Assembly: GCA_025353165.1 (NCBI GenBank)
Contig: JANXRE010000136.1
Span: 1 to 64,000, forward strand
DNA length: 64,000 nt
Reading direction: 5' to 3'
Source of the DNA: Acidobacteriota bacterium
GTDB taxonomy: Bacteria > Acidobacteriota > Terriglobia > Bryobacterales > Bryobacteraceae
Below, one piece after another: positions 1 to 64,000 of the stretch (the first letter of the stretch is position 1; the number at the start of each line of letters is the position of its first letter). The translations under genes were made by a program, and so were the position numbers. The notes under the pieces are model-generated. The model was not told the DNA's origin and searched no databases. It worked only from the letters and a program-made list of their open reading frames with translations.

Positions 1-1
1 A

Positions 2-328
2 CTGGGAAAACTCGATGCCGAGTATCCGGCCTCAGCCAGGATTCGTCTGCCACTGGACAACCACTCGGCCCACATTTCCAAGGAAACACGAGCCTACTTG
101 AATCTTCATCCGCAACGCTTCGAGTTCGTCTTCACGCCCAAGCATGGCTCATGGTTAAATATCGTAGAAACCATGTTCAGCAAGATGGCCAGGACCATGC
201 TGCGCGGTATTCGCGTCACGAGCAAGCAGGAGTTGGTTGATCGCATCCACCTTTACTTTACGGAGGTCAAGGCCGACCCCGTCATCTTTCGGTGGAAATA
301 TAAGATGGACGAAGTCGATATTGCATAG
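2..328 (+). CDS. IS630-family transposase, C-terminal part (cut by window edge)
   Basis: The reading frame is open from base 2 and ends at 328, so only the C-terminal part of the catalytic domain is visible. It carries the second acidic residue in the context LDNHSAH, followed about 35 residues later by NIVETMFSKM with the third acidic residue. This is the usual D...E spacing of IS630/Tc1-type DDE transposases. A TTG at 98 is internal and is not a plausible start. The gene converges on the aminotransferase at 353, leaving 24 bases. No terminal inverted repeat can be confirmed because the left end of the element lies outside the window. Confidence 0.8.
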   Translation: MGKLDAEYPASARIRLPLDNHSAHISKETRAYLNLHPQRFEFVFTPKHGSWLNIVETMFSKMARTMLRGIRVTSKQELVDRIHLYFTEVKADPVIFRWKYKMDEVDIA

Positions 329-352
329 TTATCAACAGAACCATCATCTAGG

Positions 353-1465
353 TCAACCGCGTCCGATCGCGTCGCGCAGCTCGACGCGCAGCCGGTCCAG
401 ATCGGCTTCGTCGTTGTAGAAGTGCGCCGAAACGCGCAGATGGCCGTGCCTCGCCGACACCAACAGGCGATTGCGCTTCAGTTCCGCAGCCACGCGCGCG
501 ACATCCACGCCTTCAAACCGGGCCGCCAGGATGTGACTGTCCGGGTGCGCGACCGTGGCGCCCAGATCGCGCGCGATTGCCACAATTCGCGACGCCAGCT
601 CGAGCACCCGCGCTTCGATGCGCTCGGGCCCGATCTCGAGCATCATCGCCACCGAAGCCTCCATGGCGCACAGCAGCGCGAACGGAATCATGCCGCCTTC
701 ATATCGTTCCGCGGAATCCTTGAATTGCGGGGTCCCCTGATTCAGCGTGTTGACGTTGCGCCAGCCTTTGTCGCTGCGCCATCCGATCACGTTCGGCGCC
801 ATGTATCCGCGCAGTTCGGGATCCACGTAGAAGAACGCCGCGCCGGTCGGACACATCATCCACTTGTACCCGTGCACCGCCAGCATTGAGGGCCGCACCC
901 GCTGAACGTCGAACCGTCGCGCGCCCACGCTCTGCGTCCCATCCAGATAAAACAGAACGCCGCGCTCGTGCAGGAATCGCGAGATCTCTTCGAGCGGCGG
1001 CACGAATCCGGTCGAGTAGTTGGCCGTGCTCATCAGCACCAGCCGGGTGCGCTGGTTCACCGATTCATAGAAGCGGTCCCAGCTTGCCTGGACGAACTCC
1101 ACGCCGCTTACACTGCCCGGAGCGTACAGGTTGTTGGGGAACTCGCCTTCAAGCGAAACGATCCGGTCTCCGGGGAGCCAGCGGACACCGTTCAGCAGAA
1201 TCGCGAGTGCCTGCGAAGCGCTGGAAGCGAAAGCGATGTCCTCGGGAAAGCAATTGATGAACTGGCCGAGCAGTCCCCGCAGGCGGTCTGCGTCGTCGAA
1301 CCACGCGAGGTAATCCGAACAGGCAAGCTCGTCACGACGTGCGAAGTGCTGCGCGACGGCTTCCACCGCGCAGCGCGGCATTTGTCCGTAAGTCGCCGAG
1401 TCCAGATAGGTCCACGTCGACAGCGCGGGGAACTCCCGCCGGATCTCCGCCCAACTCGCGCTCAC
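353..1465 (-). CDS. Class V aminotransferase (cysteine-desulfurase-like fold)
   Basis: A 370-residue fold-type I PLP enzyme. The PLP lysine is about residue 201 in [11 protein letters not shown], and the cofactor-ring aspartate is about 175 in YLDGTQS. An N-terminal [14 protein letters not shown] segment is typical of class V enzymes. The substrate cannot be told; relatives include isopenicillin-N-epimerase-like and cysteine-desulfurase-like proteins. The mobile-loop cysteine expected of a true desulfurase is not obvious, so SufS/IscS is not called. The start codon overlaps the stop of proS by four bases (ATGA), so the two genes are translationally coupled. Confidence 0.8.
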
Positions 1466-3159
1466 AAGAGCTCGCGAAGGTGCGCCGCCACCTGATCGAC
1501 CGGCAGGTCCTGCGATTTGCGCTCTCGCCGCTCGACAACTTCCACAAGCCCCAGCGGTAGTTTCTTCCCCACTGTCACGCGGTACGGAATTCCTACCAGG
1601 TCGGCGTCTTTGAACTTAACGCCCGGACGCTCATCGCGATCGTCCAGCACTACGTCCAGTCCGGCTCTTTTGCACTCCGAATAAATCCGCTCGGCCGCCT
1701 CGCGCTGCGCCGTATCCCCGAAATTGACCGGCGTAATTACGACCGTGAACGGAGCAATCGGCGGCGGCAGCATCATCCCGTCCTTGTCGTGATACAGCTC
1801 GACCGCCGCGCTCAGGATGCGTTCGATGCCGATGCCGTAGGAGCCCATGATCGGCGCCGTTTCCTGCCCTTCTTCCGTGGTTATGCGCAACCCCATCGAC
1901 TTCGAGTACTTGTAGCCGAGCTTGAAGATGTGCCCGATCTCGACCATCTTCGTCAGCTTCACTCTTCCGCCGCAGCCGGCGCACGTGTCGCCTTCCACAA
2001 CCTGACGCAGGTCGATGAATTCGGCCTGGAAGTCTTCGCCCGGGGTGACGTTCTTCAAATGGTAATCGTCTTTGTTCGCGCCGGCGATCAGATTGCGCCG
2101 GCCGCGCAAAGTCTCGTCGATCATCAGGCGCATGTTCTTCGCGCCCACCGGTCCCAGTGAGCCGGCGTCCGCGCCGAACCACTGGCGTATTTCCTCGGCA
2201 TTCGCTGCGCGGCATTCGTCTGCGCCAGTCGCCGTTTGAAACTTCGTTTCGCTTAACTGGTGATCGCCACGGACCAGCGCCAGCACGGGCGCCCCATCGG
2301 CGACCATGACGAGGCTCTTCATCTGCGACGTCGCCGGCAGGCCCGTGAACTCGGCGATCTCGGCGATCGTCTTTCTTCCCGGCGTGTGGAACTCCTCGGG
2401 AGTGAAATCGCCGTCCGGGTCGGCGGCCTGGGGAGGCGCGGCGACAGCCACCGCTTTTTCGGAATTCGCGGCGTAGCCGCAGGCAGGGCACTCCACCACC
2501 CAGTCCTCTCCCGCGTCCGACGCGACCATGAACTCCTGGGACTGGCTACCGCCCATCGCTCCGGAATGCGCTTCCACCGTGACGTACTTCAGCCCGCAAC
2601 GGTCGAAAATCCGGCAATACGCCTGGCGATGTTTCTCGTAAGATACGTCGAGCCCTTCCGGCGCGAGGTCGAACGAGTAGGAGTCCTTCATGATGAACTG
2701 CCGGACGCGGAGCAGGCCGCTCTTCGGGCGGGGCTCGTCGCGAAACTTCGTCTGAATCTGATACCAGATCTGCGGCAATTGCTTGTAGCTGCGTAGTTCG
2801 CCGCGCGCGATGGAGGTCATGACCTCCTCATGGGTCATGCCCAGGCAGAGGTCGCGGCCAAACCGGTCCTGGAGCCGGAACATATTGGCGCCCATTGCGT
2901 CCCAGCGGCCCGACTCCTGCCAGAGCTCCGCCGGATTCAGCGCGGGCAGCAGAAACTCCTGGGCCCCGATTGCGTCCATCTCCTCGCGCACAATGGCGGT
3001 GATTTTGAGGATCGAACGCTGGGCGAGAAACAGGTAGCTGTACAGGCCGGCGGCCAATTGCCTGACATAGCCGGCCCGGAGCAGCAACTTGTGACTGACT
3101 ACTTCGGCTTCGGCGGGCGCTTCGCGAAGCGTGGGGATGAACAGCTTACTCCAGTACAT
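1462..3159 (-). CDS. proS: Prolyl-tRNA synthetase, bacterial type
   Basis: A 565-residue class II aminoacyl-tRNA synthetase that charges tRNA-Pro in the cytoplasm. Motif 1 lies near residues 50-85, and motif 2 includes [15 protein letters not shown] near 135-150. A YbaK-type editing insertion occupies about 235-385, as in the long bacterial ProS form of E. coli. Motif 3 with [11 protein letters not shown] precedes the C-terminal anticodon-binding domain. The length fits the family (565-575). The start [13 protein letters not shown] matches the conserved N-terminus. The downstream aminotransferase overlaps its stop codon. Confidence 0.97.
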
Positions 3160-3219
3160 GAAAGGACGGGATTTCCTGATCGAAGGGATTGAAAGCCGAT
3201 TCTATCATGCGGTCGCCTT

Positions 3220-4773
3220 TCAGCCTGAGAACTGAGCCACCAGCGTTACCACGGACCGCGCGGGGATTGTGATGGGCGCGCCCTGCGCGGCTGCCGGATA
3301 TGCCTTGAGTTCTTCGCCGGGGCGGTCCGAGGTGACGTACGGAGTCAGGGCATTCAGACGCCACCTTCTCGATCCCAACCCGAAGTCGAGCTGAACCGTT
3401 TGCGGATCGCCGGCCATGTTCACGTACACTGCGACAACGCGCCGCGCTTTCTCGTCCTTGTAAGCCGATCCCATCAGCCCGCGAATGTCGTGTCCCGTGC
3501 CCGCCAACTCGATGCGCCGCATGCCGGGCCGCACAAAACGGCTGTAATTGCCCAGCGCCCACAGCAACCGGGTGGGAAGGATGGATTCCTTGTCGCCGGG
3601 CTTCCTCCAATCCGTGTAGATCAGTCCGTCCTTGTAATTCACCGGCGAAACGGCGGTCCACCATTGCCACGCGGAAACACCAATCAGGCTCAGATCCAAA
3701 TGAATGATGCGAGCCACGTCCAGCGCCGTGCTCATTGTGAAGTCCCGGCCAACCCCGCCCCGTCCTTCAGATCCCGTCATGACGCAATACTCCGACATCC
3801 AGAGCTTCCAGCCGGGATACCGGTCGAACTGCGCTCGGACCTTTTGGCGATTCTCGAGCAGCTCTCCCTTGAGCCGGTCGGAACCGTAATCGTGATAGGA
3901 CAAACGGTGGTTGAGCAGGCCGCTTACGGTCTTGTCTCCCAAAAACTCGTCGATGTAGTTACCGTACTTTGCGCCGTACGTCGCGGACATCTTCTCAGCC
4001 GCGGAATAGAGCGGCTGTAGCCCGGACACCTCGATTCCCGCGATTTGGGTGGGACAATTGCGCCGCCTCAGCTCCGGGTCGAGCGCCCGCAGCATAGCCT
4101 TGATATCGTCATTGCTCGCGCGGCTGCCTTCCTGGCTGGTTCCGTTCCATTCGACATTCGGCTCGTTCACCGGACTAATGTAGTCGAACGCAATTCGCTC
4201 GCTCTCCTCGGGGTTGTCGCGGAAGTGCTCGAGAATGTCCACCAGGTATCGGGCGTATTGCACCTCGAAGCCAGGCTGCAAGTTCGTGGTGTCCAGCCCT
4301 TTTCTACCGTACGTAATGCCGGTTCTCGTCATTCGCCCCGGAGGGCTGTTCACAAAAGCGAGGAACTGGGGGACGCCGAGGGCCTTCGCCTCGCGGAGAA
4401 ACCAGCGCTCGCCGGCCTGCCGCGTCCAGTCGTATTTCCCTTCGGCGACTTCAAAAGTCTCGGCAGTTCGCCAGGAGTCCGTAATCTTGTCCGTGATGCC
4501 GCCGCCGAGATTGAAGCGCCAGCAGGAAAGTCCGATGCCCGCGGTTTGCGAGAACAACAGTTCGGCGACCCGCTTGCGATTGGGCGGGGACCATTTCCCA
4601 AGCTTCTGCATACTCCAGCAATCTGAGGCGCCGAAGTTCTCGATCGCCTGATACTCGGTGTCGAGGCGGATCGAGTCGCGGTGCATTTCCTGCGCGCGCG
4701 CGACGGCGCCGGCGGCGCCCAACGCAATTGCGCGGAGCGCGGAACGGCGTGAGTATTCGTGGAGTGTAGGCAT
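3220..4773 (-). CDS. Secreted GH30-family glycoside hydrolase
   Basis: A 517-residue retaining glycosidase of clan GH-A, resembling GH30 endo-beta-1,6-galactanase/glucanase-type enzymes. The N-terminus has a twin-arginine-like SRRSALRAIALGAAG leader, so export is likely. Acid/base glutamate is about E204 in SPVNEPNVEW, and the nucleophile is about E328 in WMSEYCVM. A beta-sandwich typical of GH30 follows after about residue 430. The gene starts 12 bases after the end of the broken GH35-like gene, so the two probably formed one polysaccharide-degradation operon. The exact linkage attacked cannot be read from sequence. Confidence 0.82.
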   Translation of the reverse strand: MPTLHEYSRRSALRAIALGAAGAVARAQEMHRDSIRLDTEYQAIENFGASDCWSMQKLGKWSPPNRKRVAELLFSQTAGIGLSCWRFNLGGGITDKITDSWRTAETFEVAEGKYDWTRQAGERWFLREAKALGVPQFLAFVNSPPGRMTRTGITYGRKGLDTTNLQPGFEVQYARYLVDILEHFRDNPEESERIAFDYISPVNEPNVEWNGTSQEGSRASNDDIKAMLRALDPELRRRNCPTQIAGIEVSGLQPLYSAAEKMSATYGAKYGNYIDEFLGDKTVSGLLNHRLSYHDYGSDRLKGELLENRQKVRAQFDRYPGWKLWMSEYCVMTGSEGRGGVGRDFTMSTALDVARIIHLDLSLIGVSAWQWWTAVSPVNYKDGLIYTDWRKPGDKESILPTRLLWALGNYSRFVRPGMRRIELAGTGHDIRGLMGSAYKDEKARRVVAVYVNMAGDPQTVQLDFGLGSRRWRLNALTPYVTSDRPGEELKAYPAAAQGAPITIPARSVVTLVAQFSG

Positions 4774-4785
4774 AGTGAGGTTCTC

Positions 4786-6228
4786 TTAGTAAGTCGCGGC
4801 AGAAACTCGAAGCACGACGGGCTCCGCGCCGAAGTTTAGTCCCCAGTCGGTTTGATCGCCATTGAGTATTCGAATGAATTTGGAGACGCCAGTCTCGTAC
4901 GTGCCCTCTTCCACCTTCAGGAACTGCCGCCGCTTGTTCGGGTCCCGAGGTTGGAAGTCGACGCGGCAGAAGTACCCGGCTATCAGAAACTGATTGTCTT
5001 TCAGTTGCGCCATCAGAACGCGCCCGCTCGGCTCCGCATTTCCCTTTGCCGGGCCGTTCCGGACGGCGCCGTAGGATACCATCGCGTTCCAGGATCCGAA
5101 CGCCAGCGTTTGGGCCGGCTTACCTTTCTCCTCCGCCACGGCTTGGAGCTTGCCTTCAAAATTAAGACGGGCGACGTCGCGCATCATCGGGCCGAGCAGC
5201 AGGTAGTTCAACGCTGCCGGTTCAAGAAACTCCTCCGGCGCCCTGCCGCGCGTGTAGTCCAAGCCGAAAGGCGCAAAGCCGATGGCCTGAAGCCCGAGCG
5301 CGGAAAAAAGGAGCCGGGCAACATTCGCCGAGCCGCTGGTCTCGGGCACGAACAGGGGATTATCGTCCCGATGATAGAGTTCCAGCACCTTCAGATACTG
5401 GGCAGTGTCGGACATCTAGATATCCGGCGAGACAATGTCGATCGCCGGCGCCGCCGCTTTGTAGATTGGGATCACGTTGTCGGTGGGGCCGCCGCTTTCG
5501 TACGTGCCGGGAGCGCCCGGCTTGATGGGGTCGCGCAGCGCGGCGTTGGCGTACAGCGGCAGCGGGTATACGGCCTTTCCGGCGGCGGCAATCTGCTGGA
5601 TGTACCGGGCAACCGACCACGCGTGGAAGCACACCTCAGCTTCGGAGCCAAAAGCCTCGCCCCAGTCGGCCGCGCCCGCTGGTTTGTCCATCGCCTTGAG
5701 CACGCCGGCGGGGGCCGGCAAGTGGAACAGCTTTTCCGCGGCTGGAGAATAGTCGCGGAGCGTTCCCCACGTGCCGGGCTCGTTCTCCACCTGTACCATC
5801 AACACGGTCCGCTGCGGATCGGCGGCCTTCAGGTGCCGCATGAACGCCGTGAACGCGTCGATATCGGCCCGGAGAGAAGCCTCGGCGAACGGCGACGGCG
5901 AGTCCACCCGGCGTCCGTTTTTGTCGATGGCGCGGCTATACCGTTCGGGATCCAGCTTCATCCACTCCGGCATGTAGTGCTGGCTGCCGTTCTTCCAGGT
6001 GCCGAACCACAGCAGCACCAGCCGCACGCGATGCGCCCGGGCCTGAGTCAGGATCGTGTCGATCGCCGTGGTATCGAACTGCCCCGCCCGGGGTTCGAAC
6101 TGCTCCCAGTAGATCGGCATCTCCATCAGCGCGTAGCGCCCGTCCTTCCGCGCCAAACGCGGAATTGGAGTTTCCGCGGCGTGCGCGTCCAACATCAAGG
6201 CGGCGAATAGGATGCAGAGTGTTCTCAT
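4786..6228 (-). pseudogene. GH35-like beta-galactosidase (DUF5597 type), split by an in-frame amber codon
   Basis: One frame encodes two halves. Residues 1-270 run from the signal peptide MRTLCILFAALMLDAHA (ATG at 6228) to ...IDIVSPDI, then a TAG at 5418-5416. The frame resumes at once with MSDTAQYLKVL and runs to 4786. Family members have an aromatic residue (DIYMSD-like) where the stop stands. The acid/base glutamate (about 150, QVENEPG) is in the first half and the predicted nucleophile (FVPETSG) in the second. The N-terminus also looks internally deleted: DGRYALM runs straight into EMPIYWEQFEP, omitting roughly 45 residues of the barrel. Probably non-functional. It lies upstream of the GH30 gene on the same strand. 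Confidence 0.85.
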
Positions 6229-6274
6229 GCGGCCACAGGCTCTCGATAGGCTGTCTGCTACGATTGTAGGTTCG

Positions 6275-7423
6275 ATGGCTATGCCGCTGCGGATCGTTAT
6301 TGATGCCCGGCGCGTCCGCGATTTCGGCATCGGCACGTATATTCGGAATCTCGTCGATGGGCTGGGCCGCATCGACCGCGAAGATCGTTATTTTGTTGTA
6401 GCGGGTCCGTCCGACGTCTCCGAGTTGCCGGCCCTTCCCTCGAATTTCAACATCGTTCCTTACACAACAAACCAGAATGCGATCGCGCGGTCGATCGCGG
6501 TGCAAGCTTTTTTTCGAAGGTTCAAGGCCGACCTCTATCACGTTCCCTTGAACCTCGTGCCGTTCGGAATGCCTTCGCCTTACGTTGTGACCATTCACGA
6601 TATGAGCACCCTGCTCTACGACGCCCAAAGAACACTCCGCCACAATTTGAGGCTGCACACATTCCGGCGCGGTCTGGTGAACGCCACTCAGGTCATCGCC
6701 GTCTCCGACGCCACGCGGCGCGACGTCATGAACCTGGTAGGGATCGCTCCGGACCGGATTCACATGGTCTACAACGCGCCGGATCCGATCTTCACCGCCG
6801 CGGCCCGCGGCCCCGAACTGGAGGAGCGCAACCGCATCCTGGGGCGGTATCAGATCGACTACCCGTTCTTGCTTTACGCCGGCAACATCCGGCCGCAGAA
6901 AAACATTCCGCGCCTGATTGAGGCGTTCGCGGTTCTTCGCGGCGAGTTGGCCACGCACCCGGTCTACTCGAACTTGCGGCTGATCGTCATCGGCGACGAA
7001 ATATCGAAATACCCGGCCGTCCGGCACGCTGTTTTCCAGAGCCGGGTGGAGCCGGCCGTTCGGTTTCTCGGGTTCGTTCCCATTCACATGCTGCGGATTT
7101 TCTACCAGGCCGCCGCGGCGTTCGTTTTCCCCTCGCTCTACGAAGGCTTCGGCTTGCCGCCGCTGGAAGCGATGGCGTGCGGAACGCCCGTGGTTACCTC
7201 GAACGTCAGTTCGCTGCCCGAGGTGGTCGCCGACGCCGCCGTGACCGTGAATCCCGAGAACGTCTTCGACATCGCCCGCGGAATGCGCGAGGTCCTGCTC
7301 GACGACCTGCTGCGCCTCCGCTGCGTCGAGCGCGGGTACGCGCAGGTGCGCCGGTTCAGTTGGGATCGGACCGCCGAGCAGGTGCTGGCGATCTACCGGC
7401 AAGCGGCGGCCCATCACAAGTAA
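6275..7423 (+). CDS. Family 4 glycosyltransferase (GT-B fold)
   Basis: A retaining nucleotide-sugar glycosyltransferase of about 382 residues. The Rossmann N-domain begins MAMPLRIVIDARRVRDFGIG. The acceptor-to-donor linker contains FLLYAGNIRPQKNIPRLIEA, and the C-domain has the donor-binding EX7E motif in FPSLYEGFGLPPLEAMACG. Start at 6275 is chosen because the earlier in-frame ATG at 6212 would add non-homologous residues and overlap the divergent GH35 gene. A TACGAT box at 6259-6264 could be a -10, which would give a very short leader. Sugar and acceptor are unknown. The 3' end overlaps the convergent regulator by 10 bases. Confidence 0.85.
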   Translation: MAMPLRIVIDARRVRDFGIGTYIRNLVDGLGRIDREDRYFVVAGPSDVSELPALPSNFNIVPYTTNQNAIARSIAVQAFFRRFKADLYHVPLNLVPFGMPSPYVVTIHDMSTLLYDAQRTLRHNLRLHTFRRGLVNATQVIAVSDATRRDVMNLVGIAPDRIHMVYNAPDPIFTAAARGPELEERNRILGRYQIDYPFLLYAGNIRPQKNIPRLIEAFAVLRGELATHPVYSNLRLIVIGDEISKYPAVRHAVFQSRVEPAVRFLGFVPIHMLRIFYQAAAAFVFPSLYEGFGLPPLEAMACGTPVVTSNVSSLPEVVADAAVTVNPENVFDIARGMREVLLDDLLRLRCVERGYAQVRRFSWDRTAEQVLAIYRQAAAHHK

Positions 7424-8091
7424 GTGCAAACCCGGGCCAGAACCAGTCCCGGCATATCCGCGGGCCTCGCCACCCCCTCCCATTCGAGCGGACGGCTGAG
7501 ATTCGCCACGGTGGGCAGATAGACCGCCTCGCGCCCGAAACGGACGTACCGGAGCATCGCCGCGCCCTCTCTCGCGACGACGTAGACGCTCGACCCATCC
7601 CGGGCGGCGCGACTCTCCCGGCCCCGGTCCACTAGCGCAAACCCAGGAAGGGTCCTCATCTCCGGGTCCGGCAGAACGCGCAGAGCGGCCGCCGCCGTCA
7701 GCGTCGCCAGAAATTGGCAGGAAATCGTGAGGCTTTGCTCGCTTTGGATATCCTCGCTCCACACTCCGCCGGGGCCCGCCGCCCCGGACAGCACCGGCAC
7801 GCCGGCGCTCGGTTCTGCCCCAAGTGCGGTTTTATCCGGGGGAATCAGGTCCAGCACGCTCCATGACATCGCGCCGAGCAAGGCGTCCGCCGATGCGTCG
7901 CTGAGGGTGCGAATCCCTTTCAGAACGTTGTGGAGATGGGACTGCGACAACCGCGCTTTGCGGGCCAGGCCGCGTTCGGTGACGCTGCCGTTGCGAACTT
8001 GCTCCCGCAGCCTCTCGATCAGGCGGTCCCGCAGGCCGGAAAAGAGCGGGCCGGGCGGCTTTCGATATATTTCTTCCGGAAATAGGGGCAT
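7414..8091 (-). CDS. XRE/Cro-CI-type regulator with LexA/S24-like C-terminus
   Basis: The N-terminal part (about residues 15-75) contains a helix-turn-helix reading RGLARKARLSQSHLHNVLKG. The C-terminal part (about 140-225) resembles the S24 beta-fold (VDRGRESRAARDGSSVYVVAREG...LRYVRFG) of phage CI/LexA repressors. No clear Ala-Gly cleavage site or Ser/Lys dyad is visible, so self-cleavage is doubtful. An ATG at 8091 is used; a GTG at 8109 in the same frame is possible. Direct repeats CCGAAATC at 8131 and 8175 upstream could be operator half-sites. No phage genes adjoin. Confidence 0.6.
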   Translation of the reverse strand: MPLFPEEIYRKPPGPLFSGLRDRLIERLREQVRNGSVTERGLARKARLSQSHLHNVLKGIRTLSDASADALLGAMSWSVLDLIPPDKTALGAEPSAGVPVLSGAAGPGGVWSEDIQSEQSLTISCQFLATLTAAAALRVLPDPEMRTLPGFALVDRGRESRAARDGSSVYVVAREGAAMLRYVRFGREAVYLPTVANLSRPLEWEGVARPADMPGLVLARVCTYL

Positions 8092-8326
8092 TGAAATAAT
8101 ACCCGCCACCTGACATTCTATTCCGCGCTCCCGAAATCACCGAACCTGATAAGTGGTTACAAAGGAACCTATTTCCGAAATCGTGCGCGCCTTCGAAGGC
8201 CTGAGTATCGAAAGATAGTACCATCCCGTTTTGACACAAATGATAAGCCAATTTAAGATTGAAACATCCGATTAGATAAAACGGGCGGCAGATCAGAGAA
8301 TCCGCCCGGAGGACAATTGCAACGCT

Positions 8327-8923
8327 ATGGATTGGACAAGATCAAAAACGCTGGCGCTGGCCAGCAATGGGTGCGCGCATTGCCGGGGGCTCGGATTGCG
8401 CGACCTTCTAGGCGGTAAGCAAAGACCGTGTGTTTGCGTTTTCCGATCGATCTTCCGAATCTGTTATCTGCGCTTCCAGGACTGCGTCACTAAGGAGAAA
8501 CACCTCAGCCACGTCAGTTTTGAATTGCATTCGGGCCCGAACCGCCGCGGCACTTGGGGCCGCAAGGACGAAGAATTCATCGCGGACTTCAGCGCCATCG
8601 CACGTCGCGTGCTTGATGACTTCGAGCACCGCATTTTCCGCTATCATTTCCTCCTGGGAGCCGACTGGCGCCTGTGCACGCGCCAACTCCGGATGGACCG
8701 CGGGACGTTCTTCCACGCGGTGTACCGGATCGAAAAGAAAATGGGGCAGGAATTCGGTGAAGTCGAGCCCTTCGCTCTCTACCCGGTTGACGAATACTTC
8801 AACGCGCTCCCGAGACAGCGCGTTATCAAGGCCTCCGAACCGCCGCCGAAAAAACCGTCGGTGATTCCCATCCGTCCACCCATCTTCCACCAGTTGTTCG
8901 GGCCGGTGCGCAAAGCGGCTTGA
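8327..8923 (+). CDS. Hypothetical protein with N-terminal Cys cluster and helix-turn-helix-like core
   Basis: Not recognised. The 198-residue protein has Cys pairs CAHC near residue 16 and CVC near 35, a possible metal site. It then has a basic helical core that includes WRLCTRQLRMDRGTFFHAVY, which looks like a sigma-region-4 or HTH segment. A proline-rich tail follows. Upstream, CGGGCGG at 8282-8288 can pair with CCGCCCG at 8302-8308, just before a GGAGGA ribosome-binding site at 8308-8313. Spacing to the ATG is long (about 14 bases). A dispersed palindromic repeat follows the stop codon. A role in DNA binding is only a guess. Confidence 0.5.
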   Translation: MDWTRSKTLALASNGCAHCRGLGLRDLLGGKQRPCVCVFRSIFRICYLRFQDCVTKEKHLSHVSFELHSGPNRRGTWGRKDEEFIADFSAIARRVLDDFEHRIFRYHFLLGADWRLCTRQLRMDRGTFFHAVYRIEKKMGQEFGEVEPFALYPVDEYFNALPRQRVIKASEPPPKKPSVIPIRPPIFHQLFGPVRKAA

Positions 8924-8936
8924 ACGTTGGCGGATT

Positions 8937-8959
8937 CCGCTTGCTGACGCGCGCGGCTC
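8937..8959 (+). repeat. Dispersed GC-rich repeat, copy 1
   Basis: A 23-base unit that recurs in inverted orientation at 16646-16668 with a single mismatch (C/T). It contains the core GCTGACGCGCGCGGCTC. Both copies sit immediately downstream of stop codons in short intergenic gaps. The sequence to 9003 continues with a second GC-rich block that may belong to the same element. Confidence 0.7.
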
Positions 8960-9003
8960 AGTCTCGTAATGCGTGACTGAACCGCGACCGTCAGGGAGCG
9001 GTC

Positions 9004-10161
9004 TTACCCCGCCACAAAAGCGACCGATCCCCCCACCCATTCGAGGTCCCGATTGTGATCCACGCCCATCATTTTGCCGCGCCCCATCCGGACGATCGTC
9101 GTTACCGGCCGGAGTTCATCCACCCAAAGGTACATAATGCGGAACTCCGCCTTGGTCGGGCCGTGCGGCGTCTCAATCAACGGAGCGAAATCGACTCTCT
9201 CCTGGAGGATAAATTGGCTTCGTTTCGCGATCCGGTCGAGTTCGCTCCGCGTCGGCCCGACCCGGACCCCGAGACCGGCGAACGAGTACAGTGGCTTGAG
9301 AACCCAGTTCTCGAGATCGGATGGCCACTGTTCGAGTTGGTCCAGAAACCAGGTCTTCGGCACCGACGGGTGATTCAGGTACGGCAGCGAGAACTTGCTG
9401 ATCCGGAAGTACCAGTTGGGATGGCCGGCCCATTCGACATCCAGTTCGTCGCGGAAATCGAACCCCGGCTGAACGCCCCTTCGCTCCAGTTCGTCGACAA
9501 TGGCGCGATTGTAGATGCGCTCGATCGGGACGCCTTCGTAGTACAGCTTGCGCCCGTGCTTTTCCACTTGCGTGATGTCCGCGATCCGAATGCCGAACAG
9601 CTTCCGCGTCAGCAGAAAATCCGCCAACGTTTTCTGATGGTACGGATCGATCTCGAGCAGGACCACACCCTCCGGATCGTGGCCGCCGCAAATGGCCTGG
9701 CGCAGCAGCCGGTTGTACGAATCGGCGTCCGTCCCCGGCAGAAAGCCGGTCCACTCTGCCGGCAGATCGTAGGCATCCTTGTACACTTCCGACAGAAACG
9801 GCTGGTAGGTGTACAGTGACGGGAAGCCCTGGATCTCCACCAGCTTCGGTTCGAGATCGGCGGTCAGTCCAAAATCGACTTGTAGGAAAAGAGGATGGGC
9901 GTCCTCGGCCGGTACGCGAAATTGTTCGGGAATGGTCTGCTCGGAGGCCGCCCGATACTCCGCGCTGTCCATCAACTGGCGGATCAGCTCCGCGCCTTCT
10001 TGAGCCATCCGGACCGCAAGCCCGCGCGGGAGGAATACGGGCGTTTCGCAGTTGCGAAACTGGACCGGAGTGCCGCTGCCTTCTTCCAGGCGCTTCAGGA
10101 AATCCGCGTACCGGGCGGCCGTGAATCGCTCATTGAAGCGGCGGCGCAGGTCCGGGATCAT
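9004..10161 (-). CDS. ATP-grasp-like ligase of unknown substrate
   Basis: A 385-residue protein with no signal peptide. Features compatible with an ATP-grasp or glutathione-synthetase-like fold are LEPKLVEIQGFPSL near residues 104-117, a central NWVLKPLYSFAGLGVRVG segment near 292-309 resembling the nucleotide-binding lysine/glycine loop, and acidic metal-binding candidates late in the chain. It is the last gene of a four-gene run in which the upstream M29-like gene stops 6 bases before its ATG. Context suggests it adds a building block to the product made by the upstream ligases. The fold assignment is moderate and the substrate unknown. Confidence 0.55.
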   Translation of the reverse strand: MIPDLRRRFNERFTAARYADFLKRLEEGSGTPVQFRNCETPVFLPRGLAVRMAQEGAELIRQLMDSAEYRAASEQTIPEQFRVPAEDAHPLFLQVDFGLTADLEPKLVEIQGFPSLYTYQPFLSEVYKDAYDLPAEWTGFLPGTDADSYNRLLRQAICGGHDPEGVVLLEIDPYHQKTLADFLLTRKLFGIRIADITQVEKHGRKLYYEGVPIERIYNRAIVDELERRGVQPGFDFRDELDVEWAGHPNWYFRISKFSLPYLNHPSVPKTWFLDQLEQWPSDLENWVLKPLYSFAGLGVRVGPTRSELDRIAKRSQFILQERVDFAPLIETPHGPTKAEFRIMYLWVDELRPVTTIVRMGRGKMMGVDHNRDLEWVGGSVAFVAG

Positions 10162-10167
10162 TCGGTC

Positions 10168-11184
10168 CTAAATCACAAACTGGCCGTCGCGCATAATCTG
10201 ACGGTCGTCCGCCCAGATATCGAATCTGCGCCCGACCACATCGATATGCGTGCCCGAATACCACTCCGCGCCGGTGTGCGCCCCGTAGGGATTCCCGAAC
10301 GCGATGTGCACGCCCGGAATCTTCTCGTCCTGCAGAATGTTGCCGATCACGTCCGACAACGCAATATTCGTGCCGATTGCAAACTCGCCGACACGATCGC
10401 TGTTTTCGTCCGTGTGCGTGTACTTCCAGAACTCTTCCTGCAATTCCCGGTTGTCCGATTGCGCCGCGACCAACCGGTTGCCCTCGATGCGGATTGTCAA
10501 CGGAGTGTCCCGGAGGCTCCCGTACTTGGCGCACAGGTAGTCGCCCACGACCCCATCAATGACGAATGTGCCGTTCACCTCTCCCGGCGTCGTGAACGTT
10601 TCCCCGCCCGGGAGATTTCCCCATTTCTCGGTCGAGATGATGCCGCTCGTCTTGATCCACTTGTAGTTGGGGTTCATGTCCGCGCGAATGTCCGTTCCCG
10701 CCGCGGTGCGGGCCCGGATGAAATGCGCGTTCATGGCGATCTCCCGCACCCGGGCGGTCAGATCGTCGACCTTCAGAAAATCGGCCCGCATGCCCTGCAT
10801 CATGATCTGTTTCTCGATGTTGACCATGTGGGCGTGCCGGATTTTCCGCCGGTTGACCAAATCGGTCATCTGCATCCGCGTCTTCAGCTCGTTTTGTTGC
10901 GCCTGGACCGCGTAGATACTGACCTGGCTGGTCTCGAGATTCTCCAGAACCGCGGCCGGCATGTCCGTGAGCGGCCGCGGCGCGAGATCCTCCAGCACGA
11001 ACGAGCTGTAGGCCGCGCCGGCATCGTCCAGTTCGTGCGCGATGCTCGCCGCGATTTCCAGGCAGGCCTCATCGGTGATCACCGTCACCTTTTCCGCCGG
11101 CTGAACGCGCAGGCAGGTCCGCACCGCGTTGCGCGCGCCCGGCGTAAGTTCCGGGTCGAAGGGAATCGTTCTTAGATTCGTCAT
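10168..11184 (-). CDS. M29-family (thermophilic-type) metallo-aminopeptidase
   Basis: A 338-residue homologue of AmpS/AmpT-type peptidases, which remove N-terminal residues using two divalent metals. Family landmarks are LPGGETFTTPGEVNG with two metal-ligand glutamates missing only minor variation, VGEFAIGTN, and the C-terminal HIAFGNPY...GTHIDVV. The start at 11184 is chosen because its ATG overlaps the stop of the carboxylate-amine ligase (ATGA), and a longer frame would intrude into that gene. An aminopeptidase coupled to two or three amide ligases suggests trimming or release of a peptide-like metabolite, not general proteolysis. Confidence 0.83.
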   Translation of the reverse strand: MTNLRTIPFDPELTPGARNAVRTCLRVQPAEKVTVITDEACLEIAASIAHELDDAGAAYSSFVLEDLAPRPLTDMPAAVLENLETSQVSIYAVQAQQNELKTRMQMTDLVNRRKIRHAHMVNIEKQIMMQGMRADFLKVDDLTARVREIAMNAHFIRARTAAGTDIRADMNPNYKWIKTSGIISTEKWGNLPGGETFTTPGEVNGTFVIDGVVGDYLCAKYGSLRDTPLTIRIEGNRLVAAQSDNRELQEEFWKYTHTDENSDRVGEFAIGTNIALSDVIGNILQDEKIPGVHIAFGNPYGAHTGAEWYSGTHIDVVGRRFDIWADDRQIMRDGQFVI

Positions 11185-12296
11185 GCCGGCTCCAGCGACG
11201 AAGCCTCGGTCTCTTCGATGATATAGTCGACTACTTTCGTCAAATCTCCTGTCTCCTGGAAAACCTTCAATTGCCGGTCTGCGCCGGTGCCGTTCTCGAG
11301 AATGCGATAGATGTACTGGATCTCCTCGCGGCAATTCAGCTCGTCGACCACGTCATCGATGATGTGCATGTACTCGTGAATCAGATCGCGGATCGGCACC
11401 TCGGCGCTTTTCCCGAAATCGATCAGCTTGCCATCCAGCCCATAGCGGAGCGCGCGCCACTTGTTCTCCATGATCAGCGCCCGCCGGTACAGCCGAAAAC
11501 CCTGGTTCGCGGCATGCAGCTTGTACAGCTTGGCCACCGTGCATTGAATCAGCGCGGCGATCGCGATGGTTTCCTCCACCCGCATGGGGATGTCGCACAT
11601 CCGGAATTCGAGCGTCGGGAAATGCGGGTGCGGCCGGATGTCCCACCAGATCTTCTTCGCGTTGTCGATGCAGTTTGTCTTCACCAACAGATTGATGAAG
11701 CTCTCATACTCGCCGTAGCTCGGAAAGTAATCGGGGATGTTCGTGCGCGGAAACTTGTCGAATACTTTGCAGCGGTAGGACTTCAATCCCGTGTCCATGC
11801 CCAACCAGAAAGGAGAATTGGTGGACAAGGCCAGAATGTGCGGGACGAAATACCGCGCGGCGTTCATGATGTGAATCGCGACTTCCCGGTCCTCCACGCC
11901 GATATGTACGTGCAGCCCGAAAATAAGGTTCGCGCGAGCGACCATCTTCAGGTCCTGCACAATCAACTCGTAGCGTTCGTCGGGATAGATCTCCTGCTTG
12001 CGCCAGTCCGCAAACGGATGCGTCGCCGCGGCGCCGACCTTCAGCCCGTTTTCGTGCGCCAGTCGAATGATGACGCGCCGGAGCTCCTTCACTTCCCGCT
12101 TGGCCTCTTTGATGTCCTTGCAGATGCCGGTGCCGACCTCGACCACCGACTGGTGCATCTCCGCCTTCACCTGCTCCCGCAGCAGCGTCTTGCCCTTGGC
12201 GATGATCTCCGCGGCCACATGCGACCGCAGGTCCCGCGTCTCTGGATCGAGCGTCTGGTACTCTTCCTCGATCCCGATGGTGAAACTCGGCTTCAT
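11181..12296 (-). CDS. GCS2-type carboxylate-amine ligase (YbdK-like)
   Basis: A 371-residue ATP-dependent ligase of the glutamate-cysteine ligase 2 superfamily. It shows the family motifs in order: TIGIEEEYQTLD at the N-terminus, EVGTGICKDI, GLHVHIGV near residue 123, WWDIRPHPHFPTLEFRMCD near 210-230, and a C-terminal helical region. It forms a gamma-type or other amide bond between a carboxylate and an amine; YbdK itself makes gamma-glutamylcysteine weakly. The ATG at 12296 overlaps the stop of the upstream ATP-grasp gene by four bases and its own stop overlaps the M29 gene by four, so stoichiometric synthesis is expected. Confidence 0.88.
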   Translation of the reverse strand: MKPSFTIGIEEEYQTLDPETRDLRSHVAAEIIAKGKTLLREQVKAEMHQSVVEVGTGICKDIKEAKREVKELRRVIIRLAHENGLKVGAAATHPFADWRKQEIYPDERYELIVQDLKMVARANLIFGLHVHIGVEDREVAIHIMNAARYFVPHILALSTNSPFWLGMDTGLKSYRCKVFDKFPRTNIPDYFPSYGEYESFINLLVKTNCIDNAKKIWWDIRPHPHFPTLEFRMCDIPMRVEETIAIAALIQCTVAKLYKLHAANQGFRLYRRALIMENKWRALRYGLDGKLIDFGKSAEVPIRDLIHEYMHIIDDVVDELNCREEIQYIYRILENGTGADRQLKVFQETGDLTKVVDYIIEETEASSLEPA

Positions 12297-13234
12297 GTTC
12301 CAGCTCCGCCGTGCAGGAACGAAGCCCAGCGGAGATCCGGCGGCGCCGGTTTCTTCAGTGCCTGCGCAATCGCAAGTTCCGCCACCGCATTCACGATCCA
12401 CTCGAAATTCTCCGGCCCGACCGAGTGTATGTCGGCGTCGGGGGCGGGGTTGAGAAAGTCGATGGCGTAGGGCACGCCGTCGCGAACCGCGAACTCGACG
12501 GTGTTCATGTCGTAGCCCAGGGCCCGGCACAAAGTCAGGCAGTCGCGGACCACGCGGTTATACAAGGCCGGCTCGATCGGCGGCGCGGCGCGCACGTAGC
12601 GCTCGTGATGTGGCCGTTTCGGGTCGTATTGCATGACGTGGACCAACTCCCGCCCGATCACGTAACAGCGGAAGTAATCCGTGAACTCGATGCCTTCCTG
12701 CAGCGTCATGCAGAGGTCGCCGGTCTGGTCGTATGCGGCGAAGAACTCCGCCGGCGAGTCGACCTTATAAACGTGTTTCCATCCGCCGCCCGAGTGCGGC
12801 TTGAGAAAGGCCGGAAATCCAATGTACGAGAATACTCCGTCCCAATCCAACGGATATTCCAGATTCCGCATCGACATCCCGGTGGTGTCGGGCGGATGCT
12901 TCTTGTGCGGCAGCAAGACGGTACGCGGCGTGGCGACACCCAGCCGGGAGGCCAGCGCGTAATTGAAGAACTTATCGTCGGCGCTCCACCAGAACGGGTT
13001 ATTGATGACCGTAGCGCCCTCCAGGATCGCGTTCTTCAGGAAAGCCCGGTAGAAGGGGATATCCTGCGAGATGCGGTCGACGATGACGCGATATCCGCTC
13101 GACACGCCGATCCGCACGGCGCCCACCTTCAGGTGCTCGGCCGACACGCCTGGGACGGCCAGCGAGTTGATGCGGTCCACCAGCGCTGGCGGAAACGTGA
13201 TCTCCATCCCATAGAGAACGCCGATTTTGTTCAT
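12293..13234 (-). CDS. ATP-grasp ligase (D-Ala-D-Ala ligase/glutathione-synthetase-like)
   Basis: A 313-residue ATP-grasp protein. A pre-ATP-grasp domain of about 100 residues is followed by the nucleotide-binding strand FPAFLKPHSGGGWKHVYKV. Later come a hinge with LQEGIEFTDYFRCYVIG and the magnesium-binding end VPYAIDFLNPAPDAD. It probably activates a carboxylate as an acyl-phosphate and joins it to an amine. It heads the four-gene coupled run; the 121-base gap to hicB on the other strand should hold its promoter. Not the housekeeping Ddl: no canonical Ddl N-domain motifs and no cell-wall neighbours. Confidence 0.78.
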   Translation of the reverse strand: MNKIGVLYGMEITFPPALVDRINSLAVPGVSAEHLKVGAVRIGVSSGYRVIVDRISQDIPFYRAFLKNAILEGATVINNPFWWSADDKFFNYALASRLGVATPRTVLLPHKKHPPDTTGMSMRNLEYPLDWDGVFSYIGFPAFLKPHSGGGWKHVYKVDSPAEFFAAYDQTGDLCMTLQEGIEFTDYFRCYVIGRELVHVMQYDPKRPHHERYVRAAPPIEPALYNRVVRDCLTLCRALGYDMNTVEFAVRDGVPYAIDFLNPAPDADIHSVGPENFEWIVNAVAELAIAQALKKPAPPDLRWASFLHGGAGT

Positions 13235-13331
13235 TCGCCCCTGATTCCGGCCCCAAGGCCAAGATCTTTCGATTTTACCGTGATCCGGCTTCGTCCCGGA
13301 GGCGGGCGCCGGGGGAATCCCGCGGGTTCGT

Positions 13332-13337
13332 TACAAT
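13332..13337 (+). promoter_or_regulatory. Candidate -10 box for hicB
   Basis: TACAAT, 18 bases upstream of the hicB ATG. The same hexamer precedes malQ and the OmpR-type regulator in this window. No convincing -35 was found. Confidence 0.4.
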
Positions 13338-13355
13338 CGAACCGGGGACATCGGC

Positions 13356-13565
13356 ATGAAGGTCAACGTGCTCGTTCACGAAGTGGCGGAGGGGGGATAT
13401 TGGGCGGAAGTTCCGTCCATCCCCAGTTGCGCAACGCAGGGCGAAACGATGGAAGAGCTCCTCGCCAACATCCGCGAGGCAATCGCGGGATGCCTGTCCG
13501 TGGCTCTGTCGGGAAGGAATTCACCCGGCAACTGGAACGGCATGGCTGGACCCTTCGCAGGATAA
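13356..13565 (+). pseudogene. hicB: HicB-family antitoxin, C-terminus replaced by out-of-frame hicA sequence
   Basis: The first 50 residues or so match the HicB/UPF0150 fold: MKVNVLVHEVAEGGYWAEVP, then IPSCATQGETMEEL and REAIAGCLSV. After CLSV the frame runs through DNA that in another frame encodes HicA, giving an unrelated tail ALSGRNSPGNWNG.... Intact short HicB proteins continue with an acidic strand and hydrophobic end instead. A deletion at the hicB-hicA junction explains this. The antitoxin may still fold partly; neutralising activity is doubtful. Confidence 0.65.
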
Positions 13566-13696
13566 ACGGAAGCCACTACATCTACGGGAAAGTTGGCCAC
13601 TCGACGGTACTTTCCGTTCCGGTTCGCGGGAACCAACCCTTGAAGCGCGGTCTGCAGATCCATTTGACGAAGCTTGCGGGAATTCCGGCGGAATAG
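13490..13696 (+). CDS. hicA: HicA-family mRNA interferase toxin, possibly lacking its native start
   Basis: A 68-residue dsRBD-fold toxin. The core is GKEFTRQLERHGWTLRRING followed by SHYIY with the catalytic histidine, then the conserved SVPVRGNQPLKRGL and a C-terminal LTKLAGI. The only usable in-frame ATG (13490) lies inside hicB, 76 bases before the hicB stop, which is far more overlap than normal for this pair. The first residues MPVRGSV are not family-like. Expression may rely on coupling to hicB. The locus sits in opposite orientation inside the amide-ligase gene run. Confidence 0.65.
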   Translation: MPVRGSVGKEFTRQLERHGWTLRRINGSHYIYGKVGHSTVLSVPVRGNQPLKRGLQIHLTKLAGIPAE

Positions 13697-13707
13697 CCGC
13701 TAAAACG

Positions 13708-14418
13708 TCACAGGAATTTTACCGCCATCTGCCGCCACCATGGCCAGTCGTGCCCCGTGCCGTCGCCCCACACGTCCAGCCAGTGCGGGAGCCCCTTATC
13801 GGTGAGAATGCGCGAAAACCGGCGGTTCTCCTCCAGGCAGATGTCCGTCTCTCCAGTCGCCAGCACCAGACGCATCGCGCGGTAGCGGTCCAGATACCAC
13901 GGGTCGTTCAGGTTGGGGATGAAGTCGGGCGGGTTCAGGAAATAGCAGGTGTCGTCGTAGTAGCCGTTGAGGAACTGCTTGATGTCGAACGCGCCACCCA
14001 TGCTGATGCAGTGCGTCACCGCGTCCGGATGACGGAGCGCGAAGGCCACGGAATGATATCCGCCAAAGCTGCATCCGGTGACGCCCAAGCCAGGGTGCGA
14101 GTTCCGCGACCGGATGTAGGGCACTACTTCTTCCTGAACGTACCGGTCGTACTCGAGATGCCGCGCAGCCCGGTCGCGCGGAGCTATGGCCTTGTTGTAC
14201 CAACTCTCGGAATCGACGCTGTCCACGCAATACGCCTGTATCTGGCCGCCCTCGTACTTGTCGGCGACCACGGAAATCATGTCGCGGCTCTCGTAATCGA
14301 AGAACCGGCCCATCGAGGTAGGAAACACGATCAACGGAGTGCCGGCGTGTCCGACAACGAGTAACTCCATGTCCCGGCGCAGATGGGGACTATACCACTT
14401 AATGTATTCGCGATTCAT
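13708..14418 (-). CDS. Alpha/beta-hydrolase esterase (COG4947-like)
   Basis: A 236-residue cytoplasmic alpha/beta-hydrolase. The nucleophile elbow is GCSFGGYH (about S117), and the catalytic histidine is likely in GTGHDWPWW near the C-terminus, with an aspartate from LDVWGDG or ETDICLEE. The N-terminus MNREYIKWYSPHLRRDMELL is typical of this small esterase family. It lies on the same strand as the ligase operon but is separated from it by the inserted hicBA pair. It may have been co-transcribed before that insertion. The LytTR regulator ends 24 bases upstream. Confidence 0.78.
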   Translation of the reverse strand: MNREYIKWYSPHLRRDMELLVVGHAGTPLIVFPTSMGRFFDYESRDMISVVADKYEGGQIQAYCVDSVDSESWYNKAIAPRDRAARHLEYDRYVQEEVVPYIRSRNSHPGLGVTGCSFGGYHSVAFALRHPDAVTHCISMGGAFDIKQFLNGYYDDTCYFLNPPDFIPNLNDPWYLDRYRAMRLVLATGETDICLEENRRFSRILTDKGLPHWLDVWGDGTGHDWPWWRQMAVKFL

Positions 14419-14442
14419 GTGGGAGGACTGCGGAAGAAGTAC

Positions 14443-15228
14443 TTACAGTTTTAGCAAAGCGCGAAGGCGTTTCGTCTGCACCCGGCTGACCGGGATCTCG
14501 GTCTGCCGCTTATCGTCCATCTTCAACTGGTAACTCGATTTGAACCACGGGATCACTTCCTTGATGCGGTTGATGTTCACCAGGAAGGACCGGTGCACGC
14601 GCCAGAACACGTCGGGGTCGAGATTCGATTGCAGTTCCTCGATGGTCCGGTAGTTGGACTGCCCTTCGAGGCTGGTGGTCACGACCGTGATCAAACCGTC
14701 GTCGATGGTGGCGTAAATCACGTCGTTCGCATCCACGATGAAATTCCGATTGGTGGACCTGACCAGCAGCTTCGTTCGCTGCAGCGCCGGCCGGGATGGG
14801 CCGGATGGCGCGGGAACGTCGAGGGCCGGCTTTTGCTTCTCCGCGATGGCCCGCCGCGCCCGTTCGAGGGTGACGGCCAGCCGGTCCTTCTCCACCGGCT
14901 TCAGCAGATAGTCCATGGCCTCCAGGGCGAAGGCCTCCACGGCGTATTGGTCGTAGGCGGTGGCCAGGATGAAGTACGGCAGCGGGACGTCCCGCTCTTT
15001 CAATCTCCGGATTACGCCGAGACCATCCAGCCCCGGCATTTGCACATCCATAAAGACCAGATCCGGCTCCAGGCTTTCGATCAACTGAACCGCCTCTAGG
15101 CCGTTGTGGCCGGTCGCCGCAAGCTCGATTTCGGGAAACTCGCGAAGCAGGTAATTCAACTCGTCGCACGCCAGTTGTTCGTCGTCGACGATCACGGTGG
15201 TGATGGTGCCGATGCCTCGCGCCGTCAT
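14443..15228 (-). CDS. LytTR-type DNA-binding response regulator
   Basis: A 261-residue regulator. The receiver domain spans about residues 10-125 with acidic pocket VDDE near 14-17, phosphoacceptor D61 in FMDVQMPG and the conserved lysine in LLKPVEKDRL. A linker of about 35 residues leads to a LytTR domain (about 160-261) with VWRVHRSFLVN-like sequence FWRVHRSFLVNINRIKEV. No histidine kinase adjoins. Its nearest downstream gene on the same strand is the esterase (24-base gap), so the two may be one transcript. It diverges from the inositol-phosphate synthase gene. Confidence 0.9.
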   Translation of the reverse strand: MTARGIGTITTVIVDDEQLACDELNYLLREFPEIELAATGHNGLEAVQLIESLEPDLVFMDVQMPGLDGLGVIRRLKERDVPLPYFILATAYDQYAVEAFALEAMDYLLKPVEKDRLAVTLERARRAIAEKQKPALDVPAPSGPSRPALQRTKLLVRSTNRNFIVDANDVIYATIDDGLITVVTTSLEGQSNYRTIEELQSNLDPDVFWRVHRSFLVNINRIKEVIPWFKSSYQLKMDDKRQTEIPVSRVQTKRLRALLKL

Positions 15229-15311
15229 GAAATGATAGTATAACCTAGGGCTGCACGCAGTGCCGTCCGGGTATAAATATCAATTACTTGCAAGTAGAAA
15301 AGGAGTGTGGG

Positions 15312-16631
15312 GTGTCCGAAAAAGAAAATGTGCGCATCGCGCCTGCCACAGGGAAGCTCGGCGTCTTGATTCCCGGCATCGGAGCGGTGACGACCACCCT
15401 GGTGGCCGGCGTTGAGGCGATCAAGCGCGGCCTGGCGCAACCCATCGGGTCCCTCACGCAACTGGCGGCCATCCGGTTGGGCAAGCGAACCGACGGCCGC
15501 AGCCCGCTGATCAAGGATTTTGTGCCGCTGGCCGGCCTGAACGACCTGGTCTTCGGCGGTTGGGACATTTTCGAAGATAACGCGTACGAAGCCGCGGCTA
15601 ACGCCAAGGTGCTCGAAACCTCGCTTCTCGAGCAGGTGAAAGAGCCTCTTTCGGCGCTGAAGCCGATGAAGGCCGTCTTCGATCATCAGTATGTGAAAAA
15701 CATCGATGGACCAAACGTAAAACAGACCGGGTCGAAGATGGACAAGGCCCAGATGTTGATGCAGGATATCCGGGACTTCAGCGAAAAGAACGGCACCTCG
15801 CGCAACATTATGATCTGGTGCGCGTCCACCGAGGTGTTCCATAGGCCGGCCGAGTGCCATCAGTCGCTGAAGGCGTTCGAGGCCGCTTTGCACAAGGACG
15901 ATCCCGACATCGCCCCAAGCCAGATCTACGCCTACGCGTCGCTGATGAGCGGCGTGCCGTTCGCAAACGGAGCGCCGAACCTGACGACGGACGTTCCGGC
16001 CATGCTCGAGCTCGCCCGCGACAGAAGCCTGCCGGTCTGCGGCAAGGACTTCAAGACCGGGCAGACGTTTATGAAGACCCTGATCGCGCCCGGCCTGAAG
16101 GCGCGCATGCTCGGGCTCTCCGGCTGGTTCTCGACCAACATTCTCGGCAACCGCGACGGCGAGGTGCTGGAAGATCCCGGCTCGTTCAAGTCGAAGGAAG
16201 AGACCAAACTCAGCGTGTTGGAGCACATCCTGCAGCCGGAGTTGTACCCCATGCTGTACAAGGATTTCTACCATGCGGTGAGAATCAACTACTATCCTCC
16301 GCGCGGGGACTCCAAGGAAGGCTGGGACAACATCGACATCTTCGGGTGGCTCAACTACCCGATGCAGATCAAGATCGACTTTCTGTGCCGCGACTCGATC
16401 CTGGCGGCGCCTATCGTGCTGGATCTAGTGTTGTTCCTCGACCTGGCCCAGCGCGCCGGCATGCGCGGCATCCAGGAGTGGCTGTCGTTCTATTTCAAGG
16501 GTCCGATGACGGCTCCGGGACTCTACCCCGAGCACGACATCTTCATTCAGTTGATGAAGCTGAAGAACACCCTGCGCTGGATGCGCGGCGAAGACCTGAT
16601 CACGCACCTCGGCATGGAGTACTACGACTAG
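15312..16631 (+). CDS. ino1: Myo-inositol-1-phosphate synthase
   Basis: A 439-residue NAD-dependent enzyme converting glucose-6-phosphate to myo-inositol-1-phosphate. The nucleotide-binding N-terminus reads KLGVLIPGIGAVTTTLVAG. The catalytic core has LMSGVPFANGAPNLTTDVPAM and CGKDFKTGQTFMKT, which supply conserved lysines and phosphate contacts, plus LGLSGWFSTNILGNRDG. GTG at 15312 is preferred over TTG at 15288 because AGGAG lies at 15301-15305, seven bases ahead. Inositol would serve phospholipids or solutes. The next gene is an epimerase on the same strand, 43 bases away, with a dispersed repeat between. Confidence 0.92.
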   Translation: MSEKENVRIAPATGKLGVLIPGIGAVTTTLVAGVEAIKRGLAQPIGSLTQLAAIRLGKRTDGRSPLIKDFVPLAGLNDLVFGGWDIFEDNAYEAAANAKVLETSLLEQVKEPLSALKPMKAVFDHQYVKNIDGPNVKQTGSKMDKAQMLMQDIRDFSEKNGTSRNIMIWCASTEVFHRPAECHQSLKAFEAALHKDDPDIAPSQIYAYASLMSGVPFANGAPNLTTDVPAMLELARDRSLPVCGKDFKTGQTFMKTLIAPGLKARMLGLSGWFSTNILGNRDGEVLEDPGSFKSKEETKLSVLEHILQPELYPMLYKDFYHAVRINYYPPRGDSKEGWDNIDIFGWLNYPMQIKIDFLCRDSILAAPIVLDLVLFLDLAQRAGMRGIQEWLSFYFKGPMTAPGLYPEHDIFIQLMKLKNTLRWMRGEDLITHLGMEYYD

Positions 16632-16645
16632 CGGCCGGAGTTTCC

Positions 16646-16668
16646 GAGCCGCGCGCGTTAGCAAGCGG
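16646..16668 (-). repeat. Dispersed GC-rich repeat, copy 2
   Basis: Reverse-complement match of the unit at 8937-8959, 22 of 23 identical. It lies between the stop of ino1 and the start of the epimerase gene. Confidence 0.7.
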
Positions 16669-16674
16669 TAATTC

Positions 16675-17604
16675 ATGCGCGTACTCGTAATCGGCGGCAC
16701 GCTGTTCATCGGCCGCCGGCTGGTCGAGGAACTGCAGAGCGCCGGGCACGAGGTCACCATTCTGCACCGCAACGGGACGGCCGGCCTCATCGCCGATCGG
16801 AACGATCCGGACGCGGTTCGCTCGGCGCTGGCGGGCCATCGCTTCGACGCCGTTTTCGACAACGTTTACGACTGGCAGCGCGGCACCACCGCTGAGCACA
16901 TCGAGGCGACCGCCCTCGCTTGCGCCCACGGCGGGCTCCAGCGTTATGTGTTCCTGTCGAGCGTCGGCGCGTTCCCTATCGGACTGGACCATTTGGACGG
17001 CGATGCTCTCGTCCCGCGCGACGACCCGAACAGCTACGCGCGAAACAAAGCCAATTCGGAGCGGGCGCTGTTCGCGATGGGCGGGTTGCCGGCGGTGACG
17101 ATCCGGCCGCCGTTCGTGTACGGCCCTCGAAACCCGTTCTACCGCGAGGCGTTCTTCTGGGACCGCCTGCGCGATGGCCGGCCGATCCTCGTTTCCGGCG
17201 ATGGTAGCCGCCTGATGCAGTTCTCGTACGTGGACGATATCGTCCGGTGTTGTCTCCGCATCCTCGACACCCCGGCCTCGGTGGGGCAGGCCTTTAACGT
17301 CGGCAATCGTCCGGCGGTGACGCAACTGGAGGCGGTGACGGCATTCGCGGGCGCCGCGGGCGTTGCGCCGCGGATCGTGTTCATCCCGCGCGAGGCGGCC
17401 ACGCGGCCCAAGCTGTACTTCGGTGAATACTTGGATCTGCCGCCGATCACCATGCGCACCGGGAACATGACGAACCTGCTTGGCGTGGAAGCGACTCCGT
17501 TCGCTGAGGGCCTGCGGCTGACTTACGAATGGTGGCGTGAGCACGACCCGTTCCCCCAGCCGGACTATTCGTTCGAAGATGAGCTGTTGAGGCGTTTCGT
17601 GTAA
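16675..17604 (+). CDS. NAD-dependent epimerase/dehydratase (extended SDR)
   Basis: A 309-residue Rossmann protein. The cofactor loop is VIGGTLFIGRRLV, a GGTxFIG variant of the extended-SDR GxxGxxG. The catalytic serine region is VFLSSVGAF and the Tyr-Lys pair is SYARNKANSE (YxxxK). IRPPFVYGPRNP marks the substrate domain. The C-terminal part resembles CsaB/chloroplast-stem-loop-binding-like SDRs more than UDP-galactose epimerases, so the substrate is left open. It follows ino1 on the same strand and may share its transcript. Confidence 0.82.
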   Translation: MRVLVIGGTLFIGRRLVEELQSAGHEVTILHRNGTAGLIADRNDPDAVRSALAGHRFDAVFDNVYDWQRGTTAEHIEATALACAHGGLQRYVFLSSVGAFPIGLDHLDGDALVPRDDPNSYARNKANSERALFAMGGLPAVTIRPPFVYGPRNPFYREAFFWDRLRDGRPILVSGDGSRLMQFSYVDDIVRCCLRILDTPASVGQAFNVGNRPAVTQLEAVTAFAGAAGVAPRIVFIPREAATRPKLYFGEYLDLPPITMRTGNMTNLLGVEATPFAEGLRLTYEWWREHDPFPQPDYSFEDELLRRFV

Positions 17605-17647
17605 AGTGCCCTTCATTTTCGACGTGCGTGCGCCACGATTGGACTGG

Positions 17648-18002
17648 TTATTTTGTGACAGCTACAAAGAGTGCGTAGGCCCAGTCGGCGGCGCCGTCCC
17701 CTGGCGGCGTGGCCCACTCGCCGCCCGAGAAGGCCGGGTTCGACCGCTGGGAACCGCACTCGAAACGTCGCGCCTCCGTCATCGTCGCAGAAACCCTCGA
17801 CTTCGAGTGTCTTCCCGGACGGCGTGGTGAGGCGCGCCTGTACGCTCACGCCGGTGAAAGGGTTGGCCGCGTCGGGCCGCTCGACGGTAAGCGTCGCTTC
17901 CCGAAAGTCGTAGACCTCGACGGGCGTGCGCCGGATGGACACGCGGACGTCGCGAGGCGCGGCCACCGCCACCGCCGCGAGCAGAAACGTAAGGAGTCTC
18001 AT
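17648..18002 (-). pseudogene. Relic of a DUF5060-type secreted glycosidase
   Basis: The frame opens with a signal peptide (MRLLTFLLAAVAVAAP) and continues with a DUF5060-like beta-sandwich piece: NPFTGVSVQARLTTPSGKTL, then GFCDDDGGATFRVRFPAVEPG. One base off frame, it then reads GGEWATPPGDGAADWAYALF to a stop at 17648, resembling the extreme C-terminus of related glycosidases (compare QDWVLVLDKV at the end of the gene at 29082). The catalytic barrel is missing. The unshifted frame would run to 17613 with a basic, non-homologous tail. A TACAAT box on this strand (18023-18018) is a plausible -10. It diverges from dxr by 25 bases. Confidence 0.6.
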
Positions 18003-18027
18003 ATGCCGGGTGTTAACATTGTAAGTT

Positions 18028-19227
18028 GTGACGAGGATCGCCCTTCTTGGGTCCACCGGGTCCATCGGCGTGAGTACGCTCGATGTCGTTCGCCGGCGGT
18101 CCGACCAATTCGAGGTGTTTGCGCTTGTCGCCGGCCGGAACGCAGGTCTTCTGGCGCAACAGATCCTCGAGTTCAAGCCGAAGCTGGTGGTGACGGCCGA
18201 CGAGCAGACGCTGGACGCGGTGCGCGAGAGTCTGCCCCGGTCGGTGTGGCCCCAATTCGGTTGTGGCGCGCGGGCCCGGGTGGAAGCCGCGACGGCGCCG
18301 GAAACGGATTTCGTCCTGTCTGCCATCGTGGGGGTTGCGGGCCTGGAGGCGACTTACGAAGCGGCTCGGTCGGGCAAGCGGATCGGCCTGGCGAACAAGG
18401 AAGTCCTGGTTGCCAGCGGCGAACTGGTGATCGAGGCGTCGCGTAAAGCCGGGGCCGAGTTGATCCCCGTGGACAGCGAGCACAACGGCGCGCATCAGTG
18501 CCTCCGCGCCGGGCGTCGAGGCGATGTAACACGGCTCATTCTGACGGCTTCGGGTGGACCCTTTCGGAATACACCGGCCGGAGACTTCGAAAACATAACT
18601 CCAGAGCAGGCCCTGAAGCATCCAACCTGGAAGATGGGGAAGCGGATCACCATCGATTCCGCTACCCTCATGAATAAGGGATTCGAAGTCATCGAGGCCT
18701 GCTGGCTCTTCGACTTCATCCCGTCGGAAGTGGATGTCGTCGTGCATCCGCAATCCACGGTGCACGCAATGATCGAGTTCAACGACGGCAGCGTCATCGC
18801 CCAGATCTCCGCGACGGACATGAGGATGCCGATCCAATACGCCCTGACTTACCCCGATCGCGAGTCGGCGCCGGTTCCGAGGCTGGATTGGACGGTCGGT
18901 CGACAGTGGGAATTTCACCCTCCCGACCTCGCAAAATTCCCTTTACTTCGAATGGCTTACGAAGCTCAAGCGGCTGGCGGATCGGCGACGTGCACTCTCA
19001 ATGCCGCCGACGAGATCGCCGTGGAAGCGTTCCTTCGGGAACAGATCGGCTTCACCGGGATAGCGTCTGTCGTCGAGGATACACTGGCCGCTGTTCCGAG
19101 CCGCCGTCCCAATTCGGTACAGGAAGTTCTGGCGATCGACGAGGAATCCCGGGAAGTCGCCCGGGAGATGGTCCGAAAGCGGGCCGGAAAATATCTTCAA
19201 AACAAATCTTTAGCGAAAGCGCAATAA
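18028..19227 (+). CDS. dxr: 1-deoxy-D-xylulose-5-phosphate reductoisomerase
   Basis: A 399-residue MEP-pathway enzyme that makes 2-C-methyl-D-erythritol 4-phosphate using NADPH. N-terminal NADPH loop IALLGSTGSIGVSTLDVV; GLANKEVLVASGELV; metal-binding VDSEHNGAHQCL; the substrate loop with ILTASGGPFRNTP; and DSATLMNKGFEVIEACWLF. The C-terminal four-helix domain is complete. The family usually has HNAIFQ or HSALFQ where this protein has HNGAHQ, a small variation. Start is GTG at 18028. rseP follows after 10 bases, the usual dxr-rseP order near the isoprenoid/envelope genes of many bacteria. Confidence 0.96.
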   Translation: MTRIALLGSTGSIGVSTLDVVRRRSDQFEVFALVAGRNAGLLAQQILEFKPKLVVTADEQTLDAVRESLPRSVWPQFGCGARARVEAATAPETDFVLSAIVGVAGLEATYEAARSGKRIGLANKEVLVASGELVIEASRKAGAELIPVDSEHNGAHQCLRAGRRGDVTRLILTASGGPFRNTPAGDFENITPEQALKHPTWKMGKRITIDSATLMNKGFEVIEACWLFDFIPSEVDVVVHPQSTVHAMIEFNDGSVIAQISATDMRMPIQYALTYPDRESAPVPRLDWTVGRQWEFHPPDLAKFPLLRMAYEAQAAGGSATCTLNAADEIAVEAFLREQIGFTGIASVVEDTLAAVPSRRPNSVQEVLAIDEESREVAREMVRKRAGKYLQNKSLAKAQ

Positions 19228-19237
19228 AAGTAAGCAT

Positions 19238-20545
19238 ATGCACATCGTCCAGAACGTCTGGTGGCTGCTGGTTCTGATCGGGGTCATGATCCTGGTCCAT
19301 GAACTGGGGCATTACTGGGCAGCCCGTTTTTTCGACGTTCGAGTCGAGGCGTTCAGTTTTGGCTTCGGTCCGCGCCTGTTCGGATTCCGCAAGGGCGAGA
19401 CGGATTTCCGGTTCTCGCTCATCCTCTTTGGCGGCTACGTCAAGATGGCGGGCGAGCAACCGGGCGAGCAAGCGTCCGACCCGCGCGGGTTCATGGCGAA
19501 ACCCAGGTGGCAGCGGCTCATCATCGCGTTCGCCGGACCGTTCATGAACCTAGTGCTCGCGGTTGCCCTGCTGACCGGAATGTTCATGGTTCGGTATCCC
19601 AAGATCCCGACCGTTCACAATCCGGAGATCGGCTACGTCGCGCCGGACTCGGCTGCGGCCAAGGCGGGAGTGAAGGAGGGCGATCGGATCGTCCAGCTTG
19701 ACAACCAGAGCGGCCCCACCTGGGAGGATGTCCGCTTCAAGGAAATTGGCAGCCCCAACCGTGCGATTTCGGTCGCGGTGGAGCGCAATGGCCGGAGGGA
19801 TTTGTTAACGGTAACCCCGGTCCTGGATGAGAAGATGGGTGGGGGCGTGGCGGGCTGGGACGACGCCATGAACATCCGCATCAGTGAAGTTTTCCCAAAG
19901 ATGGAAGCTGCGAAAGCGGGTCTTGAGAGGGGCGACGTGGTGGCCAGCGTGAACGGGCAGCCGGTCCGTTCCATCGTTAAGTTGCACGAGGTGATTCGCG
20001 CGGCGGGCGGGACGGCGGTAACGCTCGGCTATCTGCGAAACGGGCAACAGCATACGGCAACCGTGACGCCGGTCAAGAGCAATATGGATGGCCAGGAACG
20101 CTGGATGATCGGCGTAGGCCTGGAGCCGCAATATGTAATTACGCGCCTGCCTTTCCCGGAAGCGGTCCGCGAATCCGTGCATCAAAATTACCGCAGCGCT
20201 GGCCTGATCTATAAGTTTCTACAGGGCATCCTGGAGAGGCGGATGTCGGCCCGGTCGCTGGAGGGTCCTATCCGGATCGCGCAATTGTCCGGAGAGGCGG
20301 CGCGGGAGGGCATGACTGCGTTTTTCGGCTTGATGGCGATGGTCAGCCTGAACCTGGCTATCTTTAACCTGTTGCCGATTCCGATCCTGGACGGTGGGGT
20401 GATCTTGCTGCTGCTGATCGAGATGATCCTGCGCCGCGATCTGAGCATGCAGTTTAAGGAAGCGGTGTTCAAGCTAGGCTTCGTGTTCCTGATGGCGCTC
20501 GTCGTTTTCGTGCTGTACAACGACATCACCAAGATTCTGGGATAA
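19238..20545 (+). CDS. rseP: RseP/YaeL site-2 membrane zinc protease
   Basis: A 435-residue inner-membrane metalloprotease that performs intramembrane cleavage of anti-sigma factors and leftover signal peptides. The zinc motif HELGH is at residues 21-25 within the first membrane segment. Two PDZ domains occupy about 115-205 and 210-290. The last part holds the third zinc ligand motif NLLPIPILDGG, and hydrophobic segments end the chain. Having tandem PDZ domains matches the E. coli type. Ten bases after dxr, it is almost certainly co-transcribed with it. Confidence 0.95.
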   Translation: MHIVQNVWWLLVLIGVMILVHELGHYWAARFFDVRVEAFSFGFGPRLFGFRKGETDFRFSLILFGGYVKMAGEQPGEQASDPRGFMAKPRWQRLIIAFAGPFMNLVLAVALLTGMFMVRYPKIPTVHNPEIGYVAPDSAAAKAGVKEGDRIVQLDNQSGPTWEDVRFKEIGSPNRAISVAVERNGRRDLLTVTPVLDEKMGGGVAGWDDAMNIRISEVFPKMEAAKAGLERGDVVASVNGQPVRSIVKLHEVIRAAGGTAVTLGYLRNGQQHTATVTPVKSNMDGQERWMIGVGLEPQYVITRLPFPEAVRESVHQNYRSAGLIYKFLQGILERRMSARSLEGPIRIAQLSGEAAREGMTAFFGLMAMVSLNLAIFNLLPIPILDGGVILLLLIEMILRRDLSMQFKEAVFKLGFVFLMALVVFVLYNDITKILG

Positions 20546-20547
20546 CG

Positions 20548-20988
20548 TCACCCGACCAGGTCGTAAGAGCGATACTCGAACGGCGCCGTACTCATCGCAA
20601 ATTGGAATTGGGGGGGCTCCGGTTCGGGGGCGCATTCGTCCCAGGCTTCGGTCAACGTTGTCAGTAGCCGCTCGGTTTCGGCGAGGGGCTTATCCGCCTG
20701 CCGGAAATTTCCTTCGGTCAGCTGTTTCTGCATATATGCGTAGAGTTCCGCCAGTCGCGTGGCCAGTGCCCCGCCTCGCGCGTGGTCCAACGAGGTCGAG
20801 AGCTCGGTCAAAATAACCTGCGCTTTCGTGATCTGACCGGACCGGGCCACGATGTCGCCGGCTTGCAAGTGAGATCGTGCCGAGACGACGGCATCCAACG
20901 CTCCGCGGCAGAGCATTTGCACGAGGCGGATGGGCGGCGCCGACATCACCTCGGCTTCCAGGTTTTGTTCGTAACGATAAGAGTACAT
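20548..20988 (-). CDS. fliS: Flagellin chaperone FliS
   Basis: A helical protein of about 146 residues. It starts MYSYRYEQNLEAEVMSAPPIR, matching the FliS YxxxxxxSAxPxxLixMLy pattern, and continues with RGALDAVVSARSHLQAGDI and NLEiga-like SLDHARGGALATRLAELYAYM. It normally binds the C-terminus of flagellin in the cytoplasm until export. An ATG six codons upstream (21006) is possible. The acidic, proline-rich tail is longer than usual. It follows flaG by 23 bases; no fliD or flagellin gene adjoins. Confidence 0.85.
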   Translation of the reverse strand: MYSYRYEQNLEAEVMSAPPIRLVQMLCRGALDAVVSARSHLQAGDIVARSGQITKAQVILTELSTSLDHARGGALATRLAELYAYMQKQLTEGNFRQADKPLAETERLLTTLTEAWDECAPEPEPPQFQFAMSTAPFEYRSYDLVG

Positions 20989-21011
20989 GGATAATCTTGT
21001 TCTCATTGGGA

Positions 21012-21311
21012 CTAGCGATTGGCCTCTCGCGCCATCTGCACCACCCGTTCCGCGGGAATCTGCATCAGCACTTCCTGCGTCGTCCGGTCGATCACGCGAA
21101 CCAGGGTTTTCCGGGAATCGCGGTCGAAGACAAACGTCAGTTCGCTGTTGTCGCCAAACAGTTCGGCGGGATTCACCCGTTTGACTGCCTGAATCAGGTT
21201 TCGCTGATCCGCAGCAACGTCGGCGGGAACCCCATGGGGTGAAATGCCTGTCGCCACGCTTCCCGCATAGGAGAGGGAAGCGGTGTTAAAGTGTACCGTT
21301 CCGATACTCAT
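21012..21311 (-). CDS. flaG: FlaG-family flagellar protein
   Basis: About 99 residues. A variable, low-complexity N-terminus is followed by the FlaG core: ELTFVFDRDSRKTLVRVIDR then TTQEVLMQIPAERVV. This matches the usual l.f..de.tg..vvkVvD..TgEVIRQIPpEe pattern. FlaG influences filament length. It lies between nuoB and fliS. The start MSIGTVHF at 21311 is used because a 12-residue extension from 21347 is not family-like. Confidence 0.82.
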   Translation of the reverse strand: MSIGTVHFNTASLSYAGSVATGISPHGVPADVAADQRNLIQAVKRVNPAELFGDNSELTFVFDRDSRKTLVRVIDRTTQEVLMQIPAERVVQMAREANR

Positions 21312-21379
21312 AATCGCCTCTGGACGCTTCCTTGCGTCCAGAGACACATATCGGTAAAGGGGGACCGGTTATGACGAAT

Positions 21380-21928
21380 TCAGGCCAGGTTCAGGACTTT
21401 TTGAATGACGCCCTTGTCGTTTTCAATCTTTTTCTGCAGCAGCATGATGGCATGGATCAACTGCTCGGGACGCGGGGGGCAGCCGGGGACGTAGACATCC
21501 ACGGGGATCACCTGGTTCACCGGCACCAGCGCGTAGTTGCTGAAAACTCCGGTGGAAGTGGCGCAGGCGCCCATGGAAATGACCCATTTGGGTTCCGGCA
21601 TCTGTTCGTAAAGCCGGCGGATAACCGGGGCCATCTTGTTGGAAACACGGCCCGCGATGATCATGAAGTCGGATTGCCGCGGAGATCCGCGCATCACCTC
21701 GGCCCCGAAACGGGAAATGTCGTAGCGGGAGCCAATCATGGACATCATTTCGATGGCGCAGCAGGCCAGGCCGAAGCTCATGGGCCAAAGCGAGTTCTTG
21801 CGGGCCCAGTTGACCGCCTTATCCAGGGTGGTGAGGAACACGCTGTCGCTGAAAGACTCGGCAAATTCGTCCACCCGGGCGAACAGCTCGGGAGGCTGGC
21901 TGAGGTGAAACTGCGTGTCGGCTTCCAC
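21380..21928 (-). CDS. nuoB: NADH-quinone oxidoreductase subunit B (standalone)
   Basis: A 182-residue complex I subunit that holds the N2 [4Fe-4S] cluster next to the quinone site. Cluster ligands are the tandem cysteines in [11 protein letters not shown], the cysteine in [15 protein letters not shown], and the one in [11 protein letters not shown]. The N-terminus is about 15 residues longer than in compact NuoB. No nuoA, nuoC or nuoD is next to it; instead flaG follows and malQ diverges. Either complex I is scattered in this genome or this is an extra copy. Confidence 0.95.
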
Positions 21929-21974
21929 ATTATGATTATCGCATGGCCGCCCGGCCTGTCACGGCTTCAAACGG

Positions 21975-21980
21975 TACAAT
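21975..21980 (+). promoter_or_regulatory. Candidate -10 box for malQ
   Basis: TACAAT located 25 bases before the malQ ATG. The -35 position shows no clear match. Confidence 0.35.
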
Positions 21981-22005
21981 TAGAGGAACCCATCCCTTCC
22001 GCTGA

Positions 22006-24234
22006 ATGGAACAATCCCTGGTCACCTTCACCCCTTCCACTACCTACGAACAAGCGCTGGACCGCGCCGCTGAATATTGGGGAATCGAGCGCCAATACTG
22101 GGACATTTGGGGGAAACATCACACTGCCACGCAGGAAATGATCTCCGCCGTGCTGAGTTCCATGCAGGTCGCATGCTCGACCAAGGAGGAGCTCGATGCC
22201 GCGCTGGCGCGGGAGTTCCGCGAGGCGTGGGGCCGGCCGGTCGCCCCCACGCTGGTCGTCGATGCCGCCTGCGCCAGGATTACCGTGCGCGTTCCGGAAG
22301 CGCAGGCCGCGAATCCCGTCGAATTGGAACTGCGATGGGAGGATGGCAGCCGGGATCGCCGGACTATCCGCGGAGAACCGGGCCCGCTGGCCGAACTGGA
22401 CGGTCACCAGATCCGCGAGTTGACGCTCGTCCTGGGCGCCGTTCCGCTGGGCTATCACGAGATTACGGTGGAGCGGTGCGCGGCGCGGCTGATCGCGTGC
22501 CCCTCCCGCGCGTATTTCCCCGCGCAACTGGCGCAGAACGGTCGCGCCGCGGGCGTTGGTTTCAGTCTCTACGGCGTGCGGTCGGAGAGAAACTGGGGCT
22601 GCGGCGACTTTACGGACCTGGAGGGCGTGGTCGAGTGGGTCGCGCGGGATACCGGCGCCAGCTTTGTGGCCCTGAACCCGCTGCATTCCATCCCGAATCG
22701 CCAACCCTACAACACCAGCCCGTACCTGCCGAACTGCGCGTTTTACAAGAACCCCATCTACCTGGACGTCGAGAGGATCGCCGACTTCCAGAGCTCGGCA
22801 AGCGCCGCGAAACTACTTGCCCGCGCGACGATTCAGCGGGAAATTGCCGCGCTGCGCAACGCTGAGTTCGTCGAGTACGAGCGGGTTTACCGGCTGAAGC
22901 TCGTCTTCCTGAAAGCCGCGTTTCGCGAGTTCCTTCGAGAATACCGGACCGGCAGCGCGCGCGCCAGGGAATTCCAGGCCTACGTCGAGCGCGAAGCCGA
23001 TCTGCTGGACAAGTACGCCGTCTACTGCGCGCTCGAAGAGATCCAGCACAAGCGCAATCGCGACCTGTGGCTCTCCAGCGATTGGCCCCGCGAGTATCAC
23101 GACCCCGACTCCGAGGCCACCCGGGCCTTTGCGAAGGAACACGAGCGGCTGGTTCTGTTCTTCAAGTATGTCCAGTGGCAGATCGAGGAGCAGTTGGAAG
23201 CCGCCCAGCAACGCGCGAAACAGCGGGGCATGGCCATCGGCCTGTACCACGACCTGGCGCTGGCCACCGACCGTTTCGGCGCCGACCTCTGGGCGCACCG
23301 CCGGTTCTATGTCGAGGGCTGCCGCGTGGGCGCACCGCCCGACGACTTCGCTCCGCACGGGCAGGACTGGTCCTTCCCGCCACCCAACGCGGCCGAACAC
23401 TATCGCGACGGCTACCGGCTGTTCGTCGAGAGCATCCGCAAGAACCTGAAGCACGGCGGCGCTCTTCGCATCGACCACGTCATGCGCTTCTTCCGGCTGT
23501 TCTGGATTCCGGACGGACTGGACGCGAGCCGGGGAGTTTACGTTCGCGACCGCTCGGACGATCTGATCCGCATTCTCGCGCTCGAAAGCGTCCGCAACCA
23601 GGTCATCATCGTCGGCGAGGATCTCGGCACGGTCGGCGACGACGTGCGCGAGGCGCTGCACCGTTTCGGCATTCTCAGTTACCGGCTGTTCTACTTCGAG
23701 AAGCGCGCGGACGGGCGGTTCAAGACTCCCGGCGAATACCCGCAACAAGCGCTCGTCTCCTCGTCCACGCACGACTTGCCGACGCTGATCGGATTCTGGG
23801 AAAACCGCGATATCGAAGCGCGGAGAAAAGCGGGTGTGATCGGAGACGATAACGCTTACCGGTGGCAGTTACAGAACCGCGCGGGCGAGAAGCAAAAGAT
23901 CGTCGAGGTTCTGCACGAGGCCGGCCTGCTACCACCCGGTTACACCTGGAACGCCGCGGAACTGCCGCGGTTAACGGGCGAGCTTCACAGCGCCGTCGTG
24001 GGATTTCTGGCTTCGACGCCGTCGGCGCTGATGGTGCTTGGCGAAGAGGATCTGGTGAAACAGGAAGACCAGCAGAACCTGCCCGGGACTACGGCCGAGT
24101 ATCCCAACTGGCGACATAAGACGCGCTTCACGGTGGAAGAGATGCTGGACTCCCGCCCGGCCGGCGATTTCGCCGCCATGTATCATCACTGGCTCGAGCG
24201 AACGGGACGGTTGAACCGCAACCAGGCTACATGA
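22006..24234 (+). CDS. malQ: 4-alpha-glucanotransferase (amylomaltase, GH77)
   Basis: A 742-residue cytoplasmic transglycosidase acting on maltodextrins and glycogen breakdown products. An N-terminal beta-domain of about 150 residues precedes the (beta/alpha)8 barrel, as in the long plant DPE2/E. coli MalQ type. Barrel landmarks are [40 protein letters not shown], the nucleophile region [20 protein letters not shown], the acid/base [20 protein letters not shown], and [13 protein letters not shown]. The 3' end overlaps convergent dnaJ by eight bases. Confidence 0.95.
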
Positions 24235-25357
24235 AGTAGTCTTTTACTTTGTCGAACAGTCCCTTGCCGTCCATCTCGGTCTGGGACGGCAGGACCTCTC
24301 CCAACTGCTCGAACAGCTTGCGCTGTTCCCGCGTGAGCTTGGCCGGGACCTTCACGTCCACGTGAGCCACCAGATCTCCGCGGCCATGGCTGCTCAACCG
24401 CGGAACTCCCAGCCCGCGAAGCCGGACAGCCGCGCCGGTTTGCGTGCCTTCCGGAATCTTGAGGATTTGCGGTCCGTCGAACGTGTAGATCTGGACATCG
24501 GCGCCGAGCGCGGCCTGCGACACGTTGATGGGAAGCCGGCAGTGCAGATCGTCATCGTGGCGTTCGTATGCCGGGTGCTCTTTCACGCGGATCACGACAT
24601 ACAGATCGCCGGCCGGTCCTCCGTTGGCTCCGGGTTGTCCCTCGTTCGATAGCCGGAGGTGGGTTCCCGTGGCGGCGCCCGCCGGAATCTTAATATTCAG
24701 GTTCCGTTCGATGCGCGCGTAGCCCTCGCCCTTGCAGTCGCGGCAGGGACGGCGAATGATCTGGCCGCGCCCTCCGCACTGTGAACAAGTCCGGCGCACG
24801 GAAAGGAAACTCTGCTGGTAGACGACTTCGCCGCGGCCGTGGCAGATGGAGCAGGTGGTGAGACCGTCTTCCGGCTCAGCGCCCTTGCCGCGGCACCGGG
24901 CGCACGGGTCCAGCCGGGGCACCCGTATGTCGGCCGCCATTCCACGCATCATGTCCTCGAAGGTGATCTCGAGGTCGTACCGGACGTCCTCGCCCCGAGC
25001 AGCCCGGGTACGGCGCCGGCCGCCGCCGCCGCCACCGCCAAAAAGATCCCCGAACCCAAAGAAGTCGCCGAGAATGTCGCTGAAGTCCTGGAACGCCGAC
25101 GGGTCGAACCCGCCCGCTCCGCCGGCCCCGTTCTGTAGCCCCGCATGACCGAACCGGTCATACGCGGCGCGCTTCTGGGGATCCGTGAGAACGCTGTAGG
25201 CTTCGGCCGCCTCTTTGAACTTCTCTTCCGCCTCCTCGTTTCCGGGATTGCGGTCGGGATGGTACTTAAGCGCCAGCTTCCGATATGCGCCCTTCAGGCC
25301 CTGATCGTCGGCCTCGCGCGGGACTCCCAGCACCTCGTAATAGTCGCGCCTGGTCAC
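24227..25357 (-). CDS. dnaJ: Chaperone DnaJ (type I Hsp40)
   Basis: A 376-residue co-chaperone. J-domain at residues 1-70 with the HPD motif in YHPDRNPG; Gly/Phe-rich segment about 75-125; zinc-finger domain with four CxxCxGxG repeats ([32 protein letters not shown]); C-terminal substrate-binding domains. GTG at 25357 is the start, because [12 protein letters not shown] is the family N-terminus and longer frames are unrelated. It follows grpE by 19 bases. dnaK is not in the cluster. Confidence 0.96.
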
Positions 25358-25376
25358 ATTCTTCTCGCGATCGTCT

Positions 25377-25931
25377 TCACGCTTCTTCCGCAAGGCGCAC
25401 GGCCACTTGCACCATCGCCGGCCGCAGCAGGCGGCCTTTGAAGTTGTATCCGCGCTGGTATTCCTGCACGATCGTATGATCCTCCACGTCCGTCGTTTCG
25501 ACCCGATCGACCGCCTGGTGCACGTGCGGATCGAAGGTCTGGCCCAAGGAGGAGATCGGCTCAAGGCCGAGTTTCTTCAGGGTGTCGACCAGGCGATTGA
25601 AGATCATTTCCATGCCGCGAAAATGCTCTTTGTCGGCGCTGTCCTGCTTCAGTGCCCGCTCAAAATCGTCGAGAACGGGCAAAAGCGCGGTAACCGCCTC
25701 GCTCGCGGCGTATTCCAGGAACTCGAATTTCTCGCGCTCGACGCGCCGCCGGTAATTCTCGAACTCAGCCGTCCGCCGCAGGAACCGGTCCTGGAAATCG
25801 GCCTTAGCGGCGGCCAGCTGGTCGCGCTCGGCAGCCACGGCTTCGAGTTGAGCGGTCAACTCGGATTCCATCACGCCGCCGGCGGTTTCGTCCACGGTGT
25901 CGGCGGATGAATTATTGAAATCGATAGGCAT
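25377..25931 (-). CDS. grpE: Nucleotide exchange factor GrpE
   Basis: 184 residues. An acidic N-terminus is followed by a long dimerisation coiled coil (about 25-85, containing [19 protein letters not shown]). The C-terminal beta-domain has [20 protein letters not shown] and the closing VVEEYQRGY-like [20 protein letters not shown]. It releases ADP from DnaK. It lies 47 bases after hrcA and 19 before dnaJ, so hrcA-grpE-dnaJ form one operon. Confidence 0.96.
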
Positions 25932-25978
25932 ACTTCTCTCTCTATTTAAGCGTAGCAGGGATAGGGGAAAACCCGGTT

Positions 25979-27007
25979 TCAAACCACGCTCTGCAGCGCC
26001 TGCCCGACGTGCAGCACGGCGGACATCACCTTCCCGTAATCCATCCTCATCGGCCCCAGCACGGCGACCCGCGCGTGAGTTCCGCCGGGCAGCATCACCG
26101 ACAGGCCGATGAGGGACAGCTCGCTCATACTGGGATGGGAGTCGCCGAGGCCGACCTGCACGGCCAGTTCGCCGTCCCGGCCTTCGAGAAACCGCTCCAG
26201 CATCAAAAGGATTCGCTTCTTCTGCTCCAGCGCCTGAAACAACTCCTTCATCTTTTCGCGCGTCAGGTGGAGATCGACTCCCATCAGGTTGCTCGCGCCC
26301 TCCATGTGGAGCTCCGGGGACCGGCCCATGTCCAGCAGACCCTTGGAGTACAACTCCGTCAGCGTCGTCATGATGGCGTCGTAGGCGGCGCTTTCCTGTT
26401 CCAGGCGGAGGCTGAGTTCGCTGTGGACGTCGCTCAAAACCCAACCGCTGAATTCGCGGTTCACGTAATTGCGGATCGCCTCGAGCTCCGCTTCCGCTAC
26501 GGGCCCGTCCAGGGTAACGACGCGGTTTCGGACCACCCGGTCTTTCGTGACGACGATCATCAGCACGCGGCGGTCGGCCAGCGGCATCAGCTCGATCTGA
26601 TCGAGCACCTGCGAGGACGTCGGAATGGCCGCGGCGATACCGACGCCGTGGGTCATCTCGGTGAGCATGTGCGAGGAGCGCTCGACGCGTTCGTCCATCG
26701 TATCGGCTCCGCGCAGCCCGGCACGAACGCGGTCCAATTCGAAACTCAGCACGCGGTTCGAGTTGGTCAGCGACTGGATGTAGCTGCGGAACGCTTTCTC
26801 GGTCGGGATGCGTCCAGCGGAGGTGTGCGGCTGCGACAGGTAACCCTCGTCGTACAGGTCCGCCATGACGTTGCGAATCGAAGCAGCGCTCAGCCCGTCG
26901 CGGCGGCCGCGGGCCACATCGCGCGAAGCCACGGGTTCTCCCGCGTCGATGTACGCGCGAACGATCGCATGTAGAATCTCAAACTTGCGCGCGGTGTAGG
27001 AGTTCAT
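25979..27007 (-). CDS. hrcA: Heat-inducible transcription repressor HrcA
   Basis: A 342-residue repressor. The winged helix at the N-terminus reads TARKFEILHAIVRAYIDAGEPVASRDVA, followed by SAASIRNVMADLYDEGYLSQPHTSAGRIPTEKAFR, the HrcA hallmark. A GAF-like domain follows. HrcA normally binds CIRCE (TTAGCACTC-N9-GAGTGCTAA). I could not find a convincing CIRCE upstream; the closest is a weak GAGTGGGAA at about 27068. Start 27007 is chosen by homology over longer GTG/ATG frames. Confidence 0.94.
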   Translation of the reverse strand: MNSYTARKFEILHAIVRAYIDAGEPVASRDVARGRRDGLSAASIRNVMADLYDEGYLSQPHTSAGRIPTEKAFRSYIQSLTNSNRVLSFELDRVRAGLRGADTMDERVERSSHMLTEMTHGVGIAAAIPTSSQVLDQIELMPLADRRVLMIVVTKDRVVRNRVVTLDGPVAEAELEAIRNYVNREFSGWVLSDVHSELSLRLEQESAAYDAIMTTLTELYSKGLLDMGRSPELHMEGASNLMGVDLHLTREKMKELFQALEQKKRILLMLERFLEGRDGELAVQVGLGDSHPSMSELSLIGLSVMLPGGTHARVAVLGPMRMDYGKVMSAVLHVGQALQSVV

Positions 27008-27131
27008 TTCCCCCCATAGCGTAGCGGCCTCAAGACACGTCCCCGCCTCTATTCTAGCGCAAGCCAAGAGTGGGAACCACAGAACCGTGATCGACCGGCG
27101 CCTCTCGCAGAATCGAAATCGGAGCGGCGCC

Positions 27132-27515
27132 ATGGCGAGCGAATACCTGGAAGACCGCAACGGAGTGTATTACGTGCCGGGCACACGCATCTCGCTGGAT
27201 TCCATCGTCATGCATTCCGCGACGGATCGTCGCCGGAAAGCATCCGCGAGGATTTCGAGGGATTGACGTTAGTGCATGTTTACGGCGCCATCGCGTTCTA
27301 TTGGGATGGCCAGGAGGAGTTGGACGCTGAGGATTCGGTATCAGGCGGACAACGATCTGCGCAGAGCAATCGTCCGCGGGGTGGTTCGGCGCGAGCCTGA
27401 GATTGACTTTCGCAGTGCGCAGACGGCTCGCCTTGAAGGGGCGCCGGAGGAGTGGGAGAATCGCTTGTGCTTGATCCCGGGTTTGGTCACGATCGTCATG
27501 GGCTATCCGAGATAA
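27132..27515 (+). pseudogene. Decayed DUF433 antitoxin / DUF5615 PIN-like toxin pair
   Basis: The ATG at 27132 begins a DUF433 protein ([20 protein letters not shown] then SLDSIV). It is knocked out of frame after SIV and stops at 27266. One frame over, the rest is legible: [20 protein letters not shown] followed by [20 protein letters not shown]. Another frame then shows the start of the usual partner toxin, [20 protein letters not shown] and EIDFRSAQTARLEGAPEE, cut off before the catalytic aspartates and ending at 27515 with an unrelated tail. The antitoxin end and toxin start are also fused without a proper toxin start codon. Neither protein should work. Confidence 0.75.
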
Positions 27516-27535
27516 ATTGATATCATCCCTGAGCC

Positions 27536-28870
27536 GTGACTAAACGCGCCTTCCTCAACCTGGTCTCTGCCGCCGCTGCGAGCCCGGTGGTCGCGCCCCT
27601 GACTGCCTGGGCGAAGGAGAACCTCACCAATTGGGCGGGGAACCTAACCTATAGTACGGACCACCTGCACGAGGCCGCGTCGGTCGAGCAGATCCGTGCC
27701 CTTCTGCGTTCCCAGGACAAAGTGAAGGTGCTCGGCACCCGCCACTGTTTTAACTCCATCGCGGACAGCCGTTACAACCTGCTGTCTCTGAAGCCGATGC
27801 ACGAGGTGGTTGCGCTCGACGCGGCCGCGCGCGCCGTGACGCTCGATGCCGGCATCACCTACGGACAACTCTGCCCGTATCTGGAGAGCAAGGGCTTTGC
27901 CCTGCACAACCTGGCTTCGCTCCCCCACATCTCCATCGCCGGCGCGTGCAGCACAGCCACGCACGGCTCGGGCGAGAAGAACGGCAATCTTGCCACTGCG
28001 GTCTCGGCCCTCGAAATGGTTACCGCGGCCGGCGACGTCGTGAAACTCACGCGTAAGTCCGATGGCGAAGCCTTCCGGGGCGCCGTGGTCGGGCTCGGCG
28101 CTCTCGGCGTGATCACCCGGGTCACTCTCGATATTCAGCCCACCTATGCAATGCGGCAGTACGTGTACGAGAACCTGCCGCTCGCCCAGATGAAAGAGCA
28201 CTTCGACGCCATTCAGTCCAGCGCCTATAGCGTGAGCCTATTCACCGACTGGCAGAAGCAGCGCCTCAACGAGGTGTGGATCAAGGCTCGGCAGCCCTTC
28301 ACCGCGAACCCCGAGTTCTTCGGCGCTAAGCTCGCAACCCGCAACCTGCACCCGATTGCCGAGCTGTCCGCCGAGAACTGCACCGAACAGATGGGAGCGC
28401 CCGGCCCCTGGTACGAGCGGCTCCCCCACTTCCGCATGGGCTTCACCCCGAGCGCCGGAAAGGAGCTGCAGTCGGAATACTTCGTGCCCCGGCGCAACGC
28501 CGTCGATGCGATTCTGGCGATCGAGCGGCTGCGCGATCAGATGACACCGCACCTGTTGATCTCGGAGATCCGCGCGATCGCGGCCGACGACCTGTGGATG
28601 AGCACCTGCTACCGGCAGCCCAGCATAACGATCCACTTTACCTTTAAGCAGGACTGGACAGCGGTCCGGCAACTGCTTCCCGTTATCGAAAGGGAACTCG
28701 CCCCATTTCAGCCGCGCCCGCACTGGGGCAAACTGTTCACGCTATCCCCGGGCGTGCTCCGGTCCAGGTATGACAAGCTGGAGGACTTCATCCGCCTGGC
28801 CACGAAGTACGATCCGAAGGGCAAGTTCCGCAACGACTTCCTCAACGCCAACCTCTTCGCGCAAGGGTAA
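27536..28870 (+). CDS. FAD-linked alditol/aldonolactone oxidase (VAO family)
   Basis: 444 residues from a GTG start. The N-terminus (TKRAFLNLVSAAAASPVV) looks like an export signal, possibly Tat. The PP-loop FAD domain contains VLGTRHCFNSIADS, whose histidine corresponds to the covalent FAD attachment site of alditol oxidase, and SIAGACSTATHGSGEKNGNL. The C-terminus has HWGKLFTLSP and YDPKGKFRNDFLN, shared with sugar-1,4-lactone and alditol oxidases. It oxidises a polyol or lactone with oxygen or another acceptor. It stands alone downstream of the toxin-antitoxin relic. Confidence 0.83.
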   Translation: MTKRAFLNLVSAAAASPVVAPLTAWAKENLTNWAGNLTYSTDHLHEAASVEQIRALLRSQDKVKVLGTRHCFNSIADSRYNLLSLKPMHEVVALDAAARAVTLDAGITYGQLCPYLESKGFALHNLASLPHISIAGACSTATHGSGEKNGNLATAVSALEMVTAAGDVVKLTRKSDGEAFRGAVVGLGALGVITRVTLDIQPTYAMRQYVYENLPLAQMKEHFDAIQSSAYSVSLFTDWQKQRLNEVWIKARQPFTANPEFFGAKLATRNLHPIAELSAENCTEQMGAPGPWYERLPHFRMGFTPSAGKELQSEYFVPRRNAVDAILAIERLRDQMTPHLLISEIRAIAADDLWMSTCYRQPSITIHFTFKQDWTAVRQLLPVIERELAPFQPRPHWGKLFTLSPGVLRSRYDKLEDFIRLATKYDPKGKFRNDFLNANLFAQG

Positions 28871-29081
28871 ATGGGGACGGGCGGCTTAACCGCCCTCGTC
28901 GGGTGTGGCTGTTCCCGTCGTGCCGGTTGAGAAAGCATCGATGACCACATAGCCTTCAAAGAAAGGCACAGTCCGCCGGGTACCGTTGAGGGTCAGGAGA
29001 TTTGCTAGTTGCCCAGCTTCACCGGCGGTTCGTCGGGTGGAGCCTAGCTAGGCACCTTAAGATCCCACTGCATTGCACAAC
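28871..29081. other. Intergenic region with two small palindromes and a possible coding relic
   Basis: GGGCGG at 28879-28884 pairs with CCGCCC at 28890-28895, without a following T-run. GCCTAGCTAGGC at 29042-29053 is a perfect 12-base palindrome. On the minus strand a short open frame reads ...LTLNGTRRTVPFFEGYVVID..., which looks protein-like and may be the tail of a lost secreted-protein gene. No intact gene was seen. Confidence 0.4.
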
Positions 29082-30713
29082 TCACACCTTATCGAGCACC
29101 AGCACCCAATCCTGAAAGATCGGGAACACCGGCGCGCGCCAGCTGCCGGAACTGTCTCCGGTCGCCTGGCCCACGGGATGCTCCTTGCCAGTGGCCGGAT
29201 TGAACAGCAACGCCGAGTAACGAACGCCGGGCTCCAGTTGCCGGATCACCGGCGGATCCCACATCGGCGGGCAGAAGATGAAACGCACCTGGCCTGGGAT
29301 CCCCGCGGCGTACGGCAGCATGTAGTTCTGCTTGCTCCATCGCGGCTCAACCCACTCCGGATGCGGCTCGAAGCGCTGCCACGGATACCGCATCAACAGT
29401 TGTTTTGCCAGGCCCAGTTGCCGCGAGCCCGGCAACCGATAGGCCTCCTCCCACGGGGTGTCCCCCCACGAGCGGCCGTGCGGCGATAGCCCATAGGGCT
29501 GCTCCTCCGTGTTCACCTGCCAGATGCCGTTGGCTCCGTAAGTATGTCCCGCCGCGCCACTCAACATCGAAGCCCAGAACAGGAAGCGCTGCACCTCCTG
29601 CCGGCTGGCCTCCATGATCCCTTCGTAACAGACCTCGCCTACCAGCACCGGCATCCGAGGCGACTCGCCACGCGATTTCACAACCGATTCGACTGTGTTG
29701 GGAATACTGGTCCGGTCGCCGTGACCGGTCTGTAGCATGTCGAAATCCAGCACCGATGCGTCGTCCACGGTAACGCGCGCCGAGCTGCTGGGGTGAATTG
29801 TGATCATATGCCGGCCGGGATCGATGCTCCGAACGTAACGGGCAATCTCGGTCCAGCCGCGCTTTTGATCCTCCGCGTCCTTCTCCTTTTGCGTGGACAG
29901 ATAGTAGGGCATGGTCCCCTCGCCCGCCAGACACCACACCACCGGCAGCGCGCTCCAACGTGCCACCAGATTACGCCAGTGCTGTTTCATCTTTGCCAGG
30001 CCGAGGATCGGCAGATAGTATCCCCAGCAGCCGACGATGCAGGGCGTGATCCCCTGACTCACCAGGTAGCGGATGCGCAGATCCGCCATGTCGAAGTACC
30101 GGGGATTGACGCTCGCGTAGCCTGGCGTCCACGGATAGCCTTCCTCATTGGCCCCGCGGGGGTCGAACTGCGGCATGTCGGGGTACAGCCCGGCGACAAT
30201 CTGCACCACGCTGAAGCCCTTCCGTACCCGGTCGGCCGTCAGCAACTGAAAATCGTCGGGCCACTTGAGACGCTTCGTCAGGCCCATCCACCACGTGTCG
30301 CCCAGCCAGAAGAACGGAGTGCCGTCGGCATGCTCGAACGTTCGGCGCGTGCCGCTTACGCGCACCGCGCCGTGCTTCAACAAAGGGTTGGAGCCTTCAA
30401 ACGGCACAGCTTCCAGCGCACCCGTCAGACTCCGCGGATCCGTCCGCCATGTGTAGCGGCCTGCCGCGGGCGGAGCAAACCGGACCCGCCACGTGTTGTC
30501 GCCGTCCCGGAAAGCGGGAACGCGATGCTCGACGCCGCCCGGTCCCTGAATGACAACGTCGAGTTCGGCTTCGTGTGACCCGGATGTGAGCGGCCACTCC
30601 GTGGCGGTCCGTTCCATCGCGAGCAGATTTTGCGCCTGCCCGGTGGAATTCAACCCCACGAGCCCGGCGGTCATCCGCAGGCCGAAATCACGGCGATTCA
30701 TGCTTGTTATCAT
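29082..30713 (-). CDS. Secreted DUF5060/DUF4038-type glycoside hydrolase
   Basis: 543 residues with a Tat-type leader (MNRRDFGLRMTAGLVG). An N-terminal DUF5060 beta-sandwich (about 35-105, with FRDGDNTWRVRFAPPAAGRY) is followed by a TIM barrel typical of apiosidase-like enzymes: DGTPFFWLGDTWW, VVWCLAGEGTMPYYL with a candidate acid/base glutamate, and VLVGEVCYEG with a candidate nucleophile. A small C-terminal beta-domain ends QDWVLVLDKV. ATG 30713 overlaps the TGA of the decayed cytochrome frame, and ATG 30701 begins the Tat motif directly; either is possible. Substrate unknown, likely plant-type side chains. Confidence 0.78.
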   Translation of the reverse strand: MITSMNRRDFGLRMTAGLVGLNSTGQAQNLLAMERTATEWPLTSGSHEAELDVVIQGPGGVEHRVPAFRDGDNTWRVRFAPPAAGRYTWRTDPRSLTGALEAVPFEGSNPLLKHGAVRVSGTRRTFEHADGTPFFWLGDTWWMGLTKRLKWPDDFQLLTADRVRKGFSVVQIVAGLYPDMPQFDPRGANEEGYPWTPGYASVNPRYFDMADLRIRYLVSQGITPCIVGCWGYYLPILGLAKMKQHWRNLVARWSALPVVWCLAGEGTMPYYLSTQKEKDAEDQKRGWTEIARYVRSIDPGRHMITIHPSSSARVTVDDASVLDFDMLQTGHGDRTSIPNTVESVVKSRGESPRMPVLVGEVCYEGIMEASRQEVQRFLFWASMLSGAAGHTYGANGIWQVNTEEQPYGLSPHGRSWGDTPWEEAYRLPGSRQLGLAKQLLMRYPWQRFEPHPEWVEPRWSKQNYMLPYAAGIPGQVRFIFCPPMWDPPVIRQLEPGVRYSALLFNPATGKEHPVGQATGDSSGSWRAPVFPIFQDWVLVLDKV

Positions 30714-31235
30714 AACGACCGCAGGAATTCAAGAACGGATTCCCGATCGCCGTGCCCCAACCTGAGGAACATACTCGCCCGCGTGGTCGCCCTCGCCGCG
30801 GTGCCGGCGAATCGCATCGGTAAAAGTCAATGTTGCTCCGTCGTGCATTATCCGCGGACGCACACGAACGCCCCCCAGCGGCGGCGTGCGAACCCGGTTG
30901 CGGGTGTGCTGAAATGCCTCCGGGGGACACTCCTTGGGCATGCGGGCAGCCATACGCCCGTAATGCTCGACCACCGGAATGCCGATGCCGTCGCCGGTCC
31001 CCACGTCGTGCAACAGGAAATCGCCGTACGGATGGAGCGTCTTGCCGCCGAGGGCATCCGGAACCGTAAATGCACCCCCGTTGATCTTTGTCCCGGCCGC
31101 CGCGGTAGTCCAATCCCGCACGTGACAGACCGCGCATCCGATTTTGTCGAACAACTCCGACCCCTTTCTGGCCTTCGCAGTCGCGGCCAGCGTCTCGTCG
31201 CGGGCGGCGCAGAGTGTTAACCGTGTCGCCTCCCG
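30710..31235 (-). pseudogene. C-terminal relic of a di-haem cytochrome c (DUF1111/CxxCH oxidoreductase)
   Basis: The frame opens after a stop at 31238-31236 with no start codon. It reads AARDETLAATAKARKGSELF, then a single haem-binding GCAVCH and HPYGDFLLHDVG. The N-terminal haem domain is missing. Near the end the unshifted frame stops at 30729, but one base over the expected family end (SVLEFLRSL) runs to a TGA at 30710. So it is both truncated and frameshifted. It follows the beta-barrel gene and was probably the third member of the electron-transfer operon. Confidence 0.75.
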
Positions 31236-31253
31236 TCAGCGGAGCCGTGAAGC

Positions 31254-33155
31254 TTAGAATGACCACGTGACGCTGGTATATCCGGTATTGGCGCGGAAGT
31301 TCCGGTTGGCGTAAAACTGCGCGCTATAGCCGTAATATTGATACCCGGCGTTCCAGCGCAGCTTCTCCGTTATGCGCAGAGAGAGGCGCGCCAGGGGCGA
31401 TTGAAATGCCATCGGGTACGTCTGAACGGACTGGAACAGCAGATTCGGATTCGTGCTTCGCCCGTCGCCTTCATCCCGGGTTCTTACATACGCCACGTAA
31501 ACATCGGCGCGCTTCGCAGCGGCAAAGCGGATTCCAGCGGTGAGCGTATTCAAGTTGGAGATGTAAAGGGAACTCCCGCTCAACTGCGACGGAAACGATT
31601 CGAAGTAGGCGATGCCGCCGATGGTGTAGAGATGCGCGCGCGAGAACGAGCCGTCAAAACCGAGCCATGGCCTGGGATTCCATGAGCCGTTGGCGAAGTA
31701 TTTTCGCGATTGGGAACTGTAGGAGGAAAGAGCGACCGAGTTGAAGCGGTAGTCGCTTTCCGCTCCCGCCGCGAGCAGCAGGTCCTTCGAACGGTATTGC
31801 ACGCGCGCGTTTAACGCATGATAATTCCGTTCGGCCGCGGGAGTGAACGGCCGGTTGTTGCGCCCCGCCTCGGCGGAAACAAGAACGGTGAGGCCTTTCG
31901 CCGGCCGCAGCCGGATTCCCAGCCGCCCATCGTGGAGAATGTTCGTCTGGTCCGCCGGCTGTGGAGAAAACTGGATCGAACGAATGCGGCGGTCCGAATA
32001 TTCGTATCCGGCGAAGGCTCCCAACAGCGGCGAGAACTGATAGTTCAGGTCCGTTTCGTTGGCGAAGGTTCGGATGCCCAGATACTGAAAGAAGAGCGCA
32101 TCGAAGGAGTGGGTCCCGTTGTCGAACTGGGTGAAGGCCGAATTCCCGCTGGTCCGGACGTTGTAGACCGACGAGCTGTTCACGATGGTCAGCTTGGAGC
32201 CCGGCGCAATCACGACATTGAGGTTGCCGGTAGCGACGGGACGCTGGGCATCGCCGGAGGTCTGGATCTGTTGGCTTCGCGGCGCAACGGATAGGGGTCC
32301 GACGGCGGTCTCATCCACAATGAACGCCCGCCGGCCCGACGTATACGTGAAGTGCCCGTTCACACCGACGATCTTGCGATCGGCAAACAGGGCCGCGCGC
32401 CAGTAGGGACTCGTGCCGTGGTACGGTTCCACGCGCTGAAAGTTCACGCCGGTGAAGGGAGTGTCGTCTTTGAAATCTTCCCAGCCGCGCATCCAGTTCA
32501 TTCGCACTCCCAGAACGCGGAATTCGTTCCCCAGGCGGTACTCGCGGCGGACTCGCCGCACATTCGCAAATAGCGGAACCGTATCCGCTCCGCCTCCGAG
32601 CGGCTGGATCGAAGAGATTGCCGCGCCCGTCTGCGACGTGCCCGAGTAGCCGAGAAAGAACTTGAGATTCGACTCTGGAAAAATCGTGAGGTCGTGGTCC
32701 TGCATGTCGTACTCGGTATCCAACAGGTGGTTTCCCGAGGCGCCGCCCGTCACCAGCCCGGGATTGAAGTAATCGTTCCTGCGCCAAGTCATGTCGTAGT
32801 GGTACGTCCGGTTTTTGACGATGCGCAGCGAAGCCGATTCATACGGGTCGTTGCCGAGGCCCTGCGTCGTGATCACCACGGAATCGAGCCAGCGGCCGCG
32901 CCCGTCCTTCGAATTCATGGTGAAGTAACTGCCGAGGAGGCGGATGCCGTTGCCATAGTTGACTGAGCTGCGATACATCGCATCGTCGCCGCCGCCCACG
33001 GCCGCGAACCGGTATCCCGTCTCGATCGAGTTGACGATGTTGTATCCGTTCCACGTTTCGCCCCGGACCGGTCCGGCGCGTTCCGGCGTCGGTGCGGCCG
33101 TCTCCTGGGCTATCGCCAGCGACGCCATCGAAAGAAAGAGAATCGCGGTTCGCAT
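31254..33155 (-). CDS. MtrB/PioB-like outer-membrane beta-barrel of a porin-cytochrome conduit
   Basis: 633 residues with a signal peptide (MRTAILFLSMASLAIAQ). Alternating hydrophobic beta-strands run throughout, and the C-terminal strand ends in phenylalanine (TGYTSVTWSF), the BAM signal of outer-membrane barrels. Partnered with a DmsE-like decaheme protein four bases upstream, it fits the MtrB/PioB role of a sleeve that holds a multihaem cytochrome across the outer membrane. No CxxC near the N-terminus is visible, unlike Shewanella MtrB. The start is placed at 33155 because longer frames run through the cytochrome gene. Confidence 0.75.
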   Translation of the reverse strand: MRTAILFLSMASLAIAQETAAPTPERAGPVRGETWNGYNIVNSIETGYRFAAVGGGDDAMYRSSVNYGNGIRLLGSYFTMNSKDGRGRWLDSVVITTQGLGNDPYESASLRIVKNRTYHYDMTWRRNDYFNPGLVTGGASGNHLLDTEYDMQDHDLTIFPESNLKFFLGYSGTSQTGAAISSIQPLGGGADTVPLFANVRRVRREYRLGNEFRVLGVRMNWMRGWEDFKDDTPFTGVNFQRVEPYHGTSPYWRAALFADRKIVGVNGHFTYTSGRRAFIVDETAVGPLSVAPRSQQIQTSGDAQRPVATGNLNVVIAPGSKLTIVNSSSVYNVRTSGNSAFTQFDNGTHSFDALFFQYLGIRTFANETDLNYQFSPLLGAFAGYEYSDRRIRSIQFSPQPADQTNILHDGRLGIRLRPAKGLTVLVSAEAGRNNRPFTPAAERNYHALNARVQYRSKDLLLAAGAESDYRFNSVALSSYSSQSRKYFANGSWNPRPWLGFDGSFSRAHLYTIGGIAYFESFPSQLSGSSLYISNLNTLTAGIRFAAAKRADVYVAYVRTRDEGDGRSTNPNLLFQSVQTYPMAFQSPLARLSLRITEKLRWNAGYQYYGYSAQFYANRNFRANTGYTSVTWSF

Positions 33156-33159
33156 GGCC

Positions 33160-34071
33160 TTACCGCAAAAAGTAGAAATCGGAATTCGATCCGTGTATGC
33201 GGACATGACAAGCGGTACAGTTCTGGAATCGCGGGTCCGCCAGGTTGTGCGAAACCGTCCCGGGTGCGGGATTGGGCACGCCGCGGCCCGCCCGGCCGAA
33301 GTCGCCCAATCCGTTATGACACTCCAGGCACATCGTGAAAACGACGGGACGGCGCAGCAGCCTGGAGTTCGGCGACCCGTGCGGGAAATGGCACATCTCG
33401 CAGCCTTCCACGCGCACCGAGGCATGCTCGAAGATGAACGGGCCGCGCTTCTCGGCGTGGCACTTCAGGCAAGGTTCTTCATTCGCCAGCGCCCGCTGCG
33501 CCATCCTTGGACGCACGGCTGTCTTCCAGGTGGGAGCGAACGCGCCGTGAGGGTTATGGCAGTCGGTGCAACTCATGAAGCCTTCGTTCACGCGGTGCTT
33601 GAACGGCATCGAGAACTGTGCCCGCACGTTTGCGTGACAGCCGTAGCACAGCTCCGTTTGCGGCTTGGCGAGCAGACGGGTCGGCGTCCGCGCCTTGTGG
33701 ATGGAATGGCAACTGGTGCACGCCATGCCGTTCAGCGTGTGCTCCGAGCGGCGGATGTTCGCGCGGCTTATGGTCTGGCCGTGGCACGCGAGGCAGGCGT
33801 CGAGGATGCGCTCCGGGGGGAGCTCGGAAAAGGCCACGATTGTCGCCTTGCCGCCATGCGCTTCCACGTGGGCTTTGCCGGGGCCATGGCAGCTCTCGCA
33901 TCCGGTCACGGCCTTATCCGGCGCCGGTGGACGGAAGTGCGGATTGCGGTAGAACGTCGACCAGACGTCGGCGTGACAGGTTTTGCACGCCTCGCTTCCG
34001 ATGTAGCCGGACGCGCCGCGCGCAAGAGCGGGCAGCAGGGCAGTCAGCGTCAGCAGCAGAAGCGATTTCAT
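33160..34071 (-). CDS. DmsE-like decaheme c-type cytochrome
   Basis: 303 residues with a Sec signal (MKSLLLLTLTALLPALARGA). Ten CxxCH sites are visible in order: CKTCH, CESCH, CLACH, CTSCH, CYGCH, CTDCH, CLKCH, CEMCH, CLECH, CTACH. Spacing and FMSCTDCHNPHG resemble the DmsE/MtrA family of periplasmic decahaem proteins, which pass electrons through an outer-membrane barrel. The barrel gene starts four bases after the stop. A hairpin (CTCTCG...CGAGAG, 34094-34110) lies in the leader. No outer-surface terminal reductase is next to it, so the final electron donor or acceptor is unclear. Confidence 0.92.
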   Translation of the reverse strand: MKSLLLLTLTALLPALARGASGYIGSEACKTCHADVWSTFYRNPHFRPPAPDKAVTGCESCHGPGKAHVEAHGGKATIVAFSELPPERILDACLACHGQTISRANIRRSEHTLNGMACTSCHSIHKARTPTRLLAKPQTELCYGCHANVRAQFSMPFKHRVNEGFMSCTDCHNPHGAFAPTWKTAVRPRMAQRALANEEPCLKCHAEKRGPFIFEHASVRVEGCEMCHFPHGSPNSRLLRRPVVFTMCLECHNGLGDFGRAGRGVPNPAPGTVSHNLADPRFQNCTACHVRIHGSNSDFYFLR

Positions 34072-34162
34072 GGGTTTTGAGCTACCGGAATTCCTCTCGT
34101 ATTTCGAGAGTAGGCCAGCATCGGGCCGCCGGTTGTACACTCGGCGTAAAATCGAGGTGAAT

Positions 34163-34630
34163 TCAGGGCTGACGGGCCGCCTGTTCGCGCGTCCACGCGC
34201 AGAACGAATCAATGTCGCTCCTGGAGAGCCGTGCTTCCGGGTGCAGGTATGGGTACGGCGATTTGGGCATGAGCCCGCTTTGAACGGCGAAACAGGCGGC
34301 TGTCAGCGTAGCATCAGAACGAGCGCTCGTGGCCCCGGCAGACGTCTTCCACTCGGAGAAATTCATGAACGCCCGGCCCCGCGTCACATCGTTTTCGATG
34401 CGCCCGGCGATCGGCGACATGCGGGCATACCAGGGCCAGCGTGTCTCGGAAGAGTGGCAGTCGTAACATGCCCGCCGCAGAATGTCCCGCACGCGCGGCG
34501 GCACCGTCAATGCCGTTTCTATCGATCGTTCACGCTCCACTGGCGGGTTCCGGGGGGGATCATGGAACAGGGCCGGCAGTACCAGGAACGCGGCGGGGAG
34601 GCAGATCATTGAGAGTGTGTTGAACCGCAT
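34163..34630 (-). CDS. Haem-binding domain protein (Haem_bd type)
   Basis: 155 residues with an N-terminal membrane/signal segment (MICLPAAFLVLPALF). It has a single haem site CYDCHSSETRWPWYARMSPI, followed by GRIENDVTRGRAFMNFSEW. This pattern is typical of the small haem-binding domain found near cytochrome clusters. It is probably periplasmic. It lies 91 bases upstream of the decahaem cytochrome on the same strand and may head the same transcript. An eleven-base-phased repeat (34674-34695) lies 44 bases upstream of its start. Confidence 0.8.
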   Translation of the reverse strand: MRFNTLSMICLPAAFLVLPALFHDPPRNPPVERERSIETALTVPPRVRDILRRACYDCHSSETRWPWYARMSPIAGRIENDVTRGRAFMNFSEWKTSAGATSARSDATLTAACFAVQSGLMPKSPYPYLHPEARLSRSDIDSFCAWTREQAARQP

Positions 34631-34673
34631 AGCCCAATACTGAACGCGTCAAGCCAGGCAGTTGCAGTGGGGC

Positions 34674-34695
34674 TGTAAACAAAATGTCAAAACCG
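34674..34695 (+). promoter_or_regulatory. Candidate OmpR-family operator, site 1
   Basis: Two half-sites, TGTAAAC at 34674 and TGTCAAA at 34685, are spaced exactly 11 bases (N4 = AAAA), the geometry of PhoB/OmpR direct repeats. A near-identical copy (22 of 23 bases over 34674-34696) is at 35167. It lies 44 bases upstream of the haem-binding gene, in reverse orientation relative to it. Confidence 0.5.
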
Positions 34696-34711
34696 GTGGG
34701 AGCCAGGGCCA

Positions 34712-35104
34712 TCAGGGCTTTGGCCGGTGCTGCTTCAAGTACTTCTGGTATTCCTTCTGTAGCGCCGGATCCGAGGGCTGGGGTAAATGCCGGTGGACTT
34801 GTGCTTGCCCTCGTCAAACTTCTTCCACACCAAATGAGGCGGGATAAAGTACACTCCTTCGCTGTCGCCATACCGCATCGCCGGGCATGACCGTCACCTT
34901 GCCGATCTGCACCGGGATGTTGATGCCACTCACCATGCACTGCTGTAGAAACGGTGGCACGGCCTCCCGGTAGTAGCCCGCCATGCCCACCACTCCCGCG
35001 CCCGCCGCGTCTTTCACTTCGCCGGTGATCTCACCAATGGTCTGTCCAAAGACCGGGATGCACAACACCGCTCCCGGCAACAGCCCAGATACACACTTTC
35101 TCAT
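34712..35104 (-). pseudogene. Chimeric relic: TonB-receptor leader fused to RraA-family C-terminus
   Basis: The ATG at 35104 begins a signal peptide and the first strand of a carboxypeptidase-regulatory domain (GQTIGEITGEVKDAAGAGVV), as at the start of Oar-like receptors. It then jumps in frame to the end of an RraA-like protein: YYREAVPPFLQQCMVSGINI and QIGKVTVMPGDAVW. About two bases are missing after that, and a further single base in a C-run later. The remaining family end KEYQKYLKQHRPKP is still legible, finishing at 34712. The deletion joined two unrelated genes; no function is expected. It is flanked by the two operator-like repeats. Confidence 0.72.
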
Positions 35105-35166
35105 GACGCCCCTCCTTATTTGGAGTAGCACACACACTCTCCCATTCAGCTTCGAACCCAGCCGGA

Positions 35167-35188
35167 TGTAAACAAAATGTGAAAACCG
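35167..35188 (+). promoter_or_regulatory. Candidate OmpR-family operator, site 2 (autoregulatory)
   Basis: Half-sites TGTAAAC at 35167 and TGTGAAA at 35178, 11 bases apart. The site ends right at the expected -35 region of the TACAAT promoter at 35212, as for PhoB-type activators. The next gene is an OmpR-family regulator, so autoregulation is the simplest reading. Confidence 0.55.
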
Positions 35189-35211
35189 GCTGGAGGTCCC
35201 CCGCTGTCGGT

Positions 35212-35217
35212 TACAAT
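35212..35217 (+). promoter_or_regulatory. Candidate -10 box of the regulator operon
   Basis: TACAAT, 11 bases before the ATG at 35229. Transcription would begin about 5 bases before the start codon, giving an almost leaderless mRNA. No Shine-Dalgarno is visible. The -35 position (35189-35194) is poor, consistent with activator dependence. Confidence 0.5.
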
Positions 35218-35228
35218 CAGGCATTCCG

Positions 35229-35903
35229 ATGCAGTTGATCCTGGTAATCGACGACGACGACAGCCTGCGGGACACCATCGGGCTCATGCTCGAGAAGGAG
35301 GACTTCCGGCCCATACTCGCGGCCGACGGCACAATCGGCCTGCAAGAGGCCTTGGCGTCGAACCCGGCGCTGATTCTGGTGGACTTGCGCATGCCGGGAC
35401 TCAGCGGCATCGAGGTGTGCAAGCGCGTGCGCGCGGCCGGCATGAAGACCCCGATCATCGTCCTCAGCGCCATCGGCGACGAGGTGGACAAGGTGCTGCT
35501 GCTGGAGATCGGCGCCGACGATTACGTAACGAAGCCATTCGGCGCTCGCGAACTGCTGGCCCGGATCCGCGCCGTGCTTCGCAGGTCCACTCCCGAGGCG
35601 CCCCAGGTGATCTCGTTCTCCGATGTGGAAGTGGATCTGGATCGTAGAGTCGTCCGGAAGCACGGGGACGAAGTCCGGCTGACGCGCGCGGAGTTCAATC
35701 TTCTGGCCTTCTTCGTTCAGAACCCCGGCAGGCCGCTCAGCCGCGACGTGCTTTTGAACTCGGTGTGGGGTTACGATTCGTTCCCGAACACCCGGACGGT
35801 GGACGCGCACGTGGTCCGGCTGCGGCAGAAGCTGGAACAGCACGCGGAAACGCCGCGCCACTTCCTGACGATGCACGGCGTCGGGTACCGGTTCATCCCT
35901 TGA
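35229..35903 (+). CDS. OmpR/PhoB-family response regulator
   Basis: 224 residues. Receiver domain 1-115 with acidic pocket DDDD near 8-11, phosphoacceptor D52 in LVDLRMPG, switch threonine/serine in VLSAIGDE and lysine in YVTKPFGARE. A winged-helix domain (about 125-224) contains LTRAEFNLLAFFVQNPGRPL and the RTVDAHVVRLRQKLE recognition helix. It is the first of five overlapping genes that end with a histidine kinase, its likely partner. Its stop overlaps the next start (TTGA). Eleven-base-phased repeats before it suggest it controls itself. Confidence 0.93.
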   Translation: MQLILVIDDDDSLRDTIGLMLEKEDFRPILAADGTIGLQEALASNPALILVDLRMPGLSGIEVCKRVRAAGMKTPIIVLSAIGDEVDKVLLLEIGADDYVTKPFGARELLARIRAVLRRSTPEAPQVISFSDVEVDLDRRVVRKHGDEVRLTRAEFNLLAFFVQNPGRPLSRDVLLNSVWGYDSFPNTRTVDAHVVRLRQKLEQHAETPRHFLTMHGVGYRFIP

Positions 35904-36280
35904 CCAAACCGAAACTTGTGCTGGTCGTCGAAGACTCTCCGGATTGCGCCGCGACAATTGAGATCGCGCTCGCGCCGCTACCCGGAATAGAGGTGCGCCT
36001 ATTGAGAACGGCCGAGGAGGCGCTCCGCGGTTTGGCGGAGGCCAAGCCCGCCGCTGTGATCACCGACTTTCAGCTCCCCGGGATGGACGGGTTGGAGTTG
36101 GTTGCCTGCCTCCGCGGCGACAGCAGCTACTCGAGTATCCCTATCCTGGTAATCAGCGGAGTCTCCGACCGCAACGCGCCCGCGCGAGCGCTCGCGGCGG
36201 GGGCCACGGCATTCTTCAGCAAGCCGTTCTCGCCGGGGGCCCTGCGGCAGAAACTGGAGGCTTTAATCGATGCGCGGTAA
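35900..36280 (+). CDS. Stand-alone receiver-domain protein
   Basis: 126 residues, a single CheY-like receiver with no output domain. Acidic residues VVEDS near 9-13, phosphoacceptor D56 in VITDFQLPGMDG, ISGVSDR, and lysine in FFSKPFSPG. The start is TTG at 35900, overlapping the previous stop; an upstream in-frame ATG would lie inside the regulator gene. It may act as a phosphate relay or sink between the kinase at 38292 and the OmpR-type regulator. It overlaps the next gene by 11 bases. Confidence 0.85.
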   Translation: MTKPKLVLVVEDSPDCAATIEIALAPLPGIEVRLLRTAEEALRGLAEAKPAAVITDFQLPGMDGLELVACLRGDSSYSSIPILVISGVSDRNAPARALAAGATAFFSKPFSPGALRQKLEALIDAR

Positions 36281-37607
36281 ATTTTGGGCGTCGCTGCTTC
36301 TTACCGTTTCGACGGCCTTTCCACAGGATCGGCTGCAAGTGAGCGAAATTCTCAAAAGACTGGACCGGATGGAAGAGCAGAACCGGCAACTCCTGGAGGA
36401 GATACGGTCCCTGCGGCAACAGCTCGCGGCTTCGCCCGCCGCCGCGGCGCAGCCCGAGCCGGCGACCGCTCCGGTCGAGGAGCGTGTCGCCGTGCAGGAA
36501 AGGCGCACGGACGAACTGGATCAGTCAAAGGTGGGCACCGGGCACAAGCTGCCGGTCACGCTGACTGGTACGGTCCTCTTCAATGCGTTTCGAAACGGGC
36601 CCTACGGCGGCGACCAGATGAATCCCGTGCTCGCGTGGCGGGCAGACGGTTCAGCCAACGCCGGAGGCACGTTCCGGCAGACAGTATTCGGACTCCGATT
36701 CGACGGCCCCGGGATCTTCGGCGGCGGTAAAGTCGGCGGGACGCTGTTCCTCGATCTCTTTGGCGGGACTGGCGAGTCTCTGAACCAGTTGGTCCGGTTG
36801 CGCATAGCGACTGTCGACCTGGCATGGAAAAACACCACCGTGACCTTCGGCCAGGATAAGCCGATCCTCGCGCCGCGCGAGCCGGAATCGCTGGCGCAAG
36901 TTGGCGTTTCGCCGCTCACTGGCGCCGGCAATCTCTGGCTCTGGCAGCCGCAGTTCCGGTTGGAGCGCCGGTTCTCCCGCGGCGAGCAGAGCGGATGGAT
37001 CGCTCAGGCCGGGGTTTTCCAGACGAAGGAAGGCTTGGGCGGCGTCCCAACCGAATACGCTAGTACGATCGCGCCCGCGCGCCCGGGCCTGGAAGGGCGC
37101 GTCGAATGGTGGGGAGAGCGGGATGGCCGCCGCTTCGAATTCGCGCCGGGGTTTCATGTCAGCCAGACGCACGTGCTGCAGCAGAGCGTGCCTTCCCGGG
37201 TGTTCTCGGTGGATTGGCTGATCCGCCCCCTGGCGCGAGTGGATTTTACGGGCCAGTTCTTTCAAGGCGAGAACGTGGCCGTGCTGGGCGGGCTCCAGCA
37301 GGGAGTTTCCTTCCTTGATTACCACAAGCCGCGAGCCGTGCACGCGACCGGCGGGTGGTCGCAGGTGGCGTTGCGGGCGACACCGCGGCTGTCGTTTCAC
37401 GTTTACGGCGGGCAGGAGGACGACCGCAATTCCGATTTGGCCGGCGACGCAATCGCGAAGAATCAGGCATACGCCGGAAATGTCATGTACCGCCTGGGAA
37501 TTAACGTCATCACCAGCTTTGAATTCGCGCGGGTGCGCACGACGTACCTCAACTCCGGCACACGGTTAAATTCGCACTATGACCTCGCTCTGGCGTATCT
37601 TTTTTAG
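36270..37607 (+). CDS. Outer-membrane beta-barrel protein with N-terminal coiled coil
   Basis: 445 residues. Signal peptide about 1-18, then a predicted coiled coil (LQVSEILKRLDRMEEQNRQL and onward, about 20-55) and an Ala/Pro-rich linker. The rest is a long series of amphipathic beta-strands ending in SHYDLALAYLF with a terminal phenylalanine. This resembles trimeric porin-like proteins in which the coiled coil reaches into the periplasm. No enzyme motifs. It overlaps the receiver gene by 11 bases and the cupredoxin gene by 29. Substrate unknown; context suggests metal or redox-related transport. Confidence 0.65.
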   Translation: MRGKFWASLLLTVSTAFPQDRLQVSEILKRLDRMEEQNRQLLEEIRSLRQQLAASPAAAAQPEPATAPVEERVAVQERRTDELDQSKVGTGHKLPVTLTGTVLFNAFRNGPYGGDQMNPVLAWRADGSANAGGTFRQTVFGLRFDGPGIFGGGKVGGTLFLDLFGGTGESLNQLVRLRIATVDLAWKNTTVTFGQDKPILAPREPESLAQVGVSPLTGAGNLWLWQPQFRLERRFSRGEQSGWIAQAGVFQTKEGLGGVPTEYASTIAPARPGLEGRVEWWGERDGRRFEFAPGFHVSQTHVLQQSVPSRVFSVDWLIRPLARVDFTGQFFQGENVAVLGGLQQGVSFLDYHKPRAVHATGGWSQVALRATPRLSFHVYGGQEDDRNSDLAGDAIAKNQAYAGNVMYRLGINVITSFEFARVRTTYLNSGTRLNSHYDLALAYLF

Positions 37608-38295
37608 CGGGGCGCTGGCCATCTCCCTGCGCGGAGCAACCGTATCGGGAACCGTGACGCTGCGAGATTCACGCGACCCGGCCGTGGCGAAGAAACAGGA
37701 TTATTCCGGTGTCGTGGTCTGGCTGGAACCGGTCCGGACACCGGCGCGTCCGCCAATCCCGCCGCGCCACTCGAAAATGGTGCAGAAAGATAAGACCTTC
37801 ACGCCGCATGTTCTGGCGATCCCGGTGGGAAGCACCGTCGAGTTCCCGAATTTCGATCCGATCTTCCACAACGCATTCTCCAGCTACAACGGCAAGATCT
37901 TCGACGTGGGCCTCTACCCGCCCGGATCGTCGCAATCCGTGCGTTTCGGGCGGCCGGGCATAGTCCGGGTTTTCTGCAACATTCATGCCAGCATGAGCGC
38001 GATCGTCGCGGTCTTGGACACGCCGTGGTTCACGGTCACGGGGAAGGACGGCAGGTTCGCGATTGCGGATGTGCCCGAGGGGGAATACTCGCTCCAAGTC
38101 TTTCACGAACGCGCGACCGCGGCGACGCTGGACGCGCTTTCGGAGCGGGTTTCCGTTGGCACCGCGGCCACCGACGCCGGAACCATCGCGATCTCCGAGA
38201 GCGGATACCTGGCCATCCCGCACCGCAACAAGTACGGCCGCGACTATCTCCCGCCGCCCGACTCTGGCACCGTATATCCCGCGGTGCGCCAGTGA
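37579..38295 (+). CDS. Periplasmic cupredoxin fused to a carboxypeptidase-regulatory-like domain
   Basis: 238 residues with a signal peptide (about 1-19). A plastocyanin-like fold contains a complete type-1 copper set: H97 in IFHNAFS, C133 and H136 in VFCNIHASM, and M139. After it comes a short beta-sandwich, FTVTGKDGRFAIADVPEGEY, typical of carboxypeptidase-regulatory domains. Similar proteins are often annotated as methylamine-utilisation proteins. Being encoded between a porin and a sensor kinase, it may pass electrons or report copper or redox state. Its stop overlaps the kinase GTG (GTGA). Confidence 0.82.
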   Translation: MTSLWRIFFSGALAISLRGATVSGTVTLRDSRDPAVAKKQDYSGVVVWLEPVRTPARPPIPPRHSKMVQKDKTFTPHVLAIPVGSTVEFPNFDPIFHNAFSSYNGKIFDVGLYPPGSSQSVRFGRPGIVRVFCNIHASMSAIVAVLDTPWFTVTGKDGRFAIADVPEGEYSLQVFHERATAATLDALSERVSVGTAATDAGTIAISESGYLAIPHRNKYGRDYLPPPDSGTVYPAVRQ

Positions 38296-40007
38296 AGTCG
38301 ATTGCGAACATGTCGCTGCTGTGGAAGATTCTCCTGTCCACCTCGCTGGCGATCACCGTACTGTTTGCGTTGATCGGATGGATTGTCCAGGACCAGTCGG
38401 TGCGCATCGCGTCTTCCACCGTGGAGGAAGAGGTCCGCAACAGTTTCCACGCCTACGAGTCGCTCTGGAAAGCGCAGGCGCAACAACTGGCCTCGGTCAG
38501 CCTCGTTCTGAGCCGCATGCCGGATGTTCGGGCCGCATTCAGCACCCGCGATCGTGCCACCATCCGGGACTCGGCGCGGGAGATCTGGGACAAAATCTCA
38601 CGGCGCGGGACATTGCTGGTGGTGACGGACCCGAAGGGAGCCGTCCTATCGGCGTTGGGCGGACCCCGGCAGATAGTTTGGCAGGATTTCCCTTCCGTGG
38701 TGGATGCTTCCCGCCAGTTTCCCAAGCAGGCGGAGGGTTTCGTGGAACGCGACGGCCAGTTGTTTCAAATCGTCGCGACTCCGGTCTACGTCGCCTCCGC
38801 CGAAGGCAGCGCGCTGCTGAACGTCCTGGTCGCTGGGGTGGCCGTGGACGGCGACATGGCGCAGCAGTTGAAGCGCGCCACCGGCGGAAGCGAATTCGTG
38901 TTTCTTGTGAACGGCCGCGTCGCAGCGTCGACTTTGGCCGGCAATTCGGATAACGAAACCGGCGACTTCACGCGGTTCGCAACCCCGCTGATGGACGTGG
39001 GCGGCCGCGAGATTGGCGAGTTGCGTATCCTCCGGTCGTTCGACGCGGCACGGAGCCGCATTGCCGGCTTGCGAACGAGAATCGCGGCGCTCTGGGTCTT
39101 CGCGGTTCTGCTGGGATTCGCGGTCACCTATGCTCTCGCGCGCCGGCTGTTGAGGCCGGTGCAGGCGCTCGATTCGGCAGCCGCCGAAATCGCCAACGGG
39201 AATTACGAAGTGGAAGTCGAACCCGAAAGCGGCGACGAGATCGGACGGCTCGCGCGGACGTTCAACGCGATGTGCGCTTCCATACGCAGCGCGCGGGAAG
39301 AGCTGATCCGGAAAGAACGCATCTCGACCATTGCGCGGATGTCCACTTCGATCGTGCACGACCTCCGGAATCCTCTGGCTTCTATCTTCGGCGGAGCGGA
39401 GATGCTGGTAGACGACGATCTCTCGCCCGCCCAGGTGAAGCGGCTGGCCTCGAACATCTACGAAGCGTCCCGGCGCGTGCAGGTGCTGTTGCAGGAGTTG
39501 TCCGATGTGCGGCGCGGGCGCGGGCATCCGCGGGAGATGTGCGATCTTCGTGAAATCGTCGAAGCCGCGCTCGAACCCCTCAGAGGCCTCGCCGCGGCTG
39601 GGAATATTGAAATTCGGATGGACGTGCCGCACGGCATCGAACTGCCGCTGGACCGTTCTCCGATGGAACGGGTGTTTCAGAATCTGTTCGGAAACGCGAT
39701 GGAAGCGATGCCATCGGGCGGTTGGCTGCGCGTCGCGGCCGAGCGGAACGGGCCGGCGCTGCTGGTGTCGGTGGAAGATAGCGGCCCGGGGATCCCGGAG
39801 GCTATCGCCAAGCAGCTATTCCGGCCGTTCGTGACCGGCGGCAAGAAGAATGGAATCGGGCTCGGGCTGGCGCTTTCGAAGGAGACGGTTCTGGACCACG
39901 GCGGCGAGTTGTGGGCGGACCTCGGCTCGAAGAACGGCGCCCACTTCCTTTTGCGGCTGCCCTTGCACGATACGATTGCCAGTTCCGCCCCCCCGGCGAA
40001 TCCATAA
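38292..40007 (+). CDS. Membrane sensor histidine kinase with HAMP domain
   Basis: 571 residues from GTG 38292 (an ATG at 38310 is an alternative). Membrane segments at about 14-33 and 264-284 bracket a periplasmic sensor of about 225 residues that looks Cache-like. HAMP about 285-337; HisKA with H356 in STSIVHDLRNPLASI; HATPase with N-box NLFGNAMEAMPSGG, G1 DSGPGIPE and G2 GIGLGLALSKETV. Last gene of the overlapping operon. It should phosphorylate the two response regulators at its head. The signal may be delivered by the cupredoxin encoded just before it. Confidence 0.92.
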   Translation: MKSIANMSLLWKILLSTSLAITVLFALIGWIVQDQSVRIASSTVEEEVRNSFHAYESLWKAQAQQLASVSLVLSRMPDVRAAFSTRDRATIRDSAREIWDKISRRGTLLVVTDPKGAVLSALGGPRQIVWQDFPSVVDASRQFPKQAEGFVERDGQLFQIVATPVYVASAEGSALLNVLVAGVAVDGDMAQQLKRATGGSEFVFLVNGRVAASTLAGNSDNETGDFTRFATPLMDVGGREIGELRILRSFDAARSRIAGLRTRIAALWVFAVLLGFAVTYALARRLLRPVQALDSAAAEIANGNYEVEVEPESGDEIGRLARTFNAMCASIRSAREELIRKERISTIARMSTSIVHDLRNPLASIFGGAEMLVDDDLSPAQVKRLASNIYEASRRVQVLLQELSDVRRGRGHPREMCDLREIVEAALEPLRGLAAAGNIEIRMDVPHGIELPLDRSPMERVFQNLFGNAMEAMPSGGWLRVAAERNGPALLVSVEDSGPGIPEAIAKQLFRPFVTGGKKNGIGLGLALSKETVLDHGGELWADLGSKNGAHFLLRLPLHDTIASSAPPANP

Positions 40008-40017
40008 TCCAACGCAT

Positions 40018-41103
40018 TCAGGATTTCGCAATCCTCCGCCGCATCATGGCCAGGACGGCTCCGCCCGCGGCCAATAATACCAGGGTTCCCGGCTCTGGAA
40101 CGGCAGGATCGATACGGGCGAACAGACCGTCCGCCTCTCCGTTGATGCCGGCCGCAAGATACAGAGAGTTCGTGTTCCCGCCGGCGCCGCCGTTCCCAAA
40201 CGTGAGTCCCCACAAGCTATCGTTCACGATCGGGTTGCCATTGACATCCGCGACCGTGCCCACCATCGCACCGCTCGAATTGAAGGCGTTGATCTTGCCG
40301 TCATTGAGATTGCCGACCAACAGGTCCCCGCTGAACATTCCCCAGTTGGCGGGAGCGAGCGCGAGTCCCCAGGGGGCGTCCAGGCTGCCTTGCGAAGCAA
40401 GGCGCTTCACGAAGTTGCCGTTCAGATCGAAGACGTCCACAAAGCCGGAGCCTGCTCCCGACTGGAGGGCGTACGTGACGTACAGCTGGCCGTTAATATT
40501 CTCGACGTTGAACGGCGCATATCCGGCGGGCAGGTTCGGGTCGGTGAAATTTCCAGACAGCCCCGGCGCGCCGGAGCTCGGGGTGACGCCGATCTTGCCG
40601 TTGGCAAAGTCGGCGGCGTACAGATAGCTGTTCGCGCCGATCGTCGCCATCGTGATGCCCGTATAGGACGCGCCCTGGTTATTCGCGAGGATCTCGGCGC
40701 TGGTCCCCAGCGCGCCCCGCCATCCGCTGATCACGCCATCCGCGCCCGCGAAAATGAAGGGGTCCCCATTAAACGCGGCAGTCCCATTGAAGAGCTGTCC
40801 GGTGGGGATGCCCGCGCCGCCGCCGGCGCCTGGGATGGATACGACCAGCGGGATGACCGTCCCGGCGCCGTTGTACAGCGTTGAGGTGCCAGTTCCTGCG
40901 TTGGACACCCAGAAGGGCGATCCGGAGGGGGACAGCGAAATGCCCCAGGGGTTCTTCAAATTCAAATCCGTGTTGGCGGCGAGTCCGGGAATGTCGGACA
41001 CGAGGTTGGTTTGAACGTAGCCGGCTATCGGACCCGGGAACGCGACAGGCGTAGTGAGAATCGCCGCCATCGCGAGCGTGGCGGATCGTAAAGATATAAG
41101 CAT
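40018..41103 (-). CDS. TIGR03118-type secreted protein with PEP-CTERM anchor
   Basis: 361 residues. Signal peptide MLISLRSATLAMAAILTTPV. The body is a propeller-like repeat protein with NPWGISLSPSGSPFWVSNAG and APWGLALAPANWG, characteristic of the TIGR03118 family. The C-terminus has the full sorting signal: VPEPGTLVLLAAGGAVLAMM followed by RRR. An exosortase/archaeosortase-like enzyme should process it, so it is exported and anchored or released. It diverges from the propeller gene at 41298, with phased TGT repeats in between. Confidence 0.85.
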   Translation of the reverse strand: MLISLRSATLAMAAILTTPVAFPGPIAGYVQTNLVSDIPGLAANTDLNLKNPWGISLSPSGSPFWVSNAGTGTSTLYNGAGTVIPLVVSIPGAGGGAGIPTGQLFNGTAAFNGDPFIFAGADGVISGWRGALGTSAEILANNQGASYTGITMATIGANSYLYAADFANGKIGVTPSSGAPGLSGNFTDPNLPAGYAPFNVENINGQLYVTYALQSGAGSGFVDVFDLNGNFVKRLASQGSLDAPWGLALAPANWGMFSGDLLVGNLNDGKINAFNSSGAMVGTVADVNGNPIVNDSLWGLTFGNGGAGGNTNSLYLAAGINGEADGLFARIDPAVPEPGTLVLLAAGGAVLAMMRRRIAKS

Positions 41104-41186
41104 GGTGCTCCTCCTTCGGCGCCGCTGCTGGCTGACGCCGATAAGAGAATGCTAGCCGTGTTTGCCTGCGCGAGTTGCAAACGAGA

Positions 41187-41208
41187 TGTGACGAAATCGT
41201 AAAATCTA
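41187..41208 (+). promoter_or_regulatory. Candidate OmpR-family operator, site 3
   Basis: TGTGACG at 41187 and CGTAAAA at 41198, spaced 11 bases with an A/T-rich N4. A weaker version of the sites at 34674 and 35167, in the divergent region between the two secreted propeller genes. Confidence 0.35.
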
Positions 41209-41217
41209 GCCGGGTGC

Positions 41218-41250
41218 GCAAGTTTACATTTTTTTTACGCAAACTTCACA
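41218..41250 (-). promoter_or_regulatory. Candidate OmpR-family operator, site 4 (three phased half-sites)
   Basis: On the minus strand three consecutive 11-base units start TGTGAAG (41250), CGTAAAA (41239) and TGTAAAC (41228). The last is identical to the first half-site of sites 1 and 2. It lies 48 to 80 bases upstream of the gene at 41298. Confidence 0.45.
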
Positions 41251-41297
41251 AGTCGCGCGGCTCCTGTTCGGTAGCCTGTTAACAGAGGAGAATATCG

Positions 41298-42368
41298 ATG
41301 AAAGCCGTTCAAAGTTTGAATGCCCTCGCGTTGTGTGGCGCCCTGATTGCGATCGCGGCGCCGGCAGCTCTGGCGGGTGACGGGGCCAACATACTGATCT
41401 CGGATCAATACAACAATCGGGTTATTGAAGTCGACCCGCAGACGCATAAAATCGTGTGGCATTTCGGAAACGGCTCCGACAAGCCGGGGCCGAACTCGGT
41501 TGTCGGAGTCAATGACGCAGAGCGGATCGGTCCGCTCACGTTGATTTCGGGAACGGGCATCCCGCCCAGCAATCCGCCGCTGCCCGGTTGCTCCGATTCA
41601 GTCAACGGCTGCCCCGACAATCGCGTGATGTTCGTCGATCCGGCGGGACACATCGTCTGGCAGTATGGGATGGCCGGCGTGACCGGATCCGGGCCGGACC
41701 AGTTGAACACGCCGGTGCAGTCGCTGGCCATCGTCGGCAGCTTCAACCATCACTTCGGGCAGTTCGTCGTCATCACCGATCAGGGGAACCAGCGAGTGAT
41801 CGTCGTGAATACCGCGAAGCAGATCGTGTGGCAATACGGCACGACCGGAGTGGTGGGGAACGGGCAGAATCAGTTGAGCAACCCGAACAGCGCGGAGCTG
41901 CTCGAGAACGGCAACGTGCTGATTGCCGATGAGAACAATAACCGCGTGATCGAGGTCACGCTTGGCCTTCAGATCGTGCAGACGTTCACGGCGGGCGGCA
42001 CGGTGAGCGGCGCGGCGTTTGCGAGCCGTCTGCGGGGAGGCAACACGCTGATCACGGACTCGAACAACAACCGCATCGTCGAGGTGGATTCCGCGGACAA
42101 CGTGGTCTGGCAGTACGTCACGAATCTTCAGCCCGGGAGCAACCCTGCTCCTCTGCCGACGCGCGGGATCCGTTTACAGAACGGGAACACGCTCATCAGC
42201 GATCAATACAACGAGCGAGTGATCGAAGTCGATATGCAAGGCCACATCGTGTTTCGGCAGGGCGCGCTGAATGTGCAGGGAAAGGGATTCAATCGATTGA
42301 ACGGGCCCTACGATGCGAAGGTCATCGGCGATTTCACGGGTCTGACGCCGCCGTTCTACCTACACTAA
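41298..42368 (+). CDS. Secreted beta-propeller protein with NNRVIEVD repeats
   Basis: 356 residues with a signal peptide (about 1-26, LCGALIAIAAPAALAG). At least five blades share the pattern D-x-x-N-x-R-V-I-E-V-D followed by I-V-W-Q-Y-G: DQYNNRVIEVD, DQGNQRVIVVN, DENNNRVIEVT, DSNNNRIVEVD, DQYNERVIEVD. This resembles NHL/PQQ-like or arylsulfotransferase-type propellers without a catalytic domain. A GGAG ribosome-binding site lies within AGAGGAGA at about 41284-41291. Function unknown; binding or scaffolding at the cell surface is likely. Its end is four bases from the convergent SDR gene. Confidence 0.72.
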   Translation: MKAVQSLNALALCGALIAIAAPAALAGDGANILISDQYNNRVIEVDPQTHKIVWHFGNGSDKPGPNSVVGVNDAERIGPLTLISGTGIPPSNPPLPGCSDSVNGCPDNRVMFVDPAGHIVWQYGMAGVTGSGPDQLNTPVQSLAIVGSFNHHFGQFVVITDQGNQRVIVVNTAKQIVWQYGTTGVVGNGQNQLSNPNSAELLENGNVLIADENNNRVIEVTLGLQIVQTFTAGGTVSGAAFASRLRGGNTLITDSNNNRIVEVDSADNVVWQYVTNLQPGSNPAPLPTRGIRLQNGNTLISDQYNERVIEVDMQGHIVFRQGALNVQGKGFNRLNGPYDAKVIGDFTGLTPPFYLH

Positions 42369-42372
42369 GGGA

Positions 42373-43398
42373 TTACTTCAGAAGCCCGAGGCGCACCAGG
42401 CTTTCGGCGGCGGCGGCGATGGACTCCTCCCTCGAACGCGGCGCCCAGCCCAGCATGCGCCTGGCCTTCTCGCTGGTGGCATTCCTGGCCTTACCGAGCT
42501 CGGGCAGGATCTGCTTCACCGCCGGATCGCGCATCGCGGCGATGCGCACCAGCCAGTTGGGCAGTTGCCGGGTCGGCACTCTCCGGGCCCGCGCGCCCAT
42601 GCGGGCCTTCAACACCTTGGCGATGTCTACCATCGACAGGAAGTCTCCGGCCACGGCCAGGAAGCGTTCGCCCCTGGCGGCGGGATGGGTCATGGCGCGG
42701 ATGTGTAAGTCCGCGACATCGCGCACGTCGACCACGCCAAAATTGAGTTGCGGGCAGCCGGGCATTGCGCCGTCCATCAGGCGCTGCACAATGAGGATCG
42801 AGGTCGAATAATCGGGCCCCAGGACCGGGCCGAACACTCCCACCGGATTGACTACGGATAGCTCCAGGCCGCCGCCTTCTCTGGCGATGAAATCCCAAGC
42901 CGCGCGTTCGGCCAAGGTCTTCGATTTCACGTAGGGCGTCACGCCGTCGCCCATTGGGTCGGTCCAGCTCGTCTCGTCGAACGGCGCGCTTTGCGGCGGA
43001 TGGCCATAGCCGATCGCCGCGAACGAGGAGGTCAGCACCACTCGCTTGACTTGGGCGTCGCGCGAGGCCCGCAGCACGCGGAGCGCGCCTTCGCGCGCCG
43101 GCACGATCAGTTCGTCCTCGTGCTTGGGCATGTTCTGGGGGAACGGCGACGCCACGTGCAGCACGTACTCGCAGCCGGCGACCGCTTCCGGCCAGCCAGC
43201 GTCTTTCTCAAGATCGGCGGCGATGAAGGACAATCGGTCGCCCGGTTCGGCGCCGCCTTCCTTCAGCATGGCTCGCACGTCGCCCTCACGATTCAGGCTC
43301 CTCACCGTGGCGCGCACCCGATGGCCCGCGGCCAGGAGCTGCACGATGGAATGGCTGCCGATAAAGCCCGACCCGCCGGTAACGAGAATTGTGCTCAT
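42373..43398 (-). CDS. Extended SDR, dihydroflavonol-4-reductase-like
   Basis: 341 residues. NADP-binding VTGGSGFIGSHSIVQLLAAG, RATVRSLNR (basic residues suit NADPH), catalytic serine in VVLTSSFAAIGYG, and the Tyr-Lys pair in TPYVKSKTLAERAAW (YxxxK). VVNPVGVFGPVLGPDYS is typical of cinnamoyl-CoA reductase/DFR-like members. It probably reduces an aldehyde or ketone; the substrate is not determined. The gene stands alone, between the propeller gene and the ADOP relic. Confidence 0.86.
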   Translation of the reverse strand: MSTILVTGGSGFIGSHSIVQLLAAGHRVRATVRSLNREGDVRAMLKEGGAEPGDRLSFIAADLEKDAGWPEAVAGCEYVLHVASPFPQNMPKHEDELIVPAREGALRVLRASRDAQVKRVVLTSSFAAIGYGHPPQSAPFDETSWTDPMGDGVTPYVKSKTLAERAAWDFIAREGGGLELSVVNPVGVFGPVLGPDYSTSILIVQRLMDGAMPGCPQLNFGVVDVRDVADLHIRAMTHPAARGERFLAVAGDFLSMVDIAKVLKARMGARARRVPTRQLPNWLVRIAAMRDPAVKQILPELGKARNATSEKARRMLGWAPRSREESIAAAAESLVRLGLLK

Positions 43399-43433
43399 AG
43401 CCGCCTTCCCTTATCAGGTAGTGTACGGTGGCT

Positions 43434-44371
43434 TTACTCGTCCCGCAAGGCGATCATCGGTTCCAGTCCGGCCGCGCGCCGCGCCGGTCCATAGCCGGCG
43501 ACCAACCCCACCGCGGCTCCGGCAATCGCCAGCAGCAGGTTCGCGAGATTTGCGCAGGCGATCAGAAGCACCAGGCCGGTGGTCGCCATCAACAGCCACA
43601 GAGGATGCTCGTAGTCTTCCCGCAGACCGGATACGCCGGTCCCTCCCTCGCTCGCGCCGATCTTGTTAGCCAAGTATCGCTTCACCATTGCTGGGTTGTA
43701 GATGGGGAATGTCGCCCGCGTAATACCCGGCGAAAGGGCGTGCAGGTGGGCAAAGTGGAATCGCTACGTCATACCTGTTTCCCACCTCCACGCCGAAGAA
43801 CGAAGCCGGCGTCACGCCGATCACCGGGATAGGATGCCCGTCCAGACTAACGGTGCGGCCCAAAACCCCGCGGTCGCCTCCGAACTCCCGTTGCCAGAAT
43901 CCATAACTGAGCACGGCGCCTGGACTGCCGCACGTGTCGGTGTCTTCCTGTGCGCTAAATGCCCGGGCCCAGGATGAGATTCACTCCGAGGACATGGAAG
44001 AAGTCACCGCTGGCGTATAAGCCTTCGGCCCACCGCGCTTCTCCGCCGGACGCAAGAGCGCCCCATGCCAAGACGCCGCTGAAGGCTTGCTGCTGCGCGC
44101 GGATCTGGTTCCATTGCGCGTAGGTCAACCGGGCGCTGCGAGTCGAAAACCAGCCGGCGCGCATGGAGCCCTTCTCGAAATCGATCGATACCAGTTCGCG
44201 CGGATTCCGGACCGGCAGCGTTTTCAGCCGGATGGCTTCGACGAGCTCAAAAATGGCGGCGTTTGCGCCAATTCCGAGCGCCAGGGACAAAACCGCCACC
44301 AGCGTGAATGCGGGGCTCTTCCGGAGCTGTCGGATGCCGTTGGACACGTCTTGCAGAATCGATTCAAGCAT
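43434..44371 (-). pseudogene. ADOP-family MacB-like ABC permease, reduced by deletions and frameshifts
   Basis: Intact members have about 800 residues, but only about 300 remain here. Piece 1 (44371-43955) has the N-terminal [20 protein letters not shown], the first membrane helix and part of the MacB periplasmic domain. An extra base in a C/G run then breaks the frame, but [14 protein letters not shown]...LSYGFWQREFGGDRGVLG follows one frame over (piece 2, to 43666). Piece 3 (43688-43434) holds DYEHPLWLLMATTGLVLLIA and ACANLANLLLA joined directly to the protein's last segment AGYGPARRAAGLEPMIALRD. About 400 residues between these are gone. Confidence 0.88.
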
Positions 44372-44504
44372 CGCTTACCTTATCAGTTAATACAAATGCC
44401 GGCCGTGGTAGTTAGCAAATTCGTGGCATGGGCCTTGACAGCCCGATGTGGAAGTGTTGAGAATGAAGGCCGCCGCAGTCTATCCACAAAAGGAGTCTCA
44501 GCAT

Positions 44505-45695
44505 ATGGCATCGAATCGAGGGGTGGCCTACATGGGCCCGGGAAAAGTCGAAATCCAATACATGGATTATCCAAAGCTCGCGATGGGAGATCGGAAATGC
44601 GAGCATGGCGTAATTCTGAAGATCGTTACCACCAACATCTGTGGAAGCGACCAGCACATGGTGCGAGGCCGCACCACTGCTCCGAAAGGTCTCATCCTGG
44701 GTCACGAGATTACGGGAGAGGTCATCGAGGCCGGCCGCGATGTCGAATTCATTAAAGTTGGCGACCTGGTGTCGGTGCCGTTCAACGTCGCGTGCGGCCG
44801 GTGCCGCAACTGCAAGGAGGGGAAGACCGGTATTTGTCTGAACGTCAACGGGTCCCGCCCCGGAGCTGCTTACGGTTATGTAGACATGGGCGGCTGGGTC
44901 GGGGGTCAGGCCGAGTACGTCATGTGCCCGTACGCGGACTTCAATTTATTGAAGTTCCCAGACAAGGACCAGGCCATGGCCAAGATCAAGGACCTGACGC
45001 TCCTGTCCGATATTTTCCCTACCGGCTATCACGGGGCGGTAACGGCGGGCGTCGGGCCGGGCACGATCGTTTACGTGGCTGGCGCTGGCCCGGTGGGTCT
45101 GGCTTGCGCGGCCGCCTGTCATCTACTGGGAGCCGCGGTGGTAATTGTCGGCGACCTGATTCAAGAGCGCCTGGATCAGGCCCGCAGCTTCGGTTGCGAA
45201 ACCGTGGATCTGAAGAAGCATGCCTCGCTCGGCGACCAGATCGCGCAAATCATTAAGACGCCCGAGGTGGACTGCGCCGTTGATTGCGTTGGCTTTGAAG
45301 CGCGCGGGCACGGCAGCGATGCGGGCGTGGAGCGTCCCGCGGCCGTGCTCAATTCGCTCATGCAAGTTACCCGCGCGGGCGGGGCTCTCGGTATTCCGGG
45401 GCTGTACGTCACCGACGACCCCGGCGGAGTAGACGACGCCGCCAAGACGGGGAATCTCAGCATCCGCATCGGACTCGGCTGGGCCAAATCGCACTCGTTC
45501 GCGACCGGCCAGACCCCCGTGATGCGCTACCACCGTCAACTGATGCAGGCCATTCTGCACGACAAAATACAAGTGGCCAAAGCTGTGAATGCGACGGTCA
45601 TTTCGCTCGACGAAGCGCCGAAGGGCTACCAGGATTTCGACCAGGGCGCGGCCCGGAAGTTCATCCTCGACCCGCACCACATGGTCGCCGCCTGA
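44505..45695 (+). CDS. fdhA: Zinc-dependent formaldehyde dehydrogenase (glutathione-independent type)
   Basis: 396 residues of the medium-chain alcohol dehydrogenase family. Catalytic zinc ligands in NICGSDQHMVRG and GHEITGEV; structural zinc cysteines in CGRCRNCKEGKTGIC. The FdhA-specific insertion GAAYGYVDMGGWVGGQAEYV is present, as is the Rossmann loop VAGAGPVGLACAAAC. It oxidises formaldehyde with bound NAD, without a thiol cofactor, in the Pseudomonas putida FdhA manner. ATG 44505 has AGGAG at 44491-44495. A mobile inverted repeat begins 15 bases after the stop. Confidence 0.93.
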   Translation: MASNRGVAYMGPGKVEIQYMDYPKLAMGDRKCEHGVILKIVTTNICGSDQHMVRGRTTAPKGLILGHEITGEVIEAGRDVEFIKVGDLVSVPFNVACGRCRNCKEGKTGICLNVNGSRPGAAYGYVDMGGWVGGQAEYVMCPYADFNLLKFPDKDQAMAKIKDLTLLSDIFPTGYHGAVTAGVGPGTIVYVAGAGPVGLACAAACHLLGAAVVIVGDLIQERLDQARSFGCETVDLKKHASLGDQIAQIIKTPEVDCAVDCVGFEARGHGSDAGVERPAAVLNSLMQVTRAGGALGIPGLYVTDDPGGVDDAAKTGNLSIRIGLGWAKSHSFATGQTPVMRYHRQLMQAILHDKIQVAKAVNATVISLDEAPKGYQDFDQGAARKFILDPHHMVAA

Positions 45696-45710
45696 GGGCG
45701 ATCGCGGTGT

Positions 45711-45803
45711 CGAAAAATGGGGACAGACAGCCTTTTCCGCCAGAGTGCGAACATAGAGTCGAAAGGTTACAGCGGCGGAAAAGGTGTCTGTCCCCATTTT
45801 TCG
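45711..45803. mobile_element. MITE/REP-like inverted repeat
   Basis: Two arms (45711-45741 and 45774-45803) are reverse complements except for one extra G in the left arm (30 of 31). They flank a 32-base centre. Arms contain ATGGGGACAGACA, a sequence often seen around REP-associated transposase elements. The transcript would form a long hairpin. The right arm contains the GTG start of the downstream kinase. Confidence 0.75.
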
Positions 45804-47202
45804 GTCTCTCTTGTCGCTGGCGGCCGTCGCGGTCGTGACGGTCGCCGCGTTCAAGCTGATTCCAGTCAACGCGACCACGGTGGGGTTCGCGTACCTTCTG
45901 CTGGTTTTGATCGTTGCGACAGCCTGGGGTTTCGCGGAGGCCGCCGTCGCCTCGGTGGCGGCCACGCTCGCGTTCAATTTTTATTTCCTGCCGCCGATCG
46001 GAACCCTCACGATCGCGGACCCGCAAAACTGGATCGCTCTTTTCAGCTTCCTGGCCGTCGCGCTGACCGCGAGCCGGTTGTCTGCCATAGCCAAACGGCG
46101 GGCGTTGGACGCGATCGAGCGGCGCAACGACCTCGAGCGCCTCTACACGTTCAGCAGAGCCATCCTGTTGATCGATACTGGCGAACCTTTCGCCCTGCAA
46201 CTGGTTCGGAGAATAGCCGAGGTCTTCGATGTGAGCGCCGCGGTGCTGTACGAGCGGCGGACCGGCGAGGCCTACCGGGCCGGGCCCTCGGATTTCGACG
46301 GCCTCGAGGACCAGATTCGCGAAGCGGCCATGAGCGGAAGCGCGTACTCCGACCCCGGCGGGCATCGCGTGATCACTGCGATACGGCTCGGCTCCCAGCC
46401 GATTGCCAGCCTCGCCTTGCAAGGACCGCGAATGGCGGATCCCGTCGTGCAGGGGATTGCCAATCTCGTTGCCATCGGGTTGGAGCGCGAGCGTGCGCAG
46501 GATCTGGCCCATCAGGTTGAGGTCGCCAAGCAAAGCGAACAACTGCGCACCACACTGATTGACGCCATGGCCCACGAGTTCAAGACGCCTTTGACTTCTA
46601 TCAAAGCGGCGACGACTTCCTTGCTGGCCAACCCCGGCCAGCCCGCGGAAAGCAGGGATGAGCTGGTGAGAATCGCGGACGAAGAAGCGGAGCATTTGCG
46701 CGAACTCATCGACGACGCGATTGAGATGGCGCGATTGGAAATCGCACAGATCGAGCTTCACCCCGAGATCGCAAGTCTCGCCGATCTGGTTCGGGAGATC
46801 GCCGCATCCATGCAGATCGAGATGGATGGGCGGCCGCTGGAGATTGCGTGCGACCCCCAACTTCCAAGCGTTGCGTTCGACCGCAGGCTGCTCAAACTCG
46901 CCATCCGGCAGTTGGTCGATAACGCGCTGAAATACTCGCCTTCGGGAACGCCGATTGCATTTCGCTTGAGCGAAGCTGGCGGCGGCGTCCTAATGGAAGT
47001 TACGGACTATGGCCAAGGAATACCGGTGAAAGAGCAGAGTCGTATCTTCGATCGCTTCTACCGAAGTCTCTCGGTCCGGGAGCAGATTCCCGGATCGGGA
47101 CTCGGCCTCAGCATCGCCCAGAGCATCGTCCGCGCGCACAAGGGCGATCTGGCCGTGACCAGCCGACCCGGCGAAACGACGTTCCGCGTAACTCTGCCAT
47201 GA
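45784..47202 (+). CDS. kdpD: KdpD kinase half (no N-terminal sensor domain)
   Basis: 472 residues corresponding to the C-terminal part of KdpD. Four hydrophobic segments of a DUF4118 module (about 10-105), a GAF-like domain (about 125-235), HisKA with H264 in DAMAHEFKTPLTSI, and HATPase with QLVDNALKYSPSGTP, TDYGQGIPV and GSGLGLSIAQSIV. The usual N-terminal Walker-type sensor and USP domains are absent here and are encoded separately at 54406 and 55444. The GTG at 45784 and first residues MSVPIF come from the inverted-repeat element, so the true start might differ. Its stop overlaps kdpE (ATGA). Confidence 0.9.
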   Translation: MSVPIFRSLLSLAAVAVVTVAAFKLIPVNATTVGFAYLLLVLIVATAWGFAEAAVASVAATLAFNFYFLPPIGTLTIADPQNWIALFSFLAVALTASRLSAIAKRRALDAIERRNDLERLYTFSRAILLIDTGEPFALQLVRRIAEVFDVSAAVLYERRTGEAYRAGPSDFDGLEDQIREAAMSGSAYSDPGGHRVITAIRLGSQPIASLALQGPRMADPVVQGIANLVAIGLERERAQDLAHQVEVAKQSEQLRTTLIDAMAHEFKTPLTSIKAATTSLLANPGQPAESRDELVRIADEEAEHLRELIDDAIEMARLEIAQIELHPEIASLADLVREIAASMQIEMDGRPLEIACDPQLPSVAFDRRLLKLAIRQLVDNALKYSPSGTPIAFRLSEAGGGVLMEVTDYGQGIPVKEQSRIFDRFYRSLSVREQIPGSGLGLSIAQSIVRAHKGDLAVTSRPGETTFRVTLP

Positions 47203-47897
47203 GCGCGGGCCGAATACTGGTCGTTGACGATGAACCGCAGATCCGGCGCATCATGCGGACTACGCTGACGGGCGCGGGATACGAAATCGACGACGCGAAG
47301 ACCGGCGAAGAGGGGTTGGAGAAGCTGCGGGTGTTTCGGCCGGACCTCGTATTGCTCGATATCAATATGCCCGGCATGGGCGGACTGGCTGCCTGCAGGG
47401 TCATGAGGACGAACGCGACAGTAGCCATCATCATGTTGACGGTTCGCAACTCCGAGGCGGACAAGGTGCACGCCCTGGATGCCGGAGCCGACGATTTCAT
47501 TGCCAAGCCGTTCAGCACGCCGGAGCTTCTGGCGCGCATTCGCGCGGCCCTGAGGCGGGTTCCCGTTCCTTCCACGGCGCCCGCGAAGATCCGGATAGGC
47601 GATCTGTCCATCGACTTTGCGGCCCGAACGGTGGCGACCGGTTCGACGACTACCCACCTGACACCCAAGGAACTCGAGTTGCTTCGATACCTCACCCAGC
47701 ATTCAAACGAAGCCGTTTCGCATCGCGCGCTGCTGCAAGCCGTGTGGGGGCCCGACTACGGAGACCAGGTCGACTACCTGCGGGTCTTCATAAAGAACCT
47801 GAGGAAGAAGATCGAGGCTAACCCCGAGCATCCGGAGTACATTACCACCGAGCCCTGGGTAGGCTATCGCTTCAACGGACCGGTTGAGTCTTTATAA
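47199..47897 (+). CDS. kdpE: KdpE response regulator
   Basis: 232 residues of the OmpR family. Receiver with VVDDEPQIRR, phosphoacceptor D54 in LLDINMPGMGG and lysine in IAKPFSTPELLARI. The winged-helix domain contains LTPKELELLRYLTQHSNEAV, a KdpE-like stretch, and VDYLRVFIKNLRKKIE. It overlaps the kinase gene by four bases. It should activate the kdp operon that starts about 70 bases downstream when potassium is low; a TATAAA stretch lies at 47893-47898. Confidence 0.94.
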   Translation: MSAGRILVVDDEPQIRRIMRTTLTGAGYEIDDAKTGEEGLEKLRVFRPDLVLLDINMPGMGGLAACRVMRTNATVAIIMLTVRNSEADKVHALDAGADDFIAKPFSTPELLARIRAALRRVPVPSTAPAKIRIGDLSIDFAARTVATGSTTTHLTPKELELLRYLTQHSNEAVSHRALLQAVWGPDYGDQVDYLRVFIKNLRKKIEANPEHPEYITTEPWVGYRFNGPVESL

Positions 47898-47968
47898 AAT
47901 CTTCACGCCTTTTCCATTACTTCTTCAGGCCCTTCTGCCTAATCTCAATTGTGGGAGTGCTAGACGAA

Positions 47969-48412
47969 ATGTCCCTTGCGATGGAGAAGACCATTGTGCC
48001 GGCGCCCCGCCAAAGCAGGGAGGCGGCGCTGAGTATTACGGTCGTCTTTACGTCCGCTCGCGGGACTTCCGCGGCACTGAAGAGCGCGGCCGCTCTCGCT
48101 GATACGCTGAGCGCCAGCATTTCCCTGGTAGTCTTGCAGGTCGTGCCCTACCCCTTGCCGCTCGCCAGCCCGCCGGTGCTGCTCGATTTCAGCGAATCGC
48201 AGGTTCGGGCCATCGCCGAGGAGAGTCCGGTGGAGACGACGGTTCTTCTGTATTTGTGCCGCGACGCGCAGGTAACGTTGCCCATGGTTTTGAAGCCGCG
48301 TTCTCTCGTGGTTATCGGCGGGCGAAAGCGCTGGTGGCCAAACCCCGAACGGAGCCTGGCGAGGCGTCTGCGCCGGGCTGGCCATGACGTCATCTTCACT
48401 GAAACGGAGTAA
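47969..48412 (+). CDS. Small USP-like protein of the kdp locus
   Basis: About 147 residues (a GTG at 47951 could add six). Alternating hydrophobic strands such as ALSITVVFTSARGTSAALKS, ISLVVLQVVPYPLPL and RSLVVIGGRKRWWPNPERSL suggest a Rossmann-like USP fold. The ATP-binding G-2x-G-9x-G(S/T) signature is not clear. Similar domains form part of KdpD. It starts the transcript that carries the Kdp pump and may be a detached regulatory domain. No close family is recognised. Confidence 0.55.
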   Translation: MSLAMEKTIVPAPRQSREAALSITVVFTSARGTSAALKSAAALADTLSASISLVVLQVVPYPLPLASPPVLLDFSESQVRAIAEESPVETTVLLYLCRDAQVTLPMVLKPRSLVVIGGRKRWWPNPERSLARRLRRAGHDVIFTETE

Positions 48413-48417
48413 CTTTT

Positions 48418-48501
48418 ATGCTGGATGCTATCTATGTTTCGCTAGGTTGCGTGTTCCTCTATCTATGCTGGGCCTTCACAAAGGCCTGTGACAAGTTGTA
48501 A
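48418..48501 (+). CDS. 27-residue single-span membrane peptide upstream of kdpF
   Basis: ATG 48418 to TAA 48501 encodes MLDAIYVSLGCVFLYLCWAF plus a TKACDKL end: one hydrophobic helix with a charged C-terminal tail. GGAG lies eight bases before the start, and the stop codon is embedded in the kdpF ribosome-binding site, so translation of the two is linked. Size and topology resemble KdpF, but the sequence differs. A stabilising subunit or regulator of the pump is a reasonable guess. Confidence 0.6.
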   Translation: MLDAIYVSLGCVFLYLCWAFTKACDKL

Positions 48502-48511
48502 GGAGACCTAA

Positions 48512-48595
48512 ATGGATTACATCATTGCCGGGATTGCGGCTCTAGGGCTGTTCATCTATTTGATTGCCGCGCTGCTGCGTCCGGAGAAGTTTTAA
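48512..48595 (+). CDS. kdpF: KdpF, small subunit of the K+-transporting ATPase
   Basis: 27 residues: [20 protein letters not shown] followed by LLRPEKF. One membrane helix ending in the conserved LLRPEKF/xYPExF-type tail. KdpF stabilises the KdpABC complex in the inner membrane. AAGGAG at 48500-48505 lies seven bases ahead, and kdpA starts four bases after the stop. Confidence 0.88.
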
Positions 48596-48599
48596 CAAC

Positions 48600-50369
48600 A
48601 TGACTAGCCTAGGTATTGCCCAAATTGCGCTGTTCTACGTGTTGATTCTCGTCTGTGTCAAGCCGTTAGGAGCTTACATGGCGACAGTATTCGAGGGTAA
48701 GCGCACGTTCCTCCATCCGGCCCTGCGCTGGCTGGAGGTGTTGACTTACAAGGTGATGGGCGTCAAGCCAGATGTCGAACAGCGCTGGACTCAATATACG
48801 GCGTCCCTGATCAGCTTCAGCATTTTCGGATTTCTCATCGTATACCTGCTGGAGCGCGCTCAGGCTTATCTGCCGTTCAACCCGCAAAACTTCGGTACGC
48901 CGAACGTCACTCCCGATCTTGCTTTCAACACGGCAGCAAGCTTCATCACGAACACGAACTGGCAGTCCTACTCGGGAGAGTCGACGTTCAGCTACCTGGT
49001 GCAGATGGCGGGTCTCACCGTTCAGAACTTCGCGTCCGCGGCAGCCGGAATCGCGATCGCAATCGCGGTGGTGCGAGGTTTCGCCCGGCAGGAGCAACGG
49101 ACTATCGGCAACTTCTGGGCCGATGTCACGCGAGCCACTGTGTATGTTCTCCTGCCCCTGTCGATTATCAGCGCATTGTTCCTGTGCTCCCAGGGCGTGA
49201 TTCAAAACCTGAAGCCTTATACCACCGTGACCACCGTCGAGGGCGCTAAGCAGACGATTGCACAGGGTCCGGTCGCCTCACAGGAAGCGATCAAGGAACT
49301 GGGCACGAACGGGGGTGGTTTCTTCAATGCGAATTCCTCGCACCCGTTTGAGAACCCGACCCCTCTCACTAACATGTTCCAGATGTTTCTGATCTTCTTG
49401 ATCCCCGGAGCGTTGACTTACACGTTCGGACGGATGGTGGGAGATACCAGGCAGGGTTGGGCCATCTTTGCCGCATTCTCTGTGATGTTCCTGATCGGTG
49501 TCTTTGTCTGCTATGGGTTTGAGCAGGCGGGTAACCCGATATTAGGAAAGCTCGGGATCCAGACCGCTTCCACGGCAGGACAGGCTGGCGGCAACATGGA
49601 AGGTAAAGAGGTGCGGTTCGGCATCGCGAATTCAGCTCTCTTTACAACTGTGACAACAGATGCCAGTTGCGGCGCGGTCAACAACGCCCACGACAGCCTG
49701 ACACCCATTGCCGGCCTGGTTCCGATGTTCAACATCATGACCGGCGAGGTTATTTTTGGAGGCGTGGGTGCTGGGCTGTACGGCATTCTCCTTTACTGCA
49801 TTGTCGCGGTGTTTATAGCAGGTCTAATGGTGGGGCGCACACCCGAGTATCTCGGCAAGAAGATCGAGCAGAAGGAGGTGAAGATGGCGATGCTGGCCAT
49901 CATCGCGACCGCCGTAAGCATTCTCGTCTTTAGCGGCATCACCTCCGTTATTCCGTTCGCGAAGAACGGGTACTGGAATGCCCCGGGCGCTGCGATCGCA
50001 AACCTCACCAATAACGGCCCGCATGGTTTCAGCGAGATTCTGTATGCGTACGTAAGCGCGACCGGTAACAACGGCAGCGCTTTCGCAGGCCTGAGCGCGA
50101 ACACACCCTGGTACAACCTGACTCTGGGCATCGCCATGCTCATGGGCCGCTTTCTTTTTCTGATACCGCTGTTAGCGGCCGCAGGTAGTCTGGCTGCCAA
50201 GAAGAAGATTCCGGTTACGAGCGGAACATTCCCGACCCACGGTCCGCTGTTCGTCGGCCTGCTCGTCGGCACGGTTCTCATCGTCGGCGCACTCACTTTT
50301 TTCCCGGCGCTTTCGCTGGGACCCATCGTCGAGCATTACCTGATGCAAAGCGGCAGAATTTGGAGCTGA
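48600..50369 (+). CDS. kdpA: K+-transporting ATPase subunit A
   Basis: 589 residues of polytopic membrane protein that selects and channels K+. Selectivity-filter-like loops include [50 protein letters not shown] and [20 protein letters not shown], each with the family glycines. Start [12 protein letters not shown] at 48600 is selected over an upstream frame that runs through kdpF. It is the second step in a kdpFABC order. Confidence 0.97.
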
Positions 50370-50370
50370 T

Positions 50371-52497
50371 ATGTCAACTACCGTAAAAGAGCCAAAAGCT
50401 GTTATGACAGGTCAGGATGACGCGACGTCCCTCCTCCCGAAGAAACTGGCGCACTCCCGCCCGCTTTTCGACCGGGAAATTGCGGGCCGTGCCGTACGCG
50501 CGTCCTTTGCGAAACTGAATCCCGTCACGCTGCTGCAGAACCCGGTGATATTCGTCGTGGAAGTCGGGGCCGTACTCACGACCGGTTTCCTGATTCGCGA
50601 CGGGTTCACGGGCGCGGGAGGGGTCGTCTTTTCTTTTCAGATCGCGCTATGGCTCTGGTTCACGGTGCTGTTCGCCAACTTCGCCGAGGCGATGGCGGAG
50701 GCGCGAGGGAAAGCGCAGGCGGACAGCTTGCGGAAGACGAAAACAGACGCGCTCGCCAAGCGCGTCACCGCTTCCGGAAAGATCGAGCAGGCCCTGAGCT
50801 CAGCGCTGCGCTCCGGCGACGTCGTCGTTTGCGACGCCGGCGATCTGATTCCCGGGGATGGCGACGTGATCGACGGCATTGCCACCGTCGATGAATCGGT
50901 GATCACCGGCGAGAGCGCACCCGTGATTCGAGAGTCCGGCGGCGACCGTAGCGCAGTCACCGGAGGCACTCGCGTGCTTTCCGATCACATACGAATCAGA
51001 ATCACTTCGAATCCGGGGGAGACGTTCCTGGATCGCATGATCGCTCTGGTCGAAGGCGCGGAGCGGCAGAAGACGCCGAACGAAATCGCTTTGAATATCC
51101 TCATCGCCGGACTGACGCTGATCTTCCTGCTGGCCGTCATCACGCTTCAACCTTTCTCGGCTTTCGCGGTCGCGCAGGCAGGTTCCGGCCAGATCCCGAG
51201 CGTCGCGGTTCTCGTGTCGCTCCTGGTCTGCCTCATCCCGACGACCATCGGCGGACTGCTCTCAGCCATCGGCATTGCCGGCATGGATCGCGTGATGCAA
51301 CACAACGTACTGGCGATGAGCGGCAAGGCAGTGGAAGCCGCGGGAGACGTGAACTCGCTGTTGCTGGACAAGACCGGAACGATCACCCTCGGCAACCGGC
51401 AGGCGGTCGAGTTTCTCCCGGCGCCTGGCGTAACCGACGCCGAGCTAGCCGACGCGGCACAGCTTTCAAGCCTTGCGGACGAGACTCCCGAAGGCCGCTC
51501 GGTGGTCATTCTGGCCAAGGAAAAGTACAGTCTGCGGGGCCGTCATATCCCGGAGGACGAGGCGACGTTCATCCCGTTCTCCGCGTACACCCGGATGAGT
51601 GGAGTGGACCTGCAGGGCAGGCAGCTTCGAAAAGGAGCGACGGAGGCCATCTGCAAATTCGTAATTGAGCGCGGCGGCGATGTCCCCCGTTCCTTCCAGG
51701 AAATGAGCGATCGCATTTCGAGGAGCGGAGGAACTCCGCTGGCCGTCGCGGAGGGCAGCCGCGTGCTGGGGATCATCCACCTGAAGGACATCGTTAAGGG
51801 CGGAATGAAGGAGCGCATCGCTCAACTGCGCCGCATGGGCATCCGCACCGTCATGATTACGGGCGACAACCCGCTGACGGCGGCAGCCATTGCGGCCGAG
51901 GCCGGCGTGGACGATTTCCTCGCCCAGGCCACGCCCAAGGACAAGCTCGAATACATCCGCAAGGAGCAGGCGGCCGGCCGGTTGGTCGCCATGACGGGGG
52001 ACGGAACCAACGACGCTCCGGCGCTGGCTCAAGCCGACGTCGGCCTGGCGATGAATACGGGCACCATGGCAGCTAAGGAAGCGGGTAACATGGTTGACCT
52101 GGATAGCAATCCCACCAAGCTGATCGAGGTGGTGGCCATCGGAAAGCAGTTGCTGATTACGCGCGGCGCGCTGACCACGTTTTCGATTGCAAACGATATC
52201 GCCAAGTACTTCGCAATTATTCCCGCGATGTTCATGGCGATGTATCCCGCGCTCGGCAAGCTGAACATCATGGGATTGCATACGCCGCAAAGCGCGGTGC
52301 TGGCGGCGGTGATCTTTAACGCGCTGATCATCATCGCCCTGGTGCCGCTGGCGCTGCGAGGCGTGAAATACCGTCCGCTCGACGCGGCCAGTCTCCTGCG
52401 GCGCAACCTGCTCATCTACGGCGTCGGTGGAATTATTGCTCCGTTTCCCGGCATCTGGGTCATCGACCAGTTGTTGGTACTGCTTCACCTCGCATAG
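50371..52497 (+). CDS. kdpB: K+-transporting ATPase subunit B (P-type ATPase)
   Basis: 708 residues. Actuator loop VITGESAPV (about 177-186) includes the serine phosphorylated in E. coli KdpB. The catalytic aspartate is D333 in [11 protein letters not shown]; hinge motif [20 protein letters not shown]. Membrane helices contain [17 protein letters not shown] with the coupling region. Complete and normal in length. It begins one base after the kdpA stop. Confidence 0.98.
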
Positions 52498-52508
52498 GAG
52501 AAATCACA

Positions 52509-53090
52509 ATGTGGCAACAAATCCTGCCCGGGCTTCGACTCAAGGTCTTCATGACCGTCCTGCTCGGCGTTATTTATCCGCTGGCGATCACCGGCATTTG
52601 CCAGGTCCTGTTTCCTTACAAGGCCAACGGGAGCCTCATAGAATCCGGCGGGAAAGCGATCGGCTCCGAGCTGATCGGCCAGAATTTTGCGAAGCCGTGG
52701 TACTTCCAGCCTCGCCCGTCGGCGGCGGGCAATGACGGATACGATGCGACCGCGTCCACGGGATCGAATTTCGGCCCGACGAATCAGAATCTGATCAAGC
52801 GCGTCCAGACGTCCATTGAGAAGTTCCGGAAAGAGAATCCCGATTACACAGGGTCTCTCCCCGCCGATTTGCTTACGGCGTCGGGCAGCGGCCTCGATCC
52901 GCACATCAGTCCAGCGTCGGCCCTGGCGCAGGCGCCGCGCGTGGCGAAGGCCCGCGGCATCGGGATGGACGAGGCGAATCGGCTGATTTCCCGGTTCGCC
53001 GAAAAGCCGGATCTGGGAATCCTCGGCGAGCCCCGAGTGAACGTTCTGCTACTAAACTTGGCCCTCGACCGCGAATATGGCGGTAGATAA
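52509..53090 (+). CDS. kdpC: K+-transporting ATPase subunit C
   Basis: 193 residues. One N-terminal membrane helix (about 12-32, VFMTVLLGVIYPLAITGICQ) and a periplasmic domain with FAKPWYFQPRPSA, NFGPTNQNLIKRV, PADLLTASGSGLDPHISPAS and VNVLLLNLALD. AGGAG at 52497-52501 precedes the ATG. The chain is complete. Confidence 0.97.
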   Translation: MWQQILPGLRLKVFMTVLLGVIYPLAITGICQVLFPYKANGSLIESGGKAIGSELIGQNFAKPWYFQPRPSAAGNDGYDATASTGSNFGPTNQNLIKRVQTSIEKFRKENPDYTGSLPADLLTASGSGLDPHISPASALAQAPRVAKARGIGMDEANRLISRFAEKPDLGILGEPRVNVLLLNLALDREYGGR

Positions 53091-53097
53091 TACCCGC

Positions 53098-54402
53098 ATG
53101 CGGAAGTACGGAATGGCTGTAGCGTTATTGTCGGCGTCTCTCTTATCTCAAACCCCAAACGACCCGAAACAGGAAATCGCTGAATTGCGCGCGATTGTTA
53201 AACAACTACAGCAACGGATCGACGACCTGGAAGCGAGGGTAACGCCTGCTAAGGCGGAAGCGCCGACTCCGAGCGTGGCAACCAGCCCCCTTCACGGCAC
53301 GACCTTGAATTTTCTGCTGGACGGGTATTATGGCTACAACTTCAACGCTCCGATCGGGCGCGCCAATCTCTTGCGGGCATACGACGTCACCAGTAACGGA
53401 TTCAGCCTGAATCAATCCGCCATCGTCATCGAAAACGCGCCCGATCTCTCGAAGGGCAAGCGCTTCGGCGCCCGTCTCGACCTTCAATTCGGGCAGGCTA
53501 GCCAGTCGACGCAGGGGAATGCGGCGAACGAACCGCGACCCTGGATATACCGCAATGTGTTCCAAGCTTATGGAACTTACATTATTCCCGCGGGCACGGG
53601 ACTCACCGTAGATTTTGGTAAGTGGGCCAGCTCCCTGGGCCTGGAAGGTAACTACACGCAGGACCAGATGAATTACTCCCGGTCCTATTGGTTCGGTTTC
53701 CTCCCGTACTATCACATGGGCTTGCGGGCCAATTATAAGTTGAACGATCGGGTGGGAGTGAATTATTGGATCACCAACGGCACGAACCAGACGGAGCCGT
53801 TCAGCGGATTTAGAGACCAACTCTTTGGGTTGACGCTTGCGCCGCATAAAACCATCAACTGGACCATGAACTACTACCTCGGCCAGGAGCACCCGGACGC
53901 CATCTTCTTCGCCAATCCAGGCCAGCCGAACCTGCCGCAACTGCAAGGGCTGCCGTTCCAGCCCATTCCGAACTCGCCGACGGGCCGCCTCCACATCCTC
54001 GATTCCTACGGCACGTGGGCGCCTTCGGCGAAGCTCACCTTCGCTCTCGAGGCGGATTATGTCCTGCAGCGCCTAGCCACCAATTCACCTCCCGCGCATA
54101 CGATCGGCGGAGCCGTTTACGCCAGATACCAGCTGACACCCAAATTCGCGCTCGCCGGACGAGCCGAGTATTTTTCCGATCGTGGCGGGCTTTTTAGCGG
54201 CGCTACCCAGGCTCTGAAGGAATCTACTCTGACCTCTGAGTACAAATTCGCCCCAGGCTTCCTGATACGGGGAGAATGGCGTCGGGATTTCTCCAACCAG
54301 CCCTTTTTTCTGACGTCCAGACAAGGCGTTCTAAAGAAGGAACAAAACACTGCGACGTTGGGTGTAGTCTTGTGGTTCGGCCAGAAGGAGGGTGCCTGGT
54401 AG
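53098..54402 (+). CDS. Outer-membrane porin of the kdp operon (BBP2-like)
   Basis: About 434 residues. Signal peptide MRKYGMAVALLSASLLSQ, then a short coiled coil (KQEIAELRAIVKQLQQRIDD). The barrel follows: LNFLLDGYYGYNFNAPIGRA, FGKWASSLGLEGNYT, SRSYWFGFLPYYHMGLRANY, matching putative beta-barrel porin-2 proteins. It ends VLWFGQKEGAW. An ATG at 53077 inside kdpC is possible, but 53098 starts the signal peptide. Directly after kdpC, it may let K+ cross the outer membrane during scarcity. Confidence 0.75.
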   Translation: MRKYGMAVALLSASLLSQTPNDPKQEIAELRAIVKQLQQRIDDLEARVTPAKAEAPTPSVATSPLHGTTLNFLLDGYYGYNFNAPIGRANLLRAYDVTSNGFSLNQSAIVIENAPDLSKGKRFGARLDLQFGQASQSTQGNAANEPRPWIYRNVFQAYGTYIIPAGTGLTVDFGKWASSLGLEGNYTQDQMNYSRSYWFGFLPYYHMGLRANYKLNDRVGVNYWITNGTNQTEPFSGFRDQLFGLTLAPHKTINWTMNYYLGQEHPDAIFFANPGQPNLPQLQGLPFQPIPNSPTGRLHILDSYGTWAPSAKLTFALEADYVLQRLATNSPPAHTIGGAVYARYQLTPKFALAGRAEYFSDRGGLFSGATQALKESTLTSEYKFAPGFLIRGEWRRDFSNQPFFLTSRQGVLKKEQNTATLGVVLWFGQKEGAW

Positions 54403-54405
54403 GCG

Positions 54406-55440
54406 ATGAATTCCGGAATACGGCGCAGGACGCCCGACGAGTTGCTGCGCGAGGCGCAAGCCGAGGAGGCCGCCAGCACCAGGGGGCGGCTCAAGATTTT
54501 TCTCGGCTATGCGTCTGGCGTCGGAAAATCGTTTCGAATGCTGGATGAGGCGCGCCGGAGGCGGGAGCGCGGTCAGGATGTCGTCGTCGGGGCCGTTCAG
54601 CCCGAGCCTCCCCCCGAAGCCGCGGCCCTTCTCCAAAGAATCGAGATCGTGCCGCTGAAGGGGACCGCCATCGATTTGGAAACGCTCCTGCGCCGGCGCC
54701 CGGGAGTCTGCTTTATCGATGGATTGGCGTATGACAATCCTGCCGGATCCCGCAACCCGACCCGCTGGCGCGACGTTGAGGAACTGCTGAACGCGGGGAT
54801 CTCCGTCGTTTCGTCCATTAACATTCACTACGTCGAGGAACTGCGCACGCAGATTGAGGAGATCTCGGGGAAACGTGTCACTCAGACAGTCCCGGTCTCT
54901 TTTCTCAAGAGCGCCGATGAGATCGAGATCGTCGACGCCCCACCCGAACGCGAACAGCGGTTGTCAAGATTAAGGGAACTAGCCCTGCTACTGGCCGCCG
55001 ACGTTGTCGATCACCAATTGACGGAGTACCTGAGATGCCACGGCCTCGAGCAGAACTTCGGCACCCACGAGCGCATCCTGATATGCATTACGCCGCGCGC
55101 GAATGCTACCGAGATGATCGAGACGGGCAGGGCCATCGCCGACCGCTTTCATGGTGAACTGATGGTGGCCTATGTCACCCAGTCGGACATCACCGCTTCG
55201 GACCAGGCTGCGCTGGAGGAAAAACTGACGGCAGCTCGAGCCGCCGGCGCAAGCATCGAGATTCTGGAGGGTGAGGACCCCGTGGACGCGATTCTGGAAT
55301 TCGCCCAGTCGCGCGGCATTACGCAATTGTTCATCGGACACAGCCAGCGCTCCGGTATCTGGTCCCGCCTGCTGGGGAACCCGGTGGACAACCTGATCCG
55401 CCGGGCGCGTTCCATCGACGTGAGGGTCTTTCCTCAATAA
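54406..55440 (+). CDS. KdpD sensor half, copy 1 (degenerate Walker B)
   Basis: 344 residues with the KdpD N-terminal domain (about 27-235) and a USP domain (about 240-344). Walker A: GYASGVGKS at 34-42. The Walker-B-like motif, usually DELAHTNAPGS, is FIDGLAYDNPAGS here, so the glutamate after D105 is glycine. RWRDVEELLNAGISVVSSIN and VDHQLTEYLR are recognisable. The USP part ends FIGHSQRSG. There is no kinase domain. It probably works with the separate kinase half at 45784 or as an independent nucleotide sensor. Confidence 0.85.
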   Translation: MNSGIRRRTPDELLREAQAEEAASTRGRLKIFLGYASGVGKSFRMLDEARRRRERGQDVVVGAVQPEPPPEAAALLQRIEIVPLKGTAIDLETLLRRRPGVCFIDGLAYDNPAGSRNPTRWRDVEELLNAGISVVSSINIHYVEELRTQIEEISGKRVTQTVPVSFLKSADEIEIVDAPPEREQRLSRLRELALLLAADVVDHQLTEYLRCHGLEQNFGTHERILICITPRANATEMIETGRAIADRFHGELMVAYVTQSDITASDQAALEEKLTAARAAGASIEILEGEDPVDAILEFAQSRGITQLFIGHSQRSGIWSRLLGNPVDNLIRRARSIDVRVFPQ

Positions 55441-55443
55441 CAG

Positions 55444-56514
55444 ATGCAGGAAGAACGCGGAAAGCTGCGAATCTATCTTGGGTACGCCGCCGGCGTGGGG
55501 AAAACCTATCAGATGCTGGAGGAAGCCCAGGATTTGAAAACGCGCGGCATCGACATTGTGATCGGCTATTTTGAGCCTCATGGCCGCAAAGACACGATCG
55601 CTAAGACCGAAGGCTTGGAATTTGTTCCCAGAAAGAAGGTGCAGTACCGGGAATCCGTCTTCGAGGAAATGGATACCAACGCAATTTTAAACAGGCGTCC
55701 GCGGGTGTGTGTCGTGGACGAATACCCCCATACCAATGTTCCAGGTTCCGAACGCGTCAAGCGTTGGGAAGATGTTGAGATCCTGCTCGCCGCTGGTATC
55801 GACGTTCTCGCCACCATGAACATTCAGCATCTGGAGAGTTTGAACGACCAGGTGGGGCACATCACGGGCATTCGAGTGCGGGAGACGATTCCGGACTGGG
55901 TAGTGGAACGGGCGGACGAAGTGGTGATGGTGGACGTCACCCCCCGGGCGCTGCTAAACCGTCTCCAGCGCGGGGTCGTTTATGGACCGGAAAAAGCGGA
56001 GCGCGCGTTACAGAATTTCTTCCGTGAATCGACGCTGGTCGGCCTGCGCGAGCTCGCCTTGCGGCAGACGGCGCACGAAGTTGAGAAACACGAGGTCCGC
56101 GGTCCCGAGCCGAAACATCGGAAGATCGTTGTGTTGATCACGACGGACCCCGAAACCGCAATGTTGATTCGGCGGGCGAAGCGCGTCGGCGATTTTCTCA
56201 ACGCGGAGTGCTTTGCCGTCGCGGTCCAACCGTCGGGTGAACTCAGTCATTTGCCGCAGATCGAACGCGAGGCCCTCGAGCGCCACCTGAACTTCGCCCG
56301 AAATCTGCACCTGGTGACGAGGATCCTGGATGGTACGCAGATTGCGCCGGTGCTGGTCGATTTCGCGCGCCGAAATCAGGCTACGCAGATCTTCGTCGCG
56401 CGGCCTCGCGAATGGCGCCCGCTGTTCGCCCGCAACCTCGTTCAGCGGATCGTCGCTCTTGCCAAGGATATGCAGGTAGTCATCGTCGCGGGACGAGAGC
56501 CCGTCCTTCACTAG
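55444..56514 (+). CDS. KdpD sensor half, copy 2 (canonical motifs)
   Basis: 356 residues with the same architecture as copy 1. Walker A GYAAGVGKT at 13-21; VDEYPHTNVPGSERVKRWED near 91-110 keeps the acidic pair; NIQHLESLNDQVGHITGIRV and NFFRESTLVGLRELALRQTA are closer to classical KdpD. USP domain from about 230. It begins four bases after copy 1. It ends the kdp transcript. A 7-base-pair hairpin (56519-56537) follows, without a T-run. Confidence 0.88.
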   Translation: MQEERGKLRIYLGYAAGVGKTYQMLEEAQDLKTRGIDIVIGYFEPHGRKDTIAKTEGLEFVPRKKVQYRESVFEEMDTNAILNRRPRVCVVDEYPHTNVPGSERVKRWEDVEILLAAGIDVLATMNIQHLESLNDQVGHITGIRVRETIPDWVVERADEVVMVDVTPRALLNRLQRGVVYGPEKAERALQNFFRESTLVGLRELALRQTAHEVEKHEVRGPEPKHRKIVVLITTDPETAMLIRRAKRVGDFLNAECFAVAVQPSGELSHLPQIEREALERHLNFARNLHLVTRILDGTQIAPVLVDFARRNQATQIFVARPREWRPLFARNLVQRIVALAKDMQVVIVAGREPVLH

Positions 56515-56821
56515 ATTCCGTGAAACTGTATTTCACGATGTAAAACGCGCCGATCTCCCGCCAGTACTTCCCCGCGACTCATCGACAGGGTACTTCCGGG
56601 CATGATTCCTCTGCAAAGGCAGCGACTTAGCGCCCGGCTCGGGCCAGCTCAGAATGTCTCACTGTGCGAAATACGCGATCAAAACATAAGAATCCTTCCC
56701 CGAAACGAGTTTCAATAGGAGAATCTCGTTAATCGAGGGGCTCGCTGTTTGGGATTGCTGGGTATGTGACTGCACGGCGATTCTCCCCGGTTCGGACTTC
56801 TTGCGAAAAGGAACGCCCAGT
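56515..56821. other. Intergenic region before the TonB receptor
   Basis: Contains the hairpin CGTGAAA...TTTCACG (56519-56537) after the kdp locus and a loose inverted repeat AACGAG...CTCGTT around 56703-56732. No open frame with protein-like composition was found. The promoter of the receptor gene should lie here, but no clear -35/-10 pair could be picked. Confidence 0.4.
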
Positions 56822-59800
56822 ATGCGAAAAACAACGTTGTTCAGCCTCGTGGTTGTGCTCCTGCTGGCAGGTACGCTGAAGGCCCAGTCAGCCACGGGAC
56901 AAATTACCGGGACGGTGAAGGACGCCAGCGGAGCGCTGGTGCCCAACGCCAAGGTCACCTTGTCGAACCAACAGACTGGTCTCACCCGCGATGCGAGGAC
57001 GAGTGAAACCGGCACCTTTACCTTCCCTCTACTGGCGGTGGGCGTGTATTCGGTCTCCGCCGAGCAGCAAGGCTTCCGCACGGCCAAGCGGTCGGACATT
57101 CAACTGAACGTGGATCAGGTTGCGCGTATCGACCTCGATTTGTCCGTCGGCGCCACCACTGAAACGGTCAATGTGGAAGCGACCGCCGTGAGTATCGACA
57201 CCGAGAACGCCGCGGTCGGGCAGGTGGTCGCTCAAAAGCAGATCTCCGACCTCCCTCTGAACGGGCGCAATTTCCTGCAATTGCTCTTCATCGGGAATGG
57301 CGCGGTCACCCTCAGCGGCGAACAGGGTGGTATGCGGCAGGGTGTGGGCGATGCCATCAGTATCAACGGCTCCCGGCCTACCTCGAATAACTATATGCTG
57401 GACGGAACCACCAACACGGACACGTCCCTGAACACTCCGGCCGTCATTCTCTCGGTGGACGCTATCCAGGAGTTCAAGGAGCAGACCGCGAACTACTCGG
57501 CGGAGTACGGGTTCAGCGCCAACCAGATCAACCTCATCAGCAAGAGCGGAACCAACGACCTGCACGGCGCTTTGTTCTGGTTCGACAGGAATAACGCTTT
57601 CGATGCCCGGAGCTATTTCCAGGCCGGGATTCCGGCGCTGCGTCAAAATCAATATGGTTTTGTGGTGGGCGGTCCGGTCTACATTCCCAAGCTTTATCAC
57701 GGGCGTAACAAGACGTTCTGGCTGGTGAACTGGGAAGCCTTGAAGGTCCGTCAGGGGACCGATTTCTTCGGCAACGTTCCTACGGCCGACATGCTGGCGG
57801 GCAACTTCAACACGGCAATCACCGATCCAGCTACCGGGGCGCCGTTCCCCGGCAACAGTATCCCGACAAGCCGTATCGCGCGACTCTCGAAAGCCGCCCT
57901 CGATAATCATTTCTGGCCCGCCCCGAATCGCGTTGGGCCGGAGGGTAACTATCGTGGCGCCATTCCGCTTCCGCTGGACTCGCATCAGGTGACCTACCGG
58001 ATGGACCAGTCCCTGGGCAAGTTCGGAACGGTGTTCGCCCGCGGCACGCTCACTCATTACACCAACACTGCCGGAAACACGATCACGCAGCTGGGGGACA
58101 CTTTCTTTCTCGAGGATGCCACCAACTGGCAGGTGACTCACACGGTAAACGTCGGGCCCCACCTGGTGAATCAATTCCGCCTCGGTTATCTCGAAGCCAC
58201 CGCCAATCAGTTCGGCGTGGCCGCGCCCCAAGCCGCCGTGGATGCGATTGCGCTAACAGGCGTGTTCCAGAACATGCCTGACATTCAGCGAACCTGGCCT
58301 CTTCTCAGCATGACCGGCTACGCTGGTGTTGGCGGCGCGGTGAACGCCTACCAGGCCAGCAACCAACCCATGTGGGACATGAGCGACTCGCTAAACATTA
58401 TTCGCGGCAACCACACCTTCACCGTGGGCGCGAACTACCGGCGGTGGAAGCTCAACCGCGACCTCGCGAACAACTTCCTCGGCGTGTTCAGTTATAGCGG
58501 CTTTGCGACCGGCAATCCGGTATCGGATATGCTGCTCGGCTACTACCAGCAATGGCAGAGTTTCCAGCCGACCCCCATAAGCACCGGCGCGATCGGCAAT
58601 CCGCGCCAGTTCAACTTCCAGTACTTCGCGCCGTATTTCCAGGACGACTGGAAAGTGAGACCCAACCTTACGGTCAATCTCGGCCTGCGCTGGGATTTCC
58701 GCACAGTACCGTTCGAGACGCACAATCACATGGGATGGTGGGACGTTACCAACAAGCTGGGTGGCATGTGTATCGCCGATCAGTCTTTGGTGACCAGTGG
58801 TATCGCTCCGGATGGCAATGGATTCTACCGGTATTGCGGCAAGAACAGGCCAATCGACAATCCCATGACGCCCTTCGCTCCCCGCATCGGCTTTGCCTAT
58901 CGCCCGTTCGGCGGAGACAAGACCGTGGTTCGCGGCGGTTACGGCCTCTTCTGGGATTCCGCGGAAGGACGCGAGATCGACGGTTCGGCGGACATCTATC
59001 CTTATGTCAGCCGTGGAGCCGGCGCTCAAACCGCGAACCAGGCCACGCCCCTGCAAACGACGGACTCGCTGTTCCCCAGTTTCACGAAACCAGGTCCGGT
59101 AACTCCGGCGGCGAACAGCTTTCTGGCTGTAAATATCTCTGAAGCCCCGCGGAATCCCTATGTGCAGCAGTGGTCGCTTTCCATCCAGCGCCAGCTCCGT
59201 TCGAACACGAAGCTGGAGGCGAACTATATCGGAAACAAAGGAACACACCTGCTCATGCGTCGCAACTTCGCGCAGGCTTTAGTCCCGACGGCGCCTGTTC
59301 CGACCGACATCAGTCTCATTCCGACGGTGGCTTCTCGAAAGCCGTATCCTCAATTCGGCATCTTCATCAACAGCGACTGGTCAGGAAACTCCAGCTACCA
59401 GTCGGCCAACGTGAAGATCGAGCACCGCGCCGGCAATCTGCTGTTCACAACCGCGTATACATGGGCTAAGAGTATCGACAACAAATCCGCGGCGGCGGGC
59501 ATCGGCGGGGCCGATACCGGCTGGCAGGGATTCATCGACAATCACAATGTCCGGCTGGACCATGGGCTGTCGGATTTCGATGTGAACCACCGGCTGGTGT
59601 CGAGCTTTGTATACAACCTGCCTTTCGGCCGGGGCCAGAAGTACGCGAGCAGCATTAGCAGAGCCGCGGACACCGCGATCGGCGGTTGGCAGGTGAACGG
59701 CATTGCCACTTTCCAGCGTGGCTTCCCCTATTCCATCTACGCTCAGGACCTGGGAGGCCTGCTCGACGATTTTTCGAATCGAGCCAACCTCGTTGGAAAT

Positions 59801-60118
59801 CCGACCACCGGATTCACCCAGAATATCGCCGAGTGGTTCAACACGGCGGCGTTCGCTCAGCCTGCCGCCGGCGTGGTCGGAAATGCAGGCCGGAACATTC
59901 TCCGCGCGCCCGGGATTAACAATTGGGATGCCTCCTTGTTCAAGAACTTCAACCTCCGCGAGAAGCTAAGTGTGCAAATGCGGTTGGAGTCGTTCAATGC
60001 CTTCAACCACACTCAGTGGGGCGGGCCGGACCATAACACCTCATCGCCTCAGTTCGGGCAGATTACCGGCGCTCGCGACGGCCGCATAAACCAGGTTGGG
60101 CTCAAAGTACTCTTCTAG
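56822..60118 (+). CDS. Oar-like TonB-dependent outer-membrane receptor
   Basis: About 1,098 residues. Signal peptide (LFSLVVVLLLAGTLKAQ), then a carboxypeptidase-regulatory domain (about 24-110: GQITGTVKDASGALVPNAKV). The plug domain carries VEATAVSIDTENAAVGQVV and LPLNGRNFLQLLFIGNG, and the large barrel ends RDGRINQVGLKVLF with a terminal phenylalanine. This architecture is abundant in Acidobacteriota and is linked to oligosaccharide uptake. The neighbours (TPR protein, rhamnose isomerase) suggest a rhamnose-containing glycan. ATG 56822 is chosen since it starts the signal peptide. Confidence 0.9.
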   Translation: MRKTTLFSLVVVLLLAGTLKAQSATGQITGTVKDASGALVPNAKVTLSNQQTGLTRDARTSETGTFTFPLLAVGVYSVSAEQQGFRTAKRSDIQLNVDQVARIDLDLSVGATTETVNVEATAVSIDTENAAVGQVVAQKQISDLPLNGRNFLQLLFIGNGAVTLSGEQGGMRQGVGDAISINGSRPTSNNYMLDGTTNTDTSLNTPAVILSVDAIQEFKEQTANYSAEYGFSANQINLISKSGTNDLHGALFWFDRNNAFDARSYFQAGIPALRQNQYGFVVGGPVYIPKLYHGRNKTFWLVNWEALKVRQGTDFFGNVPTADMLAGNFNTAITDPATGAPFPGNSIPTSRIARLSKAALDNHFWPAPNRVGPEGNYRGAIPLPLDSHQVTYRMDQSLGKFGTVFARGTLTHYTNTAGNTITQLGDTFFLEDATNWQVTHTVNVGPHLVNQFRLGYLEATANQFGVAAPQAAVDAIALTGVFQNMPDIQRTWPLLSMTGYAGVGGAVNAYQASNQPMWDMSDSLNIIRGNHTFTVGANYRRWKLNRDLANNFLGVFSYSGFATGNPVSDMLLGYYQQWQSFQPTPISTGAIGNPRQFNFQYFAPYFQDDWKVRPNLTVNLGLRWDFRTVPFETHNHMGWWDVTNKLGGMCIADQSLVTSGIAPDGNGFYRYCGKNRPIDNPMTPFAPRIGFAYRPFGGDKTVVRGGYGLFWDSAEGREIDGSADIYPYVSRGAGAQTANQATPLQTTDSLFPSFTKPGPVTPAANSFLAVNISEAPRNPYVQQWSLSIQRQLRSNTKLEANYIGNKGTHLLMRRNFAQALVPTAPVPTDISLIPTVASRKPYPQFGIFINSDWSGNSSYQSANVKIEHRAGNLLFTTAYTWAKSIDNKSAAAGIGGADTGWQGFIDNHNVRLDHGLSDFDVNHRLVSSFVYNLPFGRGQKYASSISRAADTAIGGWQVNGIATFQRGFPYSIYAQDLGGLLDDFSNRANLVGNPTTGFTQNIAEWFNTAAFAQPAAGVVGNAGRNILRAPGINNWDASLFKNFNLREKLSVQMRLESFNAFNHTQWGGPDHNTSSPQFGQITGARDGRINQVGLKVLF

Positions 60119-60133
60119 GCGGAATTCCACTCA

Positions 60134-60175
60134 ACCCGCCTTGCCCCGGGGATGGGCGAGGCGGGTCTCTTTTTC
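60134..60175 (+). terminator. Rho-independent terminator after the TonB receptor
   Basis: A 13-base-pair GC-rich stem (60134-60146 with 60154-60166, one G-U pair) with a seven-base loop is followed by CTCTTTTT. It begins 15 bases after the receptor stop. Confidence 0.85.
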
Positions 60176-60203
60176 CGGGCAGGAAATCCGGGGAGAATAC
60201 AGT

Positions 60204-61385
60204 GTGCGGAGAATATTGGCATTTCTGTTTCTCGCGGCCTCCGCCGCGCTTCCCCAGCAGACCGGCCCGGACCGGCAGCGACTCTTCGATCGGGGAGAAA
60301 GAGCGCTGGCCGAAGGGCGCTATCCGGAGGCGGAGGCGGCTTACGAGGAGTTGCGGCGGCTCGAGCCGGGAATGCCCGAGGTCTATGGCCGGCTCGGCCT
60401 CATCTACTACCAGCAGAAGAAATACCCGGAGGCGGTTCCCGTGTTGCGCCAGGCACTCAAGCTGAAACCTAGTCTGCCGAACACCGATGTTCTTCTGGCT
60501 ATGTCTTTGTCGGAACTGGGCCGCTACAGCGAGGCGCTGCCAGGGTTGGAGAAGGGGTTCCGGCGACCGGCCGATGCGGTGCTGAAGCGTATGACGGGCC
60601 TTGAGCTACAGAGGACTTATACGGGGTTGCACCGCGACGGTAAGGCCGTGGAAGTCGCGCTGGAATTGAGCCGCCTTTACCCGGACGATCCCGAGATTTT
60701 ATATCACACCGGCCGGCTGTACGGGAACTACGCCTATCTGAATATCGTGAGGCTCTCCAAGGTCGCGCCGGATTCGGTGTGGGCTCATCAGGCGGTCGGC
60801 GAGGCGTATGAGAGCGAGGGCAACTATGAGCTGGCGGTTCAGGAGTATAGACAAGTGCTCGCCCTCGACCCGGCGCATCCTGGCATCCACTACCGCGTGG
60901 GCCGTTCGTTGCTGTTGCAGGGAAAGAAAACGACCGCGCCGGACCAGACCGTTCCGGAGGCTCTGCGGGAATTCGAGCGGGAACTGCTGCTGGACCCGAC
61001 CAATGCCAACGCGGCCTACGAGTTGGGCGAAGCGTACCGCAAGGCGGGAGAGTTCGAAAAATCGCGGCAATTCTTCGAGTCCGCTTTGAAACATTACCCG
61101 GACTTCGAGGAGGCGCACCTGGGCCTCGGCCGGCTGTTGTTCGCGCTCGGCAAGCCGGACGCTGCGCTGCCGCATCTTCGGCAGGCCGCCGCGCTGAATC
61201 CGGAGAATGACGTCGCGCAGTACCAGCTTTCTCAGGTCTACGGGGCGCTTGGGCAGAGCGAGGCGCAGCAGAAAGCCTTCGCCGAGTTCCGCCGGCTTCA
61301 GACGCGGAAGGCCAGCCAGCCCAAGGACCTGCTTTCGCCGCGAGAGGTCACGAAACAGGAGATGGATCCGAAGGCCGCGCAGTAA
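60204..61385 (+). CDS. Secreted tetratricopeptide-repeat protein
   Basis: About 393 residues from GTG 60204, with GGGGAGA at 60190-60196 as ribosome-binding site. Signal peptide (RRILAFLFLAASAALPQ). About eight TPR units, for example ALAEGRYPEAEAAYEELRRL, GLIYYQQKKYPEAVPVLRQA, YRQVLALDPAHPGIHYRVGR and LGRLLFALGKPDAALPHLRQ. Probably periplasmic and a protein-protein scaffold, such as for the neighbouring receptor. Separated from it by a terminator, so at least partly independently expressed. Confidence 0.78.
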   Translation: MRRILAFLFLAASAALPQQTGPDRQRLFDRGERALAEGRYPEAEAAYEELRRLEPGMPEVYGRLGLIYYQQKKYPEAVPVLRQALKLKPSLPNTDVLLAMSLSELGRYSEALPGLEKGFRRPADAVLKRMTGLELQRTYTGLHRDGKAVEVALELSRLYPDDPEILYHTGRLYGNYAYLNIVRLSKVAPDSVWAHQAVGEAYESEGNYELAVQEYRQVLALDPAHPGIHYRVGRSLLLQGKKTTAPDQTVPEALREFERELLLDPTNANAAYELGEAYRKAGEFEKSRQFFESALKHYPDFEEAHLGLGRLLFALGKPDAALPHLRQAAALNPENDVAQYQLSQVYGALGQSEAQQKAFAEFRRLQTRKASQPKDLLSPREVTKQEMDPKAAQ

Positions 61386-61392
61386 GAACATG

Positions 61393-61432
61393 CGTCGCCA
61401 AGAGTGGCGACGCGGCACGCACGAGTGCGTGC
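61393..61432. repeat. Double hairpin repeat
   Basis: Two perfect 8-base-pair stems in tandem: 61393-61400 with 61405-61412 (loop AGAG), and 61415-61422 with 61425-61432 (loop GA). The second arm GTGCGTGCGCCACG (61425-61438) recurs exactly at 17624-17637. Lies between the TPR gene and rhaI. Confidence 0.65.
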
Positions 61433-61460
61433 GCCACGTTGAAGTTGGAAAGGAGATGAG

Positions 61461-62654
61461 ATGACTTCTTCAAAACAGATGGAGCAGGCTCGGGCCGCTC
61501 TGGATAACTTCGCAATCGAACTCCCCTCTTGGGGCTTCGCGAATACGGGCACGAGATTCGGGAAGTTCGTACAATCGTCGGCGGCGACTACGACGGAAGA
61601 GAAACTGGCGGATGCGGGCGCGGTCCACCGGTGCACGGGCTGCTGCCCGAGCGTCGCCGTTCACGTCCTGTGGGATTTTCCGAATGGCGCGGCCGACGTT
61701 CCCGCCGTGATGCAGGCCGCCGCGGTGCACGGCGTTCGCATCGGCGCGATCAACCCCAACGTCTTTCAGGACCAGTGCTACAAGAACGGATCGTTCGGCA
61801 ATCCCGATCCCGAGATTCGCAAGATCGCGTTGGCCCACTGCCTCGATTCGGTGGAGATCCAGAACGCCACCGGATCGCGCGACCTTTCGCTCTGGTTCGC
61901 GGACGGCATCAGCTATCCCGGGACAGGCTCCATTCGCGCGCGGAAGGACTGGTTCGTGGAAGGCCTCAGGACGCTGCACGGCGCGCTGAGCGGAGACCAG
62001 CGGATGCTGGTCGAATACAAGCCGTTCGAGCCGGCCTTCTACGCCACCGACATCGCGGACTGGGGGATGTCGTATATTTACTGCAAGCATTCCGGGCCGC
62101 GGGCGAAGGTGCTGGTCGATACCGGGCATCATTATCAGGCGCAGAACATCGAGCAGATTGTTGCCTGGCTGCTCAGCGAGAACATGCTGGCCGGTTTCCA
62201 TTTCAACGACCGCCGCTATGCCGACGACGACCTGACGCTCGGCTGCATGGATCCCTACCAGGTGTTCCGCATCTTCCACGAGATCTGCTATTTCACGTGG
62301 GAGACGGGCCACGCTCCGGACATCGCCTACATGGTGGATCAGAGCCACAACCTGAAGAACAAAATCGAAGAGACCATCCAGACGTCCAACAACGCCCAGG
62401 AAATGTTCGCGAAGGCGGCGCTGGTCGATCACGAGAAGATCGCCGCGCACCAGATGAAGGGCGATCTGATCGACGCCGAGGAGACCCTGCGCGACGCGTT
62501 CTTCACCGATGTGCGGCCGCTGCTTCGGGAATGGCGCAGGTCGAAAGGCCTACCCGAGGATCCGATGGCCGCGTTTCGCGAGAGCGGCTACCTCCAGAAG
62601 GCGGAACGGGATCGGGCGGAGAAGAACCGGGGCGCCGTCGCCAGCTACGCCTAG
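61461..62654 (+). CDS. rhaI: L-rhamnose isomerase, Pseudomonas-type
   Basis: 397 residues of the xylose-isomerase-like TIM barrel. Metal-site features include GAINPNVFQDQCYKNGSFGN, EYKPFEPAFYATDI with the bridging glutamate, VLVDTGHHYQAQNIEQIV, FHFNDRRYADDDLTLG and a C-terminal GYLQKAERDRAEKNRG. This matches the P. stutzeri RhaI group rather than E. coli RhaA. It converts L-rhamnose to L-rhamnulose. GGAG within AAAGGAGATGAG precedes the start. The kinase that should follow is only a relic. Confidence 0.92.
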   Translation: MTSSKQMEQARAALDNFAIELPSWGFANTGTRFGKFVQSSAATTTEEKLADAGAVHRCTGCCPSVAVHVLWDFPNGAADVPAVMQAAAVHGVRIGAINPNVFQDQCYKNGSFGNPDPEIRKIALAHCLDSVEIQNATGSRDLSLWFADGISYPGTGSIRARKDWFVEGLRTLHGALSGDQRMLVEYKPFEPAFYATDIADWGMSYIYCKHSGPRAKVLVDTGHHYQAQNIEQIVAWLLSENMLAGFHFNDRRYADDDLTLGCMDPYQVFRIFHEICYFTWETGHAPDIAYMVDQSHNLKNKIEETIQTSNNAQEMFAKAALVDHEKIAAHQMKGDLIDAEETLRDAFFTDVRPLLREWRRSKGLPEDPMAAFRESGYLQKAERDRAEKNRGAVASYA

Positions 62655-62660
62655 AGCGCC

Positions 62661-63172
62661 ATGTGCGAGCCCCGCGCTTTCGCCGCGATCGGCCTGGGCG
62701 CCACCAGCGGGCGTGTCCTGTTGAGCGCTTCGATGGGGAGCGGCTCAGCCTGGAGGAGGATTACGAAGCCCTGTCCCGGCGCATGCAGGCCGCGTTCGAG
62801 AAGAAATTCTTCCAGGCGGACAAAGCGATCTACCTGGGCGGCATCAGCGCGGACCCGGAGCGCCCGGGATTCGAGCGTTCGATCATCAAGCCGGTCATTC
62901 CGAAGGCGCTGAAATTCGTGGACGCGTCGCATCAATCGATGTACGGGAAGATCGCTACGAGTTGGAAGCGCACCGGGCAGCAATTGTCGCCTCGCGTGAC
63001 GGTGCCGCCGAACACCACCGCGTTGGTGTACGTTCCGTCATCGGACGGGTCGGTGACGGAATCCGGCAAGGCAGCGGAGAAGGCCGCGGGCGTAAAGTTC
63101 CTGCGGCGCGAGGGGCAAGCGGCGGTGTTTGAGGTGGGCTCGGGCGACTACGCGTTCCAGTCGAGCCTCTAA
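62661..63172 (+). pseudogene. Chimeric relic: rhamnulokinase start joined to alpha-L-rhamnosidase end
   Basis: The ATG at 62661 starts a sugar-kinase N-terminus (AFAAIGLGATSGRVLL, the FGGY phosphate loop). One base later the frame continues as RFDGERLSLEE, still rhamnulokinase-like. It then passes to pieces of an alpha-L-rhamnosidase: EDYEALSRRMQAAFEKKF, GGISADPERPGFERSIIKPV, and the C-terminal domain ASHQSMYGKIATSWKRTGQQ...PPNTTALVYVPSSDGSVTES, ending at 63172. The kinase body, the rhamnosidase catalytic domain and the gap between are lost. No function expected. Confidence 0.8.
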
Positions 63173-63174
63173 TC

Positions 63175-64000
63175 CTACAAGAACAACTGCACCGCCATGA
63201 GCAGTCCAAATCCGCAGATGGACGTGACGATTTTCATCGCCGTCCAACTTCGCAGCGTCTGCGGCACCGTCAGTCCGAAGTATTGATTCACAAGCCAGAA
63301 GCCGGCATCGTTCACGTGCGACAGCATGGTGCCTCCGCAGCAGACCGCCAGGTACATCATCTCCGGACGCACTCCGGTCATGGTCTTCATCAGGGGCGCA
63401 ATAATGCCCGCGGCGGTGATGATCGCGACCGTTGCCGAGCCTTGCGCGGCGCGCATCGCGGCGGCGACCAAATAACCAACCAGCAAAGGCGAGATGGGCG
63501 AGCCGGCCAGAAGCTTCCCCGCATACGCGCCAGCGCCCGTATCCACGATGATCTGCTTGAAAGCGCCGCCTGCCCCCATCATCAACAGTAGCGATGCAAT
63601 TGGGGCGAGGGATCCGGTGGCGAGCTTGAGCAGTTGCTCCCGCCGCAATCCGCGCCGCCAGCCGAAGAAAATCATGCACCCAAGCAGCGTGACGGTCAAC
63701 GCCGTAAATGGGTGCCCCAGGAATTGCAGCGGCGGAGCTCCGGGCCCGGCCAACGTCGCGGCTAGAATCAGCGCGACCGGAAGCAAAAGCAGGGCCAGTA
63801 CGAGCGGAACGGGCGGGGCGCCCGCATGGGAGGGAATGTCGAACAGTCTGGGCGAATTCTCAGGCACCGGAATGTACATTCGGCGCGCGATCCAACCCCC
63901 ATATACAATGCCGCCGGCTATAGCCATGGGTACCGACAGCGCTGCGCCATAGAGAATCGCACGCCCCAAATCCGCGCCGAGCAATTGGGCCGCGGCGGCG
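63175..64000 (-). CDS. GntP-family gluconate-type permease (5' end outside window)
   Basis: The visible 275 residues are the C-terminal two-thirds of a polytopic carrier. Features are many hydrophobic segments, AASLLLMMGAGGAFKQIIVDTG, AAAMRAAQGSATVAIITAAG and GGTMLSHVNDAGFWLVNQYF, the GntP/CitM signature with its conserved His and Asn. The frame is open to base 64000, and an internal ATG at 63984 is not the start. It converges on the rhamnosidase relic. The family imports gluconate or related sugar acids with protons, which fits the sugar context. Confidence 0.88.
   Translation of the reverse strand, partial: AAAAQLLGADLGRAILYGAALSVPMAIAGGIVYGGWIARRMYIPVPENSPRLFDIPSHAGAPPVPLVLALLLLPVALILAATLAGPGAPPLQFLGHPFTALTVTLLGCMIFFGWRRGLRREQLLKLATGSLAPIASLLLMMGAGGAFKQIIVDTGAGAYAGKLLAGSPISPLLVGYLVAAAMRAAQGSATVAIITAAGIIAPLMKTMTGVRPEMMYLAVCCGGTMLSHVNDAGFWLVNQYFGLTVPQTLRSWTAMKIVTSICGFGLLMAVQLFL

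Follow-up and report, generated by a model that had tools for sequence, protein, structure and literature searches.

What do two N-terminal halves of KdpD do when neither is joined to a histidine kinase (HK)? The question is raised by a kdp gene cluster in the window, that is, the whole 64,000-nucleotide stretch of DNA that was analysed. The initial annotation read this cluster as a sensor assembled from separate proteins, with a choice of two input modules and a logic different from that of classical KdpD. The genes are as follows.

45784..47202, + strand: HK half of KdpD, with a DUF4118 membrane domain, HisKA and HATPase_c (Pfam; start codon uncertain)
47199..47897, + strand: KdpE-type response regulator (Response_reg and Trans_reg_C); 4-base overlap with the HK gene
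47951..48412, + strand: orf153, a small protein with a predicted USP fold (fold prediction; no Pfam match)
48512..48595, + strand: kdpF-like hydrophobic peptide of 27 aa (by position and look)
48600..50369, + strand: kdpA (profile match; start re-set to the ATG at 48600)
50371..52497, + strand: kdpB, with the TGES motif that bears the regulatory serine (E. coli Ser162)
52509..53090, + strand: kdpC (profile match)
53077..54402, + strand: BBP2-type beta-barrel porin (profile match)
54406..55440, + strand: N1, an N-terminal half of KdpD, predicted to be a pseudo-serine-kinase and carrying a conserved USP domain
55444..56514, + strand: N2, an N-terminal half of KdpD that keeps the ASK catalytic set, predicted KdpB Ser162 kinase

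KdpD is split into separate chains

The order first described, with the kinase/DUF4118 half in front and two divergent sensor halves in tandem at the end, about 7 kb away, is borne out: the end of the HK gene and N1 lie 7.2 kb apart, and N1 and N2 share 31% identity over 352 alignment columns. The start codon assigned to the HK, a GTG at 45784, sits within a repeated palindrome at 45716-45798, so the N-terminal residues of the HK are uncertain. The ORF call for kdpA begins at 48564, and the ATG at 48600 is a better fit, coming after the 27-aa peptide, which resembles kdpF. A promoter scan (3 versus 3.5 in shuffles) gave no excess and a terminator scan (13 versus 11.4 in shuffles) no real excess.

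In the HK chain, Pfam places DUF4118 at residues 9-112, HisKA at 255-319 and HATPase_c at 366-472; about 140 residues separate DUF4118 and HisKA, and there is no Pfam GAF match at E 0.01. The chain has a membrane domain and DHp/CA, and a Pfam search of 45784-47202 found no PF02702. The window's genome (98.4% complete, 200 contigs) has only two PF02702 matches, N1 and N2, both in short frames; therefore the full-length KdpD that could have undercut the initial annotation does not appear elsewhere in this genome. The split itself is not the new logic that it was taken for, since split KdpD is already published, with Acidobacteriota and Chloroflexota named as the groups in which it occurs most often (PMC11018627).

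N2 retains the ASK set and N1 has lost most of it

The part first described as a nucleotide-binding sensor half acts in E. coli as a serine kinase on KdpB Ser162. Phosphorylation of KdpB is lost in D109A, E110A, Walker A and W39A/R190A mutants, and the ASK function is independent of the HK. This serine-kinase role was reported in 2024, and its control by the other domains was called open there (all PMC11018627).

We counted residues at the Walker and R190 sites in 59 N1 and 82 N2-type sequences from the first 81 loci. N2 in the window matches PF02702 at 3.1e-92 (profile 2-210) and carries Walker A, both the Asp and the Glu of Walker B, and R190. Across genomes the Walker B Glu and R190 are each kept in 61 of 61 N2; the adenine Trp39 is replaced by Tyr, as in many outgroup chains. 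Of 20 positions hand-picked for their conservation in N2-type proteins, N2 and the outgroup together (82 sequences) keep 19-20. Since its E. coli counterpart is the serine kinase for KdpB Ser162, N2 most likely has the pump as its target and does not serve solely as an input to the HK. The presumed substrate is in place: the window's KdpB has the serine in TGES, as do 57 of the 58 KdpB matches over 700 bits, this one included, and the one without it (L143) is cut at the edge of the fetched stretch.

N1 in the window matches PF02702 at 1.7e-52 (profile 2-175 of 210) and Usp at 1.3e-9. Its Walker A and Walker B Asp are present, the Glu is changed to Gly, the R190 region is absent, and the kinase domain lacks about 25 residues close to its end. 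Among the 59 N1, the Glu is kept in 7, all inside a single 10-row clade, and is replaced by G in 49 and Q in 3; R190 is kept in 33. Of the 20 hand-picked positions, N1 keeps 2-8, the value of 2 coming from a cut-off sequence. ATP binding is expected of N1 because the P-loop Lys (57/59) and the Walker B Asp, D109 (59/59), are retained. Thus N1 is predicted to bind ATP but to be catalytically dead. Fold search and sequence search agree for N1; the search for proteins like N1 that went beyond Acidobacteriota covered 80 of 550 confirmed relatives.

That N1 lacks most catalytic positions would also fit a duplicate that is redundant or decaying and has no function. However, of the 57 family loci that carry both genes, 56 have an N1 frame open at full length (L111 being truncated at the contig end), dN/dS of its kinase domain is well below 1 (0.036-0.168 in 8 pairs), and 42 columns are invariant over 62 sequences. 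We consider such a functionless duplicate very improbable. Judged from sequence, N1 is under purifying selection, and N2 is as well.

The USP domains differ in the opposite direction

The USP domains were compared in alignments of 62 of 63 N1 (A2; L111 excluded), 63 of 65 family-type N2 (A3; L084 and L111 excluded) and 19 of 20 single short chains (A4; one of two in L143 excluded). The nucleotide glycine (S. aureus G329) is present in 62/62 N1, 16/63 N2 and 19/19 outgroup chains, and a Pfam Usp match is found in 51/62, 14/63 and 19/19, respectively; N2 in the window's lineage has lost the glycine. The division is complete in this lineage and not everywhere, since 7/59 N1 keep the Glu and 16/63 N2 the glycine. 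No coupled loss of N1 Glu and N2 Gly per genome was seen in 57 pairs (Fisher p = 1.0).

The c-di-AMP motif of the KdpD USP domain is (A/G/C)XSXSX2N(Y/F) (PMC8214093). N1 does not carry it: the sequence is mostly C-X-T-X-R, with Arg at the Ser246 position in 53/62 and N249 replaced, while Tyr271 is kept in 55/62. N2 retains less of the motif than N1. The window's genome has two matches to the DAC domain of diadenylate cyclase.

A further protein of predicted USP fold is encoded by orf153. Its AlphaFold2 model (pLDDT 89) has 7ji4 as top PDB match (E 1.6e-4, TM 0.51/0.60, rmsd 5.3), clear as to kind and loose in fit. Relatives are encoded in a further 39 of the loci fetched, in two of these on the opposite strand. 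In an alignment of 38 of the 40 matches (A1, the two opposite-strand ones excluded), Pfam Usp matches 2/38 at a cut-off of E 0.1, the lowest value being 0.066. Profile comparison gave nothing against N1 (probability 0.8%) and a weak result against N2 (25%). For orf153 it is the fold search alone that gives a clear answer. As soluble UspC binds the USP domain of KdpD in E. coli (PMC2714519), orf153 may be its counterpart.

N1 and N2 are mostly neighbours

N1 and N2 form two clades (SH-aLRT 100 each) in trees built on subsets of 105 and 96 rows, which are compatible with a second copy arising by duplication in place or by gain. Among 60 family loci, drawn solely from genomes in which PF02702 matches two or more times, the two genes are adjacent and on one strand in 57, with N1 leading. 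A longest-ORF neighbour map was dropped because antisense ORFs were misleading. The pair is not universal within the family, since PF02702, present in 129 family genomes, matches just once in 25 of them; no fewer than 18 of these 25 carry a long, full-length-like frame (hand count).

By hand count, 18 of the 60 loci have no kdpABC on the fetched stretch, several contigs ending nearby, and kdpA is found elsewhere in 17 of these 18 genomes (the exception is G521). The scanned neighbours of pump-less N1/N2 are mixed (cytochrome b, RND efflux, DUF885, PSD/HXXSHH proteins and others). With this mixture and kdpA elsewhere, we rejected another K+ transporter beside the pump-less pairs. We also rejected a missing HK where the pair exists: DUF4118 proteins, counting any type and not only KdpD-type HKs, are kept in 20/20 N-chain-carrying genomes tested.

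In genus g261 some members keep N1 with the pump (L148, L152) and N2 with HK/KdpE, and in L087, L100 and L153 N2 comes directly after HK and KdpE. The placement of N2 with HK-kdpE also fits a link between N2 and the HK.

These arrangements bear on the two-input proposal, in which KdpD would be reconstituted by non-covalent assembly of the HK half with either N1 or N2 as its input. The DUF4118 proteins in all genomes tested and the three g261 loci with N2 after HK and KdpE speak for it. However, N1-N2 follow kdpC or the porin in 37/60 family loci (hand count), the two co-occur rather than alternate, their losses differ, and the ASK function has no need of the HK (PMC11018627). We find this proposal unlikely. 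Of the initial annotation, the separate chains and the lack of a full-length KdpD stand, and the choice between two inputs looks unlikely: N1 and N2 do not look like equal alternatives, because most of the ASK set is gone from N1, N2 has mostly lost the USP glycine, and the two copies, where both exist, lie mostly side by side.

Separate action is a further alternative, with N2 as the KdpB serine kinase and N1 as an ATP or nucleotide sensor for transcription, through control of HK phosphatase activity or stabilisation of KdpE-P on DNA. The ATP binding expected of N1 would suit it, E. coli KdpD/1-395 stabilises KdpE-P with DNA (PMC2714519), and some g261 genomes have N1 and N2 at separate places. 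However, the one left beside the pump in those genomes is N1, with N2 next to HK/KdpE, and outside them N1 and N2 remain neighbours even where the pump is located elsewhere. We regard separate action as rather doubtful.

Proposed mechanism

We favor a reading in which the split KdpD regulator shares out its work between two ASK-type chains, N2 as the KdpB kinase and N1 as its pseudokinase or sensor partner, and put the probability of this reading at about one half. When K+ is sufficient, N2 would phosphorylate the TGES serine of KdpB and the pump would stop. N1, ATP-binding and catalytically dead, would carry the ligand-sensing USP domain and gate N2 as a partner subunit. The separate DUF4118 HK and KdpE would control transcription via the sensing domains of the HK itself, with orf153 as a possible UspC counterpart. 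More specifically, and tentatively, N1 and N2 may make up a serine kinase of two subunits: N1, the pseudokinase/USP subunit, would sense a nucleotide and switch the catalytic subunit N2 at the K+ pump. Such a kinase-pseudokinase pair would have arisen from one ligand-gated KdpD chain through complementary losses, and orf153 would be a third component, of USP fold. The residue patterns suggest that a one-protein switch has become an enzyme and a sensor partner in some soil bacteria. If so, sensing and catalysis would lie on two proteins, each of which could be purified and mutated alone and then mixed with the other, and N1 would be a case of a pseudokinase in a P-loop type of kinase.

Comparison with known systems

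Split KdpD is known. We found no published description of a pair of ASK-type chains, and the main-text passages of PMC11018627 mention none. Among the closest systems is the split KdpD of Silberberg et al. 2024 (PMC11018627), with a KdpD/Usp ASK chain and a TM/GAF/DHpCA HK chain; there too the ASK chain lies downstream of the pump, and the phylum named is the same. That system has one ASK-type chain, whereas here there are two, one of them catalytically degenerate. In Deinococcus radiodurans (PMC5716572), as in the window, the N-terminal half is in the pump operon, and the C-terminal half with the response regulator is apart from it; unlike the window's two, one kdpD-N is described there. E. 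coli KdpD/UspC (PMC2714519) has the same domains, but KdpD is one fused chain, and orf153 of the window sits inside the kdp gene cluster. The short c-di-AMP-controlled KdpD of Deinococcus geothermalis (PMC11018627) is likewise a KdpD and Usp chain without HK. There the active ASK and the regulated USP are on a single chain, whereas in the window they are seemingly divided over two.

Organization of the kdp locus

The locus had initially been annotated as a KdpD split into a kinase half and, about 7 kb away, two tandem sensor halves, which would offer a choice of two inputs. Coordinates and Pfam domains confirm the C-terminal (HK) half and two tandem N-terminal halves, here N1 and N2. There is no further PF02702 match in the window's genome, and thus a full-length KdpD elsewhere, the main objection to that reading, was not found.

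Features of the kdp locus
45784-47202, +, HK half of KdpD (Pfam DUF4118, HisKA, HATPase_c)
47199-47897, +, kdpE
47951-48412, +, orf153, USP-fold protein without Pfam family
48418-48501, +, hydrophobic mini-ORF of 27 aa, just 5' of the kdpF-like peptide
48512-48595, +, kdpF-like peptide, between mini-ORF and kdpA
from 48600, +, kdpA, then kdpB and kdpC
53077-54402, +, BBP2-type outer-membrane porin, flanked by kdpC and N1
54406-55440, +, N1 (Pfam PF02702 plus Usp)
55444-56514, +, N2 (Pfam PF02702 alone)

Since the gaps between the porin gene and N1 and between N1 and N2 are 3 bases each, these three genes are probably co-transcribed with the pump genes. A related porin occupies the same place, on the kdpC side of N1, in some other loci of the family (e.g., L079, L110, L115, L118 and L122). 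The peptide at 48512-48595 we take to be kdpF-like by its position and look, and the mini-ORF could be another small Kdp-associated peptide. The called HK start falls within a palindromic repeat (45716-45798), whose AATGGGGACAGAC ends are separated by about 70 bases. Genome-wide there are 28 copies of the end sequence, 16 of them forward and 12 reverse, against 0 for the reversed control; several form such facing pairs, and the repeat is a MITE- or REP-like element.

Relatives of orf153 are found in 39 other fetched loci (at least 40 bits; two on the opposite strand), as a rule just 5' of kdpA. No Pfam family fits orf153, and its predicted fold matches universal stress proteins (USPs), best of all the KdpD USP domain. 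E. coli UspC is described as binding the KdpD USP domain and scaffolding signalling under salt stress (PMC2714519). By analogy, orf153 is a candidate for a UspC-like role.

Sampling of the family

PF02702 is present in 129 of the 200 family genomes searched, with at least two matches in 104 and one in 25 (hand count); at least 18 of the latter have long, full-length-like frames (hand count). The 60 family loci fetched all come from genomes with at least two matches and were picked for flanking DNA, not drawn at random; 20 comparison loci come from other families. N1 and N2 were assigned by best phmmer match to the window proteins, and the trees bore this sorting out. Residues are numbered as in E. 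coli K-12 KdpD.

N2 retains the kinase residues and N1 does not

In E. coli, residues 1-230 of KdpD are reported to phosphorylate KdpB Ser162 and so inhibit the pump, an activity lost in D109A, E110A, a Walker A mutant and W39A/R190A (PMC11018627). The first question for N1 and N2 is therefore whether they could carry out the same serine-kinase chemistry. The Walker B glutamate (E110) is present in all 61 family N2 and in all 21 other N2-type chains (comprising 20 single short chains found at 19 loci and L144 N2). Among 59 N1, this position is Gly in 49, Glu in seven and Gln in three. D109 is retained in 59/59 N1 and the P-loop lysine in 57/59 (one Val, one cut off); E61 is replaced by Gln in 58, the remaining one being cut off. 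Of 20 positions that we picked as conserved in N2-type proteins, N1 retains 2-8 (the 2 in a cut-off protein, L111) and N2-type chains 19-20. The seven N1 with E110 lack E61, H63, R65 and H113, as well as the greater part of the segment near residues 197-210. We suggest from these residues that N2 could act as a KdpB serine kinase and that N1 should not.

N1 is nevertheless no ruin, judging by its low kinase-domain dN/dS and many invariant columns. For eight related pairs dN/dS of this domain is 0.036-0.168, versus 0.043-0.202 in N2, and for the N1 USP domain it is 0.027-0.417 over seven pairs (dS was saturated in the eighth); some pairs share a genome and are not independent, and several other dS values exceed 1, making the ratios rough. 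The alignment of 62 of the 63 N1 sequences (without L111) has 42 invariant columns, and the structure predicted from these 62 (pLDDT 90) best matches 2r8r, a KdpD N-terminal domain, and 7ji4, the S. aureus KdpD USP:c-di-AMP structure.

The USP domains show the opposite trend

Pfam Usp (E 0.01) is matched by 51/62 N1, 14/63 N2 and 19/19 single short chains. Gly329, described as contacting the ribose in 7ji4 (PMC8214093), is Gly in 62/62 N1, 19/19 outgroup chains and 16/63 N2, and 15 of these 16 N2 also have Cys242. In sequence terms, N1 is the copy that kept the pocket glycine. The N2 profile still matches 7ji4, and thus N2 retains the USP fold, mostly without this glycine. Tyr271 is found in 55/62 N1 and Cys at position 242 in 59/62. 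Thr replaces Ser244 in 57/62 and Arg replaces Ser246 in 53/62, so that N1 USP domains do not match the published c-di-AMP motif; two matches to the diadenylate cyclase domain are present in the window's genome. Overall, divergence is similar in the two USP domains, with mean pairwise identities of 0.51 (N1) and 0.49 (N2); the corresponding kinase-domain values are 0.59 and 0.68. Loss of the N1 glutamate and of the N2 glycine are not correlated per genome, which suggests a division further along in some lineages than in others.

Gene order and wider distribution

In 57 of the 60 family loci, N1 immediately precedes N2, with both genes on one strand. In 37/60 (hand count) the pair comes after kdpC or the porin gene; it precedes kdpA in L102 and L103 and lies beyond HK-kdpE, reading the opposite way, in L082 and L092; kdpA is reversed in L095, and kdpABC is absent from the fetched stretch in 18/60 (hand count). 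The three loci without N1 (L087, L100, L109) all belong to one genus, g261. Here HK-kdpE-N2 stand together in L087, L100 and L153, and N1 follows kdpABC and a porin gene in L148 and L152; no N1 accompanies the pump in L149, no HK accompanies N2 in L109 or L151, and L092 and L114 keep the pair together. In some genomes of this genus the pair is thus naturally split up, N1 standing beside the pump genes and N2 beside HK-kdpE.

Of the 80 contigs closest to the window's N1 (best 80 of 550 relatives, several being the family contigs themselves), 79 have Acidobacteriota titles, many Bryobacterales or Terriglobia; one bears the doubtful title Nevskia soli. As the nearest 80, these contigs are biased towards the window's clade. 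N2 adjoins in 71, does not by the gap limit in eight (one of which, L214, has N2 in the locus), and one contig ends. The Walker B residue is Gly in all 69 in which the pattern could read it (11 not read).

Of 18 further genomes inspected outside the family, seven (G225, G164, G187, G218, G059, G213 and G240) have neighbouring PF02702 matches of the weak-plus-strong kind, and pair proteins from such loci (L144; L278-L283) group in the trees with the N1 or the N2 proteins. These pairs could possibly be misplaced contigs in assembled bins, which is less likely for G225, a single-contig genome. In L279, N1 and N2 share their nearest relatives, as though they had been transferred together as a unit. 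The G225 locus (L278) has Pro at the N1 Walker B position and no kdpABC on its 19-kb stretch, and a short KdpD is encoded elsewhere in this genome. In quick trees, all N1 group together and so do all N2 (SH-aLRT 100 for each).

Comparison with known split KdpD systems

The KdpD split is of a known kind. The original papers on Alicyclobacillus and Anabaena reportedly concern split KdpD. Within Acidobacteriota, PF02702 is found in 171/395 genomes (154 above the curated cut-off), and among the matches listed the open frames are partly short chains of 370-460 aa and partly full length, at about 900 aa. Split KdpD is already described by Silberberg et al. 2024 (PMC11018627), and the same split is reported in Deinococcus radiodurans (PMC5716572). 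Among the matches listed in the open-licence KdpD and Bryobacter kdp literature, no title describes a degenerate chain of the atypical serine kinase type beside an intact one. Thus, as far as literature searches go, this pair is a new variation on split KdpD.
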